DNA of 64,000 nt from Caldicellulosiruptor owensensis OL (lineage in GTDB: Bacteria; Bacillota; Thermoanaerobacteria; Caldicellulosiruptorales; Caldicellulosiruptoraceae): positions 550,501-614,500 of the forward strand of contig NC_014657.1 in the NCBI RefSeq assembly GCF_000166335.1, read 5' to 3'. The translations under genes were made by a program, and so were the position numbers. The notes under the pieces were generated by a model, which ran no database searches, was not told where the DNA came from, and saw nothing but the letters and a program-made list of their open reading frames with translations. This document shows positions 1-64,000 of this stretch, one piece after another. The first letter of the stretch is position 1. Each line of letters starts with the position of its first letter.

Positions 1-465
1 CCCCAACCCTCTATTATTATCTTTGCTAACCTTTCTATGTTATAGGCAATACAAACCAAACCCCACTCAAGCTTCACACCCTTCAAGCCCCTGAGCAGGA
101 ACCTCCTAAATCCCTTATTATTCTTTATTAACCCAAATACCGTCTCAACCTCTATCTTCCTTCTGCTGTAAATCTCTTTGCCCTCTTCGCTCAAAAGCCT
201 TTCTCTTACTTCATTCTTTAACTTCTCCAATCTTGGCCTTATCCTAAATCTCTTCTTCCATCTCTTGCCTCTGTAACACTTATCTCTGTACTCACATCCA
301 TTACATACTTCCTCACATTGATATATCTTCTCCCAACTTACAAATCCCCTCTCATTTACATCTATCCTCGGATATAAGTATTTTACCTTCTTACCAGCAG
401 GACAAATATATACATCTTCAGAGGCAATATACTCCCAATTCCTGCTATTGAACTTGTCCTTCTTA
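1..465 (-). pseudogene. IS1182-family transposase, C-terminal fragment
   Basis: The minus-strand frame encodes the end of an IS1182-type DDE transposase. Visible landmarks are YICPAGKK, a cysteine cluster (CEEVCNGCEYRDKC) and the C-terminal DDE-domain segment IEVETVFGLIKNNKGFRRF, which supplies the third acidic catalytic residue region. The frame is still open at base 1. Its N-terminal partner lies at 2078-3201, and the two were separated by the ISLre2 insertion. Across the repaired junction the protein would read ...RKFKK-DKFNSRNWEY..., in frame. As it stands this piece has no start codon of its own. Confidence 0.85.
457..465. repeat. 9-bp target-site duplication, left copy
   Basis: TCCTTCTTA is repeated exactly at 2078-2086. 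The two copies flank the inverted repeats of the ISLre2 element and lie in the same reading frame of the disrupted IS1182 transposase. Confidence 0.85.
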
Positions 466-2077
466 CTTAGTGTAAAATATTTATAGGACTTGAGATGGAA
501 AAAATGCTCCCTCCTCTTGGGAAAAATGAGAGAATGATATAAAATAATGAGCAAAAAAAAGAAGAAGAAAACTGAAAGGAAAACAAACCAAAGGAGGGAG
601 CAAAATGTTTGATAATATTATAGCAAAAATAGAGGAACTTTTAAATAGATTTGGAGAAGGGATAGTGGAGATATTAAGAGGTGAGAAAGATATAGCGATG
701 TATTCAATGGAATTGAAGGAGAAGATGGATGAGATAGGGAAGGAGATGATAAAAGAGGCATGCGGACTTGTAGATGAGATTGTAAGGAATGAAAAGAAGA
801 GGAAGGCAAGGTATGAGGTTGTAAGGAAAGATAAGAGGAGCATAAAGACAATATTTGGAGATGTGGAATATATAAGGACGTACTACAAGAATAAAGAAGA
901 GGGAGGGTATGTGTATTTAGCAGATGAAATTTTGGGGATAGAGAAATACCAAAGAATAGACAAAGCAGTCAAAGCAGCAATAGTTGAGAAAGTAGTGGAA
1001 ATATCATATGAAAAAGCAGCCAAAGAAGTATTAGGAGAAGAGAAAATGACAAGACAAAGTGTAATGAATATTTTGAGGAGGATAGAGGCGGCTCAGTTAG
1101 ATAGAATCGAGCATAATAAAAAAGGAGTTGCAGGCAGTAAAAAAGTGGTAAAAGAACTTTATATAGAGGCAGATGAAGATCATATTTCGTTACAAAACGG
1201 AGAAGGGAAGATAGCGAAGCTTGCGTACATAAATGAGGGATATAAAGAAGAGAAAGGGATTGTCAAAAGAAAGGAATTAAAAGGGGTGCATTATTTTAGC
1301 AGTATTAAAGAGAGACCAGAAGATTTTTGGTCAAAAGTAAGTGAATATATAGAGGAGCACTATGAAACGGAGAAGATAGAGAAGATATATTTGTTAGGGG
1401 ATGGAGCGGCATGGATAAAGGAAGGGCTTGAATGGATAGTGGGTGCAGAATTTGTATTAGACAGGTTTCATCTAATGAGAGAGGTAATCAAAATAAGCGG
1501 TGGAGATAAGAATATTTTTGCTGGGATAGTAGAAGCATTGAGGGATAAGGATAGAGAGAAGTTTGAGGGATTGGTAGCTAAAGCGATGGAAAAGGCTGGA
1601 GAGGACAAAAGAGCGTTGAAGAGGATAAATGAAAGTAGGAGATATATAGCCAATCATTGGGATAATATAGTATTAGAGTTAGATAATAGGATTATAAAAG
1701 GATGTAGTGCAGAAGGGCATGTAAGCCACGTATTAGCAGATAGGATGAGTTCAAGACCAAGAGGATGGAGCGAACAAGGAGCAGAAGTGATGGTAAAGTT
1801 ATTGAGCTTGAAGTATAATGGTGTAAACTTGAAAGAAGCATATTTAAAAGAGATTTGTGGCAAGGAAGAGAAAGAAGAAAAAATATTGAAAGAAATTGTG
1901 AGAAAAAATGTTAAGAAGATAAGGAAACAGATTGAGGAGACGAGGAATAATGTGCCAATTTTAGCAAGAGGAAAAGTTGATTTGACGTTTAGAGTACTGA
2001 AAGGCCTAAGTACTGGAGATTTCTTAAATGCAGTCGTATTTTAATAAAAAATTTCCCTACAAACTCTTGACACTATC
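466..2077 (+). mobile_element. Complete ISLre2-family insertion sequence (1,612 bp)
   Basis: The boundaries come from the 9-bp duplication TCCTTCTTA on both sides. The ends are imperfect inverted repeats: over the terminal 22 bases, 15 match between the left end (core TAGTGT...TTTATAGG) and the reverse complement of the right end (core TAGTGT...TTTGTAGG). One intact UPF0236-type transposase gene fills the element. The length and single-gene layout fit the ISLre2 family. The intact gene, both ends and the perfect duplication suggest a recent, possibly still active insertion. Confidence 0.88.
605..2044 (+). CDS. ISLre2-family transposase (UPF0236)
   Basis: The 479-residue protein has the features of UPF0236/ISLre2 transposases: a charged helical N-terminus, a segment around residues 75-120 (TIFGDVEYIRTYYKN...VYLADEILGI), a first catalytic acidic region EADEDHISLQ, then LLGDGAAWIKEG with a downstream RFHLMREV segment, and a C-terminal part containing SRPRGWSEQGAE. 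An AAAGGAGGGAGC ribosome binding site precedes the ATG. No internal stops or shifts are seen, so the protein is predicted to be functional. Its stop lies 33 bases inside the right end of the element. Confidence 0.92.
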   Translation: MFDNIIAKIEELLNRFGEGIVEILRGEKDIAMYSMELKEKMDEIGKEMIKEACGLVDEIVRNEKKRKARYEVVRKDKRSIKTIFGDVEYIRTYYKNKEEGGYVYLADEILGIEKYQRIDKAVKAAIVEKVVEISYEKAAKEVLGEEKMTRQSVMNILRRIEAAQLDRIEHNKKGVAGSKKVVKELYIEADEDHISLQNGEGKIAKLAYINEGYKEEKGIVKRKELKGVHYFSSIKERPEDFWSKVSEYIEEHYETEKIEKIYLLGDGAAWIKEGLEWIVGAEFVLDRFHLMREVIKISGGDKNIFAGIVEALRDKDREKFEGLVAKAMEKAGEDKRALKRINESRRYIANHWDNIVLELDNRIIKGCSAEGHVSHVLADRMSSRPRGWSEQGAEVMVKLLSLKYNGVNLKEAYLKEICGKEEKEEKILKEIVRKNVKKIRKQIEETRNNVPILARGKVDLTFRVLKGLSTGDFLNAVVF

Positions 2078-3201
2078 TCCTTCTTAAATTTCCTTGTCTG
2101 TTCCAAATCAAATGTGTTATACTTAATGTAGCTATTGATGCCACATTTTTTCAGATGAAGGTAGTTTTCTTCAGACCCATAGCCACTGTCTGCTATGACA
2201 TTCTTAGGCATGTGGCCTGTTATCTTCTCCACAAGCTCAAGATGTTCTTTTAAACAGACAGTGTCTGTGGGACTCTGATGGATGCTAAAACCTATGACAA
2301 ATCGATTCTGTGTGCCGATTTGTACATTATACCCGGGTTTTAGCATCCCGTTTTTCATATGGTCATCCTTCATCCTCATAAATGTGGCATCATGGTCTGT
2401 TTTTGAAAAGCTATTTCTACCACTTAAGATCTGCTCATAAGACTCATATTTCTTGAGTCTTAATATGCAGTCATTTTGGAGAGTTTTTACAAGTTTTTTC
2501 ACTCTCCTTTCTTTTCTTTTGCTCCCAAAGCTAGCTTCTGCTAGCTTTTGGGAGAGTTCTTCAACTTTTTGTTCAAGCTCTTGGCTATCATAATCAGCTT
2601 CTAAATTGACATCCAACTCGCCAAGAGTTCTGTCTTCTTCCTCGTTTATCCTTTCTATTTCATCAAGGATGTTTTTTACTTTTTCTCTTAATTTCCTTTT
2701 GTATGTTCTTGTGCTTTTTGCCCATACAAACGTATACTTGTTCGCGTTTGCCTCAATCTTTGTTCCGTCAAGATAGTAATACTCAAAGTTTACATACCCC
2801 AGTTTTACAAGAAGTTCAATAACTTCTGCAAAAATTTCTTCAATGCAATCACCTATTATTTCTTTTCTGAATCTATTGATAGTTCTGAAATCAGGGGTTT
2901 GAAGTTTTGAAAGCCACATAAAGGTTATATTCTCTTGAAGCGCCTTTGCTATCTTTCTTGAAGAGTATATACCCTGTATGTAAGCATAGATAAGAACTTT
3001 CAAAAGCATCAAAGGATGGTAGCTGGAAGTCCCACCACCTTTGTATTTTTCTATTATGGTTGAGATATCTATTTTATCAACGATTTTATCGATTGCTCTT
3101 ACCAGATGAGTTTGAGGGATAAAGGCTTCAGGGTCGATTGGCATTATTAATTGGTTGGGGTTGTATTCTTTAAAGACGATTTTATCATGTTTGCGGGGCA
3201 T
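2041..3201 (-). pseudogene. IS1182-family transposase, N-terminal fragment
   Basis: The start is typical of IS1182 transposases (VFKEYNPNQLIMPIDPEAFI, then LVRAIDKIVDKID). It is followed by a DUF772-type DNA-binding region (SSYHPLMLLKVLIYAYIQGI...TPDFRTINRFR), the first DDE aspartate in YYYLDGTKIEANANKYTF, a coiled insertion, and the second catalytic region DHDATFMRMKDDHMKNGMLK with NVIADSGYGSEEN. Authentic IS1182 sequence ends at about residue 375. The last residues before the stop are read from the right end of ISLre2. The ATG at 3201 has an AGGAGG-like site upstream. The third catalytic part is in the fragment at 1-465, so this piece alone should be inactive. Confidence 0.88.
2078..2086. 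repeat. 9-bp target-site duplication, right copy
   Basis: Second exact copy of TCCTTCTTA, directly after the right inverted repeat of the ISLre2 element. Confidence 0.85.
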
Positions 3202-3277
3202 ATTGATCCTCCTTATGTAATCATTTTTGAGATATTATATCATAAATATATCATAGTGTAAATACAGTAAAAATAAA

Positions 3278-3309
3278 GAGGCTGTCATCTCATCTTTTTG
3301 GACAGCCTC
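3278..3309. terminator. Hairpin at the right end of the IS1182 element
   Basis: GAGGCTGTC and GACAGCCTC form a perfect 9-bp stem around a 14-base loop. The hairpin coincides with the element's outer end and resembles the terminators of ordinary genes in this window, as at 18559, 43775 and 54296. It probably shields the transposase from outside transcription. Confidence 0.55.
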
Positions 3310-5766
3310 CTTGATTTTCATTACAGTGACTTTTGGGCAGACCCAGGAAAACAAGACAAGCCAAAAGCATGGGCAAATCTTTCATTTGATGAACTAAAAC
3401 AGGCAGTTTACCAGTATACTTATGACATCATAAAAATGTACAAAGATCAAGGTGCACTTCCTGACATGGTTCAGGTTGGAAATGAGGTTAATGGCGGTAT
3501 GCTCTGGCCGGACGGAAAAACATGGGGCGAAGATGCTGGAGGATATGACAATTTTGCAGAGCTTCTAAAGGCAGGGATTAGAGGTGTAAGGGATGCAGCT
3601 GGTCCTGATAATCAGGTGAAGATTATGATTCACCTTGCTAACGGAGGGGACAATGAACTATACAGAAGAGTATTTGACAATTTGACGCAGGGCGGTGTTG
3701 AGTTTGATGTAATTGGACTTTCATATTACCCATACTGGCATGGAAAACTTAGTGATTTAATCTACAATATGAATGATATTAGCAAAAGATATAACAAAGA
3801 GGTAGTTATTGCAGAAACAGCGTATGCATACACTTTAGAAAATGGAGATGGACTGAATAATATCTTTGGCACAAGGGAAGCTGCAACAGCTGGGTATGAG
3901 CCATCAGTCCAAAATCAAGCACTGGTTATCAGAAACATTGCAAATGCTGTAGTACAAGTTCCAGGTGGCAAAGGACTTGGCATATTCTATTGGGAGCCAG
4001 ATTGGATACCTGTTGAAGGTGCTGGCTGGAAGACAGGCGAAGGAAATGGATGGGATAACCAAGCTATGTTTGATTTTAATGGAAATGCTTTGGATTCTCT
4101 GTATGTGTTCAAGATGCTCAATAACATCATGATTGTAGATTATAAACCAGTTGTTGTTGGAACAGTTCCAGGTGAAATGCCAAAACTTCCTGCTAAAATC
4201 ACAGCTGTTTTAAGCAATGGTCTTACAAAAGAGGTTGATGTCACATGGGACAGTATTGACCCGTCAAAATATGCCCAAACTGGTAGCTTTGAAGTTTGTG
4301 GGCATGTTGAAGGTAGCGAGGTTACACCTGTTGCAAAAGTAAAAGTAGCAAATCTTATACAAAATTCTGGCTTTGAAGATGATTTGAATGGATGGAATGT
4401 AGAGGGGCAAACTGGAGCAGCAAATGCAAATAGTAGTGCACCTGTCCGTTCTGGAAACAAGAAATTAAATATTTGGTATGGATCGCCATACAATCTTGTA
4501 ATATCTCAAACAATTACAGGCTTAGGGCAAGGCAAGTATACATTTAAAGCATGGTTTGTTAACACTGGTAGTGCTCAAAAACGTGATATTGTAATAAAAG
4601 ATTATGGTGGGCAGGAAATAAAAATACAAATTCCACAATCAGCTGCATGGGATGCTTGGACACCTGCTGAAATAAATGATATTAATGTTACAACAGGAAA
4701 GTGCACAATTTCATTTGAAATTGCTGCTGATTCAGGTTTTTGGTGTGCAATAGACGATGTTCTATTCTATCGCCAGGACCCAGATATCGAAAAGAATATA
4801 GTGAGTGTTCAAAGATTAGATATTACAACAGAGGTAGGGCAAAAGCCTCAGCTTCCGCCAACTGTCATGGTGGTTTATGATGATGATACATCCTCTGAGG
4901 CAAATGTTACATGGGAAGCTATTGATGAGAGTAAATACTCAGCGATTGGTGAATTTACTGTTACAGGTGTTGTAGAAGGCACAACCCTAAAAGCATATGC
5001 CAAAGTAAAGGTTATCAATAGCAAAAATCTTGTAAAAAATTATAGTTTTGAAGAGGGGCTAAAGTATTGGATAAGCGAAGGAAATACTAATGCTGTCAAA
5101 ACTGAAAGTGGAGGGCATTCGGGAGGAACGCAGCTTACTCACTGGAGTGACAAGCCTTACAAGGTGGTCACATATCAAACAATCGAAAATATACCAAATG
5201 GTATATACATCTTCAGAGCCTTTGCAAATGGAGGCGGCGGCCAGAATGCTAACTACCTGTTTGTAAAAGACTATGGTGGAGAAGAACTGAGAATAAATAT
5301 GCCGACCAAATGGGTCGCAGAGTGGCACAAAATGGTGATTGCAAACATTAAAGTTACCACTGGACGCGTTACAATAGGGCTTTATTCAGATTCAGAAAAT
5401 GCAGGAGGTACATGGTGCAACCTTGATGATGTTGAATTTTTCAAAGTTGCTGACAGGGAATTTGAAATTTCAAATGCAAATCTGCAAAAGGATAAAGGAC
5501 TTATTGCAAGTGTTACGGTAAAACAATCAGAAGGTATTCAGCATGATGGCAAAGAAGTTGTAGTGTTTGAACTATTAAAAGGGACAACTCCTATTTCAAT
5601 TGTTGCTGTTGAAAAGGATATAGTAGGAGTTGAAGACTTTAAGGCTTACTTTAATGTAAATGATTATCTGAGCACTGACTACAGGGTAAAAGTATTTGTG
5701 TTTGACAAATTTGACACAAGTCTCACTGTTCCAAATAGCCTTGCTGAGCCTATTGAGCTTCGATGA
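3310..5766 (+). pseudogene. GH53 endo-beta-1,4-galactanase with Big_4 and CBM61-like modules, 5' truncated by IS1182
   Basis: The frame begins inside a GH53 catalytic domain at LDFHYSDFWADPGKQ, which normally lies about 100 residues into such proteins. The signal peptide and first strands are therefore missing. Both catalytic glutamates survive: the acid/base in QVGNEVNGG and the nucleophile in VVIAETAYAY. The domain order is GH53 remainder, a Big_4-type Ig domain (GEMPKLPAKITAVLSNGLTK), a galactan-binding CBM61-like module (NSGFEDDLNGWN), then a second Big_4 and second CBM61-like pair, and a short C-terminal beta domain. The enzyme would hydrolyse pectic arabinogalactan type I outside the cell. 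The frame technically opens at a TTG at 3298 inside the IS, but no signal peptide or sensible ribosome site exists, so a working secreted enzyme is unlikely. The missing 5' part probably lies beyond the left edge. Confidence 0.85.
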
Positions 5767-5777
5767 GGTTATTAACC

Positions 5778-5808
5778 GCCCGGCAACTGTTTTTTGTGGT
5801 TGCCGGGC
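5778..5808 (+). terminator. Hairpin terminator after the GH53 gene
   Basis: GCCCGGCAAC pairs perfectly with GTTGCCGGGC around an 11-base loop. The downstream T-run is weak (ATTTT). Confidence 0.7.
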
Positions 5809-5858
5809 AGATTTTAAAGGTTTTATAAGGCTATAAACCCAAAAGGAGGATTTCAATA

Positions 5859-7502
5859 ATGAAAAAAGGAACAAGGATAGCTTCAGGTATTTTGCTTGTT
5901 TTTGTGTTTTTATTCTCCTTATTATCTGTAGGATTTTCTGCCCAGGAAGTTATTTTAAATTCCATACCTGATAAAAGTCCAGGTGAAGATGTTGTAATTT
6001 CTGGGCAAACAGTGTTTGATGAGATTGTTGTCAAAGTATTGAGACCAAATTCTACCATACTTTATATAAATACACTCAAGGGAAAAAACTTCAATGACAA
6101 AGTTACTTTACCAGCAGACTCGCCAGAGGGTACTTATACGGTTGTGGCTGGTAAAGGTTCTGTTGTGGATATAAAAACTTTCAATGTAGTAAGAAAACAA
6201 TCATCTTTACCCTCTTCCTCCTCTGAGGTTTTAATACCTAATACCAAAGAAGCTGAAAATCAGGCAGGTGTACAGCCATCTCAAAAGGAAGATATTAAAC
6301 AAACTGATAAGACTGCTTTGCCTGAAATTACAATTGATAATAGTGGGATAATTAGACCCAAAATATCTCAGCTGTCAGAGGAAAGGTTAGATGTTAAATT
6401 AGATGAGTCTTCAGTAACAAAAGCTCTGCAGATGCAGGTGTCAAAAAAGAAAATTTTAACGTTAGATTTGAAAATCAGCAAACCTTTAGTGCAGTACAAT
6501 ATTGCGCTTCCATCGAGAGTATTTACAGCTTCTTTTGATGTACAGGAAGTTTTAGTTAATACAGATGAATTAAGCCTGAAACTTCCAGCTGACTTATTAA
6601 AGGAAAAGAACATAGACAATAACAAGCAAATTGAGATATTGATAAAAAAAGTAGAAAATTCTAATATACCTTCAGAGATTCGCGCGGCAGTTGGAAAAAG
6701 ACCAATATATGAAATTGGGTTTTATCAAGATTTGAAAAAGTTGAATTTTGAAAGACCTACAAATTCTATAAAAATATCTATTGCTTATACTCCTGGAGTA
6801 GAAGAGCTGAGCGGTATTGAAAACTTGGTAATGCTGCATATAAATGATGATGGGAAAGCAGAGGTTGTATCAAATAGCAAATATGTTGCTAATTCTAAAC
6901 GTATGGTTGCGAATGTAAACAGTTTTAGCAAGTTTGCAGTGGGATATATTAGCAAAAAATTTGACGATTTGAAGAATTATTCGTGGGCTGAAAAAGCTGT
7001 GTCTTCCCTGGCCACGAGAAATATAATAAGTGGTGCTGACCAAAATAGTTTTAGACCTCAAGAATATATAAAGCGAGGAGAGTTTGTCAAGTGGCTGGTA
7101 AATGCTCTTGGTCTTGATGCTCAGTATTCTTCGAACTTTGAAGATGTTAAAAAAGATAGTATCTACTGGCGTGAAGTTGCAATTGCAAAAGCACTTGGCA
7201 TTGCAAAAGGTTATGCGAATAAGTTTAAACCAGAAGATTATATAACAAGGGAAGATATGATGGTTCTTGTAGTAAGAGCGTTGGAGGTTGCAAACAAACC
7301 AATGGTAAAAACAAAAAGTAGCCTTGCAACTAAATTTTATGATTCATCTGATATATCTTCGTATGCTCAAGATAGTATTTCTGTTTTGGTTGCAAATGAT
7401 TTAATAAAAGGAAATAGCAAAAATCAAATACTGCCTCGAAAGTTTGCAACTCGTGCGGAAGCAGCTCAGCTTTTGTTCAGGATATTTTTCAAATGGGAAT
7501 AA
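5859..7502 (+). CDS. Secreted SLH-domain cell-surface protein
   Basis: The 547-residue protein starts with a classic signal peptide (MKKGTRIASGILLVFVFLFS..., cleavage near FSAQE). A small beta domain follows at about residues 30-110, then a Ser/Pro/Gln-rich linker and a mainly beta region at about 150-360. Three SLH motifs end the protein at about 365-547 (WAEKAVSSLATRNIISG, then YWREVAIAKALGIAKGY, then YAQDSISVLVANDLIKG). SLH domains bind pyruvylated secondary cell-wall polymer, so the protein should sit on the cell surface. No catalytic domain is recognisable. An AAAGGAGGATTT ribosome site precedes the ATG. It lies between a galactanase remnant and pullulanase, suggesting a role in displaying or holding polysaccharide, but that is inference only. 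Confidence 0.85.
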   Translation: MKKGTRIASGILLVFVFLFSLLSVGFSAQEVILNSIPDKSPGEDVVISGQTVFDEIVVKVLRPNSTILYINTLKGKNFNDKVTLPADSPEGTYTVVAGKGSVVDIKTFNVVRKQSSLPSSSSEVLIPNTKEAENQAGVQPSQKEDIKQTDKTALPEITIDNSGIIRPKISQLSEERLDVKLDESSVTKALQMQVSKKKILTLDLKISKPLVQYNIALPSRVFTASFDVQEVLVNTDELSLKLPADLLKEKNIDNNKQIEILIKKVENSNIPSEIRAAVGKRPIYEIGFYQDLKKLNFERPTNSIKISIAYTPGVEELSGIENLVMLHINDDGKAEVVSNSKYVANSKRMVANVNSFSKFAVGYISKKFDDLKNYSWAEKAVSSLATRNIISGADQNSFRPQEYIKRGEFVKWLVNALGLDAQYSSNFEDVKKDSIYWREVAIAKALGIAKGYANKFKPEDYITREDMMVLVVRALEVANKPMVKTKSSLATKFYDSSDISSYAQDSISVLVANDLIKGNSKNQILPRKFATRAEAAQLLFRIFFKWE

Positions 7503-7531
7503 AAAAATAAACTTTACAACTTTTCTATACG

Positions 7532-7565
7532 GCAGTCTTCACAGTGTGTGGAGGCTGCTATTTTT
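7532..7565 (+). terminator. Terminator after the SLH gene
   Basis: GCAGTCTTCACA and TGTGGAGGCTGC form a 12-bp stem with two G-U pairs and a 3-base loop, followed by TATTTTTATTT. Confidence 0.8.
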
Positions 7566-7614
7566 ATTTACTTTTCATAAATTCAAGTCTTTAATTTATT
7601 CAAATTGCAGCATA

Positions 7615-7643
7615 TTGACAATTTTAATAAAAAGATATATAAT
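7615..7643 (+). promoter_or_regulatory. Consensus sigma-A promoter for the pullulanase gene
   Basis: TTGACA (7615-7620), a 17-base spacer and TATAAT (7638-7643) match the housekeeping consensus perfectly. The leader to the ATG at 7758 would be about 105 bases and holds an AGGAGG site near its end (7743-7750). Confidence 0.8.
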
Positions 7644-7757
7644 CATTACAAAGTTAAGGCAAACCTTTGCATTCACAAAAGACGTTTTGGAGTTTCGGGT
7701 TTATTATTTGTCGCGTTGTTTCAAAAAACTAATTAAATTAACTAGGAGGTAAGAAAG

Positions 7758-10700
7758 ATGGTGAAATATTTTGAGAGCAAACGTTTTATAAGCCTTTTGA
7801 TGGTGGTTCTATTTATTGCTACTCTTATTTTTCCAATTTCTATTCTAGGGGCAGATGAAAAAACAACTCTCATCATTCACTACTACAGGTACAATGGAGA
7901 CTATCAGGGTTGGAATTTGTGGATATGGCCTGTTGAGCCAGTTGGTGCAGAAGGCAAAGCTTATGAGTTTACTTCCAAGGATGACTTTGGAGTAAAAGCA
8001 GTAGTTGAACTTCCTGGGAAGGTAACAAAAGTAGGTATCATAGTTAGAAAAGGTAACTGGGAAGCAAAAGATGTTGCCTTTGACAGGTTCATCTCAGGAA
8101 TCAGCGGTTCAAAAGAGGTTTGGCTGATAGAAGGTGAAGAGCAAATCTATACATCTCAGCCTCAGAAAACTCCGAAAATGACAGCTTTTGTTGATGGTCT
8201 TAATACGATCGTTGTAAGGCTTGCAAAGAAAGCAGACATTCTTTCGAATAATAAAACTCAAGGTTTTAAAGTGACAGCTTTTTATGATGAAGTTCCTATC
8301 AAAAAGGTTGAACCAGTTTTGCCGAAGATAAACAAGAATTTTAAACCAGAGGATGCAGGGTATGAGTTAATTGATGGCGGCACAAAAGTGAGATTTATAT
8401 TAAAACCTGGTGCAGGTGATTTTAAATTTACAGACACATCTGGCAAGCTTGATGTATATGTCTCTGGAACTATGAACGACTGGGGCGGAACGGCTTCTTC
8501 TGAAGGAAAGTACAAACCACTTCCTGCATGGAAAATGACATGGAATGCACAGAAAGGTTACTATGAACTTGTAAAAGAGCTTGGCAAAGACGGTGTTGTA
8601 ATTGGTGCTAAGTTCAAGTTCACCTCATGGGATGGAACATCTGCAAAGTGGTATCCAGATGGAATGGGAAATGACAAGGTTATTGAAGAGCTTTACACAG
8701 GTAATGAGAAGATAACAAAGGTTGACACTTTTAAAATCACAACTGAAGATGAGTTGGAACCACAGGTTCCTTATGTTGTGTCAAAAGATGGCTTCAAACC
8801 AACAGTTGCACAGGCAAGAAATATTTTAGACAATCCAAAGTATTATTATAAAGGCAATGACTTAGGATGCACATATACAAAAGCTTATTCAGCGTTCAGA
8901 CTTTGGGCTCCAACAGCAATTGGAGTTGTATTGAGACTTTACGATGACTATAAGACTACAAAATACAAAGAGTATGAGATGGAGCAGTCTGTTAATGGAA
9001 CATGGTATCTTAAGATAAATGGAGATTTGAAAGGTAAATACTATCAGTATGAAGTTTGGCATGCTTCTAACTCTATAACCGACGATACAATCAGAAAATA
9101 TGTTGTGCCAGACCCATATTCAAGAGCAACATCTGCAAATTCTGAAAGGACTTTAATCTTTGACCCCAAGGATACAAACCCTGTTGGCTGGGAAAAAGAT
9201 ACTTTTGTGACGCTAAAAAATCAAGAGGATGCAATAATTTATGAGACGCACGTGAGAGACTTTACAATAGATGCTTCAAGTGGAATAAGGCCGGAGTTTA
9301 GAGGCAAGTACTTAGGATTTACTCAAACGGGAACAAAAGGACCAAATGGCGTAAAGACAGGTATTGACCATTTGAAAGAACTTGGCATAACCCATGTTCA
9401 TTTGCTTCCAACATATGACTTTGGTTCGGTAGATGAGACCAATACTGATAAAGGATATAACTGGGGATATGATCCTGTTTTATATCAAAACGTTGAAGGG
9501 TCCTATGCTACAAATCCAAACACAATTGCGAGGATAAAAGAGTACAAACAAATGGTCATGGCACTGCACAAGGCTGGCATAGGTATTATCCAAGACGTTG
9601 TTTTTAATCACACATTTCAAATAGGCGATGCAAAATTTTCTATATTTGACAAGGTAGTACCAGGGTATTTTTACAGAAAAGACAAAGATGGAAACTATTC
9701 AAATAGCTCAGGTTGTGGCAATGAAATTGCAACAGAAAAGCCGATGGTAAGAAAGTTTATAATTGATACCTTGACATACCTTACAAAAGAGTATCACATA
9801 GACGGTTTTAGATTTGACTTAATGGCAGCAATAGATAGAGTTACAATGGCAAAAGCTCAAGAAGAAGTGAGAAAGATAAATCCATCGGCAGTTATCTATG
9901 GAGAAGGATGGCTTGCAGGTTCAACACCGCTTGATAGCTCACTTAGAATGGAAATAGGCTCATTTAATCAGGCAGGCCTTCACATAGGGCTCTTTAATGA
10001 CAGAATCAGAGAAGCAATCAGAGGCAATCTTGACAATGAATCTAAAGGATTTATGCAAGGTAACTATTCATATAGGTTAGATGATCTCAAGAGAGGAATT
10101 CAGGGTGGACTGGGTGATTTTGCGACAGACCCGGATGAATGTATAAACTATGTTTCAGCACATGACAATTTAACTTTATGGGATAAACTTCAAAAAAGTG
10201 TACCAAATGAACCGGATTATATCAAAGATAAGATGGGAAGACTGGCAAATGCAATTGTTTTGACAGCACAGGGTGTTCCGTTCTTGCATGGCGGTGTTGA
10301 GTTCAACAGGACAAAGTTTATGAATCATAACTCATACAATGCAGGCGATAAGATTAACAAATATGACTGGAACTTGAAAGTAAAGTGGTACAATACTTTT
10401 AAGTACTATCAAGGTTTAATTGCTCTAAGAAAAGCTCATCCAGCCTTCAGAATGACAACTGCAGAAGACATACAGAAATATCTTACATTTATCCAAACAC
10501 CGAAAGGAACATTAGGATTTAGACTCACATATCCAAAAGATACATGGAATGACATAATTGTTGTTTATAACTCAACAAAGAAGGTACAAGAGATAACATT
10601 ACCAGGAGGAAACTGGGTTGTTGTTGCAAATGGAGATGAGGTTGGCACAACACCAATTAAGAAGTTTACAAACTATGTTACTGGCAAGGCACTGGTTGCA

Positions 10701-11168
10701 CCAATTTCCATGTTTGTTGCATACAAGAGCGATGAATTCCCACAGGGCTTTGTGAAGGTTGTTGGTAAAGACCCAGTTTCACTTGAAAGAGCAACAACCA
10801 TTTTAACACCAAAAGTCTATGGAACAGGTAATGTGGCTGTTACATTTAATGTGAAAGTTCCAGTTGGTACAGATGATGATGTTATATACTTGGCAGGTTC
10901 GTTCGGAAAGGCTGGGCTTTTTGACTGGAATCCAGGCGACAAAGATGGCGCAATCGAACTTGTAAAAACAGCGCAAGGAATATATACCGTTACTTTAAAG
11001 CTCAACAACGGTGATACTTTTGAGTACAAATACACAAGAGGCAGCTGGTCGACTGTTGAAAAAGGTGCAAACAAAGAAGAGATAGAAAACAGGAAATTTA
11101 CAGTAAAAGATGATGGTAGTGGAAAGATGACTATAAATGATATTGTTCTAAATTGGGCTGATAAATAA
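7758..11168 (+). CDS. pulA: Secreted type I pullulanase (GH13) with CBM41 and C-terminal starch-binding module
   Basis: The 1,136-residue protein debranches alpha-1,6 bonds in pullulan and starch outside the cell. A signal peptide ends near residue 33. A CBM41-type domain follows ([21 protein letters not shown]), then further beta modules, a CBM48-like domain ([20 protein letters not shown]) and the GH13 barrel. The type I signature YNWGYDP is near residue 567. The nucleophile Asp is about 687 ([10 protein letters not shown]), the acid/base Glu about 716 (IYGEGW) and the transition-state Asp about 803 ([10 protein letters not shown]). The last 110 residues form a CBM20-like module ([20 protein letters not shown] ... 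KYTRGSW) nearly matching the end of the next gene's product. There is no SLH domain, so it is probably released or held indirectly. Confidence 0.95.
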
Positions 11169-11182
11169 AAATTCATGCTTTT

Positions 11183-11228
11183 CCCCACCTTGCACATTAA
11201 ATCAGAGCAAAATTTGTGCAAGGTGGGG
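11183..11228 (+). terminator. Strong hairpin after pulA
   Basis: CCCCACCTTGCACA pairs perfectly with TGTGCAAGGTGGGG (14 bp) around an 18-base loop. No T-run follows, so it may also act as a 3' stabiliser with read-through into the next gene. Confidence 0.7.
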
Positions 11229-11265
11229 GTTACATAAATCTAAATAAAATGGAGGTGGAGAAAAT

Positions 11266-14200
11266 ATGAAAAAGAATTTAAAAAGGTTTCTTGCTCTGTT
11301 GGTAAGTTTTGCGTTTGTCTTTTCATTAGTTTTAAACATTCTACCTCAACAGGCAAGAGCAGCAGATGTTATAAAAATTGTAGGTAACTGGCCAGATGCA
11401 GGTAATTGGAATTTTGATGTATCCACAATTGTTCTGAGTGAGACATCAACTCCGGGACTTTATTATGGAGAATATACATTTCAGACAGGTGGCACTTATG
11501 AGTTTAAAGCAGTTATAAACGGCAGTATTTGGTGCACAGGCGTTCCTAAAACAAGCAATGACAACTCAAATATTTCTATTACTGTTTCGTCTGGTGAGAC
11601 GGTAAAATTCTGGTTTTTTAAAAATTCTCAACTTGTGATTGATAGTATTCATTTTCCCAATGGGTTACAGGATATAGCAGGGCAATATTCTTTTAAGTTT
11701 GTTGGTGTAAATAATGAGTGGGATCCAAATGACAATAAATATCAGTTTGTGAGGGTACCTGATGCTGTATATACCTACTTTTACGATAATACCCAAAATG
11801 ATTTTACAATACCATGGGGGTTTAAGATTATAATTGGTGGATTTAGAGATCTTTCTTGGGCATGGAACGGTGCCAAGGAAGGTTCAAATATTAAATTCAA
11901 AGAGGGTGGAGATAACATTGATTTAAACCAATTGAAAGAAACAAATGGTAATTTGCTCAAAACAAAGTTTTATCTTGATATCTTAAATGGTTGGCTCTTT
12001 ACAGAGAAAGACTTGACAAATATTCAACCACTTGACTTTGCAAATAACAGCTCTGTAATTGGTGGAAATTCAATTCATCTTGCATGGGTACCATATACAC
12101 CAAATGCGAATCCACTTTCAGCCAAGCTTTACTATAAAATAGTTGATGTGAGTAACAACAGTGAATTGATTAGCCTCACTGATTACAGCACAAGCAACAG
12201 GATAGATATCCCAAGAGAATGGATAGGGAAGACAATTAAAATTGTTGCAAATACGCAAATAGGCGAAATAACAGGACCTAATGTTGAATTTGCTTTGAAT
12301 GTAGTGGATTTACCACAAGATCAAATAGTTGCAGCAGCAAATTATATCACTTATAACTGCATCGATGAAACCTTTTTAAAATTGGCAGAAGGTGATAGTT
12401 TCCAGAGTATAACTTCAAATTTCTCGGTTGTTACATCATACGTTTATGAGGTTGTGTATGAAGGAAATAGCTATCCTTTGACGTTTGCTATTGATTGGGA
12501 AAGCAGCAATTCAGATATATTAGCAGTTAATGGAGCTACAGTCACAGTTACAAGGCCTACACTGGGTGACCTTCAGGTTGATTTGAAGGCAAAAGCAAGA
12601 TTTGGCTCTGGTGTAGCAGATGGGCAAAAAACCTTCACTCTTACGGTAAAGAAATTTTTATTAGGAGTAGATGGGGGTATACCTGTAACATTCAATGTGA
12701 CCGTACCTGATTACACTCCGGCTGGTGATAACCTATACATTGCAGGAGATTTCAAAACAAATAAACTACCATACTGGGACCCGGCAGGAATTAAGCTTAT
12801 GAAAACTGGGGATAAAACCTACAGTGTCACATTATATCTTCCGCAAGGAGCTGTGATTGAGTATAAATATACACGAGGAAATTGGTCAAAAGTTGAAAAA
12901 AACGCGTATGGGCAAGAAATTCCGAACAGGGTATTGATTGTTACAGGACCAAGTATGACAAAAAGTGATGTAGTTGAAGCGTTTGCTGACCTTGGACCGA
13001 CAAAGCAAGGAGGGCTTCCATCAATTAATTTAGTTATTAATCTTCCTCAACAGACTGTAATTGATACAGGTGATGGTGGAAAGGTAATAAAAGCGGAAGG
13101 CGGTGCCATTTCAGTTGCAAATAGTAAGAATGCTGTTTTGATAGACAGTCGTAGTGTATTAAATGCTATTATAAAAGGTGAAAATTATTCTATAGCTGTG
13201 AAAAGTTCTCAACAAGCTTATCCAGTAGTAAATATTGAAAGACAAGCGGTGGAAACTTTAAAAGAAAAGGGAGTAAAAAGGATAGAGATAAAATATCCTG
13301 ACACATCAGTTTTTGTTGATATATATAAGTCAGTGGCGAGTGACATTCAAGTTCAAGCATTTCAGTCTTCCAAAGAAGAAATTAAAACAGCTGAATCACT
13401 GCTTTTAAAAAATGTTGATGATTATACAACTGTAAAAATCATAGCTATGAAAGAGTTTAAAATAATAAGAGGAGAAGAGCTTGATACTTCGTCGAATACT
13501 ATCTATGTGTTTAAGTTCAATTCTCCTGTGGAAGATGGAGTTGTACCATGCATAATAAATAATGATAATATAACACCAGTGAAAGATTATTACACAGAAG
13601 ATAGCTACTTAGTTGTTAAAGCTAAAGGTAGTCAAAAAATTGCTTTTGCAAAGGTAGAGAAAAAATTTGATGATAGTGACTCGCTCAGCCACGAGGTTGC
13701 TACACTAGTGAGCCTCGGTCTTGTTACAGGGGACAATACAAACAGGATTAATCTGGACAGACCGATTTCTCGAGCTGAGTTAGCAGCACTTATTGGAAAG
13801 GCTTTTGACTTGTATCAAAGATATTACAGAAATTACTTTGCAGATGTATCAAAATATGACTGGTATGCTCCATATGCAGAAGCCCTCAAGGAGAAGGGTA
13901 TCCTGGATGGATATAACAACAGGTTCAATCCTAAAGGTCTTGTAACAAGAGAACAATTAGCTAAAATTGCTGTAAATATAGCTGAGCGATATATAAGCAA
14001 AGAACAACAGCCAAAAACAATTGCAGATTTTGATAAAATTTCTTTATGGGCAAAAGAATATGTCCAAAAAGCATTGGCATATGAAATTATGAGTATAGAT
14101 GATGAAGGAAATTTCAGACCACAGGACTATGCTACAAGGGAAGAGGTATTTAACACAATTTATAATCTAATAGTTGTGAAAAACAAAAATCTAAAGGATT

Positions 14201-14559
14201 ATATAACTGCTGATTTAAAACCATATGGTGTTGAGGTAACATTCAAAGTTAAAGTTCCACAAAATACACCGGATGATAACATTCATATTGCTGGAACATT
14301 TAGTGCAATAGGTTATAGTGATTGGAATCCTTCTGATAACAATTTGAAGCTTTCAAAGAATGCAGATGGTACTTATTCAATCACAATGTATATTCCTGAA
14401 GGAACAACCATTGAGTACAAATATGTCAGAGGCGAGTGGAGCAAGGTAGAAAAAGGACCAAATGGTGAGGAAGTATCAAATAGAAGTGTAACAATTAAAA
14501 AAGGAGCAGATAACAAAATGCTCATTGAAGATACTGTTTCTAAGTGGGCAGATAAATAG
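11266..14559 (+). CDS. SLH-anchored, non-catalytic starch-binding surface protein
   Basis: The 1,097-residue protein has a signal peptide (cleavage near ARAAD). Two N-terminal beta modules resemble those in amylases and pullulanases (IVGNWPDAGNWNFDVSTIVL; FKFVGVNNEWDPND). An Ig-like region and a first CBM20-like domain follow at about residues 470-580 (VTFNVTVPDYTPAGDNLYIA ... EYKYTRGNW). A linker and three SLH motifs lie at about 810-975 (DRPISRAELAALIGKAF is in the first). A second CBM20-like domain closes the protein (VTFKVKVPQNTPDDNIHIAG). No glycosidase domain is seen. The likely job is to hold starch granules or oligosaccharides at the S-layer near the pullulanase. A GGAGGTGGAG ribosome site precedes the ATG. 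Confidence 0.85.
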   Translation: MKKNLKRFLALLVSFAFVFSLVLNILPQQARAADVIKIVGNWPDAGNWNFDVSTIVLSETSTPGLYYGEYTFQTGGTYEFKAVINGSIWCTGVPKTSNDNSNISITVSSGETVKFWFFKNSQLVIDSIHFPNGLQDIAGQYSFKFVGVNNEWDPNDNKYQFVRVPDAVYTYFYDNTQNDFTIPWGFKIIIGGFRDLSWAWNGAKEGSNIKFKEGGDNIDLNQLKETNGNLLKTKFYLDILNGWLFTEKDLTNIQPLDFANNSSVIGGNSIHLAWVPYTPNANPLSAKLYYKIVDVSNNSELISLTDYSTSNRIDIPREWIGKTIKIVANTQIGEITGPNVEFALNVVDLPQDQIVAAANYITYNCIDETFLKLAEGDSFQSITSNFSVVTSYVYEVVYEGNSYPLTFAIDWESSNSDILAVNGATVTVTRPTLGDLQVDLKAKARFGSGVADGQKTFTLTVKKFLLGVDGGIPVTFNVTVPDYTPAGDNLYIAGDFKTNKLPYWDPAGIKLMKTGDKTYSVTLYLPQGAVIEYKYTRGNWSKVEKNAYGQEIPNRVLIVTGPSMTKSDVVEAFADLGPTKQGGLPSINLVINLPQQTVIDTGDGGKVIKAEGGAISVANSKNAVLIDSRSVLNAIIKGENYSIAVKSSQQAYPVVNIERQAVETLKEKGVKRIEIKYPDTSVFVDIYKSVASDIQVQAFQSSKEEIKTAESLLLKNVDDYTTVKIIAMKEFKIIRGEELDTSSNTIYVFKFNSPVEDGVVPCIINNDNITPVKDYYTEDSYLVVKAKGSQKIAFAKVEKKFDDSDSLSHEVATLVSLGLVTGDNTNRINLDRPISRAELAALIGKAFDLYQRYYRNYFADVSKYDWYAPYAEALKEKGILDGYNNRFNPKGLVTREQLAKIAVNIAERYISKEQQPKTIADFDKISLWAKEYVQKALAYEIMSIDDEGNFRPQDYATREEVFNTIYNLIVVKNKNLKDYITADLKPYGVEVTFKVKVPQNTPDDNIHIAGTFSAIGYSDWNPSDNNLKLSKNADGTYSITMYIPEGTTIEYKYVRGEWSKVEKGPNGEEVSNRSVTIKKGADNKMLIEDTVSKWADK

Positions 14560-14582
14560 GGCAATATTTTGTGATTTTGAGG

Positions 14583-14614
14583 GATAGGATTGAGAGGTAC
14601 CTCTCAATCCTATC
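14583..14614. terminator. Perfect 32-bp palindrome downstream of the starch-binding protein gene
   Basis: GATAGGATTGAGAGGT is followed directly by its reverse complement, giving up to 16 bp of stem with the central bases acting as the loop. Only a weak T-rich tail follows (TTGCTATTTAA). Confidence 0.7.
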
Positions 14615-14688
14615 TTGCTATTTAAAAAGTGATTAAAATAATTTCTAAAGACTTCTACAGTATATAAAAGTGAAGGTGTGAATGCCAT

Positions 14689-16643
14689 ATGAAGTTTTTC
14701 AAAAATATATCTGAGAGATTAAAAGAGTACGTAAAAAACAAATTAAATTTTGCAAAAGTAACAAGTTTCTTGCTTATTGTTTTGTTTGCATATTTGATAG
14801 TATTTTCTACATATTCTGTGGCTAAAAACATAGCTGTTTCAGCGGAATTGAAATCAGCAAAAAACATTGTAGCATCTGTTAACAAGTATTTGGAGTACAA
14901 ACTTAACTTAGTTGAGGTTCAGGCTGATTCATTTGCCAGCAATCCGCAGGTGATAAAATTAGTGACACAATACGACAGTCTTGATGATTATGAAAAATAC
15001 GCAATTGATAATGCAATTCAGCAATATCTTAATGCTATTTCAGATACTGCAAAAGTTATTTCATTTATCTTATATATTCCAAAGCATCCTAATATAACTC
15101 CCCAATTGAGAGGGCAAAGTCCTTACAATGTGAATTATATAGGGCAAAATAGAAATTTAATAAGTCAATTAAAAGAGGAAGGCTGGGGAAATCTCCCGTC
15201 TGATTTAGAGATTAAATTTGGAGCTGATAAAGATACAGTAAATCAATCCATTTGTTATTTTAAGTGGATTGGAGATAAAAACAAAAAGAGGGAATAGTAA
15301 TATTTGGAGTTAGCTTTGAATTGCTTAACGAATTGTTGGATGAAGCTTATGGTAGCAGTGCTGATGAATTTTTGCTTGTTTCTAATGAAAAAGTTGTTTA
15401 TAGCAAGACAAAAATAAGCTTGAATGCGGTAAAGCATATTGGATTAGATGAATTTATTGTAAAAGATAAGAAGTTAATTTATCGCTATAGAGTAGCAAAT
15501 TTTCCGTTGGATATATATGTGGCAAAACAAGTTGAATTCAAAGGTTTAACATATATTCCTTTTATAATATTTTTATTTATAACATTATTGGCATGGAGAA
15601 TTCTATCTATGATAATAAAAAACATAAAGAAGGAACTAACAGCAATTGAAACATATATGAATACATTGCAACCGACAAACGAAATAAAGTTATTAAATGA
15701 GTTTTACAACTCTGCTCAAGAATTGATTGAAACTAAGGAAGAAATTTCAAGGATGAATGTTGACATAACCAAAAAGTTTAGCGTATATTTGGAGAATGCA
15801 TTAAAAAGTGTTAATATAATGATTGAAGAAATTCGTGGTATTGAAGGCAATCTGGGAAGTATAGATGGGATATGGTATAAAATGAAAGAATTATTTTTAA
15901 GCATCTCAGACAATATAAATAAAATAATGGTAACAGAAGATAAATTTTCTAAACGTTTTATTGAAGATAATCAAAAAATTCAAGAAGAAGCAGAGAAATT
16001 GAGAGACATTATTAGTGATTATAAACATAAGATAGAGGATATAATAAATAAGAAAAAGATGGCATTGACTAAGATAGATCGAATTTCCACGCAACTTGAA
16101 AAGCTAAAGGAATTAGAGAATTTCAATAGACAGAACATAAATTCAGTTGAACAACTGGACATAATATCGCTAAATTCTATAATAAAAACAGCAAAAGAGG
16201 AATCAAACAGGACATTAAATATGATTAGTCAGCAGTTGATTTATCAAACGAAATTATTAAAGTCGGATTTAGTAAACATTACAAAAATAATTCAAAATAT
16301 AATAAAAAGTACGCCTTCTATATCAAAATATAACAACATTATGAATAACATAGATTTATACACAAATTATGACATGCATTTTGATGAAATAAAAAGAGTA
16401 TTACATGAAATGTCAGAAAATGTTATAGAAGTTAACGATAAAACTAAACAACAAAAAGATGTTTTAAGAAAGATGATAGACAACTATAACATAGCGTTTG
16501 ATGAGATTACAAACATGAAAGATTATTTTTATGAGCTTACAAGTAGTTTAAGAGCATATAGAACATCTGTAGATGGTCTGAAAAACCAGCTGGAAGAAAT
16601 AATGGAGATAATAACAAAGTTAAGAAAGCATTGGAGTGAATAA
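14689..16643 (+). pseudogene. Membrane receptor-like coiled-coil protein, single-base frameshift
   Basis: Two frames form one protein. The first (14689-15297) has a membrane helix at about residues 25-45 and an extracytoplasmic Cache-like region. The second continues from about 15285 (KEGIVIFGVSFELLNELLDE), has a second membrane helix (YIPFIIFLFITLLAWRILSM) and a long helical cytoplasmic part. The break is in AACAAAAAGAGG: one extra A would restore a single frame of about 650 residues. The layout is that of a chemoreceptor, but the conserved tip (normally like TNLLALNAAIEAARAGE) is represented only by DIISLNSIIKTAKEES. No kinase, GGDEF or HTH domain is present. It could be a true pseudogene, a sequencing error or a recoded gene. 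It ends 2 bases before the next, similar gene. Confidence 0.75.
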
Positions 16644-16645
16644 GA

Positions 16646-18550
16646 ATGGTAGGCACGTCAAGACTTTTAAGGAGACAAGTAGCAGGATTTTTGTTTTTTT
16701 TGTATACAATTTTGTTGATTGTTTCGATATTAACAAATTATGCTGTTCCCAAAAGGACTTTAGAAAAAGAACTTAAAAAAAGCTTTGAAGGTGATGCTAA
16801 GGCAATAGCTGAGCAATTTGAAAGTTATTTCAAGTTTGTGAATGACATGCTTTTGTCGTTTTCATTAAATAGAGAGGTTTCAAGAATTCTTACTTTGCCT
16901 CAGGAAGATGCTAAAAGTAAAGATAATATAGCGTCGTATGAAATAATACTTTCAAGCTTAAAAGATGCAGCTCAGCGATTGGGTGGAGCCTTGTATCTCC
17001 ATGTTAAAGATACTTATTTGTTTGCAAATCTTAGAGGAGAAATTGGGAATGCTAAGTATGAAGAACTTGCTATGTTAGAAAAAGTTGCTTCTATAGAAGC
17101 AGATATTCCGCTTACTGTATATTCTGACAAGGATAAATTAGTGTTTGAAATGCCAGTCTTGAATTTTATGACTTTTAGTAAGATTGGAGAAATATATCTT
17201 GTAGTGAATAAAGCAAGTATATTGCAAAATATACTCAAAACCTATGAACACTATCAGTTTGTTGTAAAAACAAAAAACGGGGAAGTGTTAATAAGCAAGG
17301 GAAAAGCAAGCAGAGAACAATTTGTATATTCGCAAAATGTAGTTGGTGGCAATTTTAACTTGTCTGTAGGTGGTGCTAAAGACTATATATTCAGACAAAT
17401 AAGCTTTGTTCGATGGTTATTTTTGATACTAACTTTTATATCAATGATCTTTATTATTGTACTATCATTGTTTATTTCCAACGTTGTAGTTAATCCTTTA
17501 AAAGGATTGGAACAATTATTCAAAAAAATAAAGCAGAAAGATTTGAGTGTTGAGAAAAAGATAAGTCAAATAAATGATGAAATAGACAAAATTTATAATT
17601 CCTTCTTTAGAATTCTACAATCCCTAAAAAAGCCGATAATGTATTTTAATGAAATAACAAATAATCCAAATATATCCAAAAGCAAATTTGAAAATGTGAT
17701 TCAACAGAGTGAAGATATAAACAAAGAGATTAATGAAAAATCAATAAAATTTTTAAATTCATTGGAAAGGCAGAGAGATTGTTTGAAAGTTTTAAGTGAA
17801 AGCATGGACATGTATATGCATAACCTGGAAGATATCAAAGTATATTTACTGAATCAAAGTAATAGATTAAAGACATTAGATAGTTTATGTAGTTCATTTA
17901 AGTTAGAGGTAAGAAAAATAGAAAATTATACTGATGAGATCGAAGAAATATTGTTTCACTATAATAATATTGTTAGCGATTTAAGCAATAAGATAAAAGA
18001 ATTAATAAAGTTAGCCGACAATTCTGGAAGATTAGCAAGAGGATTAAAAATAGTGCAAATTTCAGTTAAAATAGAGTTGATGAATAACAAAATTGCAAAT
18101 TTTATAGATATTTCAGCACTTGAAAAACTAATAAGCGGTATAGAACAACTAATTACAAGATTTTATGATGTGCTAAAAAATATTGATGATATAAATCAAG
18201 ATGTTATAAGGGAAATTTGGAATCTACACAGTGATTTAAAAAGAGACGAAGATTTACAAGAACAATTTTTGTCGATACTAAACAAGATGGAAAGCAACAT
18301 TTTGGGAGTGTACCAAAAAATTAATGATGTAATTAATGAAATTGATACATTGAAGTCAAAGATTCAAGAAGTTAACAATGAGATTGCTATTGACATTGCA
18401 AAACTAAATAATACCAAAAATAATGTTCAGCAAGTGCTGACTGATTGTTTTTCAATAAAAGAAAATATAGAACACATGATGAATGAAATTGCAAAGGTTG
18501 AACAACTTGCAAAAGAAATAAAAGAATATGCATCTGCTTATAAGCTTTAA
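16646..18550 (+). CDS. Chemoreceptor-like transmembrane coiled-coil protein lacking the canonical signalling tip
   Basis: The 634-residue protein has a membrane helix at about residues 10-30 and an extracytoplasmic domain at about 35-250 with Cache/PDC-like character (KSFEGDAKAIAEQFESYF ... YFKFVNDMLLSFSLN). A second membrane helix follows (WLFLILTFISMIFIIVLSLF), then a HAMP-like segment (VVNPLKGLEQLFKKIKQKDL) and about 320 residues of coiled coil. At the place expected for the chemoreceptor hairpin it reads LKIVQISVKIELMNNKI, a poor match to the near-universal tip that binds CheA/CheW. It is probably cotranscribed with the related frameshifted gene upstream. It may sense surface or carbohydrate signals, but no function is established. 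A weak GGAGTGAATAAG site precedes the ATG. Confidence 0.8.
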   Translation: MVGTSRLLRRQVAGFLFFLYTILLIVSILTNYAVPKRTLEKELKKSFEGDAKAIAEQFESYFKFVNDMLLSFSLNREVSRILTLPQEDAKSKDNIASYEIILSSLKDAAQRLGGALYLHVKDTYLFANLRGEIGNAKYEELAMLEKVASIEADIPLTVYSDKDKLVFEMPVLNFMTFSKIGEIYLVVNKASILQNILKTYEHYQFVVKTKNGEVLISKGKASREQFVYSQNVVGGNFNLSVGGAKDYIFRQISFVRWLFLILTFISMIFIIVLSLFISNVVVNPLKGLEQLFKKIKQKDLSVEKKISQINDEIDKIYNSFFRILQSLKKPIMYFNEITNNPNISKSKFENVIQQSEDINKEINEKSIKFLNSLERQRDCLKVLSESMDMYMHNLEDIKVYLLNQSNRLKTLDSLCSSFKLEVRKIENYTDEIEEILFHYNNIVSDLSNKIKELIKLADNSGRLARGLKIVQISVKIELMNNKIANFIDISALEKLISGIEQLITRFYDVLKNIDDINQDVIREIWNLHSDLKRDEDLQEQFLSILNKMESNILGVYQKINDVINEIDTLKSKIQEVNNEIAIDIAKLNNTKNNVQQVLTDCFSIKENIEHMMNEIAKVEQLAKEIKEYASAYKL

Positions 18551-18558
18551 AGAAAAAA

Positions 18559-18591
18559 GAAGGCTGTCCAACTTATTATTGGACAGCCTTC
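18559..18591. terminator. Bidirectional terminator between convergent genes
   Basis: GAAGGCTGTCCAA pairs perfectly with TTGGACAGCCTTC (13 bp, 7-base loop). An A-rich flank on the left and TATTTAATT on the right let it serve both the receptor gene and the minus-strand glycosylase gene. Confidence 0.88.
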
Positions 18592-18598
18592 TATTTAA

Positions 18599-19303
18599 TT
18601 AATTTTCATCTAAATAATTACAAATCAATCTTAAACAGCATTTGTTACAAATTGGCTTTTTGCTTTTACAAATTTCTTTGCAATGCTTTACAATAAGTGC
18701 ATGAAACTCATTAAAAAACTTGGTTTGAGGAGTCAGTTTGGCCATAATAATTGCTTGTAAATCACTATATGATATTTTTTCACTTTCTATTAAACCCAGC
18801 CTATAAAAAAGTCTTTTTGTATAACTGTCTACCACAAAGATGGGTTTTTCAGCACCGTACAAAATTATGCTATCAGCTGTTTCAAATCCTATACCTTTTT
18901 GAGAAAGCAAAGCCTTTCTCAAACTTGAGATATCAAGAGCAAACAATTTTTCTAAGTCAGAGTTAAATTCTCTTTTCAAAAAGTTGCAAAATTCCTTCAA
19001 CCTTTTGGCTTTTTGGTTATAATAACCTGCTGGTTTGATTAATTCAGCCAGCTTCTCATCAGGAGTTTGCAGAATTCCTTCAACTGAGAGAATATTTGCT
19101 CTTTTCAGATTGCAAATAGCCTTTTCAGCAGAGTTCCAAGAAATATTTTGAGCTAAGATTGCGCCTATGACCATTTCAAATTTGGTTTCGGCAGGCCACC
19201 AGTTCTGTGGTCCCCAAAATTCATAAAGCTTGTTATAAATATTGTAAAGAAATTGCGAAATGTCAGGTGAAAAAACTGATTTTTTAATGTCTTCTTGTTT
19301 CAT
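18599..19303 (-). CDS. Endonuclease III-like HhH-GPD DNA glycosylase, probably monofunctional
   Basis: The 234-residue protein has the HhH-GPD fold: MVIGAILAQNISWNSAEKAI, the helix-hairpin-helix KGIGFETADSIILYG, the catalytic aspartate in FVVDSYTKR, and a C-terminal cysteine cluster (CKEICKSKKPICNKCC) that would hold a 4Fe-4S cluster. In endonuclease III the hairpin reads GVGRKTA with the lyase lysine. Here the equivalent is GIGFETA with glutamate, so AP-lyase activity is not expected. This matches MagIII/Mig-type base-excision glycosylases that remove alkylated or mismatched bases. It is downstream of, and 9 bases from, the hypothetical gene on the same strand. Confidence 0.85.
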   Translation of the reverse strand: MKQEDIKKSVFSPDISQFLYNIYNKLYEFWGPQNWWPAETKFEMVIGAILAQNISWNSAEKAICNLKRANILSVEGILQTPDEKLAELIKPAGYYNQKAKRLKEFCNFLKREFNSDLEKLFALDISSLRKALLSQKGIGFETADSIILYGAEKPIFVVDSYTKRLFYRLGLIESEKISYSDLQAIIMAKLTPQTKFFNEFHALIVKHCKEICKSKKPICNKCCLRLICNYLDEN

Positions 19304-19312
19304 AGCGTCTTT

Positions 19313-20023
19313 CTAATCCTCTTCTCCTTTCTTTATCACAGTGAATTTATAAACTGACTTTAAAAATACATTGAAAAAGTCATTTGGACTGTGGTCTTTT
19401 ATCACAGATAAAAGCGAATATTCTTCTGGCTTCTTGTTTCTGTCAACAAAGATTGTAATAACAATCATATTACCCTCAATTAGAGAATTTTTGCTACTAT
19501 CAATCTTTTCTAAAGGATAATACATTACAGCTGCGTTTATATACTTTGATTTAAGGTCAATCTTTTCAATATACACATCATAAATTCCTTTTTCGAATAC
19601 ACTAGACATAAAAATTTGTGACTTGATAAAAGTTATAACGGGATTGTAATATTTCATTTCAGATTGAGATACCTTATTTTTATAATAAATTTTTTGAGTT
19701 GTTTTTCCATCCGAGTTTTTACTACTCACAATATATATTGAGTCTGAAACCTTTTGAGTATAAACAGCGTCTGAAATGATAACATTTTCAGTTTGCTGCG
19801 GATTTTCGTACATCTTAGAGTAAACAGCAGTCGGAAGCTGTGTGTTTTTATCAGAGTTTTTCGGAGCAGTTATATAATATTGACGGTTTGAAGAGGTTTG
19901 AACCTCATCCTTCAGTTTAACGCTATTTACAATGGCAGTTATGATATACATAGGCACAAGCAGAAACGCAAGAATTGTGAAGATTTTTACAATTGACTTA
20001 TTCATAATATATAATCTCCCCAA
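19313..20023 (-). CDS. Hypothetical membrane-anchored protein
   Basis: Not recognised. The frame encodes 236 residues. An internal ATG at 20005 (MNKSIVKIFTILAFLLVPMY) is the more natural start, giving one N-terminal membrane helix and an extracytoplasmic domain of about 195 residues. That domain is rich in Ser, Lys, Tyr and beta-branched residues, with no cysteines and no recognised motif. The single anchor without a lipobox suggests a protein held on the outer face of the membrane. It is probably cotranscribed with the glycosylase gene. Confidence 0.6.
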   Translation of the reverse strand: MGRLYIMNKSIVKIFTILAFLLVPMYIITAIVNSVKLKDEVQTSSNRQYYITAPKNSDKNTQLPTAVYSKMYENPQQTENVIISDAVYTQKVSDSIYIVSSKNSDGKTTQKIYYKNKVSQSEMKYYNPVITFIKSQIFMSSVFEKGIYDVYIEKIDLKSKYINAAVMYYPLEKIDSSKNSLIEGNMIVITIFVDRNKKPEEYSLLSVIKDHSPNDFFNVFLKSVYKFTVIKKGEED

Positions 20024-20250
20024 TTTATAAATTATGGTTCATAAATAAATTATAAAGCATTTCAATTAAAAAATCAGCTTAGAAAAGCGTAAATCAATTT
20101 ATGGATATTTAACAAAACAAATAGTTAATGTTCAGTGATAACCATAATAAAAAATATACTAACAATTTTGATTGACAAGGCTATTTTTATTGCAAAATAG
20201 ATAAAACATTAAAAAATCAAAGAAGGATTTTTAAAAATTATAGCGAAATA

Positions 20251-20280
20251 TATAATTAGTTTGTTTAATAAATAAACAAA
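20251..20280 (+). promoter_or_regulatory. -10 box with overlapping XylR/ROK-type operator for the xylan operon
   Basis: TATAAT at 20251-20256 is followed by a perfect inverted repeat: TTTGTTTA (20260-20267), 5 bases, TAAACAAA (20273-20280). The operator therefore covers the expected transcription start. Together with the preceding TTAG it resembles the XylR operator of bacilli (TTAGTTTGTTT...). The operon encodes a ROK regulator and a xylanase, which supports autoregulation by xylose-type sugars. The 271-base gap from 20024 otherwise holds a TTGACA at 20172 without a good -10 partner. Confidence 0.7.
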
Positions 20281-20294
20281 AGGAGTGATGTTGT

Positions 20295-21602
20295 GTGAAA
20301 AGGTCAGTAAAGATCATTGCATGGGTGACAGCGGTTGTTTTTATGCTAAGTTTAGTTTTAGTTTTTTCACCATCTGAAAAGGCTTTCAGTTCAGCAGGTG
20401 GCACAAAGAAAATTGTATTTTGGCACATTACAACTGACGAAAATGGTAAAAAAATGATTCAGGGGCAAGTAGACCGCTTTGTAAAAGCACACCCGGATTT
20501 TAAGGTTGAAGTGGTACCACTTCAAAATGATTCGTTCAAGACAAAATTGAAAATTGCTATGGGTTCAAATCAGGCACCAGATGTGTTTGTCACATGGGGC
20601 GGTGGTCCATTCTTTGAATATGTACGAGCTGGCAAAGTTAAGGATATCACAGCTTACATGAATGAAAACAATTATAAGAACAGATTTGTTGAAGCTGCAT
20701 TCGGTCCAATCACTTATAACAATAAGATTTGGGCAGTTCCAGTTGAAGGAGCAGGTGTTGCGCTGGTATGGTACAATAAAGAAATATTTAAGAAATATAA
20801 TTTAAAGGTTCCAACCACATATGATGAGTTCTTAAATATTGTAAAAACATTAAAGTCAAAAGGTATAACTCCTATAACACTTGCAAATAAAACAAAGTGG
20901 CCAGGATGTTTCTGGTATTGGAACTTTGTTAACAAATTAGGTGGACCAAGTGCATTTGAAAGAGCAGCAGAAAGAATGGGCGGAAGTTTTGCTGATCAAC
21001 CATTTATAAAAGCTGGCGAGATGCTTCAGGAATTAGTTAAAATTGGTGCATTTCCAAAGGGATTTAACGGACTTGATTGGGATACAGGACAATCAAGAAT
21101 GCTTTTGTACTCTGGTAAAGCTGCAATGGAATTAATGGGAACATGGCAGATTCCTATTGTTAAAGCAGAAAATAAGAAATTCTATGAAAACAATCTTGAT
21201 TTCTTCCCATTCCCGTCGATTAAGGGTGGGAAAGGAGATCCAACAAGTTTAGTTGGAATGGCATCTTCAAACTATTATGCTGTGACAACTACATGCAAAT
21301 ATCCAAAAGAAGCATTCAATATGATTCAATATTTGATAGACGATCAAGCTGTCAAAGAAAGAATTGCATATGGGCAGATACCACCTGTTAAAGGATTAAA
21401 GTTTTCAGATCCAATGCTTCAGAAGGTTTATAACATTGTTGCAAAAGCAAAGAGTATTCAACTTTGGTGGGATCAATATTTACCACCTCAACTTGCAGAA
21501 ACTCATAAGGATATTGTTCAATCTCTCTTTGGTTTAAAACTTACACCAAAAGCTGCGGCGGAAAAGATGGAGAAAGCGGCAAAAGATTATTTCAAGAAGT
21601 AA
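20295..21602 (+). CDS. CUT1-family ABC transporter sugar-binding protein
   Basis: The 435-residue extracellular solute-binding protein (family 1) captures oligosaccharides for the two permeases downstream. The start is GTG with an AAAGGAGTG site. The N-terminus is a signal peptide (MKRSVKIIAWVTAVVFMLSL...). Unlike most Gram-positive binding proteins, no lipobox cysteine follows the hydrophobic core: the sequence runs PSEKAFSSAGGTKK. The mature part shows the typical opening (KIVFWHITTDENGKK) and later features such as DVFVTWGGGPFFEY and IWAVPVEGAGVALVWYNKEI. Linkage to a GH10 xylanase suggests xylo-oligosaccharides as ligands, by inference. Confidence 0.9.
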   Translation: MKRSVKIIAWVTAVVFMLSLVLVFSPSEKAFSSAGGTKKIVFWHITTDENGKKMIQGQVDRFVKAHPDFKVEVVPLQNDSFKTKLKIAMGSNQAPDVFVTWGGGPFFEYVRAGKVKDITAYMNENNYKNRFVEAAFGPITYNNKIWAVPVEGAGVALVWYNKEIFKKYNLKVPTTYDEFLNIVKTLKSKGITPITLANKTKWPGCFWYWNFVNKLGGPSAFERAAERMGGSFADQPFIKAGEMLQELVKIGAFPKGFNGLDWDTGQSRMLLYSGKAAMELMGTWQIPIVKAENKKFYENNLDFFPFPSIKGGKGDPTSLVGMASSNYYAVTTTCKYPKEAFNMIQYLIDDQAVKERIAYGQIPPVKGLKFSDPMLQKVYNIVAKAKSIQLWWDQYLPPQLAETHKDIVQSLFGLKLTPKAAAEKMEKAAKDYFKK

Positions 21603-21622
21603 AAATAGTGTGCCTTTCTTGG

Positions 21623-21666
21623 GAATTGGTATTAGCTGTAGGATAACCTGCAGCTAATACCAATTC
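21623..21666 (+). terminator. 20-bp hairpin between binding-protein and permease genes
   Basis: The arms GAATTGGTATTAGCTGTAGG and CCTGCAGCTAATACCAATTC pair along 20 bp with one G-U, around an ATAA loop. Only a short TTTTCT follows. In transporter operons such a hairpin commonly gives partial termination or protects the binding-protein mRNA. Confidence 0.75.
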
Positions 21667-21713
21667 ACTTTTCTATTGACTAAAAATTTGCTTAAATGGG
21701 AGGAAGGGAAAAA

Positions 21714-22604
21714 TTGCAGAGAGATAGAACCTCTAAATTCGCTCAAAATATAGGAATTTTCCTTTTCTTAGCTCCTGCTTTAATTTTAATTGGTATATAT
21801 ATAATTTGGCCAATAATTATGTCATTTAATCTAAGTATGTTTGAGTGGGATGGCGTTTCACCACAAAAGATATATATTGGGTTAAAAAATTGGAAAGATT
21901 TGTTACATGATTCTATATTTTGGCACGCATTGGGAAATAATATAAAGTTTATATTTTTATCAATAATTATTGAAATGCCGATTGCGATTTTAATTGCTGT
22001 TTTACTTGACAGAGGTGGTAAAAAGTTTGACGTGTTCAAGTCACTATTCTATCTTCCGATGCTTATGTCGTCTGTTGCTATAGGTGTATTGTTCAAATAT
22101 ATATACGACCCATCATTTGGACTTTTAAGTGGAATATTGAGTTTTCTGCATCTTGATTTTTTGAATCAGGATTGGTTAGGTGACCCTAATGTAGCTTTTT
22201 ACTCTGTTGTAGCTGTTATATGTTGGCAATATATACCATTTTATATGATATTCTTTATAGCAGCTCTTTCAAATATTCCTCATGAATTATATGAGGCTGC
22301 AAAGATAGATGGAGCAACGCAAGGTCAGTATTTCTGGAAGATAGAGCTTCCTCTTTTGTCACCATCAATAAAAACAGCTTGTATTCTGTCTTTGATAGGT
22401 TCTCTTAAATATTTTGATTTAATTTACGTCATGACAGAAGGTGGACCGTCAAATGCGACTGAACTTATGGCAACTTATATGTATAAAAATGCTTTTGCCT
22501 CATTTAAAATGGGATACGGAAGTACAATTGCTTCAGCTATGTTTATAATAATAACAACAGCAGGCGTTTTGGCATATTTTGCAACCAAAAAAAATGAAGG
22601 TTAA
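21714..22604 (+). CDS. CUT1-family ABC transporter permease (MalF/UgpA type)
   Basis: The start is chosen at TTG 21714 because the GGGAGGAAGGG ribosome site (21698-21709) lies immediately upstream. An ATG at 21696 would place the site inside the gene. The roughly 296-residue protein has six membrane helices and the permease EAA loop EAAKIDGATQGQYFWKIELP, which contacts the ATPase. It forms the membrane channel with the next gene's product. No ATPase gene is nearby, so a shared MsmK-type ATPase elsewhere must energise it. Confidence 0.9.
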   Translation: MQRDRTSKFAQNIGIFLFLAPALILIGIYIIWPIIMSFNLSMFEWDGVSPQKIYIGLKNWKDLLHDSIFWHALGNNIKFIFLSIIIEMPIAILIAVLLDRGGKKFDVFKSLFYLPMLMSSVAIGVLFKYIYDPSFGLLSGILSFLHLDFLNQDWLGDPNVAFYSVVAVICWQYIPFYMIFFIAALSNIPHELYEAAKIDGATQGQYFWKIELPLLSPSIKTACILSLIGSLKYFDLIYVMTEGGPSNATELMATYMYKNAFASFKMGYGSTIASAMFIIITTAGVLAYFATKKNEG

Positions 22605-22642
22605 TTTGGTGATTTGACTTCTTGAGGAGGGAAGGAAGAACA

Positions 22643-23470
22643 ATGGGTTCGATAAAAGAAACAAAAAAATGGTATTTTATATTTTTAGCTATATGGACTT
22701 TAATTGCTGATATTCCTTTTTTATTTATGTTTTTTACATCTATTAAAACACAAACAGAACTTTTGATGGGTAATACATGGCAGGTACCAAAACAGCCCAC
22801 AATAGGAAACTATTCGACAGTAATTCAAGGTAGTTTTTTTACTTACCTTAAAAACAGTGTTATTGCTGTTTCGATATCTGTTATCTTAATTTTAATTGTA
22901 TCTTCAATGGCAGCATATGTATTTGCCAGAATGAAATTTGCTTTAAATAATTTATTGTACTCAATTATAATAGCCGGAATGGCAATACCTATACATGTTA
23001 CTCTAATACCTATATACGTACTTACTAACAAAATGAAACTATATGATACAATCTTTGCTTTGATTGGGCCATATGTTGCTTTGAGTCTTCCTATGTCAAT
23101 ATTTATTCTTACAGAATTTATGCGAGAAATACCTGTTGAGCTTGAAGAAGCAGCCAAAATAGATGGTTGTTCCATGTTTAGGCTGTATTCTGACATTCTT
23201 CTTCCACTTTCAAGGCCTGCTTTAATTACAGTTGGGATATACAATGGGACATATCTTTGGAACGAGTTTGTTTTTGCTTTGGTATTAACAAGTTCACCAC
23301 AAAAGAGAACTCTTCCACTTGGTATTTGGGATTTTCAAGCAAGATATGGTTCAGATATTCCAGCAATTATGGCATTCTTGACATTATCTCTTTTGCCAAT
23401 GCTGATTGCATATATTTTGGGACAGGATAAGATCATAAAAGGTATGATGGCAGGTGCTGTAAAAGGATAA
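22643..23470 (+). CDS. CUT1-family ABC transporter permease (MalG/UgpE type)
   Basis: The ATG at 22643 follows GAGGAGGGAAGG. An upstream TTG at 22622 would include that site. The 275-residue protein has six predicted membrane helices and the EAA motif EEAAKIDGCSMFRLYSDILLP. The N-terminal segment FMFFTSIKTQTELL and the late segment YLWNEFVFALVL are typical of MalG-type permeases. It pairs with the MalF-type permease encoded 38 bases upstream. Confidence 0.9.
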   Translation: MGSIKETKKWYFIFLAIWTLIADIPFLFMFFTSIKTQTELLMGNTWQVPKQPTIGNYSTVIQGSFFTYLKNSVIAVSISVILILIVSSMAAYVFARMKFALNNLLYSIIIAGMAIPIHVTLIPIYVLTNKMKLYDTIFALIGPYVALSLPMSIFILTEFMREIPVELEEAAKIDGCSMFRLYSDILLPLSRPALITVGIYNGTYLWNEFVFALVLTSSPQKRTLPLGIWDFQARYGSDIPAIMAFLTLSLLPMLIAYILGQDKIIKGMMAGAVKG

Positions 23471-23563
23471 AATGATGTGTTTTGCGCCTAAAAACATTTT
23501 CCCACAGCTTTTTTTGTTGTATAATAATTTGCAAAGTTTAAATAAGCAGAGGAAAATGACAGG

Positions 23564-24763
23564 ATGGGTAATCACGCGTTATTAAAACAAATAAATAAGC
23601 TTTTAATTTTGAAAACAATTTTAGATAATAAGATGATATCGCGCGCAAAAATTTCAAGGCTTGTAGATTTAAATAAAGCAACAGTGTCAAACCTAACCGA
23701 TGAGCTCATAAAAGAAGGATATATAGTTGAAAAGGGATATGGCAAATCAAAAGGTGGAAGAAGACCTGTGCTTTTACAAGTAAATAAGGACGTAGGTTCA
23801 ATCATAGGGATTGATTTGGGTGTTGATTACATTCATGTTATTCTTTCAAACTTTATAGGTGAGATTATTTTTGAAGAATATGTCAACATTAAGATGAAAG
23901 AGCCAAAAGAAAAACTTTTAAATCTTCTTTTTGACATGATTGAAAAAGCAATAGATAAAGCTCCGCCGACTCCAAAAGGAATTTTAGGTATTGGAATTGG
24001 TGTTCCTGGTATTGTGGAAAAAGAATCTGGAATTGTGCTTATTGCTCCAAATTTGGAATGGAAAAATGTTCACTTAAAGTCGATTATTGAGCAAAAGTTC
24101 AACCTCCCTGTTTATATTGACAATGAAGCAAATGCAGGCGCACTGGGCGAAAAGTGGTTTGGCGAATGGGGAAAAGTTAGTGATTTGATTTATTTAAGTG
24201 TTGGCATTGGTCTTGGAGCAGGGATTATTATTGATAACAAGCTTTTCAGGGGCGCTGCAGGATTTGCAGGGGAGGTTGGACACACAACTATCAACTTTCA
24301 AGACGATGTTTGCAGCTGTGGCAACATTGGCTGTCTTGAGAACTTTGCATCTGAGAGGGCACTTTTGAGTATTATCAAAAAACTTGTAAAAGAAGGAGCA
24401 GAGGATAGGTATATAAGCTGTGAAAATGTAGATGAAATCACTCCTTCTCAGATAATACAAGCAGCGATGGATGGAAGCAGGATTTGCAGAATGGCTGTGC
24501 TTGAGGTCGCTGAAAAGATGGCAATAGGAATTGCGAATCTTGTAAATATTTTTAATCCTGAAATAGTAATTGTAGGTAACAAGGCATCTTTTTTTGGTGA
24601 TTTGTTTTTGGAAAAATTGAGAGAGGCAGTTAATCAAAAGTCTTTTATCGCCCAGTTTTATGATCTTAAGATTGAAGTTTCAAAGCTAAAAGACAGAGCT
24701 GTGGTTTTGGGGTGCATAGCAATGGTAATTTCTGATATGCTTTCTTTTCCAGAGTATGCATGA
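23564..24763 (+). CDS. ROK-family transcriptional repressor, XylR-like
   Basis: The 399-residue protein has an N-terminal winged HTH (residues about 10-65: ISRAKISRLVDLNKATVSNL, then KGGRRPVLLQVN) and a C-terminal ROK sugar-binding fold (IIGIDLGVDYIHVILSNFIG; GVPGIVEKESG). The ROK zinc signature CSCGNIGCLENFAS is complete. The HTH marks it as a regulator rather than a kinase. It sits between transporter and xylanase genes, and an inverted repeat like a XylR operator lies at the operon's start, so it probably represses the operon until a xylose-type sugar binds. A TATAAT at 23520-23525 could give an internal promoter, but its -35 is poor. Confidence 0.9.
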   Translation: MGNHALLKQINKLLILKTILDNKMISRAKISRLVDLNKATVSNLTDELIKEGYIVEKGYGKSKGGRRPVLLQVNKDVGSIIGIDLGVDYIHVILSNFIGEIIFEEYVNIKMKEPKEKLLNLLFDMIEKAIDKAPPTPKGILGIGIGVPGIVEKESGIVLIAPNLEWKNVHLKSIIEQKFNLPVYIDNEANAGALGEKWFGEWGKVSDLIYLSVGIGLGAGIIIDNKLFRGAAGFAGEVGHTTINFQDDVCSCGNIGCLENFASERALLSIIKKLVKEGAEDRYISCENVDEITPSQIIQAAMDGSRICRMAVLEVAEKMAIGIANLVNIFNPEIVIVGNKASFFGDLFLEKLREAVNQKSFIAQFYDLKIEVSKLKDRAVVLGCIAMVISDMLSFPEYA

Positions 24764-24777
24764 GGAGGAAGTGTTAG

Positions 24778-26847
24778 ATGAAAGGTTGTGTTTATGGAAA
24801 ATTGAAAAGGTTTTCGGCATTGATTTTAGCAATTTTATTTTTGGTTGCAACCTTGATTGGCATAGGAAGTACTAAAGTTAGTAAAGTTAGCGGAGCAACA
24901 AAAAAGAGTTTTGTAGAGTTTAATTTTGAAAATAAATTAGTAGCGCCGTTTAAAACATCGGGCAAATCTATGACTTTAAAGATTGACAGTACAACCGCAG
25001 CAGAAGGAACCTTTTCACTTCTTGCAAGTGGCCGAAAGCAAATAGATGATGGAGTTTTGCTTGATGTAACCAATATCATAGATTATTCAAATGAATATAC
25101 AATTACTCTATATGTTTATCACAAATCCAGCAAGCTACAGCGTTTTGTTGTGAGTAGCGAAATTGAGACAAAAAGCGGAAAAGAAAATAAACCGCTGTGC
25201 GAGAAGGTTATCATGCCAAATAGCTGGAAAAAACTTGATGCAAGTTTAAATTTGACTGAGCTAAAAGGGATTAAAAAAGTTTGGCTAAAGGTATATGTGC
25301 CAACCTCAACCACAAATTTTTACGTTGACCTTTTTACACTCAAAGTTTCCGAGAGCTCTAATCTCATAAAATTTGAAAGCTTTGAAGACAAGAGTATAGC
25401 AGGATTTGTTCCTCAGGATAAAAAATGTAAATTGTCAGTCACAAAAGAAAAAGCTTATCAAGGTACATATAGCATAAAGTTTCAGCAGACTGCAAAAAAG
25501 CAGAATACAGCTGTTACTTTGCCGGTGAAAGGTACATTTGAAAAGGGTAAGAGCTATTCAATATCTTTTTATGTGTATCAGCCCATTTTAAAGAGTTTAA
25601 ACTTGGCAGTTGGCGTTAGGTTTCTGGAAAATGGAAAGAACACGAAAGAGATTGTGCTTGGGAAAGTAACTGTTCCAAAGAATAAGTGGACAGAAGTATT
25701 TGCAAGTTATACGCCCTCTTTGGATTCAAAGATAAAAGACTTTTTGATTTTCATAAGACCTCTTTCAGAGATTTCCTATTATTACTTTGACAACTTCACA
25801 ATTTCAGATGATGGGTGGTATTCAGCTGTGCCTGATTTAGATTTACCTTCTTTAAGTGAGAAATACAAAAACTACTTTAAAGTTGGTGTTGCTGTACCCT
25901 ACAAGGCTTTGACGAATCCTGTTGATGTTGCACTCATAAAGAGACATTTTAACAGCATTACAGCAGAAAATGAGATGAAGCCAGAAGCACTTGAGCCGTA
26001 TGAAGGGACTTTTAACTTCTCAATTGCTGATGAGTATTTGAATTTTTGCAAGAAAAATAATATAGCTATTCGCGGACACACTCTTGTGTGGCATCAGCAA
26101 ACGCCCAGCTGGTTTTTCCAGCACCCTCAGACAGGGGAGAAGCTGACAAACAGTGAAAAAGACAAGAAGATACTTTTAGAGAGGTTGAAAAAATATATCC
26201 AGACAGTTGTTTCAAGATACAAGGGCAGAATTTATGCCTGGGATGTTGTCAATGAGGCCATTGACGAAAACCAGCCGGACGGTTTTAGAAGAAGCGAGTG
26301 GTTCAATATATTAGGTCCAGAGTATATCGAAAAGGCGTTCATATACACTCATCAGGCAGACCCTAACGCTTTGCTTTTTTACAATGACTACAGCACAGAA
26401 AATCCAGTGAAGAGAGAATACATTTATAAGCTTATAAAAGGCCTAAAAGAAAAAGGAGTACCCATTCATGGTATTGGTCTTCAGTGCCATATTTCTGTGA
26501 GCTGGCCAAGCGTTGAAGAAGTGGAAAAAACCATAAAACTTTTTAGCAGCATTCCTGGTATTAAGATACATGTCACAGAAATTGATATAAGTGTGGCAAA
26601 AGAATTTGGCGAAGATATAGATGAAGAAACAAAAAGATATCTTTTGATTCAGCAGGCAAGAAAGTTAAAAGACCTTTTTGATGTGTTTAAAAAATACAAA
26701 AATGTGGTAACAAGTGTTTCGTTCTGGGGGCTTAAAGATGACTATTCATGGTTAAAAGGTGATTTTCCGCTTTTGTTTGACAAAGACTATCAGCCAAAAT
26801 TTGCTTTTTGGAGTTTAATAGATCCATCAGTTGTGCCAGAGGAGTAA
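24778..26847 (+). CDS. Secreted GH10 endo-1,4-beta-xylanase with two CBM22 modules
   Basis: The 689-residue protein has a signal peptide (cleavage near VSGATKK). CBM22-like modules follow at about 40-190 (FVEFNFENKLVAPFKTSG) and about 195-345 (IKFESFEDKSIAGFVPQD). The GH10 barrel fills about 355-685. The catalytic acid/base is near residue 493 (AWDVVNEAID) and the nucleophile near 601 (IHVTEIDIS). The conserved NEMKPEALEP and GHTLVWHQQTPSWF are present. It cleaves xylan outside the cell. There is no SLH domain. Its ATG is 14 bases after the ROK stop with an AGGAGGAAG site, so it is in the same operon and under the same operator. Confidence 0.95.
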   Translation: MKGCVYGKLKRFSALILAILFLVATLIGIGSTKVSKVSGATKKSFVEFNFENKLVAPFKTSGKSMTLKIDSTTAAEGTFSLLASGRKQIDDGVLLDVTNIIDYSNEYTITLYVYHKSSKLQRFVVSSEIETKSGKENKPLCEKVIMPNSWKKLDASLNLTELKGIKKVWLKVYVPTSTTNFYVDLFTLKVSESSNLIKFESFEDKSIAGFVPQDKKCKLSVTKEKAYQGTYSIKFQQTAKKQNTAVTLPVKGTFEKGKSYSISFYVYQPILKSLNLAVGVRFLENGKNTKEIVLGKVTVPKNKWTEVFASYTPSLDSKIKDFLIFIRPLSEISYYYFDNFTISDDGWYSAVPDLDLPSLSEKYKNYFKVGVAVPYKALTNPVDVALIKRHFNSITAENEMKPEALEPYEGTFNFSIADEYLNFCKKNNIAIRGHTLVWHQQTPSWFFQHPQTGEKLTNSEKDKKILLERLKKYIQTVVSRYKGRIYAWDVVNEAIDENQPDGFRRSEWFNILGPEYIEKAFIYTHQADPNALLFYNDYSTENPVKREYIYKLIKGLKEKGVPIHGIGLQCHISVSWPSVEEVEKTIKLFSSIPGIKIHVTEIDISVAKEFGEDIDEETKRYLLIQQARKLKDLFDVFKKYKNVVTSVSFWGLKDDYSWLKGDFPLLFDKDYQPKFAFWSLIDPSVVPEE

Positions 26848-26864
26848 AAAGCAAATAGAATGGG

Positions 26865-26909
26865 AAAGCACCACAAGAAGGTTTTAAACTTCTTTAGAAG
26901 TGGTGCTTT
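26865..26909 (+). terminator. Terminator of the xylan operon
   Basis: AAAGCACCAC pairs with GTGGTGCTTT. An inner AAGAAG/CTTCTT pairing extends the hairpin. TTCTATTTTTTG follows. Confidence 0.85.
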
Positions 26910-26933
26910 TCTATTTTTTGTGTGGTTTTGAAG

Positions 26934-26962
26934 TTGAAAAAACTGAAAAATTGTTATATTAT
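26934..26962 (+). promoter_or_regulatory. Sigma-A-like promoter for the phosphosugar isomerase gene
   Basis: TTGAAA (26934-26939), a 17-base spacer and TATTAT (26957-26962) lie 37 bases before the ATG at 26999, which has an AAGGAAAGGAG ribosome site. Confidence 0.6.
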
Positions 26963-26998
26963 GAAATAGAAAATTTTTAAGGAAAGGAGTCAGGGAAA

Positions 26999-28063
26999 AT
27001 GCTTGATAATTTAGAGACAATTGCACAGAATGATCCAAGTGGTATGTTTGAGGCAGTGTATAATCTTCCTGAGCAAATTCAAAAAGCGTACGAGATAGGC
27101 AAAAATATTAGCGTGAAAGTAAAAGCAGAAGATATAGATAAAGTAGTTATTACAGGTCTTGGCGGTTCAGCAATAGGTGGGAACCTTTTGAGAGTATTTG
27201 TTCTTGACAAGTGCAAAATCCCTGTGATTGTTAACAGAGACTATGTACTTCCTGCGTATGTTGATTCTAAAACTCTTGTCATAGCTTCAAGCTATTCGGG
27301 TAACACAGAAGAAACACTTTCTGCCTACCAAGATGCAAAATCAAAAGGTGCGAAAATAATTGCAATAACTACAGGTGGAAAGCTAAAAGAGTTTGCTGAA
27401 AAGGATGGATTTGATGTAATTACAATTCCAAGCGGGCTTCAGCCAAGAGCTGCACTCGGATATTCATTTATTCCACTCTTGATGCTATTTGTCAAACTTG
27501 GTCTAATTGAACCTGTTGATGATCAGATAGAAGAGACAGTAAAGGTTTTGAGTGACCTGAGAGAAAGATATAAACCAGAGGTGCCGGAAGAGAAAAACCT
27601 TGCAAAGAGACTTACCCTAAAACTTTGGAACAAACTTCCAATCATATATGGCATTAGCGGAACCACAGAGGTCATTGCAGAAAGATGGAAGGGTCAGATT
27701 TGTGAAAATTCAAAATCGCCAGCATATTTTAATGTATTCTCAGAGCTCAACCACAACGAGATAGTTGGAACTGAGTCGCCAAAGCATATTCTTGGACTTT
27801 TTGAAATTGTAATGCTCCATGACACAGAAGACCACAAGAGAAATGCAATCAGAATGGATATTACAAAGGACCTTGTAAAAGGTGTTGTATCTGGAGTAAA
27901 TGATATATACTCAATCGGAAATTCGAGGCTTGCGAGAATGTTTTCGCTAATTTACCTGGGAGATTATGTATCACTTTATCTTGCAACACTTTACCAAAAT
28001 GATCCAACTCCTGTGAAAAAGATTGATATTTTAAAGAACAAACTTGCAGAGATTAAAGACTAA
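26999..28063 (+). CDS. Bifunctional phosphoglucose/phosphomannose isomerase
   Basis: The 354-residue SIS-domain protein interconverts glucose-6-P or mannose-6-P with fructose-6-P. The SIS phosphosugar site is seen in ITGLGGSAIGGNLLRVF and ASSYSGNTEETLSAY. The C-terminal PGI/PMI-family domain contains the catalytic-site segment FSELNHNEIVG. The length and layout match the bifunctional archaeal/clostridial type rather than classical Pgi (about 450-550 residues). It stands beside FBP aldolase and so feeds sugar phosphates into glycolysis. Confidence 0.9.
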   Translation: MLDNLETIAQNDPSGMFEAVYNLPEQIQKAYEIGKNISVKVKAEDIDKVVITGLGGSAIGGNLLRVFVLDKCKIPVIVNRDYVLPAYVDSKTLVIASSYSGNTEETLSAYQDAKSKGAKIIAITTGGKLKEFAEKDGFDVITIPSGLQPRAALGYSFIPLLMLFVKLGLIEPVDDQIEETVKVLSDLRERYKPEVPEEKNLAKRLTLKLWNKLPIIYGISGTTEVIAERWKGQICENSKSPAYFNVFSELNHNEIVGTESPKHILGLFEIVMLHDTEDHKRNAIRMDITKDLVKGVVSGVNDIYSIGNSRLARMFSLIYLGDYVSLYLATLYQNDPTPVKKIDILKNKLAEIKD

Positions 28064-28090
28064 GATTTTGAATTTCTATAAAAATTTTTG

Positions 28091-28831
28091 ATGAGAGCTG
28101 AGATGAAGATGTTTTTGGAAGTTGAGACTCACTGTCATACAATTGCAAGCGGTCATGCTTACAATACCTTGGAAGAGATGGTGCTTGAGGCACAAAGAAA
28201 AGGTTTGAAAGGGATATGTATAACTGACCACGGCCCTGAGATGCCAGGGTCGTGTAGCAGTTTATATTTTTACAATCTGGTGGTTGTACCGAGAAAAATA
28301 AATGGTATAATGGTATTTAGAGGGTGCGAGGCGAATATAGTTGACTATGAAGGCAATATAGACATCCCAGAAGCAGCATTGATGAGGCTTGATTTTGTGA
28401 TTGCAAGCCTGCATGATGTTTGTATCCCAAGTGGGACAGTTTCTGACCATACCAGGGCACTCATTGGTGCTATCAAAAATCCTTATATACATTGTATAGG
28501 GCATCCGGGGAATCCGCTATATGAAATTGACAAAGAAGTGGTTGTGCTTGCTGCAAAGGAATATAAAAAAGCAATTGAGATAAACAACTCTTCGTTTTAT
28601 GTTCGTGAAAAGAGCAAAGAAAACTGCACAGAGATTTTAAAGCTGTGCAAAAAACATGGTGTGTACATTGCCATGGGCTCAGATGCACATTACAAAGCAG
28701 ACGTTGGCAGATGCGAAATTACACAAAAACTTGTGACTGAGTATGAATTTCCTCTTGAGCTTATTGTCAACAAAAGCTTAGAAAGCTTTATAAGCTTTCT
28801 AAAGCTTCATGGGAAGGATATTGAAATTTAA
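28091..28831 (+). CDS. PHP-domain phosphatase/hydrolase (YcdX-like)
   Basis: The protein has the metal-binding motifs of the PHP family in order: ETHCHTIASGHAYN, ITDHGPEMPG, FRGCEANI, FVIASLHDV, IGHPGNP and MGSDAHYKADVG. These residues hold a trinuclear metal site that hydrolyses phosphoesters. The size (about 246 residues) matches YcdX-type proteins and not DNA polymerase or histidinol phosphatase. The start is uncertain: ATGs at 28091, 28103 and 28109 are all possible and the ribosome site is weak. It sits between isomerase and aldolase genes, so a phosphosugar substrate is possible but unproven. Confidence 0.8.
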   Translation: MRAEMKMFLEVETHCHTIASGHAYNTLEEMVLEAQRKGLKGICITDHGPEMPGSCSSLYFYNLVVVPRKINGIMVFRGCEANIVDYEGNIDIPEAALMRLDFVIASLHDVCIPSGTVSDHTRALIGAIKNPYIHCIGHPGNPLYEIDKEVVVLAAKEYKKAIEINNSSFYVREKSKENCTEILKLCKKHGVYIAMGSDAHYKADVGRCEITQKLVTEYEFPLELIVNKSLESFISFLKLHGKDIEI

Positions 28832-28859
28832 AACAAAAACTTTGAGGAGGTAATTTAAA

Positions 28860-29831
28860 ATGCCGTTAGTTACCACAAGAGAAATGTTTAAAAAAGCTGC
28901 CGAAGGCAAGTACGCAATAGGTGCATTTAACGTCAACAACATGGAGATTATCCAGGGAATTGTAGAGGCTGCAAAGGAGGAACAGGCACCACTCATTTTA
29001 CAGGTTTCGGCAGGAGCAAGAAAATATGCAAAGCATATCTATCTTATCAAGCTTGTTGAAGCAGCTCTTGAAGATTCGGGAGACCTCCCAATTGCTCTTC
29101 ATCTTGACCATGGAGAGGACTTTGAGATTTGCAAAGCATGTATTGATGGTGGTTTTACTTCTGTTATGATTGATGGTTCAAGACTTCCTTTTGAGGAGAA
29201 TATTGCTCTTACAAAAAAGGTTGTTGAATATGCTCATGAACGCGGAGTTGTTGTTGAGGCAGAGCTTGGAAAACTTGCTGGAATTGAGGACAATGTAAAA
29301 GTTGCAGAACATGAGGCAGCTTTTACAGATCCAGACCAGGCTGCAGAATTTGTTGAAAGAACAGGTGTAGATTCTTTAGCTGTTGCAATTGGAACAAGTC
29401 ATGGTGCTTACAAATTCAAAGGAGATCCTAAACTTGACTTTGAGAGACTTCAAAGAATTGTTGAGAAACTTCCAAAAGATTTTCCGATTGTTCTTCATGG
29501 TGCATCAACAGTTTTACCGGAATTTGTTGAGATGTGTAACAAGTATGGAGGAAATATTCCAGGTGCAAAAGGTGTGCCAGAAGATATGCTCAGAAAAGCG
29601 GCAGAGCTTGGTGTGCGAAAGATTAACATTGATACTGATTTGAGACTTGCAATGACCGCGGCTATCAGAAAACATCTTTATGAGCATCCTGATCACTTTG
29701 ACCCAAGACAGTATCTTAAGGATGGCAGGGATGCAATAAAAGAGATGGTAAAACACAAGCTTAGAAATGTGCTTGGTTGTGCGGGCAAGGCCCCTGAAAT
29801 TTTAGAGGAGATAAAGAAAAACAGAGGTTAA
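28860..29831 (+). CDS. fba: Class II fructose-1,6-bisphosphate aldolase
   Basis: The 323-residue protein has the class II aldolase signature: GAFNVNNMEIIQGIVEAA, the zinc ligands in ALHLDHGEDFE, the later His region AIGTSHGAYKF, and LHGAS plus KINIDTDLRLA near the end. It cleaves fructose-1,6-bisphosphate into dihydroxyacetone phosphate and glyceraldehyde-3-phosphate. A GAGGAGGTAATTT site precedes the ATG. It ends an operon-like series with the isomerase and PHP genes. Confidence 0.95.
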   Translation: MPLVTTREMFKKAAEGKYAIGAFNVNNMEIIQGIVEAAKEEQAPLILQVSAGARKYAKHIYLIKLVEAALEDSGDLPIALHLDHGEDFEICKACIDGGFTSVMIDGSRLPFEENIALTKKVVEYAHERGVVVEAELGKLAGIEDNVKVAEHEAAFTDPDQAAEFVERTGVDSLAVAIGTSHGAYKFKGDPKLDFERLQRIVEKLPKDFPIVLHGASTVLPEFVEMCNKYGGNIPGAKGVPEDMLRKAAELGVRKINIDTDLRLAMTAAIRKHLYEHPDHFDPRQYLKDGRDAIKEMVKHKLRNVLGCAGKAPEILEEIKKNRG

Positions 29832-29854
29832 AAAATCCTGCCAAATAAAGGGCG

Positions 29855-29872
29855 AGGGCAAAACCTTGCCCT
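29855..29872 (+). terminator. Terminator after fba
   Basis: AGGGCAA pairs with TTGCCCT over a 4-base loop, followed by TTTTCTTTT. Confidence 0.85.
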
Positions 29873-29888
29873 TTTTCTTTTGACAAAA

Positions 29889-29917
29889 TTGTATTGTAAA
29901 ATAGTTTGTGGTAAAAT
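29889..29917 (+). promoter_or_regulatory. Candidate promoter for the SCIFF peptide gene
   Basis: TTGTAT (29889-29894), a 17-base spacer and TAAAAT (29912-29917) lie upstream of the peptide ATG at 29996. A TTGACA at 29880 has no -10 at proper spacing. Confidence 0.5.
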
Positions 29918-29995
29918 ACTATATGTTGTTTATCCGCAAAATTAATATTTTATACGCAGCGAGAGTAATTTTTAAAAAGGAGGTTTGAGGTTTTA

Positions 29996-30139
29996 ATGAA
30001 GCATATAAAGGTTGTTGTAAAAAATGCTCTTTCAAAAACAGTTGTTACTGGCGGCTGTGGTGAGTGCCAGGCATCATGCCAGTCAGCTTGCAAGACATCT
30101 TGTACTGTTGGAAACCAAATTTGCAAAAACAGAAAATAA
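29996..30139 (+). CDS. scfA: SCIFF ranthipeptide precursor (six cysteines, 47 residues)
   Basis: The small gene encodes 47 residues with cysteines at 21, 24, 28, 32, 36 and 43. The core TGGCGECQASCQSACKTSC is the hallmark of the 'six cysteines in forty-five residues' family. In known members a radical SAM enzyme forms thioether crosslinks from cysteine sulphur to a neighbouring residue. The N-terminal MKHIKVVVKNALSK is the leader. An AAAAAGGAGGTTTGAGG site precedes the ATG. The maturase gene follows after a hairpin. The biological role of SCIFF products is still poorly known. Confidence 0.93.
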   Translation: MKHIKVVVKNALSKTVVTGGCGECQASCQSACKTSCTVGNQICKNRK

Positions 30140-30151
30140 TCTTCTGTAAGT

Positions 30152-30183
30152 GGGCTGTCAAAAAATTTTTTTGAGGGCAGCCC
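30152..30183 (+). terminator. Hairpin between SCIFF precursor and maturase genes
   Basis: GGGCTGTC pairs with GGCAGCCC (one G-U) around a 16-base loop. TTTTTTAATTT occurs 10 bases on. It probably terminates most transcripts so the peptide is made in excess over its maturase. Confidence 0.7.
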
Positions 30184-30242
30184 TGCGCAAAACTTTTTTA
30201 ATTTAAAATGTGATAAAGCAGGAGGAAGACAAATAGGAAAAG

Positions 30243-31604
30243 ATGGTTCATACGTTTGAGAAGTTCGGACTTAAAATTGTAGTGGATGTGGCATCAGGTT
30301 CAATTTTCACAGTTGATAGAGTTGCTTATGAGGTAATAAATTATTACAAAGAAAATGGAAGTTTTGAGGGAGTAGAAGATGCACTTGAGTTTGATAAACA
30401 GCAGATAGCTGAGGCAGTTTTTGAAGTAAAAAGCTTGATTGAACAAGGAGTTTTATTTTCTGAGGATATTTATAAGGATATGAATTTAATTGAAAAGAGA
30501 AATCCGGTTATAAAGGCAATGTGTCTCCATGTTGCTCATGACTGTGACCTGAGATGCAGGTACTGTTTTGCATCAAGCGGTACTTTTAAACAAGAAAGAA
30601 AACTTATGAGTTTTGATGTAGGTAAAAAGGCAATAGATTTTCTACTTCAAAATTCTGGTTCAAGGCAGAACTTAGAGGTTGATTTTTTTGGTGGAGAGCC
30701 ACTTTTGAATTTTGAGGTGGTAAAAAAAATTGTTGAGTATGCAAGGCAAGAGGAGAAGAAATATAATAAGAAAATATCCTTTACACTAACAACAAATGCA
30801 ACAAATCTAACAGACCAGATAATTGAATATCTAAACCAGAACATGGAAAATGTTGTACTCAGCCATGATGGAAGACCTGAAGTCAATGACTTTATGAGGA
30901 TTGATAAGGACGGTAATGGCACATATGACAGGATAACAGACAACATTTTGAGGTTTATCAAAAAAAGAAATGGGAAAACTTATTATGTGAGAGGAACATT
31001 TACAGCAAAGAACTTGGATTTTTCAAAGGACGTTTTACATTTATACAGCTGTGGGATAAAAGAAATTTCAGTTGAACCTGCTGTGTTGGACAAAAATAGT
31101 CCCTGGGCGATACGTGAGATTCACATTGAAAGAATAAAAGAAGAGTATGATATTTTGGCTGAGGAGTATATAAATGCGAAACTTAAAGGAGAAGGCTTTA
31201 GCTTCTTCCATTTCAATATAGACCTTACAGGTGGGCCATGTGTTTCAAAAAGACTTTCAGGGTGTGGTGCCGGGTTTGAGTATGTAGCAGTTGACCCTGA
31301 GGGTAATATCTTCCCGTGTCACCAGTTTGTTGACAAGCCAGACTTTAAGCTTGGTGATGTCTTTAAAGGTCTGCAGAGGTTTGATTTGGTTGAGGAGTTT
31401 ATGAAAAATACTGTTTATGAAAAAAATGAATGTTCAAAGTGCTGGGCAAGGTTTTACTGCAGTGGTGGTTGTGCTGCAGCAAACTATAATATGAACGGTG
31501 ATGTGAAGAAATCTTACATTGTTGGATGCGAACTTGAAAGAAAGAGGGTGGAAAATGCAATAGCTATAAAGCTTTATCTTATGGAAAAGGGGATTGAGAG
31601 CTGA
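30243..31604 (+). CDS. scfB: SCIFF-peptide radical SAM maturase (thioether-forming)
   Basis: The 453-residue protein has an N-terminal peptide-recognition-like region (residues 1-90). The radical SAM motif CDLRCRYC (CX3CX2C) lies near residue 104, with FFGGEPLLNF downstream. The C-terminal SPASM-type region carries many cysteines: GGPCVSKRLSGCGAGFEY, then FPCHQF, then CSKCWARFYCSGGCA, for auxiliary 4Fe-4S clusters. It fits enzymes that crosslink SCIFF precursors, and its substrate gene is 103 bases upstream. A GGAGGAAGAC site precedes the ATG. Confidence 0.93.
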   Translation: MVHTFEKFGLKIVVDVASGSIFTVDRVAYEVINYYKENGSFEGVEDALEFDKQQIAEAVFEVKSLIEQGVLFSEDIYKDMNLIEKRNPVIKAMCLHVAHDCDLRCRYCFASSGTFKQERKLMSFDVGKKAIDFLLQNSGSRQNLEVDFFGGEPLLNFEVVKKIVEYARQEEKKYNKKISFTLTTNATNLTDQIIEYLNQNMENVVLSHDGRPEVNDFMRIDKDGNGTYDRITDNILRFIKKRNGKTYYVRGTFTAKNLDFSKDVLHLYSCGIKEISVEPAVLDKNSPWAIREIHIERIKEEYDILAEEYINAKLKGEGFSFFHFNIDLTGGPCVSKRLSGCGAGFEYVAVDPEGNIFPCHQFVDKPDFKLGDVFKGLQRFDLVEEFMKNTVYEKNECSKCWARFYCSGGCAAANYNMNGDVKKSYIVGCELERKRVENAIAIKLYLMEKGIES

Positions 31605-31605
31605 A

Positions 31606-32121
31606 ATGATAATTTCTTATAAAGGCAAAACACCTAAAATTGCGCCCTCTGCTTTTGTAGCAGAAAATGCAGTGGTAATAGGGGATGTAGAGATTGGAGA
31701 AAATTCAAGTGTATGGTTTGGGTGTGTTATAAGATGTGAGGAAAATAAAATTGTGATTGGCAAAAACACCAATATCCAGGACCTTACAACAATTCACACA
31801 GACCACTGCTGTTCTGTCATAATAGGTAACAATGTTACAGTTGGTCACAATGTTGTACTTCATGGTTGTGAAATTGGTAACAATGTTTTAATTGGAATGG
31901 GAAGTATTATAATGAATCGAAGTAAAATAGGTGACAATTGTTTGATTGGTGCAGGAAGTCTTATAACTCAAGATATGGTAATTCCGCCAAATACACTTGT
32001 GTTTGGCAGACCTGCTAAAGTGATAAGAGAGCTCACGCCAGAGGAGATTGAAAAGATTTCGATTTCTGCAAAGGAGTATATAGAGCTTAGCAATGAGTAT
32101 AAAAAGGTAAAAGATTATTAA
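31606..32121 (+). CDS. Gamma-carbonic anhydrase-like hexapeptide-repeat protein
   Basis: The roughly 171-residue left-handed beta-helix protein has repeated hexapeptides (ENAVVIGDVEIGENSSVWFG; IGNNVLIGMGS). The histidines in TTIHTDH and VGHNVVLHG match the metal ligands of the YrdA/PaaY gamma-carbonic anhydrase-like group. ATG 31606 is chosen because it follows the maturase stop immediately; a TTG at 31594 would overlap. Trimeric metal enzymes of this type can hydrate CO2, but many members lack proven activity. Confidence 0.82.
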   Translation: MIISYKGKTPKIAPSAFVAENAVVIGDVEIGENSSVWFGCVIRCEENKIVIGKNTNIQDLTTIHTDHCCSVIIGNNVTVGHNVVLHGCEIGNNVLIGMGSIIMNRSKIGDNCLIGAGSLITQDMVIPPNTLVFGRPAKVIRELTPEEIEKISISAKEYIELSNEYKKVKDY

Positions 32122-32131
32122 ATTTTGTTTG

Positions 32132-32161
32132 TTGACTTTTTATCAAATCGAGGATTATAAT
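32132..32161 (+). promoter_or_regulatory. Sigma-A-like promoter for secDF
   Basis: TTGACT (32132-32137), an 18-base spacer and TATAAT (32156-32161) lie about 90 bases before secD. Confidence 0.65.
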
Positions 32162-32248
32162 TTTACTGAATGACTATTTTTCGGTGTATACCAGTTTTAA
32201 ATTTTTTGCACGTTTTATTAACCTTCTAAAAAGAAAGGAGAAAGGGTT

Positions 32249-33496
32249 ATGCAAAATAAAAACTTGGCAAAGTTTCTGATAGGATGTTTGGTTATAGCTT
32301 TTGCATTTTACATAGTATTTTTTGGACTGGAGATTGGAACTGCAAGTATTCCATCAGTTCAAAAAGTTATAAGGTATGGACTTGATTTGAAAGGCGGTGT
32401 TTACATTGTCTATGAAGCGGCAAAAGAAAATCCAACAAAAAGAGAAATGGAATCAGCATTGCAGCTTATCAGGACAAGGCTTGACATGAGAAACTTTTAC
32501 GATGCAACAGCAACAATTCAGGGTTCAAAGAGGATAAGAGTGGAAATTCCGGGTGTCAAAGACCCTGATGAAGCGATACAATATATAGGAAGAACTGCCT
32601 TGATTGAATTTAAAGGACCTTCTGGTGATTTAATTGTTTCAGGTAGAAACGTTGTTGATGCATATGCACAGCAGACAGCATCAGGATACGTTGTTGCACT
32701 AAAGTTTGACAAAGAGGGAACAAAAAAGTTTGCAGAAGGAACAAAAAAATATTTAGGGCAGAACATTGGAATTTATCTTGATGGGAAGCTTATTTCCAAT
32801 CCTGTTGTTCAGGCTGAGATTGACAATGGTGAGGCTGTAATTGAAGGTATGAAAAACTTAGAAGAGGCAAAGACTTTAGCCCAGCAAATTAAGGCAGGTG
32901 CACTGCCATTTGCTTTAAATGTAATAGAAAGCAAGGCAATAGGACCTTCACTTGGAAATGAGGCTTTCAAATCAACTTTAAAGGCTGGAATTATTGGAAT
33001 TCTACTTGTATTCCTGTTTATGATAATTTTCTACAGACTGCCAGGGCTTGTTGCAGATATAGCTTTAGTTGCTTATATAGTTATTTTGGTTGCGATTGTG
33101 GGGTATGCCAAAATAACTTTGACCCTCCCTGGTATAGCAGGTATAATCCTGTCTGCCGGCATGGCAGTTGACGCGAATATCTTAATCTTTGCAAGGTTGA
33201 AAGAGGAATTAAGAAGTGGAAAAACTTTAAGAGCTGCTATGGATGCAGGTTTTAGAAGAGCGCTTAATGCTGTTATTGACTCTAACGTAACAACAATAAT
33301 AGCTGGAATTGTTCTTTTGTTCTTGGGAACAGGTCCAATTAAAGGTTTTGCATGGACACTCACTATAGGTATTGTTGTATCGTTTTTCACAGCAATTACT
33401 GTTACAAGATTTTTGCTTACTTCAATTATAAATACAGGACTTTTCAAAGATGTCAGATGGTATGGTGGTAAGAAAACCAGGGAGGTGGATGCATAA
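32249..33496 (+). CDS. secD: Protein translocase subunit SecD
   Basis: The 415-residue membrane protein assists SecYEG-driven export using the proton gradient. It has an N-terminal membrane helix, the SecD signature GLDLKGGVYIVYEA, a periplasmic-type P1 domain, and a C-terminal RND-like bundle with LPGIAGIILSAGMAVDANIL and IFARLKEELRSGKTL. The length is typical of short clostridial SecD. A GAAAGGAGAAAGG site precedes the ATG. The stop abuts secF. Confidence 0.95.
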   Translation: MQNKNLAKFLIGCLVIAFAFYIVFFGLEIGTASIPSVQKVIRYGLDLKGGVYIVYEAAKENPTKREMESALQLIRTRLDMRNFYDATATIQGSKRIRVEIPGVKDPDEAIQYIGRTALIEFKGPSGDLIVSGRNVVDAYAQQTASGYVVALKFDKEGTKKFAEGTKKYLGQNIGIYLDGKLISNPVVQAEIDNGEAVIEGMKNLEEAKTLAQQIKAGALPFALNVIESKAIGPSLGNEAFKSTLKAGIIGILLVFLFMIIFYRLPGLVADIALVAYIVILVAIVGYAKITLTLPGIAGIILSAGMAVDANILIFARLKEELRSGKTLRAAMDAGFRRALNAVIDSNVTTIIAGIVLLFLGTGPIKGFAWTLTIGIVVSFFTAITVTRFLLTSIINTGLFKDVRWYGGKKTREVDA

Positions 33497-34429
33497 ATGA
33501 CCAGGATTGATTTTATAGGAAAAAGAAAATACTTTTATATAGTTTCAATTTTGGTGATGGTAATTGGATTAATCTCGTATTTAGTACAGGGTTTTAACTA
33601 TGACATAGACTTTACAGGTGGTACAGTTTTGGAGATAAATCTTCATAAAGTTCCGACAGCTAAAGAAATATCCGAGCTTGAAAAACTGACAAAGCAGATT
33701 ACAGGAACCCAGACCCCTATCGTTAGAAAAGTTGAGGATGGCAAAAAGATAATGATAAACGCACATGAGGTTCATGGTAAAAAGAAGACAGAACTTTCAA
33801 AACAGACAAGAGACAAGCTCTTTGCTGAGATTGCTAAAAGATATAATCTTAAAAAAGAGGATTTAGTATCATACCAAAATGTTGGTGCAGTTGTTTCATC
33901 TGAGTTAAAATCTCAGGCTATTTGGGCAGTTGTAATTGCCTCAATTTTGATGCTCATTTATATTGCTATCAGATTTGAGTTCAGGTTTGGTACAACTGCA
34001 GTTGCAGCATTAATTCATGACCTGTTGATCGTGTTGACAGTTTATACCCTTTTTAGAATTCCTTTAAATTCCACTTTTATAGCAGCAGTGCTTACCGTTC
34101 TTGGTTATTCTATAAACGATACAATTGTTGTGTTTGACAGGATAAGAGAGAACAGAAGAATCGCTGGAAAGATGGAACTCAAAGATCTTGTAAACCTTAG
34201 TATGAACCAAACAATAGGAAGGTCAATTGCAACAGCAATAAGTGTTATTATAGTTCTTGTTGTTCTATATATTATGGGTGTTCAGTCAATAAAAGAATTT
34301 GCATTTCCTCTTTTAATTGGTGTGATATCAGGTACTTATTCCTCTATATTTATAGCAACTGCCCTGTGGTTTGACTGGGAGCTCAGCACAAGAAAGAAAA
34401 AACTTCAGGCAAAACCTAAAAGAGCATAA
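33497..34429 (+). CDS. secF: Protein translocase subunit SecF
   Basis: The 310-residue partner of SecD has the SecF signatures YDIDFTGGTVLEI near the start and LTVLGYSINDTIVVFDRIRE in the membrane bundle. Six membrane helices are expected. It begins directly after the secD stop (no gap), with a GGGAGGTGGATGC ribosome site inside the end of secD, so the two are translationally linked. Confidence 0.95.
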   Translation: MTRIDFIGKRKYFYIVSILVMVIGLISYLVQGFNYDIDFTGGTVLEINLHKVPTAKEISELEKLTKQITGTQTPIVRKVEDGKKIMINAHEVHGKKKTELSKQTRDKLFAEIAKRYNLKKEDLVSYQNVGAVVSSELKSQAIWAVVIASILMLIYIAIRFEFRFGTTAVAALIHDLLIVLTVYTLFRIPLNSTFIAAVLTVLGYSINDTIVVFDRIRENRRIAGKMELKDLVNLSMNQTIGRSIATAISVIIVLVVLYIMGVQSIKEFAFPLLIGVISGTYSSIFIATALWFDWELSTRKKKLQAKPKRA

Positions 34430-34467
34430 AAGAATTATGGTTTTTTGATTTATTTTATTCTTCAAAA

Positions 34468-34499
34468 AAGCTCTTGCGAAAACCATTTCGTAAGGGCTT
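34468..34499 (+). terminator. Terminator after secDF
   Basis: AAGCTCTTGCGAAA pairs with TTTCGTAAGGGCTT (14 bp with two G-U pairs, 4-base loop), followed by TTTTTTAAAA. Confidence 0.88.
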
Positions 34500-34543
34500 T
34501 TTTAAAATGTCTTTTTATATTTGATTTTTTGGAGGAATTCTTT

Positions 34544-36208
34544 ATGAAGAAAAAGCAAGATAAAATCAGGATCATACCACTTGGTGGACTCAACGAAATT
34601 GGTAAAAATATGCTTGTTGTTGAAGTAAACGACGAAATAGTTGTTATTGATTGTGGGCTTGCGTTTCCAGAAGATGAGATGCTTGGAATTGATCTGGTGA
34701 TACCTGATATATCGTATCTTGTCAAAAACAAAGAAAGAGTAAAAGCTTTGATTCTTACTCACGGTCATGAGGATCATATTGGAGCTATACCATATGTTCT
34801 GCGTGATTTAAATGTTCCAATTTATGGCACAAAACTCACACTTGGTCTTGTTGAGATAAAACTTATGGAATTTGGAATAGATTTAAATACGGTAAAGTTA
34901 TTTACTGTCAAAGCAGGAGATGTAATTAGTTTTGCTAATATGCGCGTAGAGTTTATCAGAACAACACATTCGATAGCTGACTCTGTTGCTGTTGCAATAC
35001 ACACACCACTTGGTCCTATTGTCCACACAGGTGATTTCAAAGTAGACTTCACGCCTATTGAAGGTGAACCGATTGACTTGATAAGATTTGCAGAGCTGGG
35101 CAAACAGGGCGTCCTTGCGCTTTTGTGTGATTCAACAAATGCAGAAAGGCCTGGTTTTACATTGTCTGAAAGGACTGTGGGTGCCACGTTTGACAGAATA
35201 TTTTCCCAGGCTCAGGGAAGAGTAATTGTTGCAACATTTTCTTCGCATATTCACAGAGTACAACAGGTTATAAATTCAGCAGAAAAACAGGGAAGAAAGA
35301 TTTGCGTCTTGGGAAGAAGCATGGTGAATGTTGTGAACAAAGCACTTGAACTCGGGTATCTGAAGATGCCAGATGGGATGCTGATTGATGTTGATGAACT
35401 TGATAACTACCCTTTGAACAGGATTGTTCTTATTACCACGGGTAGCCAAGGCGAGCCTATGTCTGCGCTTTCACGAATGGCTTCTGCCGAGCACAAAAAG
35501 GTAGGGATTATACCCGGTGATGTTGTTATAATCTCAGCCGCGCCCATTCCTGGAAATGAAAAGTTTGTAAATAGAGTAATAAACGATTTATTCAGGCAAG
35601 GTGCACAGGTGATATATGAAGACATTGATGACATTCATGTGTCAGGTCATGCCTGCCAGGAAGAGATAAAGCTTATACACAATCTTACACGACCAAAATA
35701 TAGTATTCCCGTGCATGGAGAGTTCAAACACTTGATACACCATGCAAAGCTTGCAATGGAACTTGGAGAAAAAAACGTATTTGTATTAGAAAATGGGAAG
35801 GTTTTGGAGATTACAAAAGACGGTGCAAAGGTTGTTGGAATGGTGCAGGCAGGGAATGTGCTTGTTGATGGACTTGGAGTTGGGGATGTAGGAAATGTTG
35901 TTCTGCGTGACAGGCGTCATCTTGCCCAGGACGGGCTTTTCATTGTTGTGCTCACAATTGATTCGTCAACAAGAGATGTTCTTTCTGGGCCAGATATTAT
36001 CACAAGAGGCTTTATATATATAAAAGAATCTGAGCCCCTGATTGAAGAGGCGAAAAGAGTGATAAAGGATGTTCTTTATTTTTGTAATAAAAACGATATT
36101 ACTGAGCCTAACGCAATAAAGGTAATTTTAAAAGATAATCTGAGAAACTTCTTGTTTGAAAAGACAAGAAGAAACCCGATGATTATTCCAATTATAACCG
36201 AGATTTAG
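34544..36208 (+). CDS. rnj: Ribonuclease J
   Basis: The 554-residue metallo-beta-lactamase/beta-CASP ribonuclease processes and degrades RNA by endo- and 5'-exonuclease action. It has the start KIRIIPLGGLNEIGKNM, the zinc motif LTHGHEDHIGAIPY, VHTGDFKVD, the beta-CASP segment FSSHIHRVQQ, and SGHACQEEIKLIH with PVHGEFKHL near the C-terminal part. The ATG at 34544 follows GGAGGAATT. An in-frame extension upstream runs through the secF terminator and is artefactual. Confidence 0.95.
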   Translation: MKKKQDKIRIIPLGGLNEIGKNMLVVEVNDEIVVIDCGLAFPEDEMLGIDLVIPDISYLVKNKERVKALILTHGHEDHIGAIPYVLRDLNVPIYGTKLTLGLVEIKLMEFGIDLNTVKLFTVKAGDVISFANMRVEFIRTTHSIADSVAVAIHTPLGPIVHTGDFKVDFTPIEGEPIDLIRFAELGKQGVLALLCDSTNAERPGFTLSERTVGATFDRIFSQAQGRVIVATFSSHIHRVQQVINSAEKQGRKICVLGRSMVNVVNKALELGYLKMPDGMLIDVDELDNYPLNRIVLITTGSQGEPMSALSRMASAEHKKVGIIPGDVVIISAAPIPGNEKFVNRVINDLFRQGAQVIYEDIDDIHVSGHACQEEIKLIHNLTRPKYSIPVHGEFKHLIHHAKLAMELGEKNVFVLENGKVLEITKDGAKVVGMVQAGNVLVDGLGVGDVGNVVLRDRRHLAQDGLFIVVLTIDSSTRDVLSGPDIITRGFIYIKESEPLIEEAKRVIKDVLYFCNKNDITEPNAIKVILKDNLRNFLFEKTRRNPMIIPIITEI

Positions 36209-36229
36209 ATATATTTGCTCATAGGAATA

Positions 36230-36268
36230 AAGCCGTAGGCAAATGGATAAGGTGTCTGCGGCTTTTTT
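36230..36268 (+). terminator. Terminator after RNase J
   Basis: AAGCCGTAGGCA pairs with TGTCTGCGGCTT (two G-U pairs, 11-base loop), then TTTTG. Confidence 0.82.
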
Positions 36269-36344
36269 GTTTTCTGATGAATCTTCATCACATGAAAAAA
36301 ACTTTTGCATATAATAATAAAGACAATATTTAAAGAAAAGAAAA

Positions 36345-36575
36345 ATGTATAAGTCTTCAGATTTAAGAGAAAAGGATGTAATAAACATCTCTGATGGCAA
36401 AAGGCTTGGTAAAGTCTGCGATCTGGAGGTTGATATAAAAACTGGTAAAGTAGACGCAATAGTTGTTCCAGCACCATTTTCTGTGGGCAATATCTTCTCA
36501 AAAGAAAAAGACTATGTGATTCCATGGGATAAAATTAAAAAGATTGGAGAAGATGTTATTTTAGTTGAAATATAG
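36345..36575 (+). CDS. ylmC: YlmC/YmxH-family PRC-barrel protein
   Basis: The 76-residue protein is a single PRC-barrel: SDLREKDVINISDGKRLGKV, then DLEVDIKTGKVDAIVVPAP, ending VIPWDKIKKIGEDVILVE. It matches the small sporulation-associated YlmC/YmxH family whose exact role is unknown. The ribosome site is weak (AAAGAAAAGAAAA). It converges with the nitrilase gene, with only 4 bases between the stops and no terminator. Confidence 0.82.
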   Translation: MYKSSDLREKDVINISDGKRLGKVCDLEVDIKTGKVDAIVVPAPFSVGNIFSKEKDYVIPWDKIKKIGEDVILVEI

Positions 36576-36579
36576 AAAT

Positions 36580-37296
36580 TCAGATTTCTGCTGTTAAGAG
36601 AACTTCTTCTGTTTCGTTTGCCTCACATACAATGCATCCACTTTCGTCTACAATCAGACTATGACCAAGGCTTACCATGTTAAGATGGGCACCTGTTGCG
36701 TTTGCTAAAAAAACATAATATCCATTTTCAACAGCTCTTGTAATAGGAATACTTCTATTTTTATCAATCTTCCATCTTGCTTCTTTTGGATTGTAGTAGT
36801 GTGCTGCCAGGATAAAAACACCGTCGCAGCTTTTGTCTTTGTATTCTTTGAATATATCATAAAAATTTTGGTCTCTACAGATGGCTATGCCAAAACGTTT
36901 ATGTTTGTATTCAAAAACAAGAGTACCTTTTCCATTAGAAAATATTTTCTTTTCAAGCTCGGTTGGATAAAGCTTGTCATACTTTTCATGTCTGCCATCA
37001 GGGAATATTATCGACGCACGGTTTTTTAACCCTTCTCTTTCGCGAAATGGGTGACCAATTACACAACAAATTGAATATTTGCCTGCAAGTTGAGAAATTT
37101 TATCAACAGCAGGTAAAATTACGTCATTTAAATCCATTGATTTTAGAAGCTGAATATTATAACCAGTCAACGCCATTTCAGGGAAACAAATCAAATCTAC
37201 TTCTTCGACTTTTGCCTCTTCTAAAAATTTTGCAATTTTTAGAAGATTATTTTCAATATTATTCGATATCTTCATCTGAACAACTCCGACTTTCAA
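36580..37296 (-). CDS. Carbon-nitrogen hydrolase (nitrilase superfamily)
   Basis: The 238-residue protein has the Glu-Lys-Cys triad of the superfamily: Glu in LICFPEMALTGYN, Lys in KYDKLYPTELE, Cys in FGIAICRDQNF. These enzymes hydrolyse amides or nitriles such as omega-amidase or N-carbamoyl substrates, but the substrate cannot be read from sequence. The start is TTG with GAAGGGG nine bases upstream. The 195-base gap before murA contains AT-rich promoter-like sequence for both divergent genes, including TATAAT at 37443-37448 on the plus strand with a poor -35. Confidence 0.85.
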   Translation of the reverse strand: MKVGVVQMKISNNIENNLLKIAKFLEEAKVEEVDLICFPEMALTGYNIQLLKSMDLNDVILPAVDKISQLAGKYSICCVIGHPFREREGLKNRASIIFPDGRHEKYDKLYPTELEKKIFSNGKGTLVFEYKHKRFGIAICRDQNFYDIFKEYKDKSCDGVFILAAHYYNPKEARWKIDKNRSIPITRAVENGYYVFLANATGAHLNMVSLGHSLIVDESGCIVCEANETEEVLLTAEI

Positions 37297-37500
37297 CTTA
37301 TATTTCCCCTTCAGCTATAATTTTTTAGCTAATTCTTATTATATTATTTTTTTAAAAATTAAACTACTTTTTTATTTCCACTGAAATTTTTGATTGGGTT
37401 GATGAAAAGAATATTCTTCTTTTCAGATTTCGCAAGAAAGAATATAATATAAAAGAATGGGAAAATGGATAAGAGTTTTTGAAAAGAGAGGGTGCAGAAA

Positions 37501-38760
37501 TTGAAAGAGACTTATGAAAAAATTGTAATAGAAGGTGGTTATCCTTTAGAAGGTGAAGTTATAATAAACGGTGCGAAGAATGCTGCAGTTGCTGTAATTC
37601 CTGCAGCTTTGATGGTCGAGGGAGAAAGTGTGATTGAGAATCTTCCTTTAATTGAGGATGTATTTGCAATGGATGATATTTTGCTAAAGCTTGGGGCAAA
37701 GATAGAGTATTATAATCATTCTCTTAAAATAGATGCGAAAAATTTGCACAGTTACATAGCTCCATATGAAACTGTTAGAAAAATAAGAGCTTCATATTAC
37801 CTCATTGGAGCACTTCTTACCCGGTTTGGCAGGGCAGAGGTTGCAATGCCAGGCGGTTGTAATTTTGGTTCAAGGCCAATTGATCAGCATATCAAAGGAT
37901 TTAAAGCACTTGGGGCAGATGTTAGAATAGAAAATGGTATGATAAAAGCGTATGCAGATAGGCTTGTTGGCGCAAAGATATATTTAGATGTTGTGTCTGT
38001 TGGGGCAACAATTAATCTTATGCTTGCTGCTGTCAAAGCAAAAGGAACTACTATAATAGAGAATGCAGCAAAAGAACCACATGTTGTTGATACTGCAAAT
38101 TTTCTGAACAGCATGGGTGCAAAAATAAAGGGTGCAGGTACCGATGTAATAAGAATTGAAGGTGTCGACAAACTGACTCCTGCAAAGTATGCTATCATTC
38201 CTGATCAGATAGAAGCAGGAACATATATGATAGCTGCATGTGCAACAAGAGGACATGTGATTGTAAAAAATGTTATTCCAAAACATTTGGAAGCTTTAAC
38301 TGCAAAGTTAATTGAGATGGGTGCAGAGATTATAACTTATGAAGACAGCATCGAGGTCATTTGCAGGCAAAAACTAAAAAGTTCAAGCATAAAGACAATG
38401 CCATACCCGGGTTTTCCTACAGACCTTCAGCCTCAGATGACAGTACTATTAAGTCTTTGTAGCGGTACAAGCATTGTAACAGAGGGTGTGTGGGAAAATA
38501 GATACCAGTATATTGATGAGCTCAAAAAAATGGGAGCAAACATTAAGGTTGAGGGAAGAGTTGCTGTTGTTGAAGGTGTAGAAAGTCTTCAGGGGGCTGA
38601 GGTTGTTGCTGTGGACCTTCGGGCAGGTGCTGCTCTGATTGTTGCAGGGCTTGCAGCTAAAGGAAAAACTGTGATTTACAATGCTAAAAATGTTGATAGA
38701 GGTTATGAAAACATAGATTTAAAGCTTTCAAAACTTGGTGCAAAGGTTTCAAGAAGATAA
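37501..38760 (+). CDS. murA: UDP-N-acetylglucosamine 1-carboxyvinyltransferase
   Basis: MurA transfers enolpyruvate from PEP to UDP-GlcNAc, the first committed peptidoglycan step. It shows the N-terminal lysine motif [11 protein letters not shown], the active-site cysteine in [13 protein letters not shown] (the fosfomycin target), and the DLQPQM segment later. Length about 419 residues is normal. TTG 37501 is preferred because AGAGAGG lies 9 bases upstream; the in-frame GTG at 37492 abuts that site. Confidence 0.93.
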
Positions 38761-38776
38761 GGCAAAAGGGGTTAGA

Positions 38777-39580
38777 ATGATAATGTCAGATGAAGTGCTT
38801 TTCTGTCCGCTGTACAGTGGAAGCAGTGGCAACAGTATTTTAATTTCATACAAAGATACTACAATCATAGTTGATGCTGGTGTGAGCTTTAAAAAACTTG
38901 CACAGGCACTTGAAAAAATAGGATTTAATAAGAAAATTGATGCAATTTTACTTTCTCATGACCACTCTGACCATGTTAAATGTGCGGGCATTTATTTTAG
39001 AAAAATGAATGTACCAATTATAACAAATTACAGAACATGGGAAGCTATAAAAAATTCTCTCGGGAAAGTAGATGAAAGTTATGTGAAGTTAATTGATACA
39101 GGAGCGAGCTTTTCGATAGGCAGTATTGGAATTGATACATTTTCAATACCTCATGATGCATCTGATCCTATGGGGTTTTGTTTTTATGCAAAAGATAGAA
39201 AAATTTCAATTTGTACAGATGTTGGTCATGTAAGTGACTCAGTTGCGTCCAAAATAGACTTTTCAGATATTATTTTACTTGAGTCAAATCATGATATTGA
39301 GATGTTATTGTTTGGACCTTATCCGTATTATCTTAAACAGAGAATAAAAGGTGATAAAGGGCATCTTTCAAACGAACAGGCAGCTTATATGATATTAAAA
39401 CTAAATCTTAATAGGACAAAGAGGATTTATCTGGGGCATTTGAGTGAAGAAAATAATCATCCGGACGTTGCTCTTATGACAGTAAGCTCAATCTTAAAAC
39501 AGCATGGAGTGTTTGATAGTTATAAAATTTCTCTTGATGTTGCAAACAGATATAGTCCATCATTTTGTTCTTTACTATAA
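38777..39580 (+). CDS. YycJ/WalJ-like metallo-beta-lactamase fold hydrolase
   Basis: The roughly 267-residue protein has LYSGSSGNSILISYKDTTII, the zinc motif LLSHDHSDHVKCAG, a conserved His in FSIPHDASDPMGF, and ICTDVGHVSD. These match YycJ/WalJ, a nuclease-like protein often associated with the WalKR regulon. ATG 38777 has AAAAGGGG just upstream. It starts 16 bases after the murA stop. Confidence 0.87.
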   Translation: MIMSDEVLFCPLYSGSSGNSILISYKDTTIIVDAGVSFKKLAQALEKIGFNKKIDAILLSHDHSDHVKCAGIYFRKMNVPIITNYRTWEAIKNSLGKVDESYVKLIDTGASFSIGSIGIDTFSIPHDASDPMGFCFYAKDRKISICTDVGHVSDSVASKIDFSDIILLESNHDIEMLLFGPYPYYLKQRIKGDKGHLSNEQAAYMILKLNLNRTKRIYLGHLSEENNHPDVALMTVSSILKQHGVFDSYKISLDVANRYSPSFCSLL

Positions 39581-39610
39581 ACAAATTATTGAAGGGGGAG
39601 AATAAAAATA

Positions 39611-40057
39611 ATGAAAATTGCTATAGGTTCTGACCATGCAGGATTTTCATTGAAAGAAGCCATCAAAAAACATCTTGAAACAAGAGGAATTGAGTACAAA
39701 GATTTTGGAACATATTCTCCAGAATCCTGTGACTATCCAGATATTGCGAAGGAAGTTGCCATTGCTTTAAAAAATGGCGAGTTTGAGTTTGGAATACTTA
39801 TTTGTGGTACAGGTATAGGAATCTCTATTGCAGCAAACAAGGTAAAAGGAATTAGAGCTGCGCTTTGTCATGACACATTTTCTGCTAAAGCTGCACGAGC
39901 TCATAACAATGCAAACATTCTTGCGATGGGTGCAAGGGTTATCGGTGAGGGGCTTGCATGTGAGATTGTAGATGCCTTTTTATCTTCAACTTTTGAAGGT
40001 GGAAGGCATCAGAGAAGAGTTGATAAGATACATCTGATAGAAGATGAGCAGCAGTAA
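39611..40057 (+). CDS. rpiB: Ribose-5-phosphate isomerase B
   Basis: The 148-residue protein carries the RpiB signatures: MKIAIGSDHAGFSLKEAI at the start, YPDIAKEVA, the active-site cysteine in GILICGTGIGISIAANK, and RAALCHDTFSAKAARAHNNA. It interconverts ribose-5-phosphate and ribulose-5-phosphate in the pentose-phosphate pathway. A GAAGGGGGAG site precedes the ATG. Confidence 0.95.
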   Translation: MKIAIGSDHAGFSLKEAIKKHLETRGIEYKDFGTYSPESCDYPDIAKEVAIALKNGEFEFGILICGTGIGISIAANKVKGIRAALCHDTFSAKAARAHNNANILAMGARVIGEGLACEIVDAFLSSTFEGGRHQRRVDKIHLIEDEQQ

Positions 40058-40097
40058 TCATTCAAGCTTCATAAATTTTTAGAAAGGAGAAAGGATT

Positions 40098-40739
40098 ATG
40101 GTAGAGTACAAGAAGAATGTGTATGTATTTGACCATCCTTTGATTCAGCACAAGCTGACTTTAATTCGTGACAAAAACACAGGTGTCAAAGAGTTCAGAG
40201 AACTTGTTGAAGAGATAGCAATGCTCATGGCGTATGAGGTTACAAGAAATCTACCTTTAAAAGAGGTTGAAATTGAAACACCTGTTGGGGTTGCAAAGTG
40301 CAAAGTGATCTCTGGAAGAAAACTTGCCATTGTGCCTATTCTGCGCGCCGGGCTTGGTATGGTAGATGGACTTTTAAAGTTAATTCCTGCTGCAAAGGTG
40401 GGGCATATTGGTCTTTACAGAGACCCTGAGACTTTAAAGCCTGTTGAGTATTACTGCAAACTTCCCCAGGATGTCCACGAAAGAGACATAATTGTGCTTG
40501 ACCCAATGCTTGCAACAGGGGGGTCTGCATCTGCTGCGTTTGACTATATAAAAAAATACAATCCTCAAAGTTTGAAACTCATGTGCCTCATTGCAGCACC
40601 AGAAGGGATTGAAAGGTTGACTCAAGATCATCCGGACGTTGAGATTTACTGCGCAGCAGTTGATGAAAAACTAAATGACCACGGCTACATTGTTCCCGGG
40701 CTTGGTGATGCCGGTGACAGACTGTTTGGTACAAAGTAG
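40098..40739 (+). CDS. upp: Uracil phosphoribosyltransferase
   Basis: The 213-residue protein salvages uracil with PRPP to form UMP. It shows [19 protein letters not shown] at the start, [11 protein letters not shown], the PRPP-binding loop [15 protein letters not shown], and a uracil-pocket end [32 protein letters not shown] site precedes the ATG. It lies in a series of nucleotide and cell-wall precursor genes. Confidence 0.96.
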
Positions 40740-40793
40740 CATTGGATAAGTTACAAACACAAGTTCAAAGAAGTTGTATGGAGGATTTTTGAA

Positions 40794-41258
40794 ATGAGAC
40801 CTACATGGGACGAATACTTTATGCAGATTGTGGATATAGTAAAAGAGCGCTCCACTTGCCTCAGAAGGAAGGTTGGAGCTTTGATTGTAAAAGACAAAAG
40901 GATTCTTGCAACAGGGTACAATGGAGCACCGACAGGTCTTCCTCACTGTGAAGAGGTTGGATGTCTAAGAGAAAAGCTAAATGTCCCTTCAGGGCAGAGA
41001 CATGAGCTTTGCAGAGGACTCCATGCAGAACAAAACGCCATAATCCAGGCAGCAAAAATGGGTGTTGTGATAGATGGAAGTGTAATTTACACAACAACAT
41101 ATCCTTGCGTGATATGCGCAAAGATGATAGTGAACGCAGGGATAAAAAAGGTCATATACAAAGGTTCGTATCCAGATGAGATGAGCCAGAAGATCTTTTA
41201 TGAAGCGGGAATAGAAGTTGTAAAGTTTGAAGAAAATGGTGAAGGTGATTTGAAATGA
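40794..41258 (+). CDS. comEB: dCMP deaminase (ComEB-like)
   Basis: The 154-residue zinc deaminase has the catalytic motif GLHAEQNAI and the cysteine pair [11 protein letters not shown]. The opening [20 protein letters not shown] is typical of dCMP deaminases, which supply dUMP for thymidylate. A TGGAGGATTT site precedes the ATG. Its stop overlaps the glmU start by 4 bases (ATGA), so translation is coupled. Confidence 0.92.
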
Positions 41259-42652
41259 AAAGGCAAACGTTTATTGTACTTGCTGCTGGTGAAGGCAAAA
41301 GAATGAAGTCAAAGTATTCTAAGGTTGTTCAAAAAATAATGGGGAAGCCAATGATACTTTATCTGATTGACGAGATTGAGAAAAACTTTGAAGATAGCGA
41401 GATAGTGGTTGTTGTTGGCAACAAAAAAGAGGATGTCCGCAAGGTTTTAGAAGGCAGAAATGTAAAATTTGCTTATCAAGAAAAGCAGCTTGGGACCGCC
41501 CACGCAGTGATGTGCGCAATTGACATGGTATCAAAGCAGGCAGAAGATGTATTTGTTCTTTATGGAGATGCACCTTTCATTAAAGCAGATACACTAAAAA
41601 GAATTTCTGAAAAAAGAAAGAAGGAAAACGCATCGCTCTGCCTTTTGACTGCCATCTTCGAAAATCCGTATGGTTATGGGAGAATAATTTCTGATGAGAA
41701 TGGTAATGTTTTAAAGATTGTCGAGGAGAAGGACGCAACAGATGAGCAAAAACAAATAAAAGAGATAAATCCTGGATTTTATTGCTTTGCAAGAGATGCG
41801 CTTAAAGATGTTTTGGCAAAGATAGACAATAACAACAGCCAGCACGAGTATTATCTTACAGACAGCATAGAGATACTGAATAAAGAAGGCAAAAAGGTGG
41901 TAAAGATTGCATGTGATGATAATTTTGAGGTCATGGGGATCAACTCAAGGTACGAGCTTTTTTTGGCTGAGCAGGAGCTGAAAATAAGAATAAATAAAAA
42001 GCACCTTGCAGAAGGTGTTCAAATGATAGATATGTATTCTGTCTACATTCATCCAGATGTGCAGATAGGTAAAGACACAGTGATATATCCCGGCACATTC
42101 ATACTTGGCAATACTACAATAGGAGAAGAGTGCGTAATTGGTCCAAACTCATATATTGTAAATTCCAAAATAGGTAATAAGTGTTATGTATGGTTTTCGG
42201 TGATTGAGGATTCTGAGATAAAAGACAATGTAAAGGTTGGACCTTATGCGCACTTGCGACCGAATAGCTTCTTAGAAGAAGGAGTTAAAATTGGCAACTT
42301 TGTTGAAGTAAAAAACTCAAAGGTGGGTAGAAACACAAAGTCAGCTCACCTTACATACATTGGAGATGCTGACATAGGAGAAAATGTAAATTTAGGGTGC
42401 GGGACTATATTTGTAAACTACGATGGGTATAAAAAACACAGAACAGTTGTTGAAGATAATGCATTTATTGGTTGCAACTCGAATCTTATAGCGCCTGTTA
42501 AAATTGGGAAGAACGCCTACATTGCTGCAGGTTCTACGATTACAGACGATGTGCCTGCAGATGCTCTTGCTATTGCCCGTGAAAGGCAGACTATAAAGGA
42601 AGGCTGGGTTTTAAGGAGAAAACAAATGTATGAAGGTAACAATAATAAATAA
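41255..42652 (+). CDS. glmU: Bifunctional UDP-GlcNAc pyrophosphorylase / GlcN-1-P acetyltransferase
   Basis: The 465-residue protein has an N-terminal nucleotidyltransferase ([28 protein letters not shown]) and a C-terminal left-handed beta helix acetyltransferase ([45 protein letters not shown]). It makes UDP-GlcNAc for peptidoglycan, upstream of MurA. The ATG overlaps the previous stop. Confidence 0.95.
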
Positions 42653-42704
42653 TAAAATGAGTAGATTTTTTAAAGATTTTAAGATAATTTTGTTGAACAA
42701 TTTA

Positions 42705-42713
42705 TGTTATAAT
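42705..42713 (+). promoter_or_regulatory. Extended -10 promoter element for prs
   Basis: TG-T-TATAAT gives an extended -10 (TGnTATAAT). No good -35 is seen, as expected for this promoter type. Confidence 0.5.
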
Positions 42714-42769
42714 ATAGTTTGCATGAGGGAAGGGTAGAAAAATTAACTTTTGTGCTGGGGGTAAAAAAA

Positions 42770-43747
42770 GTGATAACACATGGAAAAGAGATAAAAATAT
42801 TTGCTGGTAATTCTAACAAGGAACTTGCAGAAGAAATAGCCAGTCACCTTGGTAAAAAACTTGGTGATGCAGAGATTGGTAGGTTTTCGGACGGTGAGAT
42901 ATCAGTTAAAATAAACGAAACTGTGCGTGGTGCAGATGTTTTTGTAGTACAGTCAACCTGTCATCCTGTTAATGAAAACCTGATGGAACTTTTAATCATG
43001 ATTGATGCTTTCAAAAGAGCCTCTGCAGGAAGAATTACAGCTGTGATACCATACTATGGATATGCAAGACAGGACAGAAAAGCGCGAGCACGCGACCCAA
43101 TCACAGCAAAGCTTGTTGCAAATTTGATAACATCTGCAGGTGCAGACAGAGTCCTGACAATGGACCTTCATGCACCTCAAATTCAAGGGTTTTTTGATAT
43201 ACCACTTGACCATCTAATTGGTGTTCCAATTTTAGCGAAATATTTTATAGAAAATATTAGCTTAGAGAATGCTGTTGTTGTATCACCAGACCTTGGAAGT
43301 GTGACACGTGCACGCAACTTTGCAACAAAGCTTGACCTGCCGCTTGCCATAGTTGACAAAAGAAGACCCAAAGCAAATGTTGCCGAGATTATGAACATAA
43401 TTGGTGATGTGAAAGATAAAACATGTGTTATGGTTGATGACATGATTGATACAGCAGGGACAATTGTTGCTGCAGCTCAGGCTCTTATGGATTATGGTGC
43501 AAAGGAAGTTTATGCGTGCTGTACACACCCGGTTTTATCCGGACCTGCTGTTGAGAGGATACAACAGTCGCCTATTAAAGAGCTTGTTGTGCTGAACACC
43601 ATTCCACTTACACCTGAAAAGAGAATAGATAAAATAAAGGTGTTGTCTGTTGCGAGCCTTTTTGCTGAAGCAATAACGAGAATATACGAGGATGTGGCTA
43701 TTTCTACCCTTTTTGATGAATATATAAGCACAAAGGGAAATAGATAA
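42770..43747 (+). CDS. prs: Ribose-phosphate pyrophosphokinase
   Basis: PRPP synthase makes phosphoribosyl pyrophosphate from ribose-5-P and ATP. Motifs seen are [20 protein letters not shown], the FSDGEISV loop, [33 protein letters not shown] and the PRPP-binding [21 protein letters not shown] 42770 is chosen because GGGGG lies about 8 bases upstream; an earlier in-frame TTG at 42719 would add residues foreign to the family. About 325 residues. Confidence 0.93.
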
Positions 43748-43774
43748 TAAGGTTAATTTCAATTAAAAAAATAA

Positions 43775-43808
43775 AGGCTGTCTTTTGATGTATCGTAAAA
43801 GGCAGCCT
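43775..43808 (+). terminator. Terminator after prs
   Basis: AGGCTGTCTTTT pairs with AAAAGGCAGCCT (one G-U, 10-base loop), followed by GTTTTTAT. Confidence 0.87.
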
Positions 43809-43841
43809 GTTTTTATAGATTAAAAAGGGAGTGAGAATAGG

Positions 43842-44411
43842 TTGGACTATATAATTGCTGGGCTTGGGAATCCGGGAGACAGGTATACCTTCACAAGACA
43901 CAATGCAGGGTTTTTGACAATTGATTATTTGGCACAGTTTTTTAACACTAAGGTTGACAAAATAAAATTCAAAGGGTTGGTTGGCAGCTTTGAATATGCC
44001 GGTAAAAAGGTTTTGCTTTTAAAGCCAATGACGTATATGAACGCAAGCGGAGAAAGTATCAAGGAGGCAGTAAACTTTTATAAGATAAAACCGGAAAAGC
44101 TTATTGTGATTTACGATGACATAGCCTTTGATGTTGGAATTGTGAAGATGAGAAAAAAAGGTTCTGATGGAGGACACAACGGTGTAAAATCAATAATCCA
44201 GTGTCTTGGTACAGAAGAATTTCCAAGAATCAGAATAGGCATTGGTATTCCAAAATATGATATGGTGAAATATGTTTTGTCTGAATTTGAAGATGGTGAA
44301 AAAGAAAAGATATTCAGAGCAATTGAAAAAGCATCAAACGGTATAAAAATCTTGCTTGAAAGTGATATAGATAGGGCAATGAATTATATAAACGGCGATA
44401 TGGTGGTGTAG
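43842..44411 (+). CDS. pth: Peptidyl-tRNA hydrolase
   Basis: The 189-residue enzyme releases peptides from prematurely dropped peptidyl-tRNA. It has IIAGLGNPGDRYTFTRHNAG with the catalytic His, KPMTYMNASGESI, VIYDDIAFDVG and GSDGGHNGVKSI. The start is TTG with GGGAGTGAG upstream. It is followed after 3 bases by mfd, an order also seen in bacilli. Confidence 0.95.
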   Translation: MDYIIAGLGNPGDRYTFTRHNAGFLTIDYLAQFFNTKVDKIKFKGLVGSFEYAGKKVLLLKPMTYMNASGESIKEAVNFYKIKPEKLIVIYDDIAFDVGIVKMRKKGSDGGHNGVKSIIQCLGTEEFPRIRIGIGIPKYDMVKYVLSEFEDGEKEKIFRAIEKASNGIKILLESDIDRAMNYINGDMVV

Positions 44412-44414
44412 GCT

Positions 44415-47400
44415 TTGTTAAAGGTTTTAGAAAAACTTGAAAGTTTCAAAAGGCTTGAAGAAAATGTGATAAAGAAGAACCTTCCTATTGTTGTTACAGA
44501 CCTTGGTGAAATGGGAAAGGCGCATGTTATCAAATTGCTATGTGAAAAGTTTAACAGAAAAGCGCTTTTTATCACAACTCAAAGAGCAAAGCTTGAATGG
44601 GAAAGAAGGTTTAAGAGCCTTTTTAATAGTGTGGTAAGTATACAAGAGAGAGAAAATCCTTTTGTGGTATCTTTTGCAAAGAGCAGAGATTCTGAAATTA
44701 ATAGAATGGAGCAATTTGTGAAGATTTTTGAGGACGGTTTTGATATTCTCATCTTAAGTAGCCAGAACCTTTTTGAAAAGTACACAAATTTAAAGTTTGG
44801 TTATATCCATCTCACAGAAGGTTTTGACATTCAGCTTGAAAATCTTATAGAAAAGCTTTTAAAATTCGGATATGAAAGAGTGAAAACTGTCGAAAAGAAG
44901 GGACAGTTTTCGCAAAAGGGTGGTATAGTTGATATATATCCTGTAGCAAGCAGGTACCCTGTGAGGATTGAGTTTTTTGGAGATACGATAGACACAATTA
45001 GACTTTTTGATGTTGAAACTCAGAAGTCTTTTGAAAGAATAGATAGTGTGAAGATTTACAAGGCAATTGAGTGGGATTTGGAAGAGGACTTTTCAGAAGG
45101 TTTAAAATGCATCAAGGAAGACTGCAAAAAAATGAAATTGAAATTGAAGGAAGATGGCAGAAAAAATTTAGAGGAGAGTTTCAGAGAGGTTGTAGAAGAA
45201 CTTCAACTAAATGTTGAAAGACTGTATCCCTATTACTACCAACAATTTTTCTCGGTTGTTGATATTTTTAGTGAATGTCTTGTCTTTGTTGACGAATATA
45301 GCCAGGTCTATAGCAGCTTGAAAGCTCTCGAACAAGAGAAACAAGAGATGTTTTCAGATCTTTTAGAAAAAGGATTTGTGCTTCCAAAAATGGCAGAATG
45401 TTATTTTACTATGAGCGAAGTTTTAGAAAAGCTTTCGGGTTCGATAATTCTTCAAACATTTGTCTCAGTTATAAAGGAGCTTGAACTGAAAGATATCATT
45501 TCTTTCAATTTTCTCAGGGAACTTCCTTCTTATAATGGGCAGAAGGAAGTTTTAATAGACGATTTGAAGTATTACATGTCCAAAAACTATACCATAAACA
45601 TCTTTGCAGGAAGTCGGACATCACTTGAGGACTTGGCGGATGCACTTTTAAGAGAAGATATACAGTTTTCTGAGGCTGAAGAACCAGAAGTAGAAAGAAC
45701 GGGAGTGTATCTAATAGCCCGGTCTATTGAAAAGGGCATTGAAGTGCAAGATCTCAAATTGGTTTATCTTTCATTTTTCCACCTTGAGAAGAAGAAGGAA
45801 ATTGATACAAAAAAGAGGGTAAAATCTAAAAAGGATGCCTTTTATACTATTGAAGATTTAAAACCTGGCGATTTTGTTGTTCACAGGACATATGGTATTG
45901 GTAAATTTTTGGGGTTTGAAAAGATTACTGTCGAAGGGACAACTAAAGAGTATGTGAAGCTTGAATATGCTAACTCTTCTTATTTGTATGTCCCAACAAC
46001 AAACTTGGATATGATTGAAAAGTATATTGGAACAGACGATGTACAGCCAAAACTGTCAAAACTTGGATCCAAAGAGTGGCAAAGACAGAAACAAAAGGTA
46101 AAAAAATCTCTTGAGGTTGTAGCAAAAGACCTGGTTGAGCTTTATGCAAAAAGACAGCTTGGGCAAGGTTTTAAATTTTCGAAAGATACTGTGTGGCAAA
46201 AAGAGTTTGAAGAGAAGTTTCCATATACAGAGACAGAAGGTCAGCTTCAGGCAATAGAAGAGATTAAGAGGGATATGGAAAGTGAAAAGCCGATGGACAG
46301 GATACTTTGTGGCGATGTTGGGTATGGCAAGACAGAAGTTGCAATGAGAGCGGCGTTCAAAGCTGTGATGGATTCAAAACAGGTGGCAGTACTTGTTCCT
46401 ACTACTATACTTGCGCAGCAGCATTACATGACATTTTCTGCACGAATGAAAGATTTTCCAGTAACAATTGAGGTTCTCTCACGTTTAAAAAGTGAGACGC
46501 AGCAAAAGAAAATAATAAAAGGTTTAAGGGAAGGCACAATTGACATTGTAATTGGAACGCACAGGCTATTGTCAAGCGATGTTAAGTTCAAGGACCTTGG
46601 TCTTTTGATTATTGATGAAGAGCACAAGTTTGGCGTAGAAGCAAAAGAGAAGATTAAAAAGCTAAAAACAAATGTTGATGTTCTGACCCTCACCGCAACG
46701 CCCATACCAAGGACACTTAACATGGCACTTTTGGGAATTAGGGATTTGAGCGTGATTGAAGACCCACCGGAAGACAGGTTTCCTGTGCAGACATTTGTGC
46801 TTGAGTACAATGAAAGGATAATAAAGGAGGCTATTTTGAGAGAGATTTCAAGAGGAGGTCAGGTATTTTATCTTTACAACAGGGTAAAAGACATACAAGA
46901 AGTGGCAGCTAAACTTCAAAACCTTGTGGGTGAGGATGTGAAAATTGCGTGTGCTCATGGTCAGATGGAAGAAGAGGAGCTTGAAGAGGTCTTGATTGAT
47001 TTTATTGAGGGCAGGTACGACGTGCTTGTGTGTACAACAATTATAGAGTCTGGGGTTGACATGCCAAACGTCAATACACTTATTGTGGAAGACAGCGATA
47101 GACTTGGTCTTGCTCAGCTTTATCAGCTAAGAGGAAGGGTAGGCAGGTCTTCAAGGATTGCATATGCATATTTTACATTTAGAAAAGACAAGGTATTGTC
47201 TGAGCAGGCACAAAAAAGACTTGCTGCAATAAAGGAGTTTACAGAACTTGGGTCTGGGTTTAAAATTGCTATGAGGGATCTTGAGATAAGGGGTGCTGGG
47301 TCTATTATTGGAAAACTTCAGCATGGGCATATAAACAGTGTTGGATATGATATGTATATACGACTTCTTTCAGAAGAGATAAGGCGCCTTAAGGGCGAAA

Positions 47401-47840
47401 ATGTCCAGCCAGAGATTGAACCTCAGATAGATATAAAGGTCAGTGCATTTATTAGTAACAATTACATTGATGATGAAAAAGAGAGAATTAACATGTATAA
47501 AAAGATTTCGTCAATTGAGTCAAAAGATGATGTAAATGACATTTATGATGAACTAATAGACAGGTTTGGGGATGTGCCGAAAGAGGTTGATAATCTGATA
47601 AAGATTGCATATTTGAAATGTTTGTGCAAAAAAGCAGGGATAATAAGTGTTTTGCAGCTTCAAGAAGGTCTTTTCAAACTTCAGTTTTTGAACAGTGAAA
47701 TGCTTTTAAAAGCAATGAACAAGTTTTTGGTACAAGGACTTTCATATTCGCAAAACAAGGACGACTGCTTACAGCTCTTCATAGAGAATAACTGGCTTGA
47801 TATTCTTATAACTATTTTAGAAAATTTACAAGAATGTTAA
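44415..47840 (+). CDS. mfd: Transcription-repair coupling factor
   Basis: The 1,141-residue helicase releases stalled RNA polymerase and recruits the UvrABC repair system. A UvrB-like N-terminal region is seen (QFSQKGGIVDIYPVASRYPV). The RNAP-interaction domain lies at about 490-560 (LKPGDFVVHRTYGIGKFLGF). The RecG-like motor follows with Walker A (LCGDVGYGKTEVAMRAAFKA), DEEH (LIIDEEHKFGV), LTATPIPRTLNMAL and QLRGRVGRS. A C-terminal TRCF domain ends the protein. The start is TTG. Confidence 0.96.
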   Translation: MLKVLEKLESFKRLEENVIKKNLPIVVTDLGEMGKAHVIKLLCEKFNRKALFITTQRAKLEWERRFKSLFNSVVSIQERENPFVVSFAKSRDSEINRMEQFVKIFEDGFDILILSSQNLFEKYTNLKFGYIHLTEGFDIQLENLIEKLLKFGYERVKTVEKKGQFSQKGGIVDIYPVASRYPVRIEFFGDTIDTIRLFDVETQKSFERIDSVKIYKAIEWDLEEDFSEGLKCIKEDCKKMKLKLKEDGRKNLEESFREVVEELQLNVERLYPYYYQQFFSVVDIFSECLVFVDEYSQVYSSLKALEQEKQEMFSDLLEKGFVLPKMAECYFTMSEVLEKLSGSIILQTFVSVIKELELKDIISFNFLRELPSYNGQKEVLIDDLKYYMSKNYTINIFAGSRTSLEDLADALLREDIQFSEAEEPEVERTGVYLIARSIEKGIEVQDLKLVYLSFFHLEKKKEIDTKKRVKSKKDAFYTIEDLKPGDFVVHRTYGIGKFLGFEKITVEGTTKEYVKLEYANSSYLYVPTTNLDMIEKYIGTDDVQPKLSKLGSKEWQRQKQKVKKSLEVVAKDLVELYAKRQLGQGFKFSKDTVWQKEFEEKFPYTETEGQLQAIEEIKRDMESEKPMDRILCGDVGYGKTEVAMRAAFKAVMDSKQVAVLVPTTILAQQHYMTFSARMKDFPVTIEVLSRLKSETQQKKIIKGLREGTIDIVIGTHRLLSSDVKFKDLGLLIIDEEHKFGVEAKEKIKKLKTNVDVLTLTATPIPRTLNMALLGIRDLSVIEDPPEDRFPVQTFVLEYNERIIKEAILREISRGGQVFYLYNRVKDIQEVAAKLQNLVGEDVKIACAHGQMEEEELEEVLIDFIEGRYDVLVCTTIIESGVDMPNVNTLIVEDSDRLGLAQLYQLRGRVGRSSRIAYAYFTFRKDKVLSEQAQKRLAAIKEFTELGSGFKIAMRDLEIRGAGSIIGKLQHGHINSVGYDMYIRLLSEEIRRLKGENVQPEIEPQIDIKVSAFISNNYIDDEKERINMYKKISSIESKDDVNDIYDELIDRFGDVPKEVDNLIKIAYLKCLCKKAGIISVLQLQEGLFKLQFLNSEMLLKAMNKFLVQGLSYSQNKDDCLQLFIENNWLDILITILENLQEC

Positions 47841-47863
47841 AAAAGTTTTTACAATTGGGGTGC

Positions 47864-47892
47864 TTTAAATTAGTCGTTTATTGTTTTATAAT
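47864..47892 (+). promoter_or_regulatory. Candidate promoter for the parvulin gene
   Basis: TTTAAA (47864-47869), 17 bases and TATAAT (47887-47892) lie 45 bases before the ATG. The -35 is weak. Confidence 0.4.
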
Positions 47893-47936
47893 ATTGATAT
47901 TATTAATAAATACTTTTAACAAAGGAGAAGGGATGT

Positions 47937-48944
47937 ATGGATAAAAGAATTAAGATTATGCTGTTTTCTATTGTATCAATTGTACTTCTAATAATTGTTA
48001 TTGCTGTAACACCAGAAATAGTAAAGTACATGGATGAGAATAGAGCAGTTGCCATAGTAAATGGCGAGAAAATAACAAAAAAGGAGTTTGCCATCAATTA
48101 TAAGTCGCAGATAAACTACTACGGACTTGACAAAGCATTTTTATCCCAAAAGGTTGGAGACAAAACATACGAGCAACAGATAAAAGAAGACATTTTAGAT
48201 AGTCTTATACTAAGACAGATTGAGCTTCAGCAGGCAAGAAAGAGAAATATTACTTTGACTTCGGCAGAAAAAAAGGCAATAGACCAGCAAATTGAGCAAT
48301 ACAAGTCAGACTCTCAATCTGGTGCTGAGTTCAAGCAGTATCTTCAAACAATTGGTGCAACCGAGAATGATTTTAAGGACCAGGTGATAAAATCCCAGAT
48401 TATTTCAAAGCTGTATGATGAGGTAACTAAAAGCCAGAAGGCGTCAGATGCTGAGATAGAAAGCTATTATAATTCACATAAATCAGACTTTGTTGAGGTA
48501 AAGGCAAGCCATATTTTGTTTAAAGTAAATGATTCGAAAGAGGAAACTGCAAAAAAGAAAAAAGCTGAAGAAGTTTTACAGATGATAAAAAGCGGTCAGA
48601 GCTTTGAAAAGCTTGCACAAAAGTATTCTGAAGACGAGACTACAAAACAAAAAGGTGGCGATCTGGGATATTTTAGAAAGGGACAGATGGTCAAGGAATT
48701 TGAAGATGCTGCCTTTTCTCTCAATATTGGCGAAGTAAGCAATGTTGTAAAAACAAGTTATGGATTTCATATAATAAAGGTTGCAGATAAAAAACAGCTA
48801 TCTCTTAACGATGTCAAAGATGAGATAAAATCAACAGTTGAGAGTCAGAAAAAGGATGAATATTATAAGAGTCTTATTGAAAAATGGAAAAAGGAAGCAA
48901 AGATAAAGAAGTTCGAAAATGTTTTGAAAAGTGTGTCAATATAA
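47937..48944 (+). CDS. Membrane-anchored parvulin-type peptidyl-prolyl isomerase (PrsA/SurA-like)
   Basis: The 335-residue foldase has one N-terminal membrane helix (IMLFSIVSIVLLIIVIAVT), not a lipobox as in classical PrsA. A SurA-N-like chaperone domain begins at VAIVNGEKITKKEFAINY. The parvulin domain at about residues 180-275 reads VKASHILFKVND ... GGDLGYFRKGQMVKEFEDAA ... SYGFHIIKV. It should fold exported proteins outside the membrane, relevant to the many secreted enzymes here. An AAAGGAGAAGGG site precedes the ATG. Confidence 0.9.
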   Translation: MDKRIKIMLFSIVSIVLLIIVIAVTPEIVKYMDENRAVAIVNGEKITKKEFAINYKSQINYYGLDKAFLSQKVGDKTYEQQIKEDILDSLILRQIELQQARKRNITLTSAEKKAIDQQIEQYKSDSQSGAEFKQYLQTIGATENDFKDQVIKSQIISKLYDEVTKSQKASDAEIESYYNSHKSDFVEVKASHILFKVNDSKEETAKKKKAEEVLQMIKSGQSFEKLAQKYSEDETTKQKGGDLGYFRKGQMVKEFEDAAFSLNIGEVSNVVKTSYGFHIIKVADKKQLSLNDVKDEIKSTVESQKKDEYYKSLIEKWKKEAKIKKFENVLKSVSI

Positions 48945-48981
48945 CAATTTTTAGTTTTAAATCTTGAGGTGTAAATTTAAA

Positions 48982-50352
48982 GTGGAGCTTTTAGAGAAGG
49001 TAAAAAACAATATAGAAAAATATGGAATGCTAAAAAAAGGGTTTAAGGTACTAATAGGATGTTCTGGCGGCGTTGATTCAATGGTTCTGCTTGATTGCAT
49101 GTATAGGTTAAAAGATGAGTACAACCTGGATATAACTGTTGCACATCTTAATCATATGCTAAGACCAGAGGCTGATGAGGATGAGAAATTTGTAATTGAG
49201 ATGTGCAAGAGGTATAATATTAAATGTATTACACGAAAAGTTGATGTTGCAAAATTGAAAAAAGAAAAAGGTCTTTCTGAAGAGGAAGCAGGAAGAAGTG
49301 CAAGATATAGTTTTTTTTATGAGATAGCCAAAGAGATAAGTATTGACAGAATACTTCTGGGACACAACAAAAATGATGTAGTTGAAACTTTCTTTTTGAA
49401 TTTGTTTAGAGGAAGTAGCCTGAAAGGTCTTGCGTCTACTCCGCCTGTGCGTGATATTATTGCAAGACCTCTTATAAATATTTCAAGAGAAGAGATTGAA
49501 GAGTTTGCAAGGGTCAATAATATCCCATTTGTTGTCGATAAAACAAATTACAGTCTTAAATATAAAAGGAATATAGTGAGAAATGAGATTTTGCCACTTA
49601 TAAAAGAAAGATTTGGCGAAAGCGTGGTTAGCACTATTTTTCGCACCATTGAGGTAATAAGAGAAGAGAATGACCAGATAGAAGAACTTACACACAATTT
49701 TTTTCAGGAGTGTGTCCAAAAAGAAGATTTCTACTATATTTTAGATATTGAAAAAGCAAAAAAACTTCCAGTTTTTTTACAGAGAAGAATTATAAAAGTG
49801 ATACTTGAATGTTTTAACTCCTCAATTTCGCATGATATGATAAAAGAAATCGAAGAGCTATTTTCTCTTTCGTCTGGCAAGAAAAAGGTATATAAAGATT
49901 TGATTATTGAGAAGCAAAATGATTCGCTGGTATTTTACAGAAAAGCTGAAGAAAGTTCTTTTTGTTTTGAAATTTGTTTAGGCAAGGAACATCAAATATT
50001 TTACAAAAATTTCAAGTTTAATATTAAGACTACTCACCAGATAGAAAATCAAAAGAGCGTATACATTGATGTTCAGCAGATTGCAGAAAATAAGATCTTT
50101 CTCAGAACAAGAAGAGATGGTGATTTTATTTATCTTAAAGCAGGTAAGAAAAAATTAAAAGAATGGTTCATCGACAAAAAGGTTCCCAGACGATGGCGCG
50201 ACTCCGTTTTACTTCTTGCAAAAGACAGCGAAGTGATTGCTATATTTGATATTTATTCAAATATAGTTACCATAAATCAGAAGTACAAAATAAAACCAGA
50301 TACAAAAACTTTCCTGGAAATCCAATTTACAAAAGTGGAAGGAGACGGATGA
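48982..50352 (+). CDS. tilS: tRNA(Ile)-lysidine synthetase
   Basis: TilS modifies C34 of the AUA-reading tRNA-Ile to lysidine, essential for decoding. The PP-loop is IGCSGGVDSMVLLD, with HLNHMLRPEADEDE and LGHNKNDVVETFFLNLFRGS downstream; a C-terminal TilS domain ends the protein. GTG 48982 is preferred, with AGGTG about 10 bases upstream; an earlier in-frame TTG lies at 48964. Length about 456 residues. Its end overlaps hpt by 4 bases, the usual tilS-hpt-ftsH order. Confidence 0.93.
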   Translation: MELLEKVKNNIEKYGMLKKGFKVLIGCSGGVDSMVLLDCMYRLKDEYNLDITVAHLNHMLRPEADEDEKFVIEMCKRYNIKCITRKVDVAKLKKEKGLSEEEAGRSARYSFFYEIAKEISIDRILLGHNKNDVVETFFLNLFRGSSLKGLASTPPVRDIIARPLINISREEIEEFARVNNIPFVVDKTNYSLKYKRNIVRNEILPLIKERFGESVVSTIFRTIEVIREENDQIEELTHNFFQECVQKEDFYYILDIEKAKKLPVFLQRRIIKVILECFNSSISHDMIKEIEELFSLSSGKKKVYKDLIIEKQNDSLVFYRKAEESSFCFEICLGKEHQIFYKNFKFNIKTTHQIENQKSVYIDVQQIAENKIFLRTRRDGDFIYLKAGKKKLKEWFIDKKVPRRWRDSVLLLAKDSEVIAIFDIYSNIVTINQKYKIKPDTKTFLEIQFTKVEGDG

Positions 50353-50888
50353 CAGTGAAAGATATATCGCTAAAAGTAAAAGAGATTTTAATCACTGAAG
50401 ACCAGATAAGACAAAAGGTAAAAGAGCTTGGGCAAAAAATTTCTGAAGATTATAAAGATAGTGACGATTTTTTGATGGTGTGTATTTTAAAAGGTGGGGT
50501 CATTTTCATGGCAGACCTTTTAAGACAGATAACAATTCCTGTTAAGATAGAGTTCATGGCAGTGTCAAGCTATGGAAACTCAACATCTTCATCCGGAATT
50601 GTAAGAATTCTTAAAGACCTTGACACAAGCATAGAAGGCAAGGATGTTTTGCTTGTTGAGGACATTGTTGACACAGGTCTGACTTTGAGGTATATAACCG
50701 AATATTTGAGGGGAAGGAAACCAAGGAGTTTAAAAATTTGTACCATGCTTGACAAGCCCAGTAGACGAAAGGTGGATGTAGAGATACATTACAAAGGGTT
50801 TGAGATACCAGACAAATTTGTAATTGGTTATGGGCTTGATTATGCAGGGCTTTACAGGAACCTGCCTTATATAGGCGTTTTAGAATAG
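50349..50888 (+). CDS. hpt: Hypoxanthine-guanine phosphoribosyltransferase
   Basis: The 179-residue enzyme salvages hypoxanthine and guanine. It has VCILKGGVIFMADLLRQI, the PRPP-binding loop VLLVEDIVDTGLTLRYI and the purine-site end FVIGYGLDYAGLYRNLPYIG. A GGAAGGAGACGG site precedes the ATG, which overlaps the tilS stop. Confidence 0.95.
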   Translation: MTVKDISLKVKEILITEDQIRQKVKELGQKISEDYKDSDDFLMVCILKGGVIFMADLLRQITIPVKIEFMAVSSYGNSTSSSGIVRILKDLDTSIEGKDVLLVEDIVDTGLTLRYITEYLRGRKPRSLKICTMLDKPSRRKVDVEIHYKGFEIPDKFVIGYGLDYAGLYRNLPYIGVLE

Positions 50889-50935
50889 AATAAAATTTAA
50901 TCTTTAGAATATTTGAAGGGAGTGCCTATTTACAA

Positions 50936-52786
50936 TTGAGGAACCTATTTAAAACTGCAACAATTTATATTCTGATAGCCCTTGTTATCTTGCTACTTGT
51001 AGATATTTTAAGTGGAGGGCTTTCGTACAATCAGCTCTTTTCAAATTTGAGCGAAAGAAGAGAGGTCATTTATTCAGAGCTCATAAACGATATAAATGAT
51101 GGTAAAGTGTCGAGGATTATTCTGAGCTACAACAATGTGTCTGGACAGTATGCAGACGGCACCAAGTTTGACAATGTGTTTGTACCTTCTCCAGACAAGT
51201 TTTTGGACCAGATACAACCAGCTATCCAGGCAAAGAAGATTCAAATAGTGACAAAAGAACCACCACAGGTTCCATGGTGGCTTTCGACCTTTTTGCCGAT
51301 GCTAATCTTTGCTGGTTTGATGGTTTTTGTATGGATATTCATGCTGCAGCAGACCCAGGGTGGAGGCAGCAAGATAATGTCATTTACAAAATCGCGTGCA
51401 AAGACAATCCAGGATCTTAAAAAGAAGGTTACGTTTGCAGACGTTGCAGGTGCAGATGAAGAAAAAGAGGAGCTCAGAGAGGTTATTGATTTTCTCAAAA
51501 ATCCAAGGAAGTATATTGAACTTGGCGCAAGAATCCCGAAAGGTATTTTGCTTGTTGGACCGCCGGGGACAGGTAAAACTCTTTTAGCAAAGGCAGTTGC
51601 AGGGGAAGCAGGAGTTCCTTTTTTCAGCATATCAGGTTCTGATTTTGTGGAAATGTTTGTTGGTGTTGGTGCAGCAAGAGTAAGGGATTTGTTTGATCAA
51701 GCAAAGAGAAATGCTCCGTGTGTTGTGTTCATAGATGAGATAGATGCAGTTGGCAGACACAGAGGCGCTGGTCTTGGCGGTGGTCACGATGAAAGAGAAC
51801 AGACTCTCAATCAGCTTCTTGTTGAGATGGACGGGTTTGGAACAAACGAGGGAATAATTGTGATGGCAGCAACCAACAGACCTGATATATTGGACCCGGC
51901 ACTATTGCGACCAGGGAGATTTGACAGACAGATTGTTGTAAATGTTCCTGATGCAAAGGCAAGAGAGGAGATTTTAAAAGTTCATGCACGAAATAAACCT
52001 CTTGGCGAAGATGTTGACCTATCTCAAATAGCGAAGATTACAGCTGGGTTTACTGGTGCTGACCTTGAAAATCTTTTAAATGAGGCTGCTCTTTTGGCAG
52101 CAAGGAAGGGTAAAAGACAGATTAACATGGAAGAGGTTCAGGAAGCCGTGGCAAAGGTGTTGATGGGACCTGAAAAAAGAAGCAGAGTTTACACTGAAAA
52201 AGAAAAGAAACTTACAGCATACCATGAAGCAGGTCATGCAATTGTTCGTACCATGATTCCAGATTCTGAACCTGTCCATGAGGTTTCCATTATACCAAGA
52301 GGGTATGCCGGTGGGTACACTATGTATCTTCCAAAGGAAGACAAGTTCTATGCGTCAAAATCTGATATGATGAGAGAAATTGTAACGCTTCTTGGTGGAA
52401 GGGTTGCAGAAAAGCTTGTTTTGGAAGATGTATCAACAGGTGCAGCATCTGATATAAAAAGAGCAACTAAAATTGCAAGGGACATGGTAACAAAATATGG
52501 AATGTCTGATAAGCTTGGTCCTATGACCTTTGGAACAGAGCAAGAAGAGGTGTTTTTGGGAAGGGATCTTGCACTTGCAAGGAACTACTCTGAAGAAGTT
52601 GCTGCTGAAATAGATAGGGAGATCAAGAGTATTATTGAAGAAGCCTATAAAAAGGCTGAAGAGATACTAAAACAGAACATTGATAAGCTTCACAGGGTGG
52701 CAAACGCACTTTTAGAAAAAGAAAAGCTCACGGGCGAAGAGTTTAGAAAACTTGTTTTTGAAGATGCTCAGCCACAGTTAGCTTAA
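50936..52786 (+). CDS. ftsH: ATP-dependent zinc metalloprotease FtsH
   Basis: The 616-residue membrane AAA+ protease degrades misfolded membrane and regulatory proteins. It has two membrane helices (about 8-28 and 110-135), Walker A GPPGTGKT, Walker [11 protein letters not shown], the pore loop [15 protein letters not shown], the SRH region [18 protein letters not shown] and the protease site YHEAGHAIV. The start is TTG with GAAGGGAGTG upstream. Confidence 0.97.
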
Positions 52787-52814
52787 AAAGGTATGAAGGA
52801 TTAAAAAATATTAG

Positions 52815-52843
52815 TTGCATTTTTTCTGAGAATGTTATATAAT
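52815..52843 (+). promoter_or_regulatory. Promoter immediately upstream of the glnA leader hairpin
   Basis: TTGCAT (52815-52820), 17 bases and TATAAT (52838-52843). Transcription would start near 52850, only a few bases before the hairpin at 52855, so the glnA transcript would begin with a terminator. Confidence 0.6.
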
Positions 52844-52854
52844 TAAATATGAAA

Positions 52855-52900
52855 GGACAAAGGCGTCCTGAATTTAAAAGTGGGTGCCTTTGTCCTTTTT
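52855..52900 (+). terminator. Terminator or attenuator hairpin in the glnA leader
   Basis: GGACAAAGGC pairs perfectly with GCCTTTGTCC around a 21-base loop, followed by TTTTTTG. The left arm can alternatively fold as GGAC-AAAGGC-GTCC, a 4-bp stem with a six-base loop having A at position 1 and G at 4, the pattern recognised by ANTAR antiterminators. It either ends ftsH transcripts or controls glnA. Confidence 0.7.
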
Positions 52901-52944
52901 TGTTTATATAATAAAAAATATTTTGAATGGAGGGGAATTTAATA

Positions 52945-54282
52945 ATGAAGAATTACACAAAGGAAGACATTATTCGTATATGCAAGGAGCAGGATGTAAA
53001 ATTTATCAGACTTCAGTTTGTTGATATTTTTGGTATTATGAAAAATGTTGCAATCACAGTTGATCAATTAGAGGCAGCATTGAATAACGAAATTATGTTT
53101 GATGGCTCGTCAATTGAAGGATTCGTTAGAATTGAAGAGTCAGACATGTATCTGAGACCAGATTTTAACACATTCACAATTTTTCCGTGGAGACCGTCAC
53201 CTAACAGAGTAGCAAGACTTATTTGTGATGTTTACCTTCCGGACGGAACACCTTTCCCTGGTTGTCCGAGAGGTGTTTTGAAAAAAACTCTCCAAAAGGC
53301 TGAAGAAATGGGGTTTAAGTTCTTTGTAGGTCCAGAGTTAGAATTTTTCTTGTTCCTGACAGATGAGAATGGTAATCCAACATTACAAACACACGACAAT
53401 GCTGGATATTTTGACTTAGGACCAGTTGATCTGGGTGAGGATGCAAGAAGAGACATGGTGCTGACATTAGAAGAGATGGGATTTGAGATAGAAGCATCTC
53501 ACCATGAAGTTGCTCCTGGTCAGCATGAGATTGACTTTAAATATGACCATGCACTCTATACAGCTGACAATGTTGTGACATTCAAGCTTGTTGTAAAAAC
53601 AATTGCACAGAGACATGGACTTCATGCAACATTTATGCCAAAGCCAATATTCGGAATTAATGGTTCAGGAATGCATACGAATATGTCTTTGGCAAGAGTA
53701 TCTGATGGTAAGAATGCATTTTTAGATCCAAATGACAAGCTTCAGCTTTCCAAAGAAGCATATTACTTCATTGGTGGTCTTATGAAACACGCAAGAGAAT
53801 TTGCGCTTGTTACAAATCCGCTTGTAAACTCATACAAAAGACTTGTGCCGGGGTATGAAGCACCAGTTTATATTGCATGGTCACCCAAGAATAGAAGCCC
53901 GCTCATAAGAGTTCCAGCTAAAAGAGGTCAGGCAACAAGAATTGAGTTGAGAAATCCTGACCCTGCAGCAAATCCATACCTTGCATTTGCAGCAGTTTTA
54001 GCAGCCGGGCTTGATGGTATTAAAAACAAGATTGAGCCGCCAGAGCCAGTGGAAGAAAATATATTTGAAATGAGTGAAGAAGAAAGAGCAAGACGTGGAA
54101 TTGGAAGCTTACCAGGAAGTTTAGAAGAGGCAATCAAAGAATTTGAAAACAGTGCTCTTATGAGAGAAACACTTGGAGAGCATATCTTTGAAAAGTACTT
54201 AGAAGCAAAGAAACTTGAATGGGACGATTACAGGACAAAAGTACATCAATGGGAGATAGACTCATATCTTACAAAATACTAA
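52945..54282 (+). CDS. glnA: Glutamine synthetase type I
   Basis: The 445-residue enzyme makes glutamine from glutamate, ammonia and ATP. It has the [18 protein letters not shown] motif, EFFLF, the metal-site [10 protein letters not shown], the ATP-site region [11 protein letters not shown], and [20 protein letters not shown]. The size matches GSI-alpha of Firmicutes, which lacks the adenylylation loop. ATG 52945 follows TGGAGGGGAATT; an earlier in-frame TTG would include that site. NfnAB and glutamate-synthase-like chemistry lie just downstream on the other strand. Confidence 0.96.
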
Positions 54283-54295
54283 ATAAAAGAAATAG

Positions 54296-54325
54296 AGGCT
54301 GCCATAAAAATCAAGTTGGCAGCCT
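54296..54325. terminator. Bidirectional terminator between glnA and nfnB
   Basis: AGGCTGCCA pairs perfectly with TGGCAGCCT (12-base loop), followed by TTTATTTTT on the plus side and an A-rich flank on the other. Confidence 0.87.
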
Positions 54326-54340
54326 TTTATTTTTACATAG

Positions 54341-56574
<2,234 letters not shown>

Positions 56575-56742
56575 TTTTTATCACCCATGTTAACGCAGAT
56601 TTTAATATATAGTATCAAAAAAGCTATGAAAATTCAAACATAAAGTTTGACAAAAACTTGACTATTACTTTTTTGTAGGGAAAGCTTCTTTAGAATGTAG
56701 CATATAATCCTAAGTAAGAGAAATGTTCTGGAGGACAAGAGG

Positions 56743-57027
56743 TTGAAGGAGGATATTGAAAAAAGAGCTCTTCTTGCAGCAGAAATTATGATTAAGTACA
56801 ATGCAACTGTGAGGAAGGTTGCAAGGATTTTGGGTGTGTCGAAATCCACAATTCACAATGACCTTACAGAAAGGCTTTTGTACATCGACAGGGAACTTTA
56901 CAGACAGGTAAGAGCTGTATTGGAGAAGAATAAGCAAGAGAGGCACATAAGAGGAGGACTTGCAACCAGGAGAAAGTATCTCATAAAAAAATCGCAGCTC
57001 ATTTCTAAAAATAGTGGTATAATATAG
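56743..57027 (+). CDS. spoIIID: Stage III sporulation transcriptional regulator SpoIIID
   Basis: The 94-residue DNA-binding protein has the SpoIIID helix-turn-helix: IEKRALLAAEIMIKYNATVR, then VARILGVSKSTIHNDLTERL, and a basic end (RGGLATRRKYLIKKSQ). It controls mother-cell genes in sporulating bacilli. The start is TTG with GGAGGACAAGAGG upstream. A CATATAAT at 56701-56708 may be its -10, but no matching -35 is clear. Its presence with yabP, yabQ and ylmC implies sporulation ancestry. Confidence 0.92.
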   Translation: MKEDIEKRALLAAEIMIKYNATVRKVARILGVSKSTIHNDLTERLLYIDRELYRQVRAVLEKNKQERHIRGGLATRRKYLIKKSQLISKNSGII

Positions 57028-57061
57028 GTTATAAAAATTGCCGTGCAGGAGAGGTCAAAAG

Positions 57062-57832
57062 ATGAGAGCAAGCTTTGAGGAACTTGTAAAAATAATGGAC
57101 ATACTCAGAGAAAAATGTCCATGGGATAAACAGCAAACACATGAAAGTCTTAAAAAATACCTGATAGAAGAGACATATGAAGTTATTGAAGCTATAGACG
57201 AAGAAGACTTTAAAAAACTTAAGGAAGAACTTGGTGATTTGCTTTTACAGGTTGTATTTCATGCCAAAATTGCACAAGAAAATGGTAGATTTGATATCTA
57301 CGAGGTTATTTACGATATCTGTCAGAAAATGAAAAGAAGGCATACACATGTATTCGGTAGCGATAACTTTTCAACCGCTGAAGAGGTGCTTCAGAACTGG
57401 GATAAAATTAAAAACAATGAAAAAGAAATTGAAACCATTACTGACAGTATGAAAAGAATTCCGAAACATCTTCCAGCTCTTATGAGAAGTTATAAGGTTC
57501 AAGAAAAAGCAGCTAAAGTAGGTTTTGATTGGGAAAGTTTCGAAGGTGCTCTAAATAAAGTATATGAAGAGCTTGAAGAACTGAAAGAGTGTTTGTCGAA
57601 GAATGACAAAAAAGAGAAGATTGAAGAAGAAATTGGCGATATTCTTTTTGCAGTTGTGAATATAGCCAGATTTTTTGAAGTTGATCCTGAAGAAGCCTTG
57701 CACAACACCGTCAAGAAGTTCATAACCAGATTTTCATATATAGAGGAATGTGCCTCCAAACAAGGCAAGAAATTGAACGAAATGACCCTTGAAGATATGG
57801 ACAAATTTTGGGAAGAGGCAAAAAAAGTTTAG
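57062..57832 (+). CDS. mazG: Nucleoside triphosphate pyrophosphohydrolase MazG
   Basis: The roughly 256-residue protein has two MazG folds. The first shows LREKCPWDKQQTHESLKKYL with EETYEVIEAIDEED and KEELGDLLLQVVFHA. The second shows KVYEELEELKECLS and IEEEIGDILFAVVNIARFFE. The paired EExxE/ExxD metal sites hydrolyse aberrant NTPs. ATG 57062 follows CAGGAGAGG. It is followed by hup and rqcP, the standard yab gene order (yabN). Confidence 0.93.
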   Translation: MRASFEELVKIMDILREKCPWDKQQTHESLKKYLIEETYEVIEAIDEEDFKKLKEELGDLLLQVVFHAKIAQENGRFDIYEVIYDICQKMKRRHTHVFGSDNFSTAEEVLQNWDKIKNNEKEIETITDSMKRIPKHLPALMRSYKVQEKAAKVGFDWESFEGALNKVYEELEELKECLSKNDKKEKIEEEIGDILFAVVNIARFFEVDPEEALHNTVKKFITRFSYIEECASKQGKKLNEMTLEDMDKFWEEAKKV

Positions 57833-57839
57833 AAAAGGC

Positions 57840-57867
57840 TTGAAAAAAGAAGGATTTTTGATATAAA
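57840..57867 (+). promoter_or_regulatory. Candidate promoter for hup
   Basis: TTGAAA (57840-57845), 16 bases and TATAAA (57862-57867), with TG one base before the -10. Confidence 0.5.
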
Positions 57868-57920
57868 TATAGAATAGAAATATTTAGAATATCACAAAAT
57901 ACGCGAGGAGGTAAGAAAGA

Positions 57921-58196
57921 ATGAACAAAACAGATTTAATTTCGGCAATGGCAGAGAAGAGTGGTCTTACAAAGAAGGATGCTGAAAAGGCGCTCAATGC
58001 ATTTGTAGATGCGGTAACAGAGGCACTCTCTAAGGGGGAAAAGGTTCAGCTTGTTGGTTTTGGTTCATTTGAGGTAAGAGAGAGAGCAGAAAGAGTTGGT
58101 AGAAATCCTCAAACTCAAGAAGAGATAAAGATTCCAGCAACAAAGGTCCCTGTATTCAAAGCAGGTAAGATGTTGAAAGATGCTGTTGCAAAATAG
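57921..58196 (+). CDS. hup: Histone-like DNA-binding protein HU
   Basis: The 91-residue protein has the HU family features: [20 protein letters not shown], the dimer core [20 protein letters not shown] with [12 protein letters not shown], and [14 protein letters not shown]. It bends and compacts DNA as a homodimer. An AGGAGGTAAG site precedes the ATG. Confidence 0.97.
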
Positions 58197-58262
58197 GTTT
58201 TTTGGTCGATATAAAGAATTTTTAAAAAATAGGGGGCAAAACTTTGCTTTAGGGGTTAACTC

Positions 58263-58289
58263 GGCTGCAGCTAAAAACTAGCTGCAGCC
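58263..58289 (+). terminator. Terminator after hup
   Basis: GGCTGCAGCTA pairs perfectly with TAGCTGCAGCC (11 bp, 5-base loop), followed by ATAAATTTTTC. Confidence 0.8.
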
Positions 58290-58351
58290 ATAAATTTTTC
58301 ACAACTTTTATGATTTTTCAGAAGGTTCAAAGAAGGTGGGGACTTTAAAAG

Positions 58352-58594
58352 ATGCGTATAGACAAGTATCTAAAAGTGTCGAGAATTATCAAAAGAAGGA
58401 CTTTGGCACAGGAAGCGTGCGAAGCGGGAAGAGTATTTGTGAACGGAAAAGTAGCAAAACCATCAACAGATGTCAAAGTTGGAGATGTCATTGAGGTACA
58501 CTTTGGTGACAGGGTTTTTAAATGCAAAGTGACAAGCGTTGATGAGAAGGTTCAAAAAAATTTAGCAAGTTCCATGTATGAAGTGATTGAGTAA
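58352..58594 (+). CDS. rqcP: S4-domain RNA-binding protein RqcP (YabO/Hsp15 type)
   Basis: The 80-residue protein is a single S4 domain: MRIDKYLKVSRIIKRRTLAQ, then EACEAGRVFVNGKVAKPSTD and VKVGDVIEVHFG. In Bacillus the homologue acts in ribosome quality control, helping RqcH add alanine tails on stalled 50S subunits. A GAAGGTGGGGAC site lies upstream. Its place between hup and yabP is the conserved one. Confidence 0.92.
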   Translation: MRIDKYLKVSRIIKRRTLAQEACEAGRVFVNGKVAKPSTDVKVGDVIEVHFGDRVFKCKVTSVDEKVQKNLASSMYEVIE

Positions 58595-58681
58595 AGTTTT
58601 AAGGCAATATTTTGACATAATTTTAGTTCAAAGGGAATATAGTTATTATGTAATATTGAAAGGATTTTTGAAGGATGCTAC

Positions 58682-58963
58682 ATGGTAATGGATGAAAGAA
58701 AAAATCTAAAATCTAAAATTCACAGTGTGCTTATCGAGAACAGAGAAAAGATAACAATAAATGGTGTTGATGATGTTGAGAGTTTTGATGAGAACAATAT
58801 TATACTTATTGTCAATAATGAATTGCTTATAATAAAAGGGTTTGACCTTAGAATAAATAAAATAAACACAGAGACAGGTGAGGTATTCATAGAAGGACAG
58901 ATTTATTCGCTTGAGTATGGTGAAAGTCCTAAAAAAGGTTTGTTCTCACGACTTTTTAAATGA
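58682..58963 (+). CDS. yabP: Sporulation protein YabP
   Basis: The 93-residue protein matches YabP: IHSVLIENREKITINGVDDV, DVESFDENNIILIVNNELLI, KGFDLRINKINTETGEVFIE, EGQIYSLEY. A second ATG at 58688 is possible. The ribosome site is modest (GAAGGATG). It precedes yabQ, as in spore formers. Confidence 0.9.
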   Translation: MVMDERKNLKSKIHSVLIENREKITINGVDDVESFDENNIILIVNNELLIIKGFDLRINKINTETGEVFIEGQIYSLEYGESPKKGLFSRLFK

Positions 58964-58976
58964 GAGGCGAAAAAGA

Positions 58977-59297
58977 TTGCCGTCGAGCGTATTTGAGCAG
59001 ATTTCGGATTTTACAAGTTGTTTTTTCCTTGGGTTTGTAGTAGGAGTTGTATTTGATTCATTCTTTTTCAAAAGAATATTGAAGCGCCGTACAAAAGAGC
59101 TTTTATTTTTTGCATCTTCAATTTTATCCACGGTGGTATTGATAGCGGGTCTTATGTTTATAAATTTTTATACACTCAAATGGTACACTTTTTTAGCAAT
59201 AGCTTGCGGTATTTATGTTTATAAAAATACCATTTCACCACTTTATAAAGGATTTTTAAAAAAGGTGAACAAAGTTCTATCTTTTAATAAAAGATGA
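58977..59297 (+). CDS. yabQ: Spore cortex biosynthesis protein YabQ
   Basis: The roughly 106-residue membrane protein has YabQ character: FTSCFFLGFVVGVVFDSFFF, KRILKRRTKELLFFASSILS, then two hydrophobic segments. TTG 58977 is chosen because GAGAGGCG lies 8 bases upstream and avoids overlap with yabP; an upstream in-frame TTG at 58911 overlaps yabP by 53 bases. The identity rests strongly on gene order. Confidence 0.82.
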   Translation: MPSSVFEQISDFTSCFFLGFVVGVVFDSFFFKRILKRRTKELLFFASSILSTVVLIAGLMFINFYTLKWYTFLAIACGIYVYKNTISPLYKGFLKKVNKVLSFNKR

Positions 59298-59350
59298 ATT
59301 GTGATAGAATATAACTACACTTTTGAGAGTTTCAAAAAGGAAGACAAGCC

Positions 59351-59650
59351 GTGAAAAAATTATTGAAAGTTCTCAAGAGAATTTTTGTGCTTATATTTGT
59401 AATAGCTTTTTTTGTATATTCTGCTACTACAGTTTTTAAGCAACAAATGATTTTAAAACAGGTAAAGGCTCAGCAGAGGGAAGTTATTGTCCAGATAGAA
59501 AAAGTCAAAAAAGAAAATGAATATCTAAAAAGGCTTGCGCAGTATGTTGGTACAAAAGACTACATTCAACAGGTGGCAAGGGAAAAACTTGGGCTTGTTG
59601 GCAAGGATGAAATTGTGTTTATAGATAAAAACAGAAGGAAAAAGAAGTAG
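59351..59650 (+). CDS. divIC: Septum formation initiator (DivIC/FtsB family)
   Basis: The 99-residue bitopic membrane protein has a short basic N-terminus, one membrane helix (IFVLIFVIAFFVYSATTVF), a coiled coil (KAQQREVIVQIEKVKKENEY) and the conserved end DYIQQVAREKLGLVGKDEIV. It joins FtsL and DivIB in the divisome. The start is GTG, with AAAAGGAAG upstream. Confidence 0.9.
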   Translation: MKKLLKVLKRIFVLIFVIAFFVYSATTVFKQQMILKQVKAQQREVIVQIEKVKKENEYLKRLAQYVGTKDYIQQVAREKLGLVGKDEIVFIDKNRRKKK

Positions 59651-59665
59651 AGGAGGCTATATTTT

Positions 59666-60028
59666 GTGTTAATCAAAAGAGGTCAAATATTAGAAGGTAT
59701 TGTAAAGGACATAATACAGTTTGGTGCGTTTGTTGAGCTTCCAAACGGGAAAGTTGGCCTTGTTCACATCTCAGAAGTGGCAGAAGAGTATGTTGAGGAT
59801 ATAAAAAAGTATTTAAAAGAAAATCAAACTGTTAAAGTAAAGGTTATTGATGTAAAAGAAGATGGTAAAATTAGCCTATCAATAAAGAGAGCAAAGGAAA
59901 CAATGAAAAGAGAAAATAAGACCAAAAGAGCTAAAGATGATTTTGAAGCAAAACTTTCAAAGTTTTTAAAAGACAGCAATCAAAAGCTCAGTGAGTACAA
60001 CAAACGATTTGACGGGAAAAGAAGATAA
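59666..60028 (+). CDS. yabR: S1 RNA-binding domain protein (YabR-like)
   Basis: The 120-residue protein is one S1 domain (GQILEGIVKDIIQFGAFVEL, PNGKVGLVHISEVAEEYVED, VKVKVIDVKEDGKISLSIKR) with a basic, helical tail. The start is GTG, with AGAGGAGGC upstream. It follows divIC as in other Firmicutes. An RNA or ribosome partner is likely but unknown. Confidence 0.9.
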   Translation: MLIKRGQILEGIVKDIIQFGAFVELPNGKVGLVHISEVAEEYVEDIKKYLKENQTVKVKVIDVKEDGKISLSIKRAKETMKRENKTKRAKDDFEAKLSKFLKDSNQKLSEYNKRFDGKRR

Positions 60029-60029
60029 C

Positions 60030-60055
60030 AGCCTGTTTTAAAATTGAAACAGGCT
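60030..60055 (+). terminator. Terminator after yabR
   Basis: AGCCTGTTT pairs perfectly with AAACAGGCT (8-base loop), followed by TTTAATTT. Confidence 0.87.
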
Positions 60056-60112
60056 TTTAATTTAGAAGAAGTATGTCAAAAAAATATCAAAATAAGATAA
60101 GGGGGAGAAAAA

Positions 60113-60767
60113 TTGTTCAAAAAAAAAGAACATTTCACTTGCGGTTGTAAGAAGACTGCCAAGATATCTTCGGTATGTTGAAGATCTCTTAAACCATGAT
60201 GTAATGAGGATATCATCGTCAGAGCTGAGCCAGAGAATGGGTTATACGGCTTCCCAGGTAAGGCAAGACTTTAACAATTTTGGCGGGTTTGGTCAGCAAG
60301 GATATGGTTACAGTACACAGGTTCTTTATGAGAATCTTGTAAAAATTTTGGGACTTGACAGGAATTTTAAGATGGTCATTGTAGGAGTAGGTAATCTTGG
60401 CCAAGCACTGGCAAACTATTCTAACTTCTATAAAAAGGGGTTTAGACTCATTGGACTTTTTGACATTGACCCTCAGAAAGTAGGAAAAACAATCCGCGAT
60501 ATAAAGATTGAGCATATTGACAAACTTAAAGATTTTATAAAAAAGAACGATGTTGACATAGGTGTTCTGTGCGTACCGGCAGATGTTGCACAAGAGGTTG
60601 CAGATATAATGGTTGAAGGTGGGATAAAGGGTATTTGGAATTTTACTGCAAAAGAGATTGAAGTAAAAGGTGAGGTTGTTGTTGAGAATGTGCATCTGAT
60701 TGACAGTCTCATGGTACTGTCGTACAAGTTGAACGAAAAACTACTTGAAAAAGAGAGAATAAAGTAG
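60113..60767 (+). pseudogene. rex: Redox-sensing repressor Rex, start out of frame through an A9 tract
   Basis: Rex senses NADH/NAD+ and represses fermentation genes. The frame clearly runs from about 60126 (NISLAVVRRLPRYLRYVEDL) through the winged helix (QVRQDFNNFGGFGQQGYGYS) and the NAD fold (VIVGVGNLGQALANY; GLFDIDPQKVG) to 60767. No ATG, GTG or TTG lies in frame before the HTH. A TTG at 60113 with GGGGGAG upstream is ideal, but reading it through C-A9-G gives the wrong frame. With A8 it would read MFKKKNISLAVV, as in other Rex proteins. The cause could be a sequencing error, slippage-dependent expression or a real mutation. The in-frame ATG at 60204 would cut off part of the HTH. Confidence 0.85.
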
Positions 60768-60784
60768 GACTTGGGGTGAAATGG

Positions 60785-62266
60785 ATGCGATATATAAGTA
60801 CAAGAGGAAATAAAGAGGTGCAGGCAAAAGAGGCCATTTACAGGGGAATAGCTGAGGATGGTGGGCTTTACACCCCTGTTTCAATTCCTCCTCTTGATTT
60901 AAGTAAGATAAAAAACATAGACTCTTACGCAAATCTTGCAAAATATATATTTGAGCTCTACCTTACTGATTTTACGAATGAAGAAATTGCTGATTGCATT
61001 GACAAGTCATACAGCCGTGGCAAGTTTGACACAAAAGATGTTGTGGCTATCAAAAAGCTCAGCCCGAGTCTTTTTGCACTTGAGCTGTGGCATGGTCCGA
61101 CTTACGCTTTCAAAGATGTTGCATTGCAGGTGCTACCTCATCTTTTGCTAAAATCAATGCCAACTTTTTACAAACAGGCACTCATACTTGTTGCAACATC
61201 AGGCGATACTGGCAAGGCTGCGTTGGAAGGATTTAGGGATGTGGATAGAACAAAGATAGTTGTGTTTTATCCATCTGAGGGTGTATCTGATGTTCAAAAA
61301 AGACAGATGACAACCCAGGAGGGCAGAAACACTTTTGTTGCCGGGATAAAAGGCAATTTTGACGATGCCCAATCCGGTGTGAAGGAGATTTTTACAGACA
61401 AAAGATGCATAGATACAATCGAAAATATGGGCTTTTTCTTTACTTCTGCAAACTCAATAAATTTTGGTAGGCTTCTTCCACAGATTGTATACTACATCTG
61501 GAGCTACCTTGTGCTTTTAAAGAATGATGATATTCGCGAAGGTGAAAAAATAAACTTTGTTGTTCCGACAGGAAATTTTGGTAATATATTGGCAGGCTTT
61601 ATTGCAAAGCTCATGGGAATCCCTATAAATAAGCTTATTGTTGCTTCGAACATAAACAGTGTTGTTGCAGATTTTATCAGGACAGGTTTGTACGACAGAA
61701 GAAGAGAATTTTACAAAACAATCTCACCTTCAATGGACATCCTTGTTGCAAGTAATCTGGAGAGGTTATTGTATTTGATAACAAAAGATTCGGAAAAAGT
61801 AAAAAAATACATGTTAGATTTGAAGACTGAGGGGTATTTCAAAGTTGAAGAGGAAGTTTTAAAAGAGATTCAAGAGAGTTTCTGGGGCGATTTTTCCACA
61901 GATGACCAGACAAGAAATAGTATAAAGACTATTTACAGCGAATATGGTTATCTTGTTGACCCGCACTCTGCTGTTGGGTTTGATGTTTACAGCAAGTACT
62001 TAAAGCAAACCTTGGATAGTACAAAAACGGTTGTGCTACAAACTGCAAATCCTTACAAGTTTGCAAAAGATGTTTTGAACGCTTTGTTTGATGGTGAATA
62101 TAATAATATTGACCCGTTTGAAGCGGTTGAGGTTTTGCAAAAAAGGACATGTGTTGAAGCACCTGAAGGAATAAAAAATCTTATTTCAAAGCCAATTTTG
62201 CATCCTGATGTGATAGAAAAAGAGAAAATGTTTGATTTTATATTAGAGAAAATAAGAGATAATTGA
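60785..62266 (+). CDS. thrC: Threonine synthase
   Basis: The roughly 493-residue PLP enzyme converts O-phosphohomoserine to threonine. It has MRYISTRGNKEVQAKEAIYR, the PLP lysine in HGPTYAFKDVALQ, the phosphate loop ATSGDTGKAALEG, and FVVPTGNFGNILAGFIAKLM. ATG 60785 is chosen with GGGGTG about 8 bases upstream; the in-frame GTG at 60776 overlaps this site. The length fits the long bacterial type. It follows rex by 17 bases. Confidence 0.93.
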   Translation: MRYISTRGNKEVQAKEAIYRGIAEDGGLYTPVSIPPLDLSKIKNIDSYANLAKYIFELYLTDFTNEEIADCIDKSYSRGKFDTKDVVAIKKLSPSLFALELWHGPTYAFKDVALQVLPHLLLKSMPTFYKQALILVATSGDTGKAALEGFRDVDRTKIVVFYPSEGVSDVQKRQMTTQEGRNTFVAGIKGNFDDAQSGVKEIFTDKRCIDTIENMGFFFTSANSINFGRLLPQIVYYIWSYLVLLKNDDIREGEKINFVVPTGNFGNILAGFIAKLMGIPINKLIVASNINSVVADFIRTGLYDRRREFYKTISPSMDILVASNLERLLYLITKDSEKVKKYMLDLKTEGYFKVEEEVLKEIQESFWGDFSTDDQTRNSIKTIYSEYGYLVDPHSAVGFDVYSKYLKQTLDSTKTVVLQTANPYKFAKDVLNALFDGEYNNIDPFEAVEVLQKRTCVEAPEGIKNLISKPILHPDVIEKEKMFDFILEKIRDN

Positions 62267-62317
62267 AGAAATTTTAAAAAATGACCCAAAAAACATAAAA
62301 TTTTTGCCGAAAAAGGC

Positions 62318-62345
62318 TTGAAAAATGGACAGAATGTGCTAAAAT
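62318..62345 (+). promoter_or_regulatory. Promoter of the magnesium-transporter leader
   Basis: TTGAAA (62318-62323), 16 bases and TAAAAT (62340-62345), with TG one base before the -10 (extended -10). The start would fall near 62352, about 20 bases before the riboswitch. Confidence 0.6.
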
Positions 62346-62371
62346 AGAAGTTGAAAAATGAATATTGCAAG

Positions 62372-62522
62372 ATATCTCGGTAGGCGAGGCTCCTACAGGG
62401 ATATAGGCTGCTGCCGCGAAAGATTGGAGACAATCTTAGCTGGTGAACAGGTTTTGCCGAAACCAAGGCATAACCTAACGCAGCTTTTTATGCCGTGTAG
62501 TGCCAAAGCTTGTACGAGGTAT
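62372..62522 (+). ncRNA. M-box (ykoK) Mg2+-sensing riboswitch
   Basis: The conserved cores are present in order: GGTAGGCGAGGCTCCTAC, GGCTGCTGCCGCGAAAG, GCTGGTGAACAGG, AACGCAGC and GCCGTGTAGTGCCAAAGC. P1 closes with ATATCTCG (62372-62379) and CGAGGTAT (62515-62522). When Mg2+ binds, P1 forms and the terminator at 62539 folds. When Mg2+ is low, 62505-62520 can pair with 62547-62564 instead (AAAGCTT/AAGCTTT and ACGAGGT/ACCTCGT, 7 bp each), which breaks the terminator stem. The downstream gene is a magnesium transporter, as expected. Confidence 0.95.
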
Positions 62523-62538
62523 AAAGAGGGCTATAAGT

Positions 62539-62581
62539 GTGCTTTCACCTCGTTTTTAAGCTTTGGGTGAAAGCACTTTTT
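62539..62581 (+). terminator. M-box expression-platform terminator
   Basis: GTGCTTTCACC pairs with GGTGAAAGCAC, followed by TTTTTG. The 5' arm overlaps the antiterminator strand (ACCTCGT, 62547-62553). A small hairpin (AATAGCAA/TTGCTATT, 62588-62614) follows. Confidence 0.92.
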
Positions 62582-62651
62582 GTTTCTAATAGCAATGTAT
62601 AAAATTTTGCTATTGTGAAAATTCTTCTTAAAGAAGGAGTTGAGAGAAAAG

Positions 62652-62774
62652 ATGGATTCTGGTCCTGTGAGTAAGCAGGATTGGACAGCAAAAAACAATT
62701 GTACTTTGGAATGTGGAGGAGTGCTAAATTTACTCTATTTTGGCGAAAGTAAAGGAATAAATTTACTTTTTTGA
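62652..62774 (+). CDS. Possible 40-residue leader ORF upstream of the magnesium transporter gene
   Basis: An ATG at 62652 follows AGAAGGAG (62632-62639, 12-base spacing, rather long) and opens 40 codons ending TGA at 62772-62774. The product begins MDSGPVSKQDWTAKNNCTLE and ends NLLYFGESKGINLLF. It matches no family I recognise. It runs through the left arm (62712-62728) of the switch-like repeat, so its translation would affect which RNA pairing forms. It could be a regulatory leader peptide or a chance frame in structured RNA. Confidence 0.4.
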   Translation: MDSGPVSKQDWTAKNNCTLECGGVLNLLYFGESKGINLLF

Positions 62775-62846
62775 AAATAGATATTAAAGGCTTTTAGCAC
62801 TCCTCCACAAATGAAACTAAAAATTCAAAAAAGGAGGGGTGCTAAA
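62712..62846 (+). promoter_or_regulatory. Switch-like inverted repeat sequestering the mgtE ribosome binding site
   Basis: TGTGGAGGAGTGCTAAA (62712-62728) is perfectly complementary to TTTAGCACTCCTCCACA (62793-62809). The right arm's TTTAGCACTCCTCC is also complementary, with one G-U pair, to GGAGGGGTGCTAAA (62833-62846), the ribosome binding site and bases just before the mgtE ATG. The two pairings exclude each other: left-right leaves the ribosome site free, right-RBS hides it. A further inner stem (TCTATTTT/AAAATAGA) supports the first form. Confidence 0.7.
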
Positions 62847-64000
62847 ATGCCAAACGTTACAAGCTTTTATCTGAGCAGGGTAATCGGCAACAAGGTCTTT
62901 TCAGAAGAAAAAAAGGTTGTAGGAAAACTTTTAGACTTGATTGTTGATGCAAGTTATATAAGACCCAAAGTAATTGCTGCAAAGGTAAAAAGTGGCGGTC
63001 AAACTCAAATTGTGGACTTTTCATTTTTCATAATCTACAAGGAGAAAGGTCAGTATATCATTGAAACCAGGAACTTAAAACCAATTGACGTTAAAAAAGA
63101 AGACACGATCATGCTTGTTCGTCATATTCTTGATAAGCAGATTGTGGATATGAACGGCAGAAAAGTTGTGAGGGTAAATGATATAAGACTTGCAGTACTT
63201 TCTACAGGTGTTTATGTAATAGCTGTAGATATCGGCCTTGAGGGGCTTTTGAGAAGGCTTGGTCTTGCAAAACCTCTGAAAAAGGTGTTAAAACCGCTTG
63301 GTAAAAACATTCCTTCGCGTCTTATTTTGTGGGATGATGTACAGCCGCTTGCATCCCCCCGGCTTGATCTGAAACTTTCAACCACATATTCAAAGCTTTC
63401 TACCTTGCATCCGTCAGATTTGGCAGATATTATTGAAGAGCTTGACAAAAAGACACAGGCCTATATCTTTTCTACCCTGGATGAAGAGAAAGCTGCAGAT
63501 GTTCTGGAAGAGCTTGATGTTGAAGCACAGAGAAATGTTTTAGAAAGTCTTCCTGTTGAAAAGGTTGCAGATGTGCTTGAGAAAATGCCGGCTGATGAGG
63601 TTGCAGATATTCTGGATGAGATAAAGGAAGAAAGAGCAGAAGAACTTTTGAACGAGATGGAAAAAGAGGCATCAGAAGAAGTCAAAGAGCTTATGGAATA
63701 TCCCGAAAATACAGTTGGTGCAATAATGACCACCGATTTTATTGCTTTCAAAGCACATTTTACTGTTGAGCAGACAATACAGGAGCTAAGACGCCTAAAG
63801 CCTGAACCAGATGAAATTTATTATCTGTATGTTGTGGACAATGAAGAAAGGCTTTGCGGGGTTGTGTCTTTGCGAGACCTTGTAATCTCTGGGCCACAAA
63901 CTCCGCTTTATGAGATAATGAACAGGGATGTAGTTTGTGTTAAAGATACTGACAACGTTAATTCTCTTGTTGAGATTATCTCAAAATATAGCCTTCTTGC
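62847..64000 (+). CDS. MgtE-type magnesium transporter with PRC-barrel-like N-terminus (3' end off the window)
   Basis: The visible 384 residues open MPNVTSFYLSRVIGNKVFSE. PRC-barrel-like segments fill about 1-170 (KKVVGKLLDLIVDASYIRPK; VRVNDIRLAVLSTGVYVIAV). An MgtE N-domain follows at about 190-285 (LHPSDLADIIEELDKK; VADVLEKMPADEVADILDEI). A CBS domain starts at about 285 (YPENTVGAIMTTDFIAFKAH) and a second begins near the window's end (MNRDVVCVKDTDNVNSLVEI). The channel part is not visible, so an Nramp-type or soluble end cannot be excluded. The M-box upstream supports Mg2+ transport. The ribosome site is AAGGAGGGG. Confidence 0.88.
   Translation, partial: MPNVTSFYLSRVIGNKVFSEEKKVVGKLLDLIVDASYIRPKVIAAKVKSGGQTQIVDFSFFIIYKEKGQYIIETRNLKPIDVKKEDTIMLVRHILDKQIVDMNGRKVVRVNDIRLAVLSTGVYVIAVDIGLEGLLRRLGLAKPLKKVLKPLGKNIPSRLILWDDVQPLASPRLDLKLSTTYSKLSTLHPSDLADIIEELDKKTQAYIFSTLDEEKAADVLEELDVEAQRNVLESLPVEKVADVLEKMPADEVADILDEIKEERAEELLNEMEKEASEEVKELMEYPENTVGAIMTTDFIAFKAHFTVEQTIQELRRLKPEPDEIYYLYVVDNEERLCGVVSLRDLVISGPQTPLYEIMNRDVVCVKDTDNVNSLVEIISKYSLL

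Follow-up and report, generated by a model that had tools for sequence, protein, structure and literature searches.

The SCIFF pair and its neighbours

The window, a 64,000-nucleotide stretch of the genome of Caldicellulosiruptor owensensis OL, carries on its forward strand the gene scfA (29996–30139), for a six-cysteine precursor peptide, and directly downstream on the same strand, after a gap of 103 nt, the gene scfB (30243–31604), for a radical SAM/SPASM maturase. The 47-residue ScfA is close to the roughly 45 residues expected of a SCIFF precursor, and scores 78.7 bits against TIGR03973 and 81 bits against PF13165, where the curated cut-offs are 50 bits (NCBIfam) and 27 bits. Its translation places the cysteines at C21, C24, C28, C32, C36 and C43, and a Shine–Dalgarno sequence, GGAGGT, precedes the gene at 29979–29984 on the forward strand. 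The 453-residue ScfB scores 629 bits against TIGR03974, the SCIFF maturase model with a curated cut-off of 425 bits, carries the CX3CX2C motif as CDLRCRYC, and aligns over residues 1–444 with the solved protein 5wgg_A (E 3.2e-159). Counted by eye, 12 of 13 cysteines match in this alignment, and the C-terminal (SPASM) cysteines align. We take 5wgg to be CteB. Before scfB, a Shine–Dalgarno-like AGGAGG lies 17 nt from the ATG (30220–30225, forward strand), with a closer but weak AGGA at 30235. Judged by the curated models and by the recurrence of the pair in relatives, which support this identity, the locus is an ordinary SCIFF ranthipeptide pair with a predicted thioether product. The original prediction of such a locus, with a 47-residue, six-cysteine precursor followed by its radical SAM maturase, is borne out.

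Thioether crosslinks have been reported for two homologues, Tte1186a and CteA, with disagreement between the reports about the threonine involved, and a quorum-sensing role has been reported for SCIFF peptides in solventogenic clostridia, according to reviews (literature consulted: PMC8326336, PMC8102284, PMC3132745 and PMC4289311). Cys32, Thr34 and Thr37 of ScfA sit at the residue numbers given for the crosslinks of CteA and Tte1186a, within a core common to the sampled SCIFF peptides that reads approximately CGECQxSCQSACKTSCTVxNQ. When compared with the CteA/CteB and Tte1186a loci of thermophilic Clostridia, the locus shows the same precursor family, the same numbers for these three residues and a maturase aligned over 1–444; only the species differs, and the chemistry at the C. 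owensensis OL locus is predicted from the genes. Product and role had been called unknown beforehand, a description that is too strong for the family. The genus is not known to sporulate.

The pair is single-copy in the genome, with one match to the ScfB protein, one maturase above the cut-off and a single precursor-family match. A maturase above the cut-off is encoded in 55 of 61 genomes (this one and its relatives), and a SCIFF precursor in 313 of 398 genomes and 209 of 271 genera of the phylum, against none found in 14 control genomes. With the pair this common in the phylum, its presence in C. owensensis OL is unsurprising. Comparisons across the phylum drew on 118 genera, each represented by one locus from the best-scoring precursor matches, a sample that leans to typical SCIFFs; two places close to contig ends (G325 and G150) were omitted. 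Among the matches listed, scfA and scfB are not adjacent in six of the 118 genera. An scfA without an adjoining scfB was seen at L151, L167, L186, L193, L195, L209 and L226. In all seven searched genomes where scfA stands apart, scfB is kept elsewhere in the genome, so the linkage of the two genes is not obligatory.

Two genomes encode a second full-length ScfB above the TIGR03974 cut-off: G015, at L061:4001-5335, where it scores 634 bits, and G032, at L079. No SCIFF peptide was found in the 12 kb around either copy, and by its sequence this second ScfB is a maturase paralogue with no substrate assigned.

Upstream of scfA, the terminator scan called an intrinsic terminator of the fructose-bisphosphate aldolase gene (29847–29874, forward strand), an 11-pair stem followed by TTCTTTT, which separates that gene from scfA. 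Between the two, a weak candidate promoter, TTGTAA-17-TACTAT, can be seen by eye at 29894–29922 (forward strand), with 8 of 12 matches and thus below the scan threshold. Downstream, a gene for a gamma-carbonic-anhydrase-like hexapeptide protein (31606–32121, forward strand; NF050158 at 211 bits, below the cut-off of 250) has its ATG one base after the scfB stop. It is probably co-transcribed with scfB and stands outside the general SCIFF system. SecD (32249–33496) and SecF (33497–34429) follow in the profile scan, so this order of neighbours agrees with what had been predicted. So does the lack of an adjoining dedicated exporter or leader protease, none being recognised among the nine proteins scanned, with SecDF set aside. 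A promoter-like TTGACT-18-TATAAT with 11 of 12 matches precedes secD (32132–32161, forward strand; scan), and all 13 loci examined in the family have such a site before secD, in one of them shifted by a deletion. This suggests that secDF forms a separate transcription unit.

We considered whether these neighbours could be parts of the SCIFF system and rejected the idea: among the matches listed, the gamma-carbonic anhydrase gene is found near the pair in only 5 of 106 genus representatives and SecD in only 14 of 106, possibly an underestimate since the SecD search relied on a single thermophile query, and secD has the promoter-like site of its own. SecD is found downstream in 37 of 37 loci with scfA from the window's class. 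Both look like lineage-specific neighbours. In one species of the genus (L050) the gamma-carbonic anhydrase gene, about 1.36–1.69 kb downstream of where scfB starts, has lost about 0.3 kb internally and is out of frame, whereas both scf genes are intact. Among 82 next genes that were scanned (17 of 99 were left out by hand, mostly short ORFs), 28 encode M23-G5 murein hydrolases, 26 of these with a LysM match (for example L089:5515-6906 and L092:5655-7361). Other next genes encode SecD (nine), DsbD-type thiol-redox membrane proteins (six), molybdopterin oxidoreductases (six) and hexapeptide proteins (five). Elsewhere in the window, an M-box (magnesium) riboswitch lies at 62369–62527 on the forward strand (127 bits).

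The hairpin between scfA and scfB

The gap between the two genes holds a hairpin with the arms GGGCTGTC and GGCAGCCC (30152–30183, forward strand), which we propose as a leaky internal terminator, the 3′ terminus of a short scfA transcript, or both. It is not a canonical intrinsic terminator. The tail directly 3′ of the stem, TGCGCAAAAC, has a single T in eight positions, and a run of six Ts (30194–30199, forward strand) begins only after 10 nt and is not adjacent. The consensus terminator scan of the gap did not call the hairpin. The original prediction of a likely terminator therefore stands as far as an inverted repeat between the genes is concerned, and fails on the adjacent U-run and on the scan.

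Folding energy says little in favour of the hairpin: the gap only marginally beats its shuffles (z −1.83, with 6 of 200 shuffles equally good), and in C. owensensis OL a single-hairpin energy test chose a different hairpin (z 0.5, a negative result). Support for the hairpin rests on conservation instead. The 5′ arm is identical in all 12 species of the genus and the 3′ arm in 11, the exception (L052) having A in place of G, so that a U-G pair becomes U-A. Stem pairing is thus kept in 12 of 12 species, while the loop, the flanks and the length of the gap differ between two clades. A U-run is missing throughout: none of the 12 species has five Ts in the 8 nt after the stem, and the most is four.

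The stem is of a kind that recurs in this genome. The pattern GGGCTG-N10-24-CAGCCC occurs at 12 places including the scf gap, against none for the reversed control pattern, and its 11 other copies all lie close to an ORF 3′ end, at distances of 3–45 nt. All 11 have a T-rich tail on the ORF strand (at least five Ts in eight, a level that about 20% of random intergenic sites in the window reach by chance), and nine of them are T-rich on the opposite side too, by the same criterion. The scf copy lacks such a tail, so it resembles the usual terminator stem of the genome minus its U-run. As an observation on the genome itself, GGGCTG-N-CAGCCC is a recurring terminator stem, often T-rich on both sides (12 places, including L228-L238). 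Missing U-runs are not rare for hairpins of the window, since only 7 of the 13 strong hairpins in its 27 3′ gaps have five Ts in eight.

Several other identities for the element were considered and set aside. It is not a multi-copy repeat, as the complete hairpin is found nowhere else in the genome and the broader stem pattern represents a type of terminator. An enclosing helix that would hide the scfB ribosome site was dropped, being kept, by eye, neither in L055 nor in the other clade. A known regulatory RNA was rejected, with no Rfam match in the gap at gathering scores.

The scfA–scfB gap across the phylum

The gap was compared in the 106 of 118 genera that have scfA 25–400 nt upstream of scfB; the remaining 12 comprise five with a gap of 0–17 nt and so no room for a hairpin, the six with non-adjacent genes and one at a contig end. 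A regular-expression search for scfA left 25 loci empty, and a profile built from its hits recovered 22 of them. The start of scfB was taken from alignment to the window's protein, and scfA was assumed to begin 48 codons upstream of its stop; gap lengths may therefore be off by some codons. We counted as terminator-like any element with at least six pairs, at least four of them G-C, a loop of 3–10 nt and five Ts of eight.

Among the matches listed, such an element is found in 78 of the 106 gaps, against 5% in dinucleotide shuffles. It is also found in 40 of 121 control gaps, which were further same-strand gaps taken from these loci with a crude ORF caller (Fisher p 1e-9), and in 6 of 43 gaps after scfB (Fisher p 2e-11). 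When only gaps of 50–130 nt are compared, the counts are 53 of 74 for scf and 21 of 70 for the controls. The feature is therefore enriched at this position and not exclusive to it. Counting hairpins regardless of tail gives a weaker contrast (80/106 against 51/121, with 18% in shuffles), and a single-hairpin energy test puts 57 of the 106 gaps, among the matches listed, at z ≤ −2. Of the 106 genera, 28 fail the terminator test, including the window's own genus and three near genera (L059, L063 and L067) with strong hairpins and few Ts. A different hairpin lies at the same place in the gap of the sister genus and of many others. Across these alignments and counts, the gap hairpin is a real, recurring feature of SCIFF loci.

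Promoter signals fall on the other side of scfA. Sites with at least 10 of 12 matches occur within 100 nt upstream of scfA in 36 of 105 genera, against 2.6 in shuffles, and show no enrichment in the scfA–scfB gap (3 of 106 against 1.9). The terminator-like stems end at a median of 49 nt before scfB, 40 of the 78 within 51 nt. With promoter sites before scfA, not in the gap, and stems so near scfB, read-through is favoured over a second promoter.

A proposed control of the precursor-to-maturase ratio

We consider it rather likely that the locus works as an operon in which the precursor is made in excess over the maturase. In this model scfA, the hairpin and scfB, and perhaps the gamma-carbonic anhydrase gene, would be read from a single promoter upstream of scfA. 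The hairpin would halt part of the RNA polymerases, or would give a stable 3′ end to a short scfA message, and the remaining polymerases would read through into scfB, so that precursor mRNA would exceed maturase mRNA. Such an excess suits a substrate made in bulk, for which catalytic amounts of enzyme suffice. ScfB would then bind the leader of the precursor and, by analogy with the homologues, form a thioether between Cys32 and a nearby threonine. Leader removal and export would presumably fall to the general machinery of the cell. The earlier proposal of hairpin-controlled stoichiometry thus gains comparative evidence from the phylum, the genus and the stem copies, and needs amending in that the hairpin of this genus does not look like a canonical terminator.

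Precursor–enzyme attenuation is familiar from other RiPP operons, such as nisA-nisB and pqqA, where a short precursor message is in excess over the messages of the downstream enzymes. The scf locus would share this excess, as proposed here, and differs in its peptide class. A parallel in anatomy comes from the ABC-importer operons of cellulolytic Clostridia, in which stem-loops follow the first gene and were studied by Northern blot and qPCR of reporters; in Ruminiclostridium cellulolyticum, 16 such stem-loops terminate 20.7–96.1% of transcripts in reporter operons, according to PMC9045158. The scf gap has the same parts, a stem-loop right after the first gene and before the second with a U-poor tail, and for that reason we think it rather likely that the hairpin sets the precursor excess. 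A promoter in the gap is usually not predicted in either system (20.8% of the importer operons had one; PMC9045158). They differ in the first gene, which encodes a substrate-binding protein there and a RiPP precursor here, and in that termination was measured with reporters there, whereas the scf element is known from sequence. In that report, termination efficiency rises with poly(U) length and was 9.4% for a tail that lacked it. Given the missing U-run, termination in the genus may be very weak, and a stem kept without a U-run in all 12 species is what would be expected of a weakened terminator.

The main rival to a leaky terminator is that the hairpin does not terminate at all in this genus and instead shields the scfA mRNA at its 3′ end once an RNase has cut in the gap, so that message stability sets the ratio. 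Keeping the stem pairing while lacking the U-run in 12 of 12 species would suit such a role, as would the effect of hairpin folding energy on the stability of the upstream transcript described in PMC9045158. However, no cleavage site is known and, with a T-rich tail in 78 of 106 genera among the matches listed, termination looks to be the wider theme; we regard protection without termination as unlikely, though worth keeping in mind. It is less probable still, and in our view improbable, that the two genes are separate units, a normal terminator closing scfA and scfB having a promoter of its own. The genera in which the genes lie apart, with scfB elsewhere in every searched genome, agree with this, and at least three lone scfA genes (L151, L186 and L193) end, by eye, in a strong terminator-like hairpin. 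The lack of promoter enrichment in the gap speaks against it, although a promoter overlapping the hairpin would still fit, and so does the position of the stems, 40 of 78 of which reach to within 51 nt of scfB. We give very little credence to the hairpin being a functionless relic of an old terminator. The absence of the U-run in the genus would fit a relic, but the two arms still pair in 12 of 12 species next to a loop and flanks that have diverged, and the sister genus and many others have a different hairpin at the same place.

The leaky-terminator reading can be extended, more tentatively and with somewhat less confidence than we place in the operon itself, to an internal attenuator found throughout the phylum, whose position is kept while its sequence turns over and whose U-run tunes its strength. 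The window's genus would then represent a case where the stem is under selection and deliberately leaky. The kind of locus is already known, and the hairpin is a real, regulatory-looking part of it: we found no discussion of a terminator in SCIFF loci in the open-access literature searched and no SCIFF case of precursor–enzyme attenuation there, and SCIFF is absent from the main text of PMC6284299.

If true, conservation of this ratio control would mean that the cell requires the peptide in bulk, as expected of a secreted product or a signal, and it would concern common equipment, as most sampled genomes of the phylum (313/398) carry a SCIFF precursor. Ratio control of this sort is testable by simple reporter constructs. 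The gap hairpin may also serve as a position signal that helps to annotate short precursor genes.
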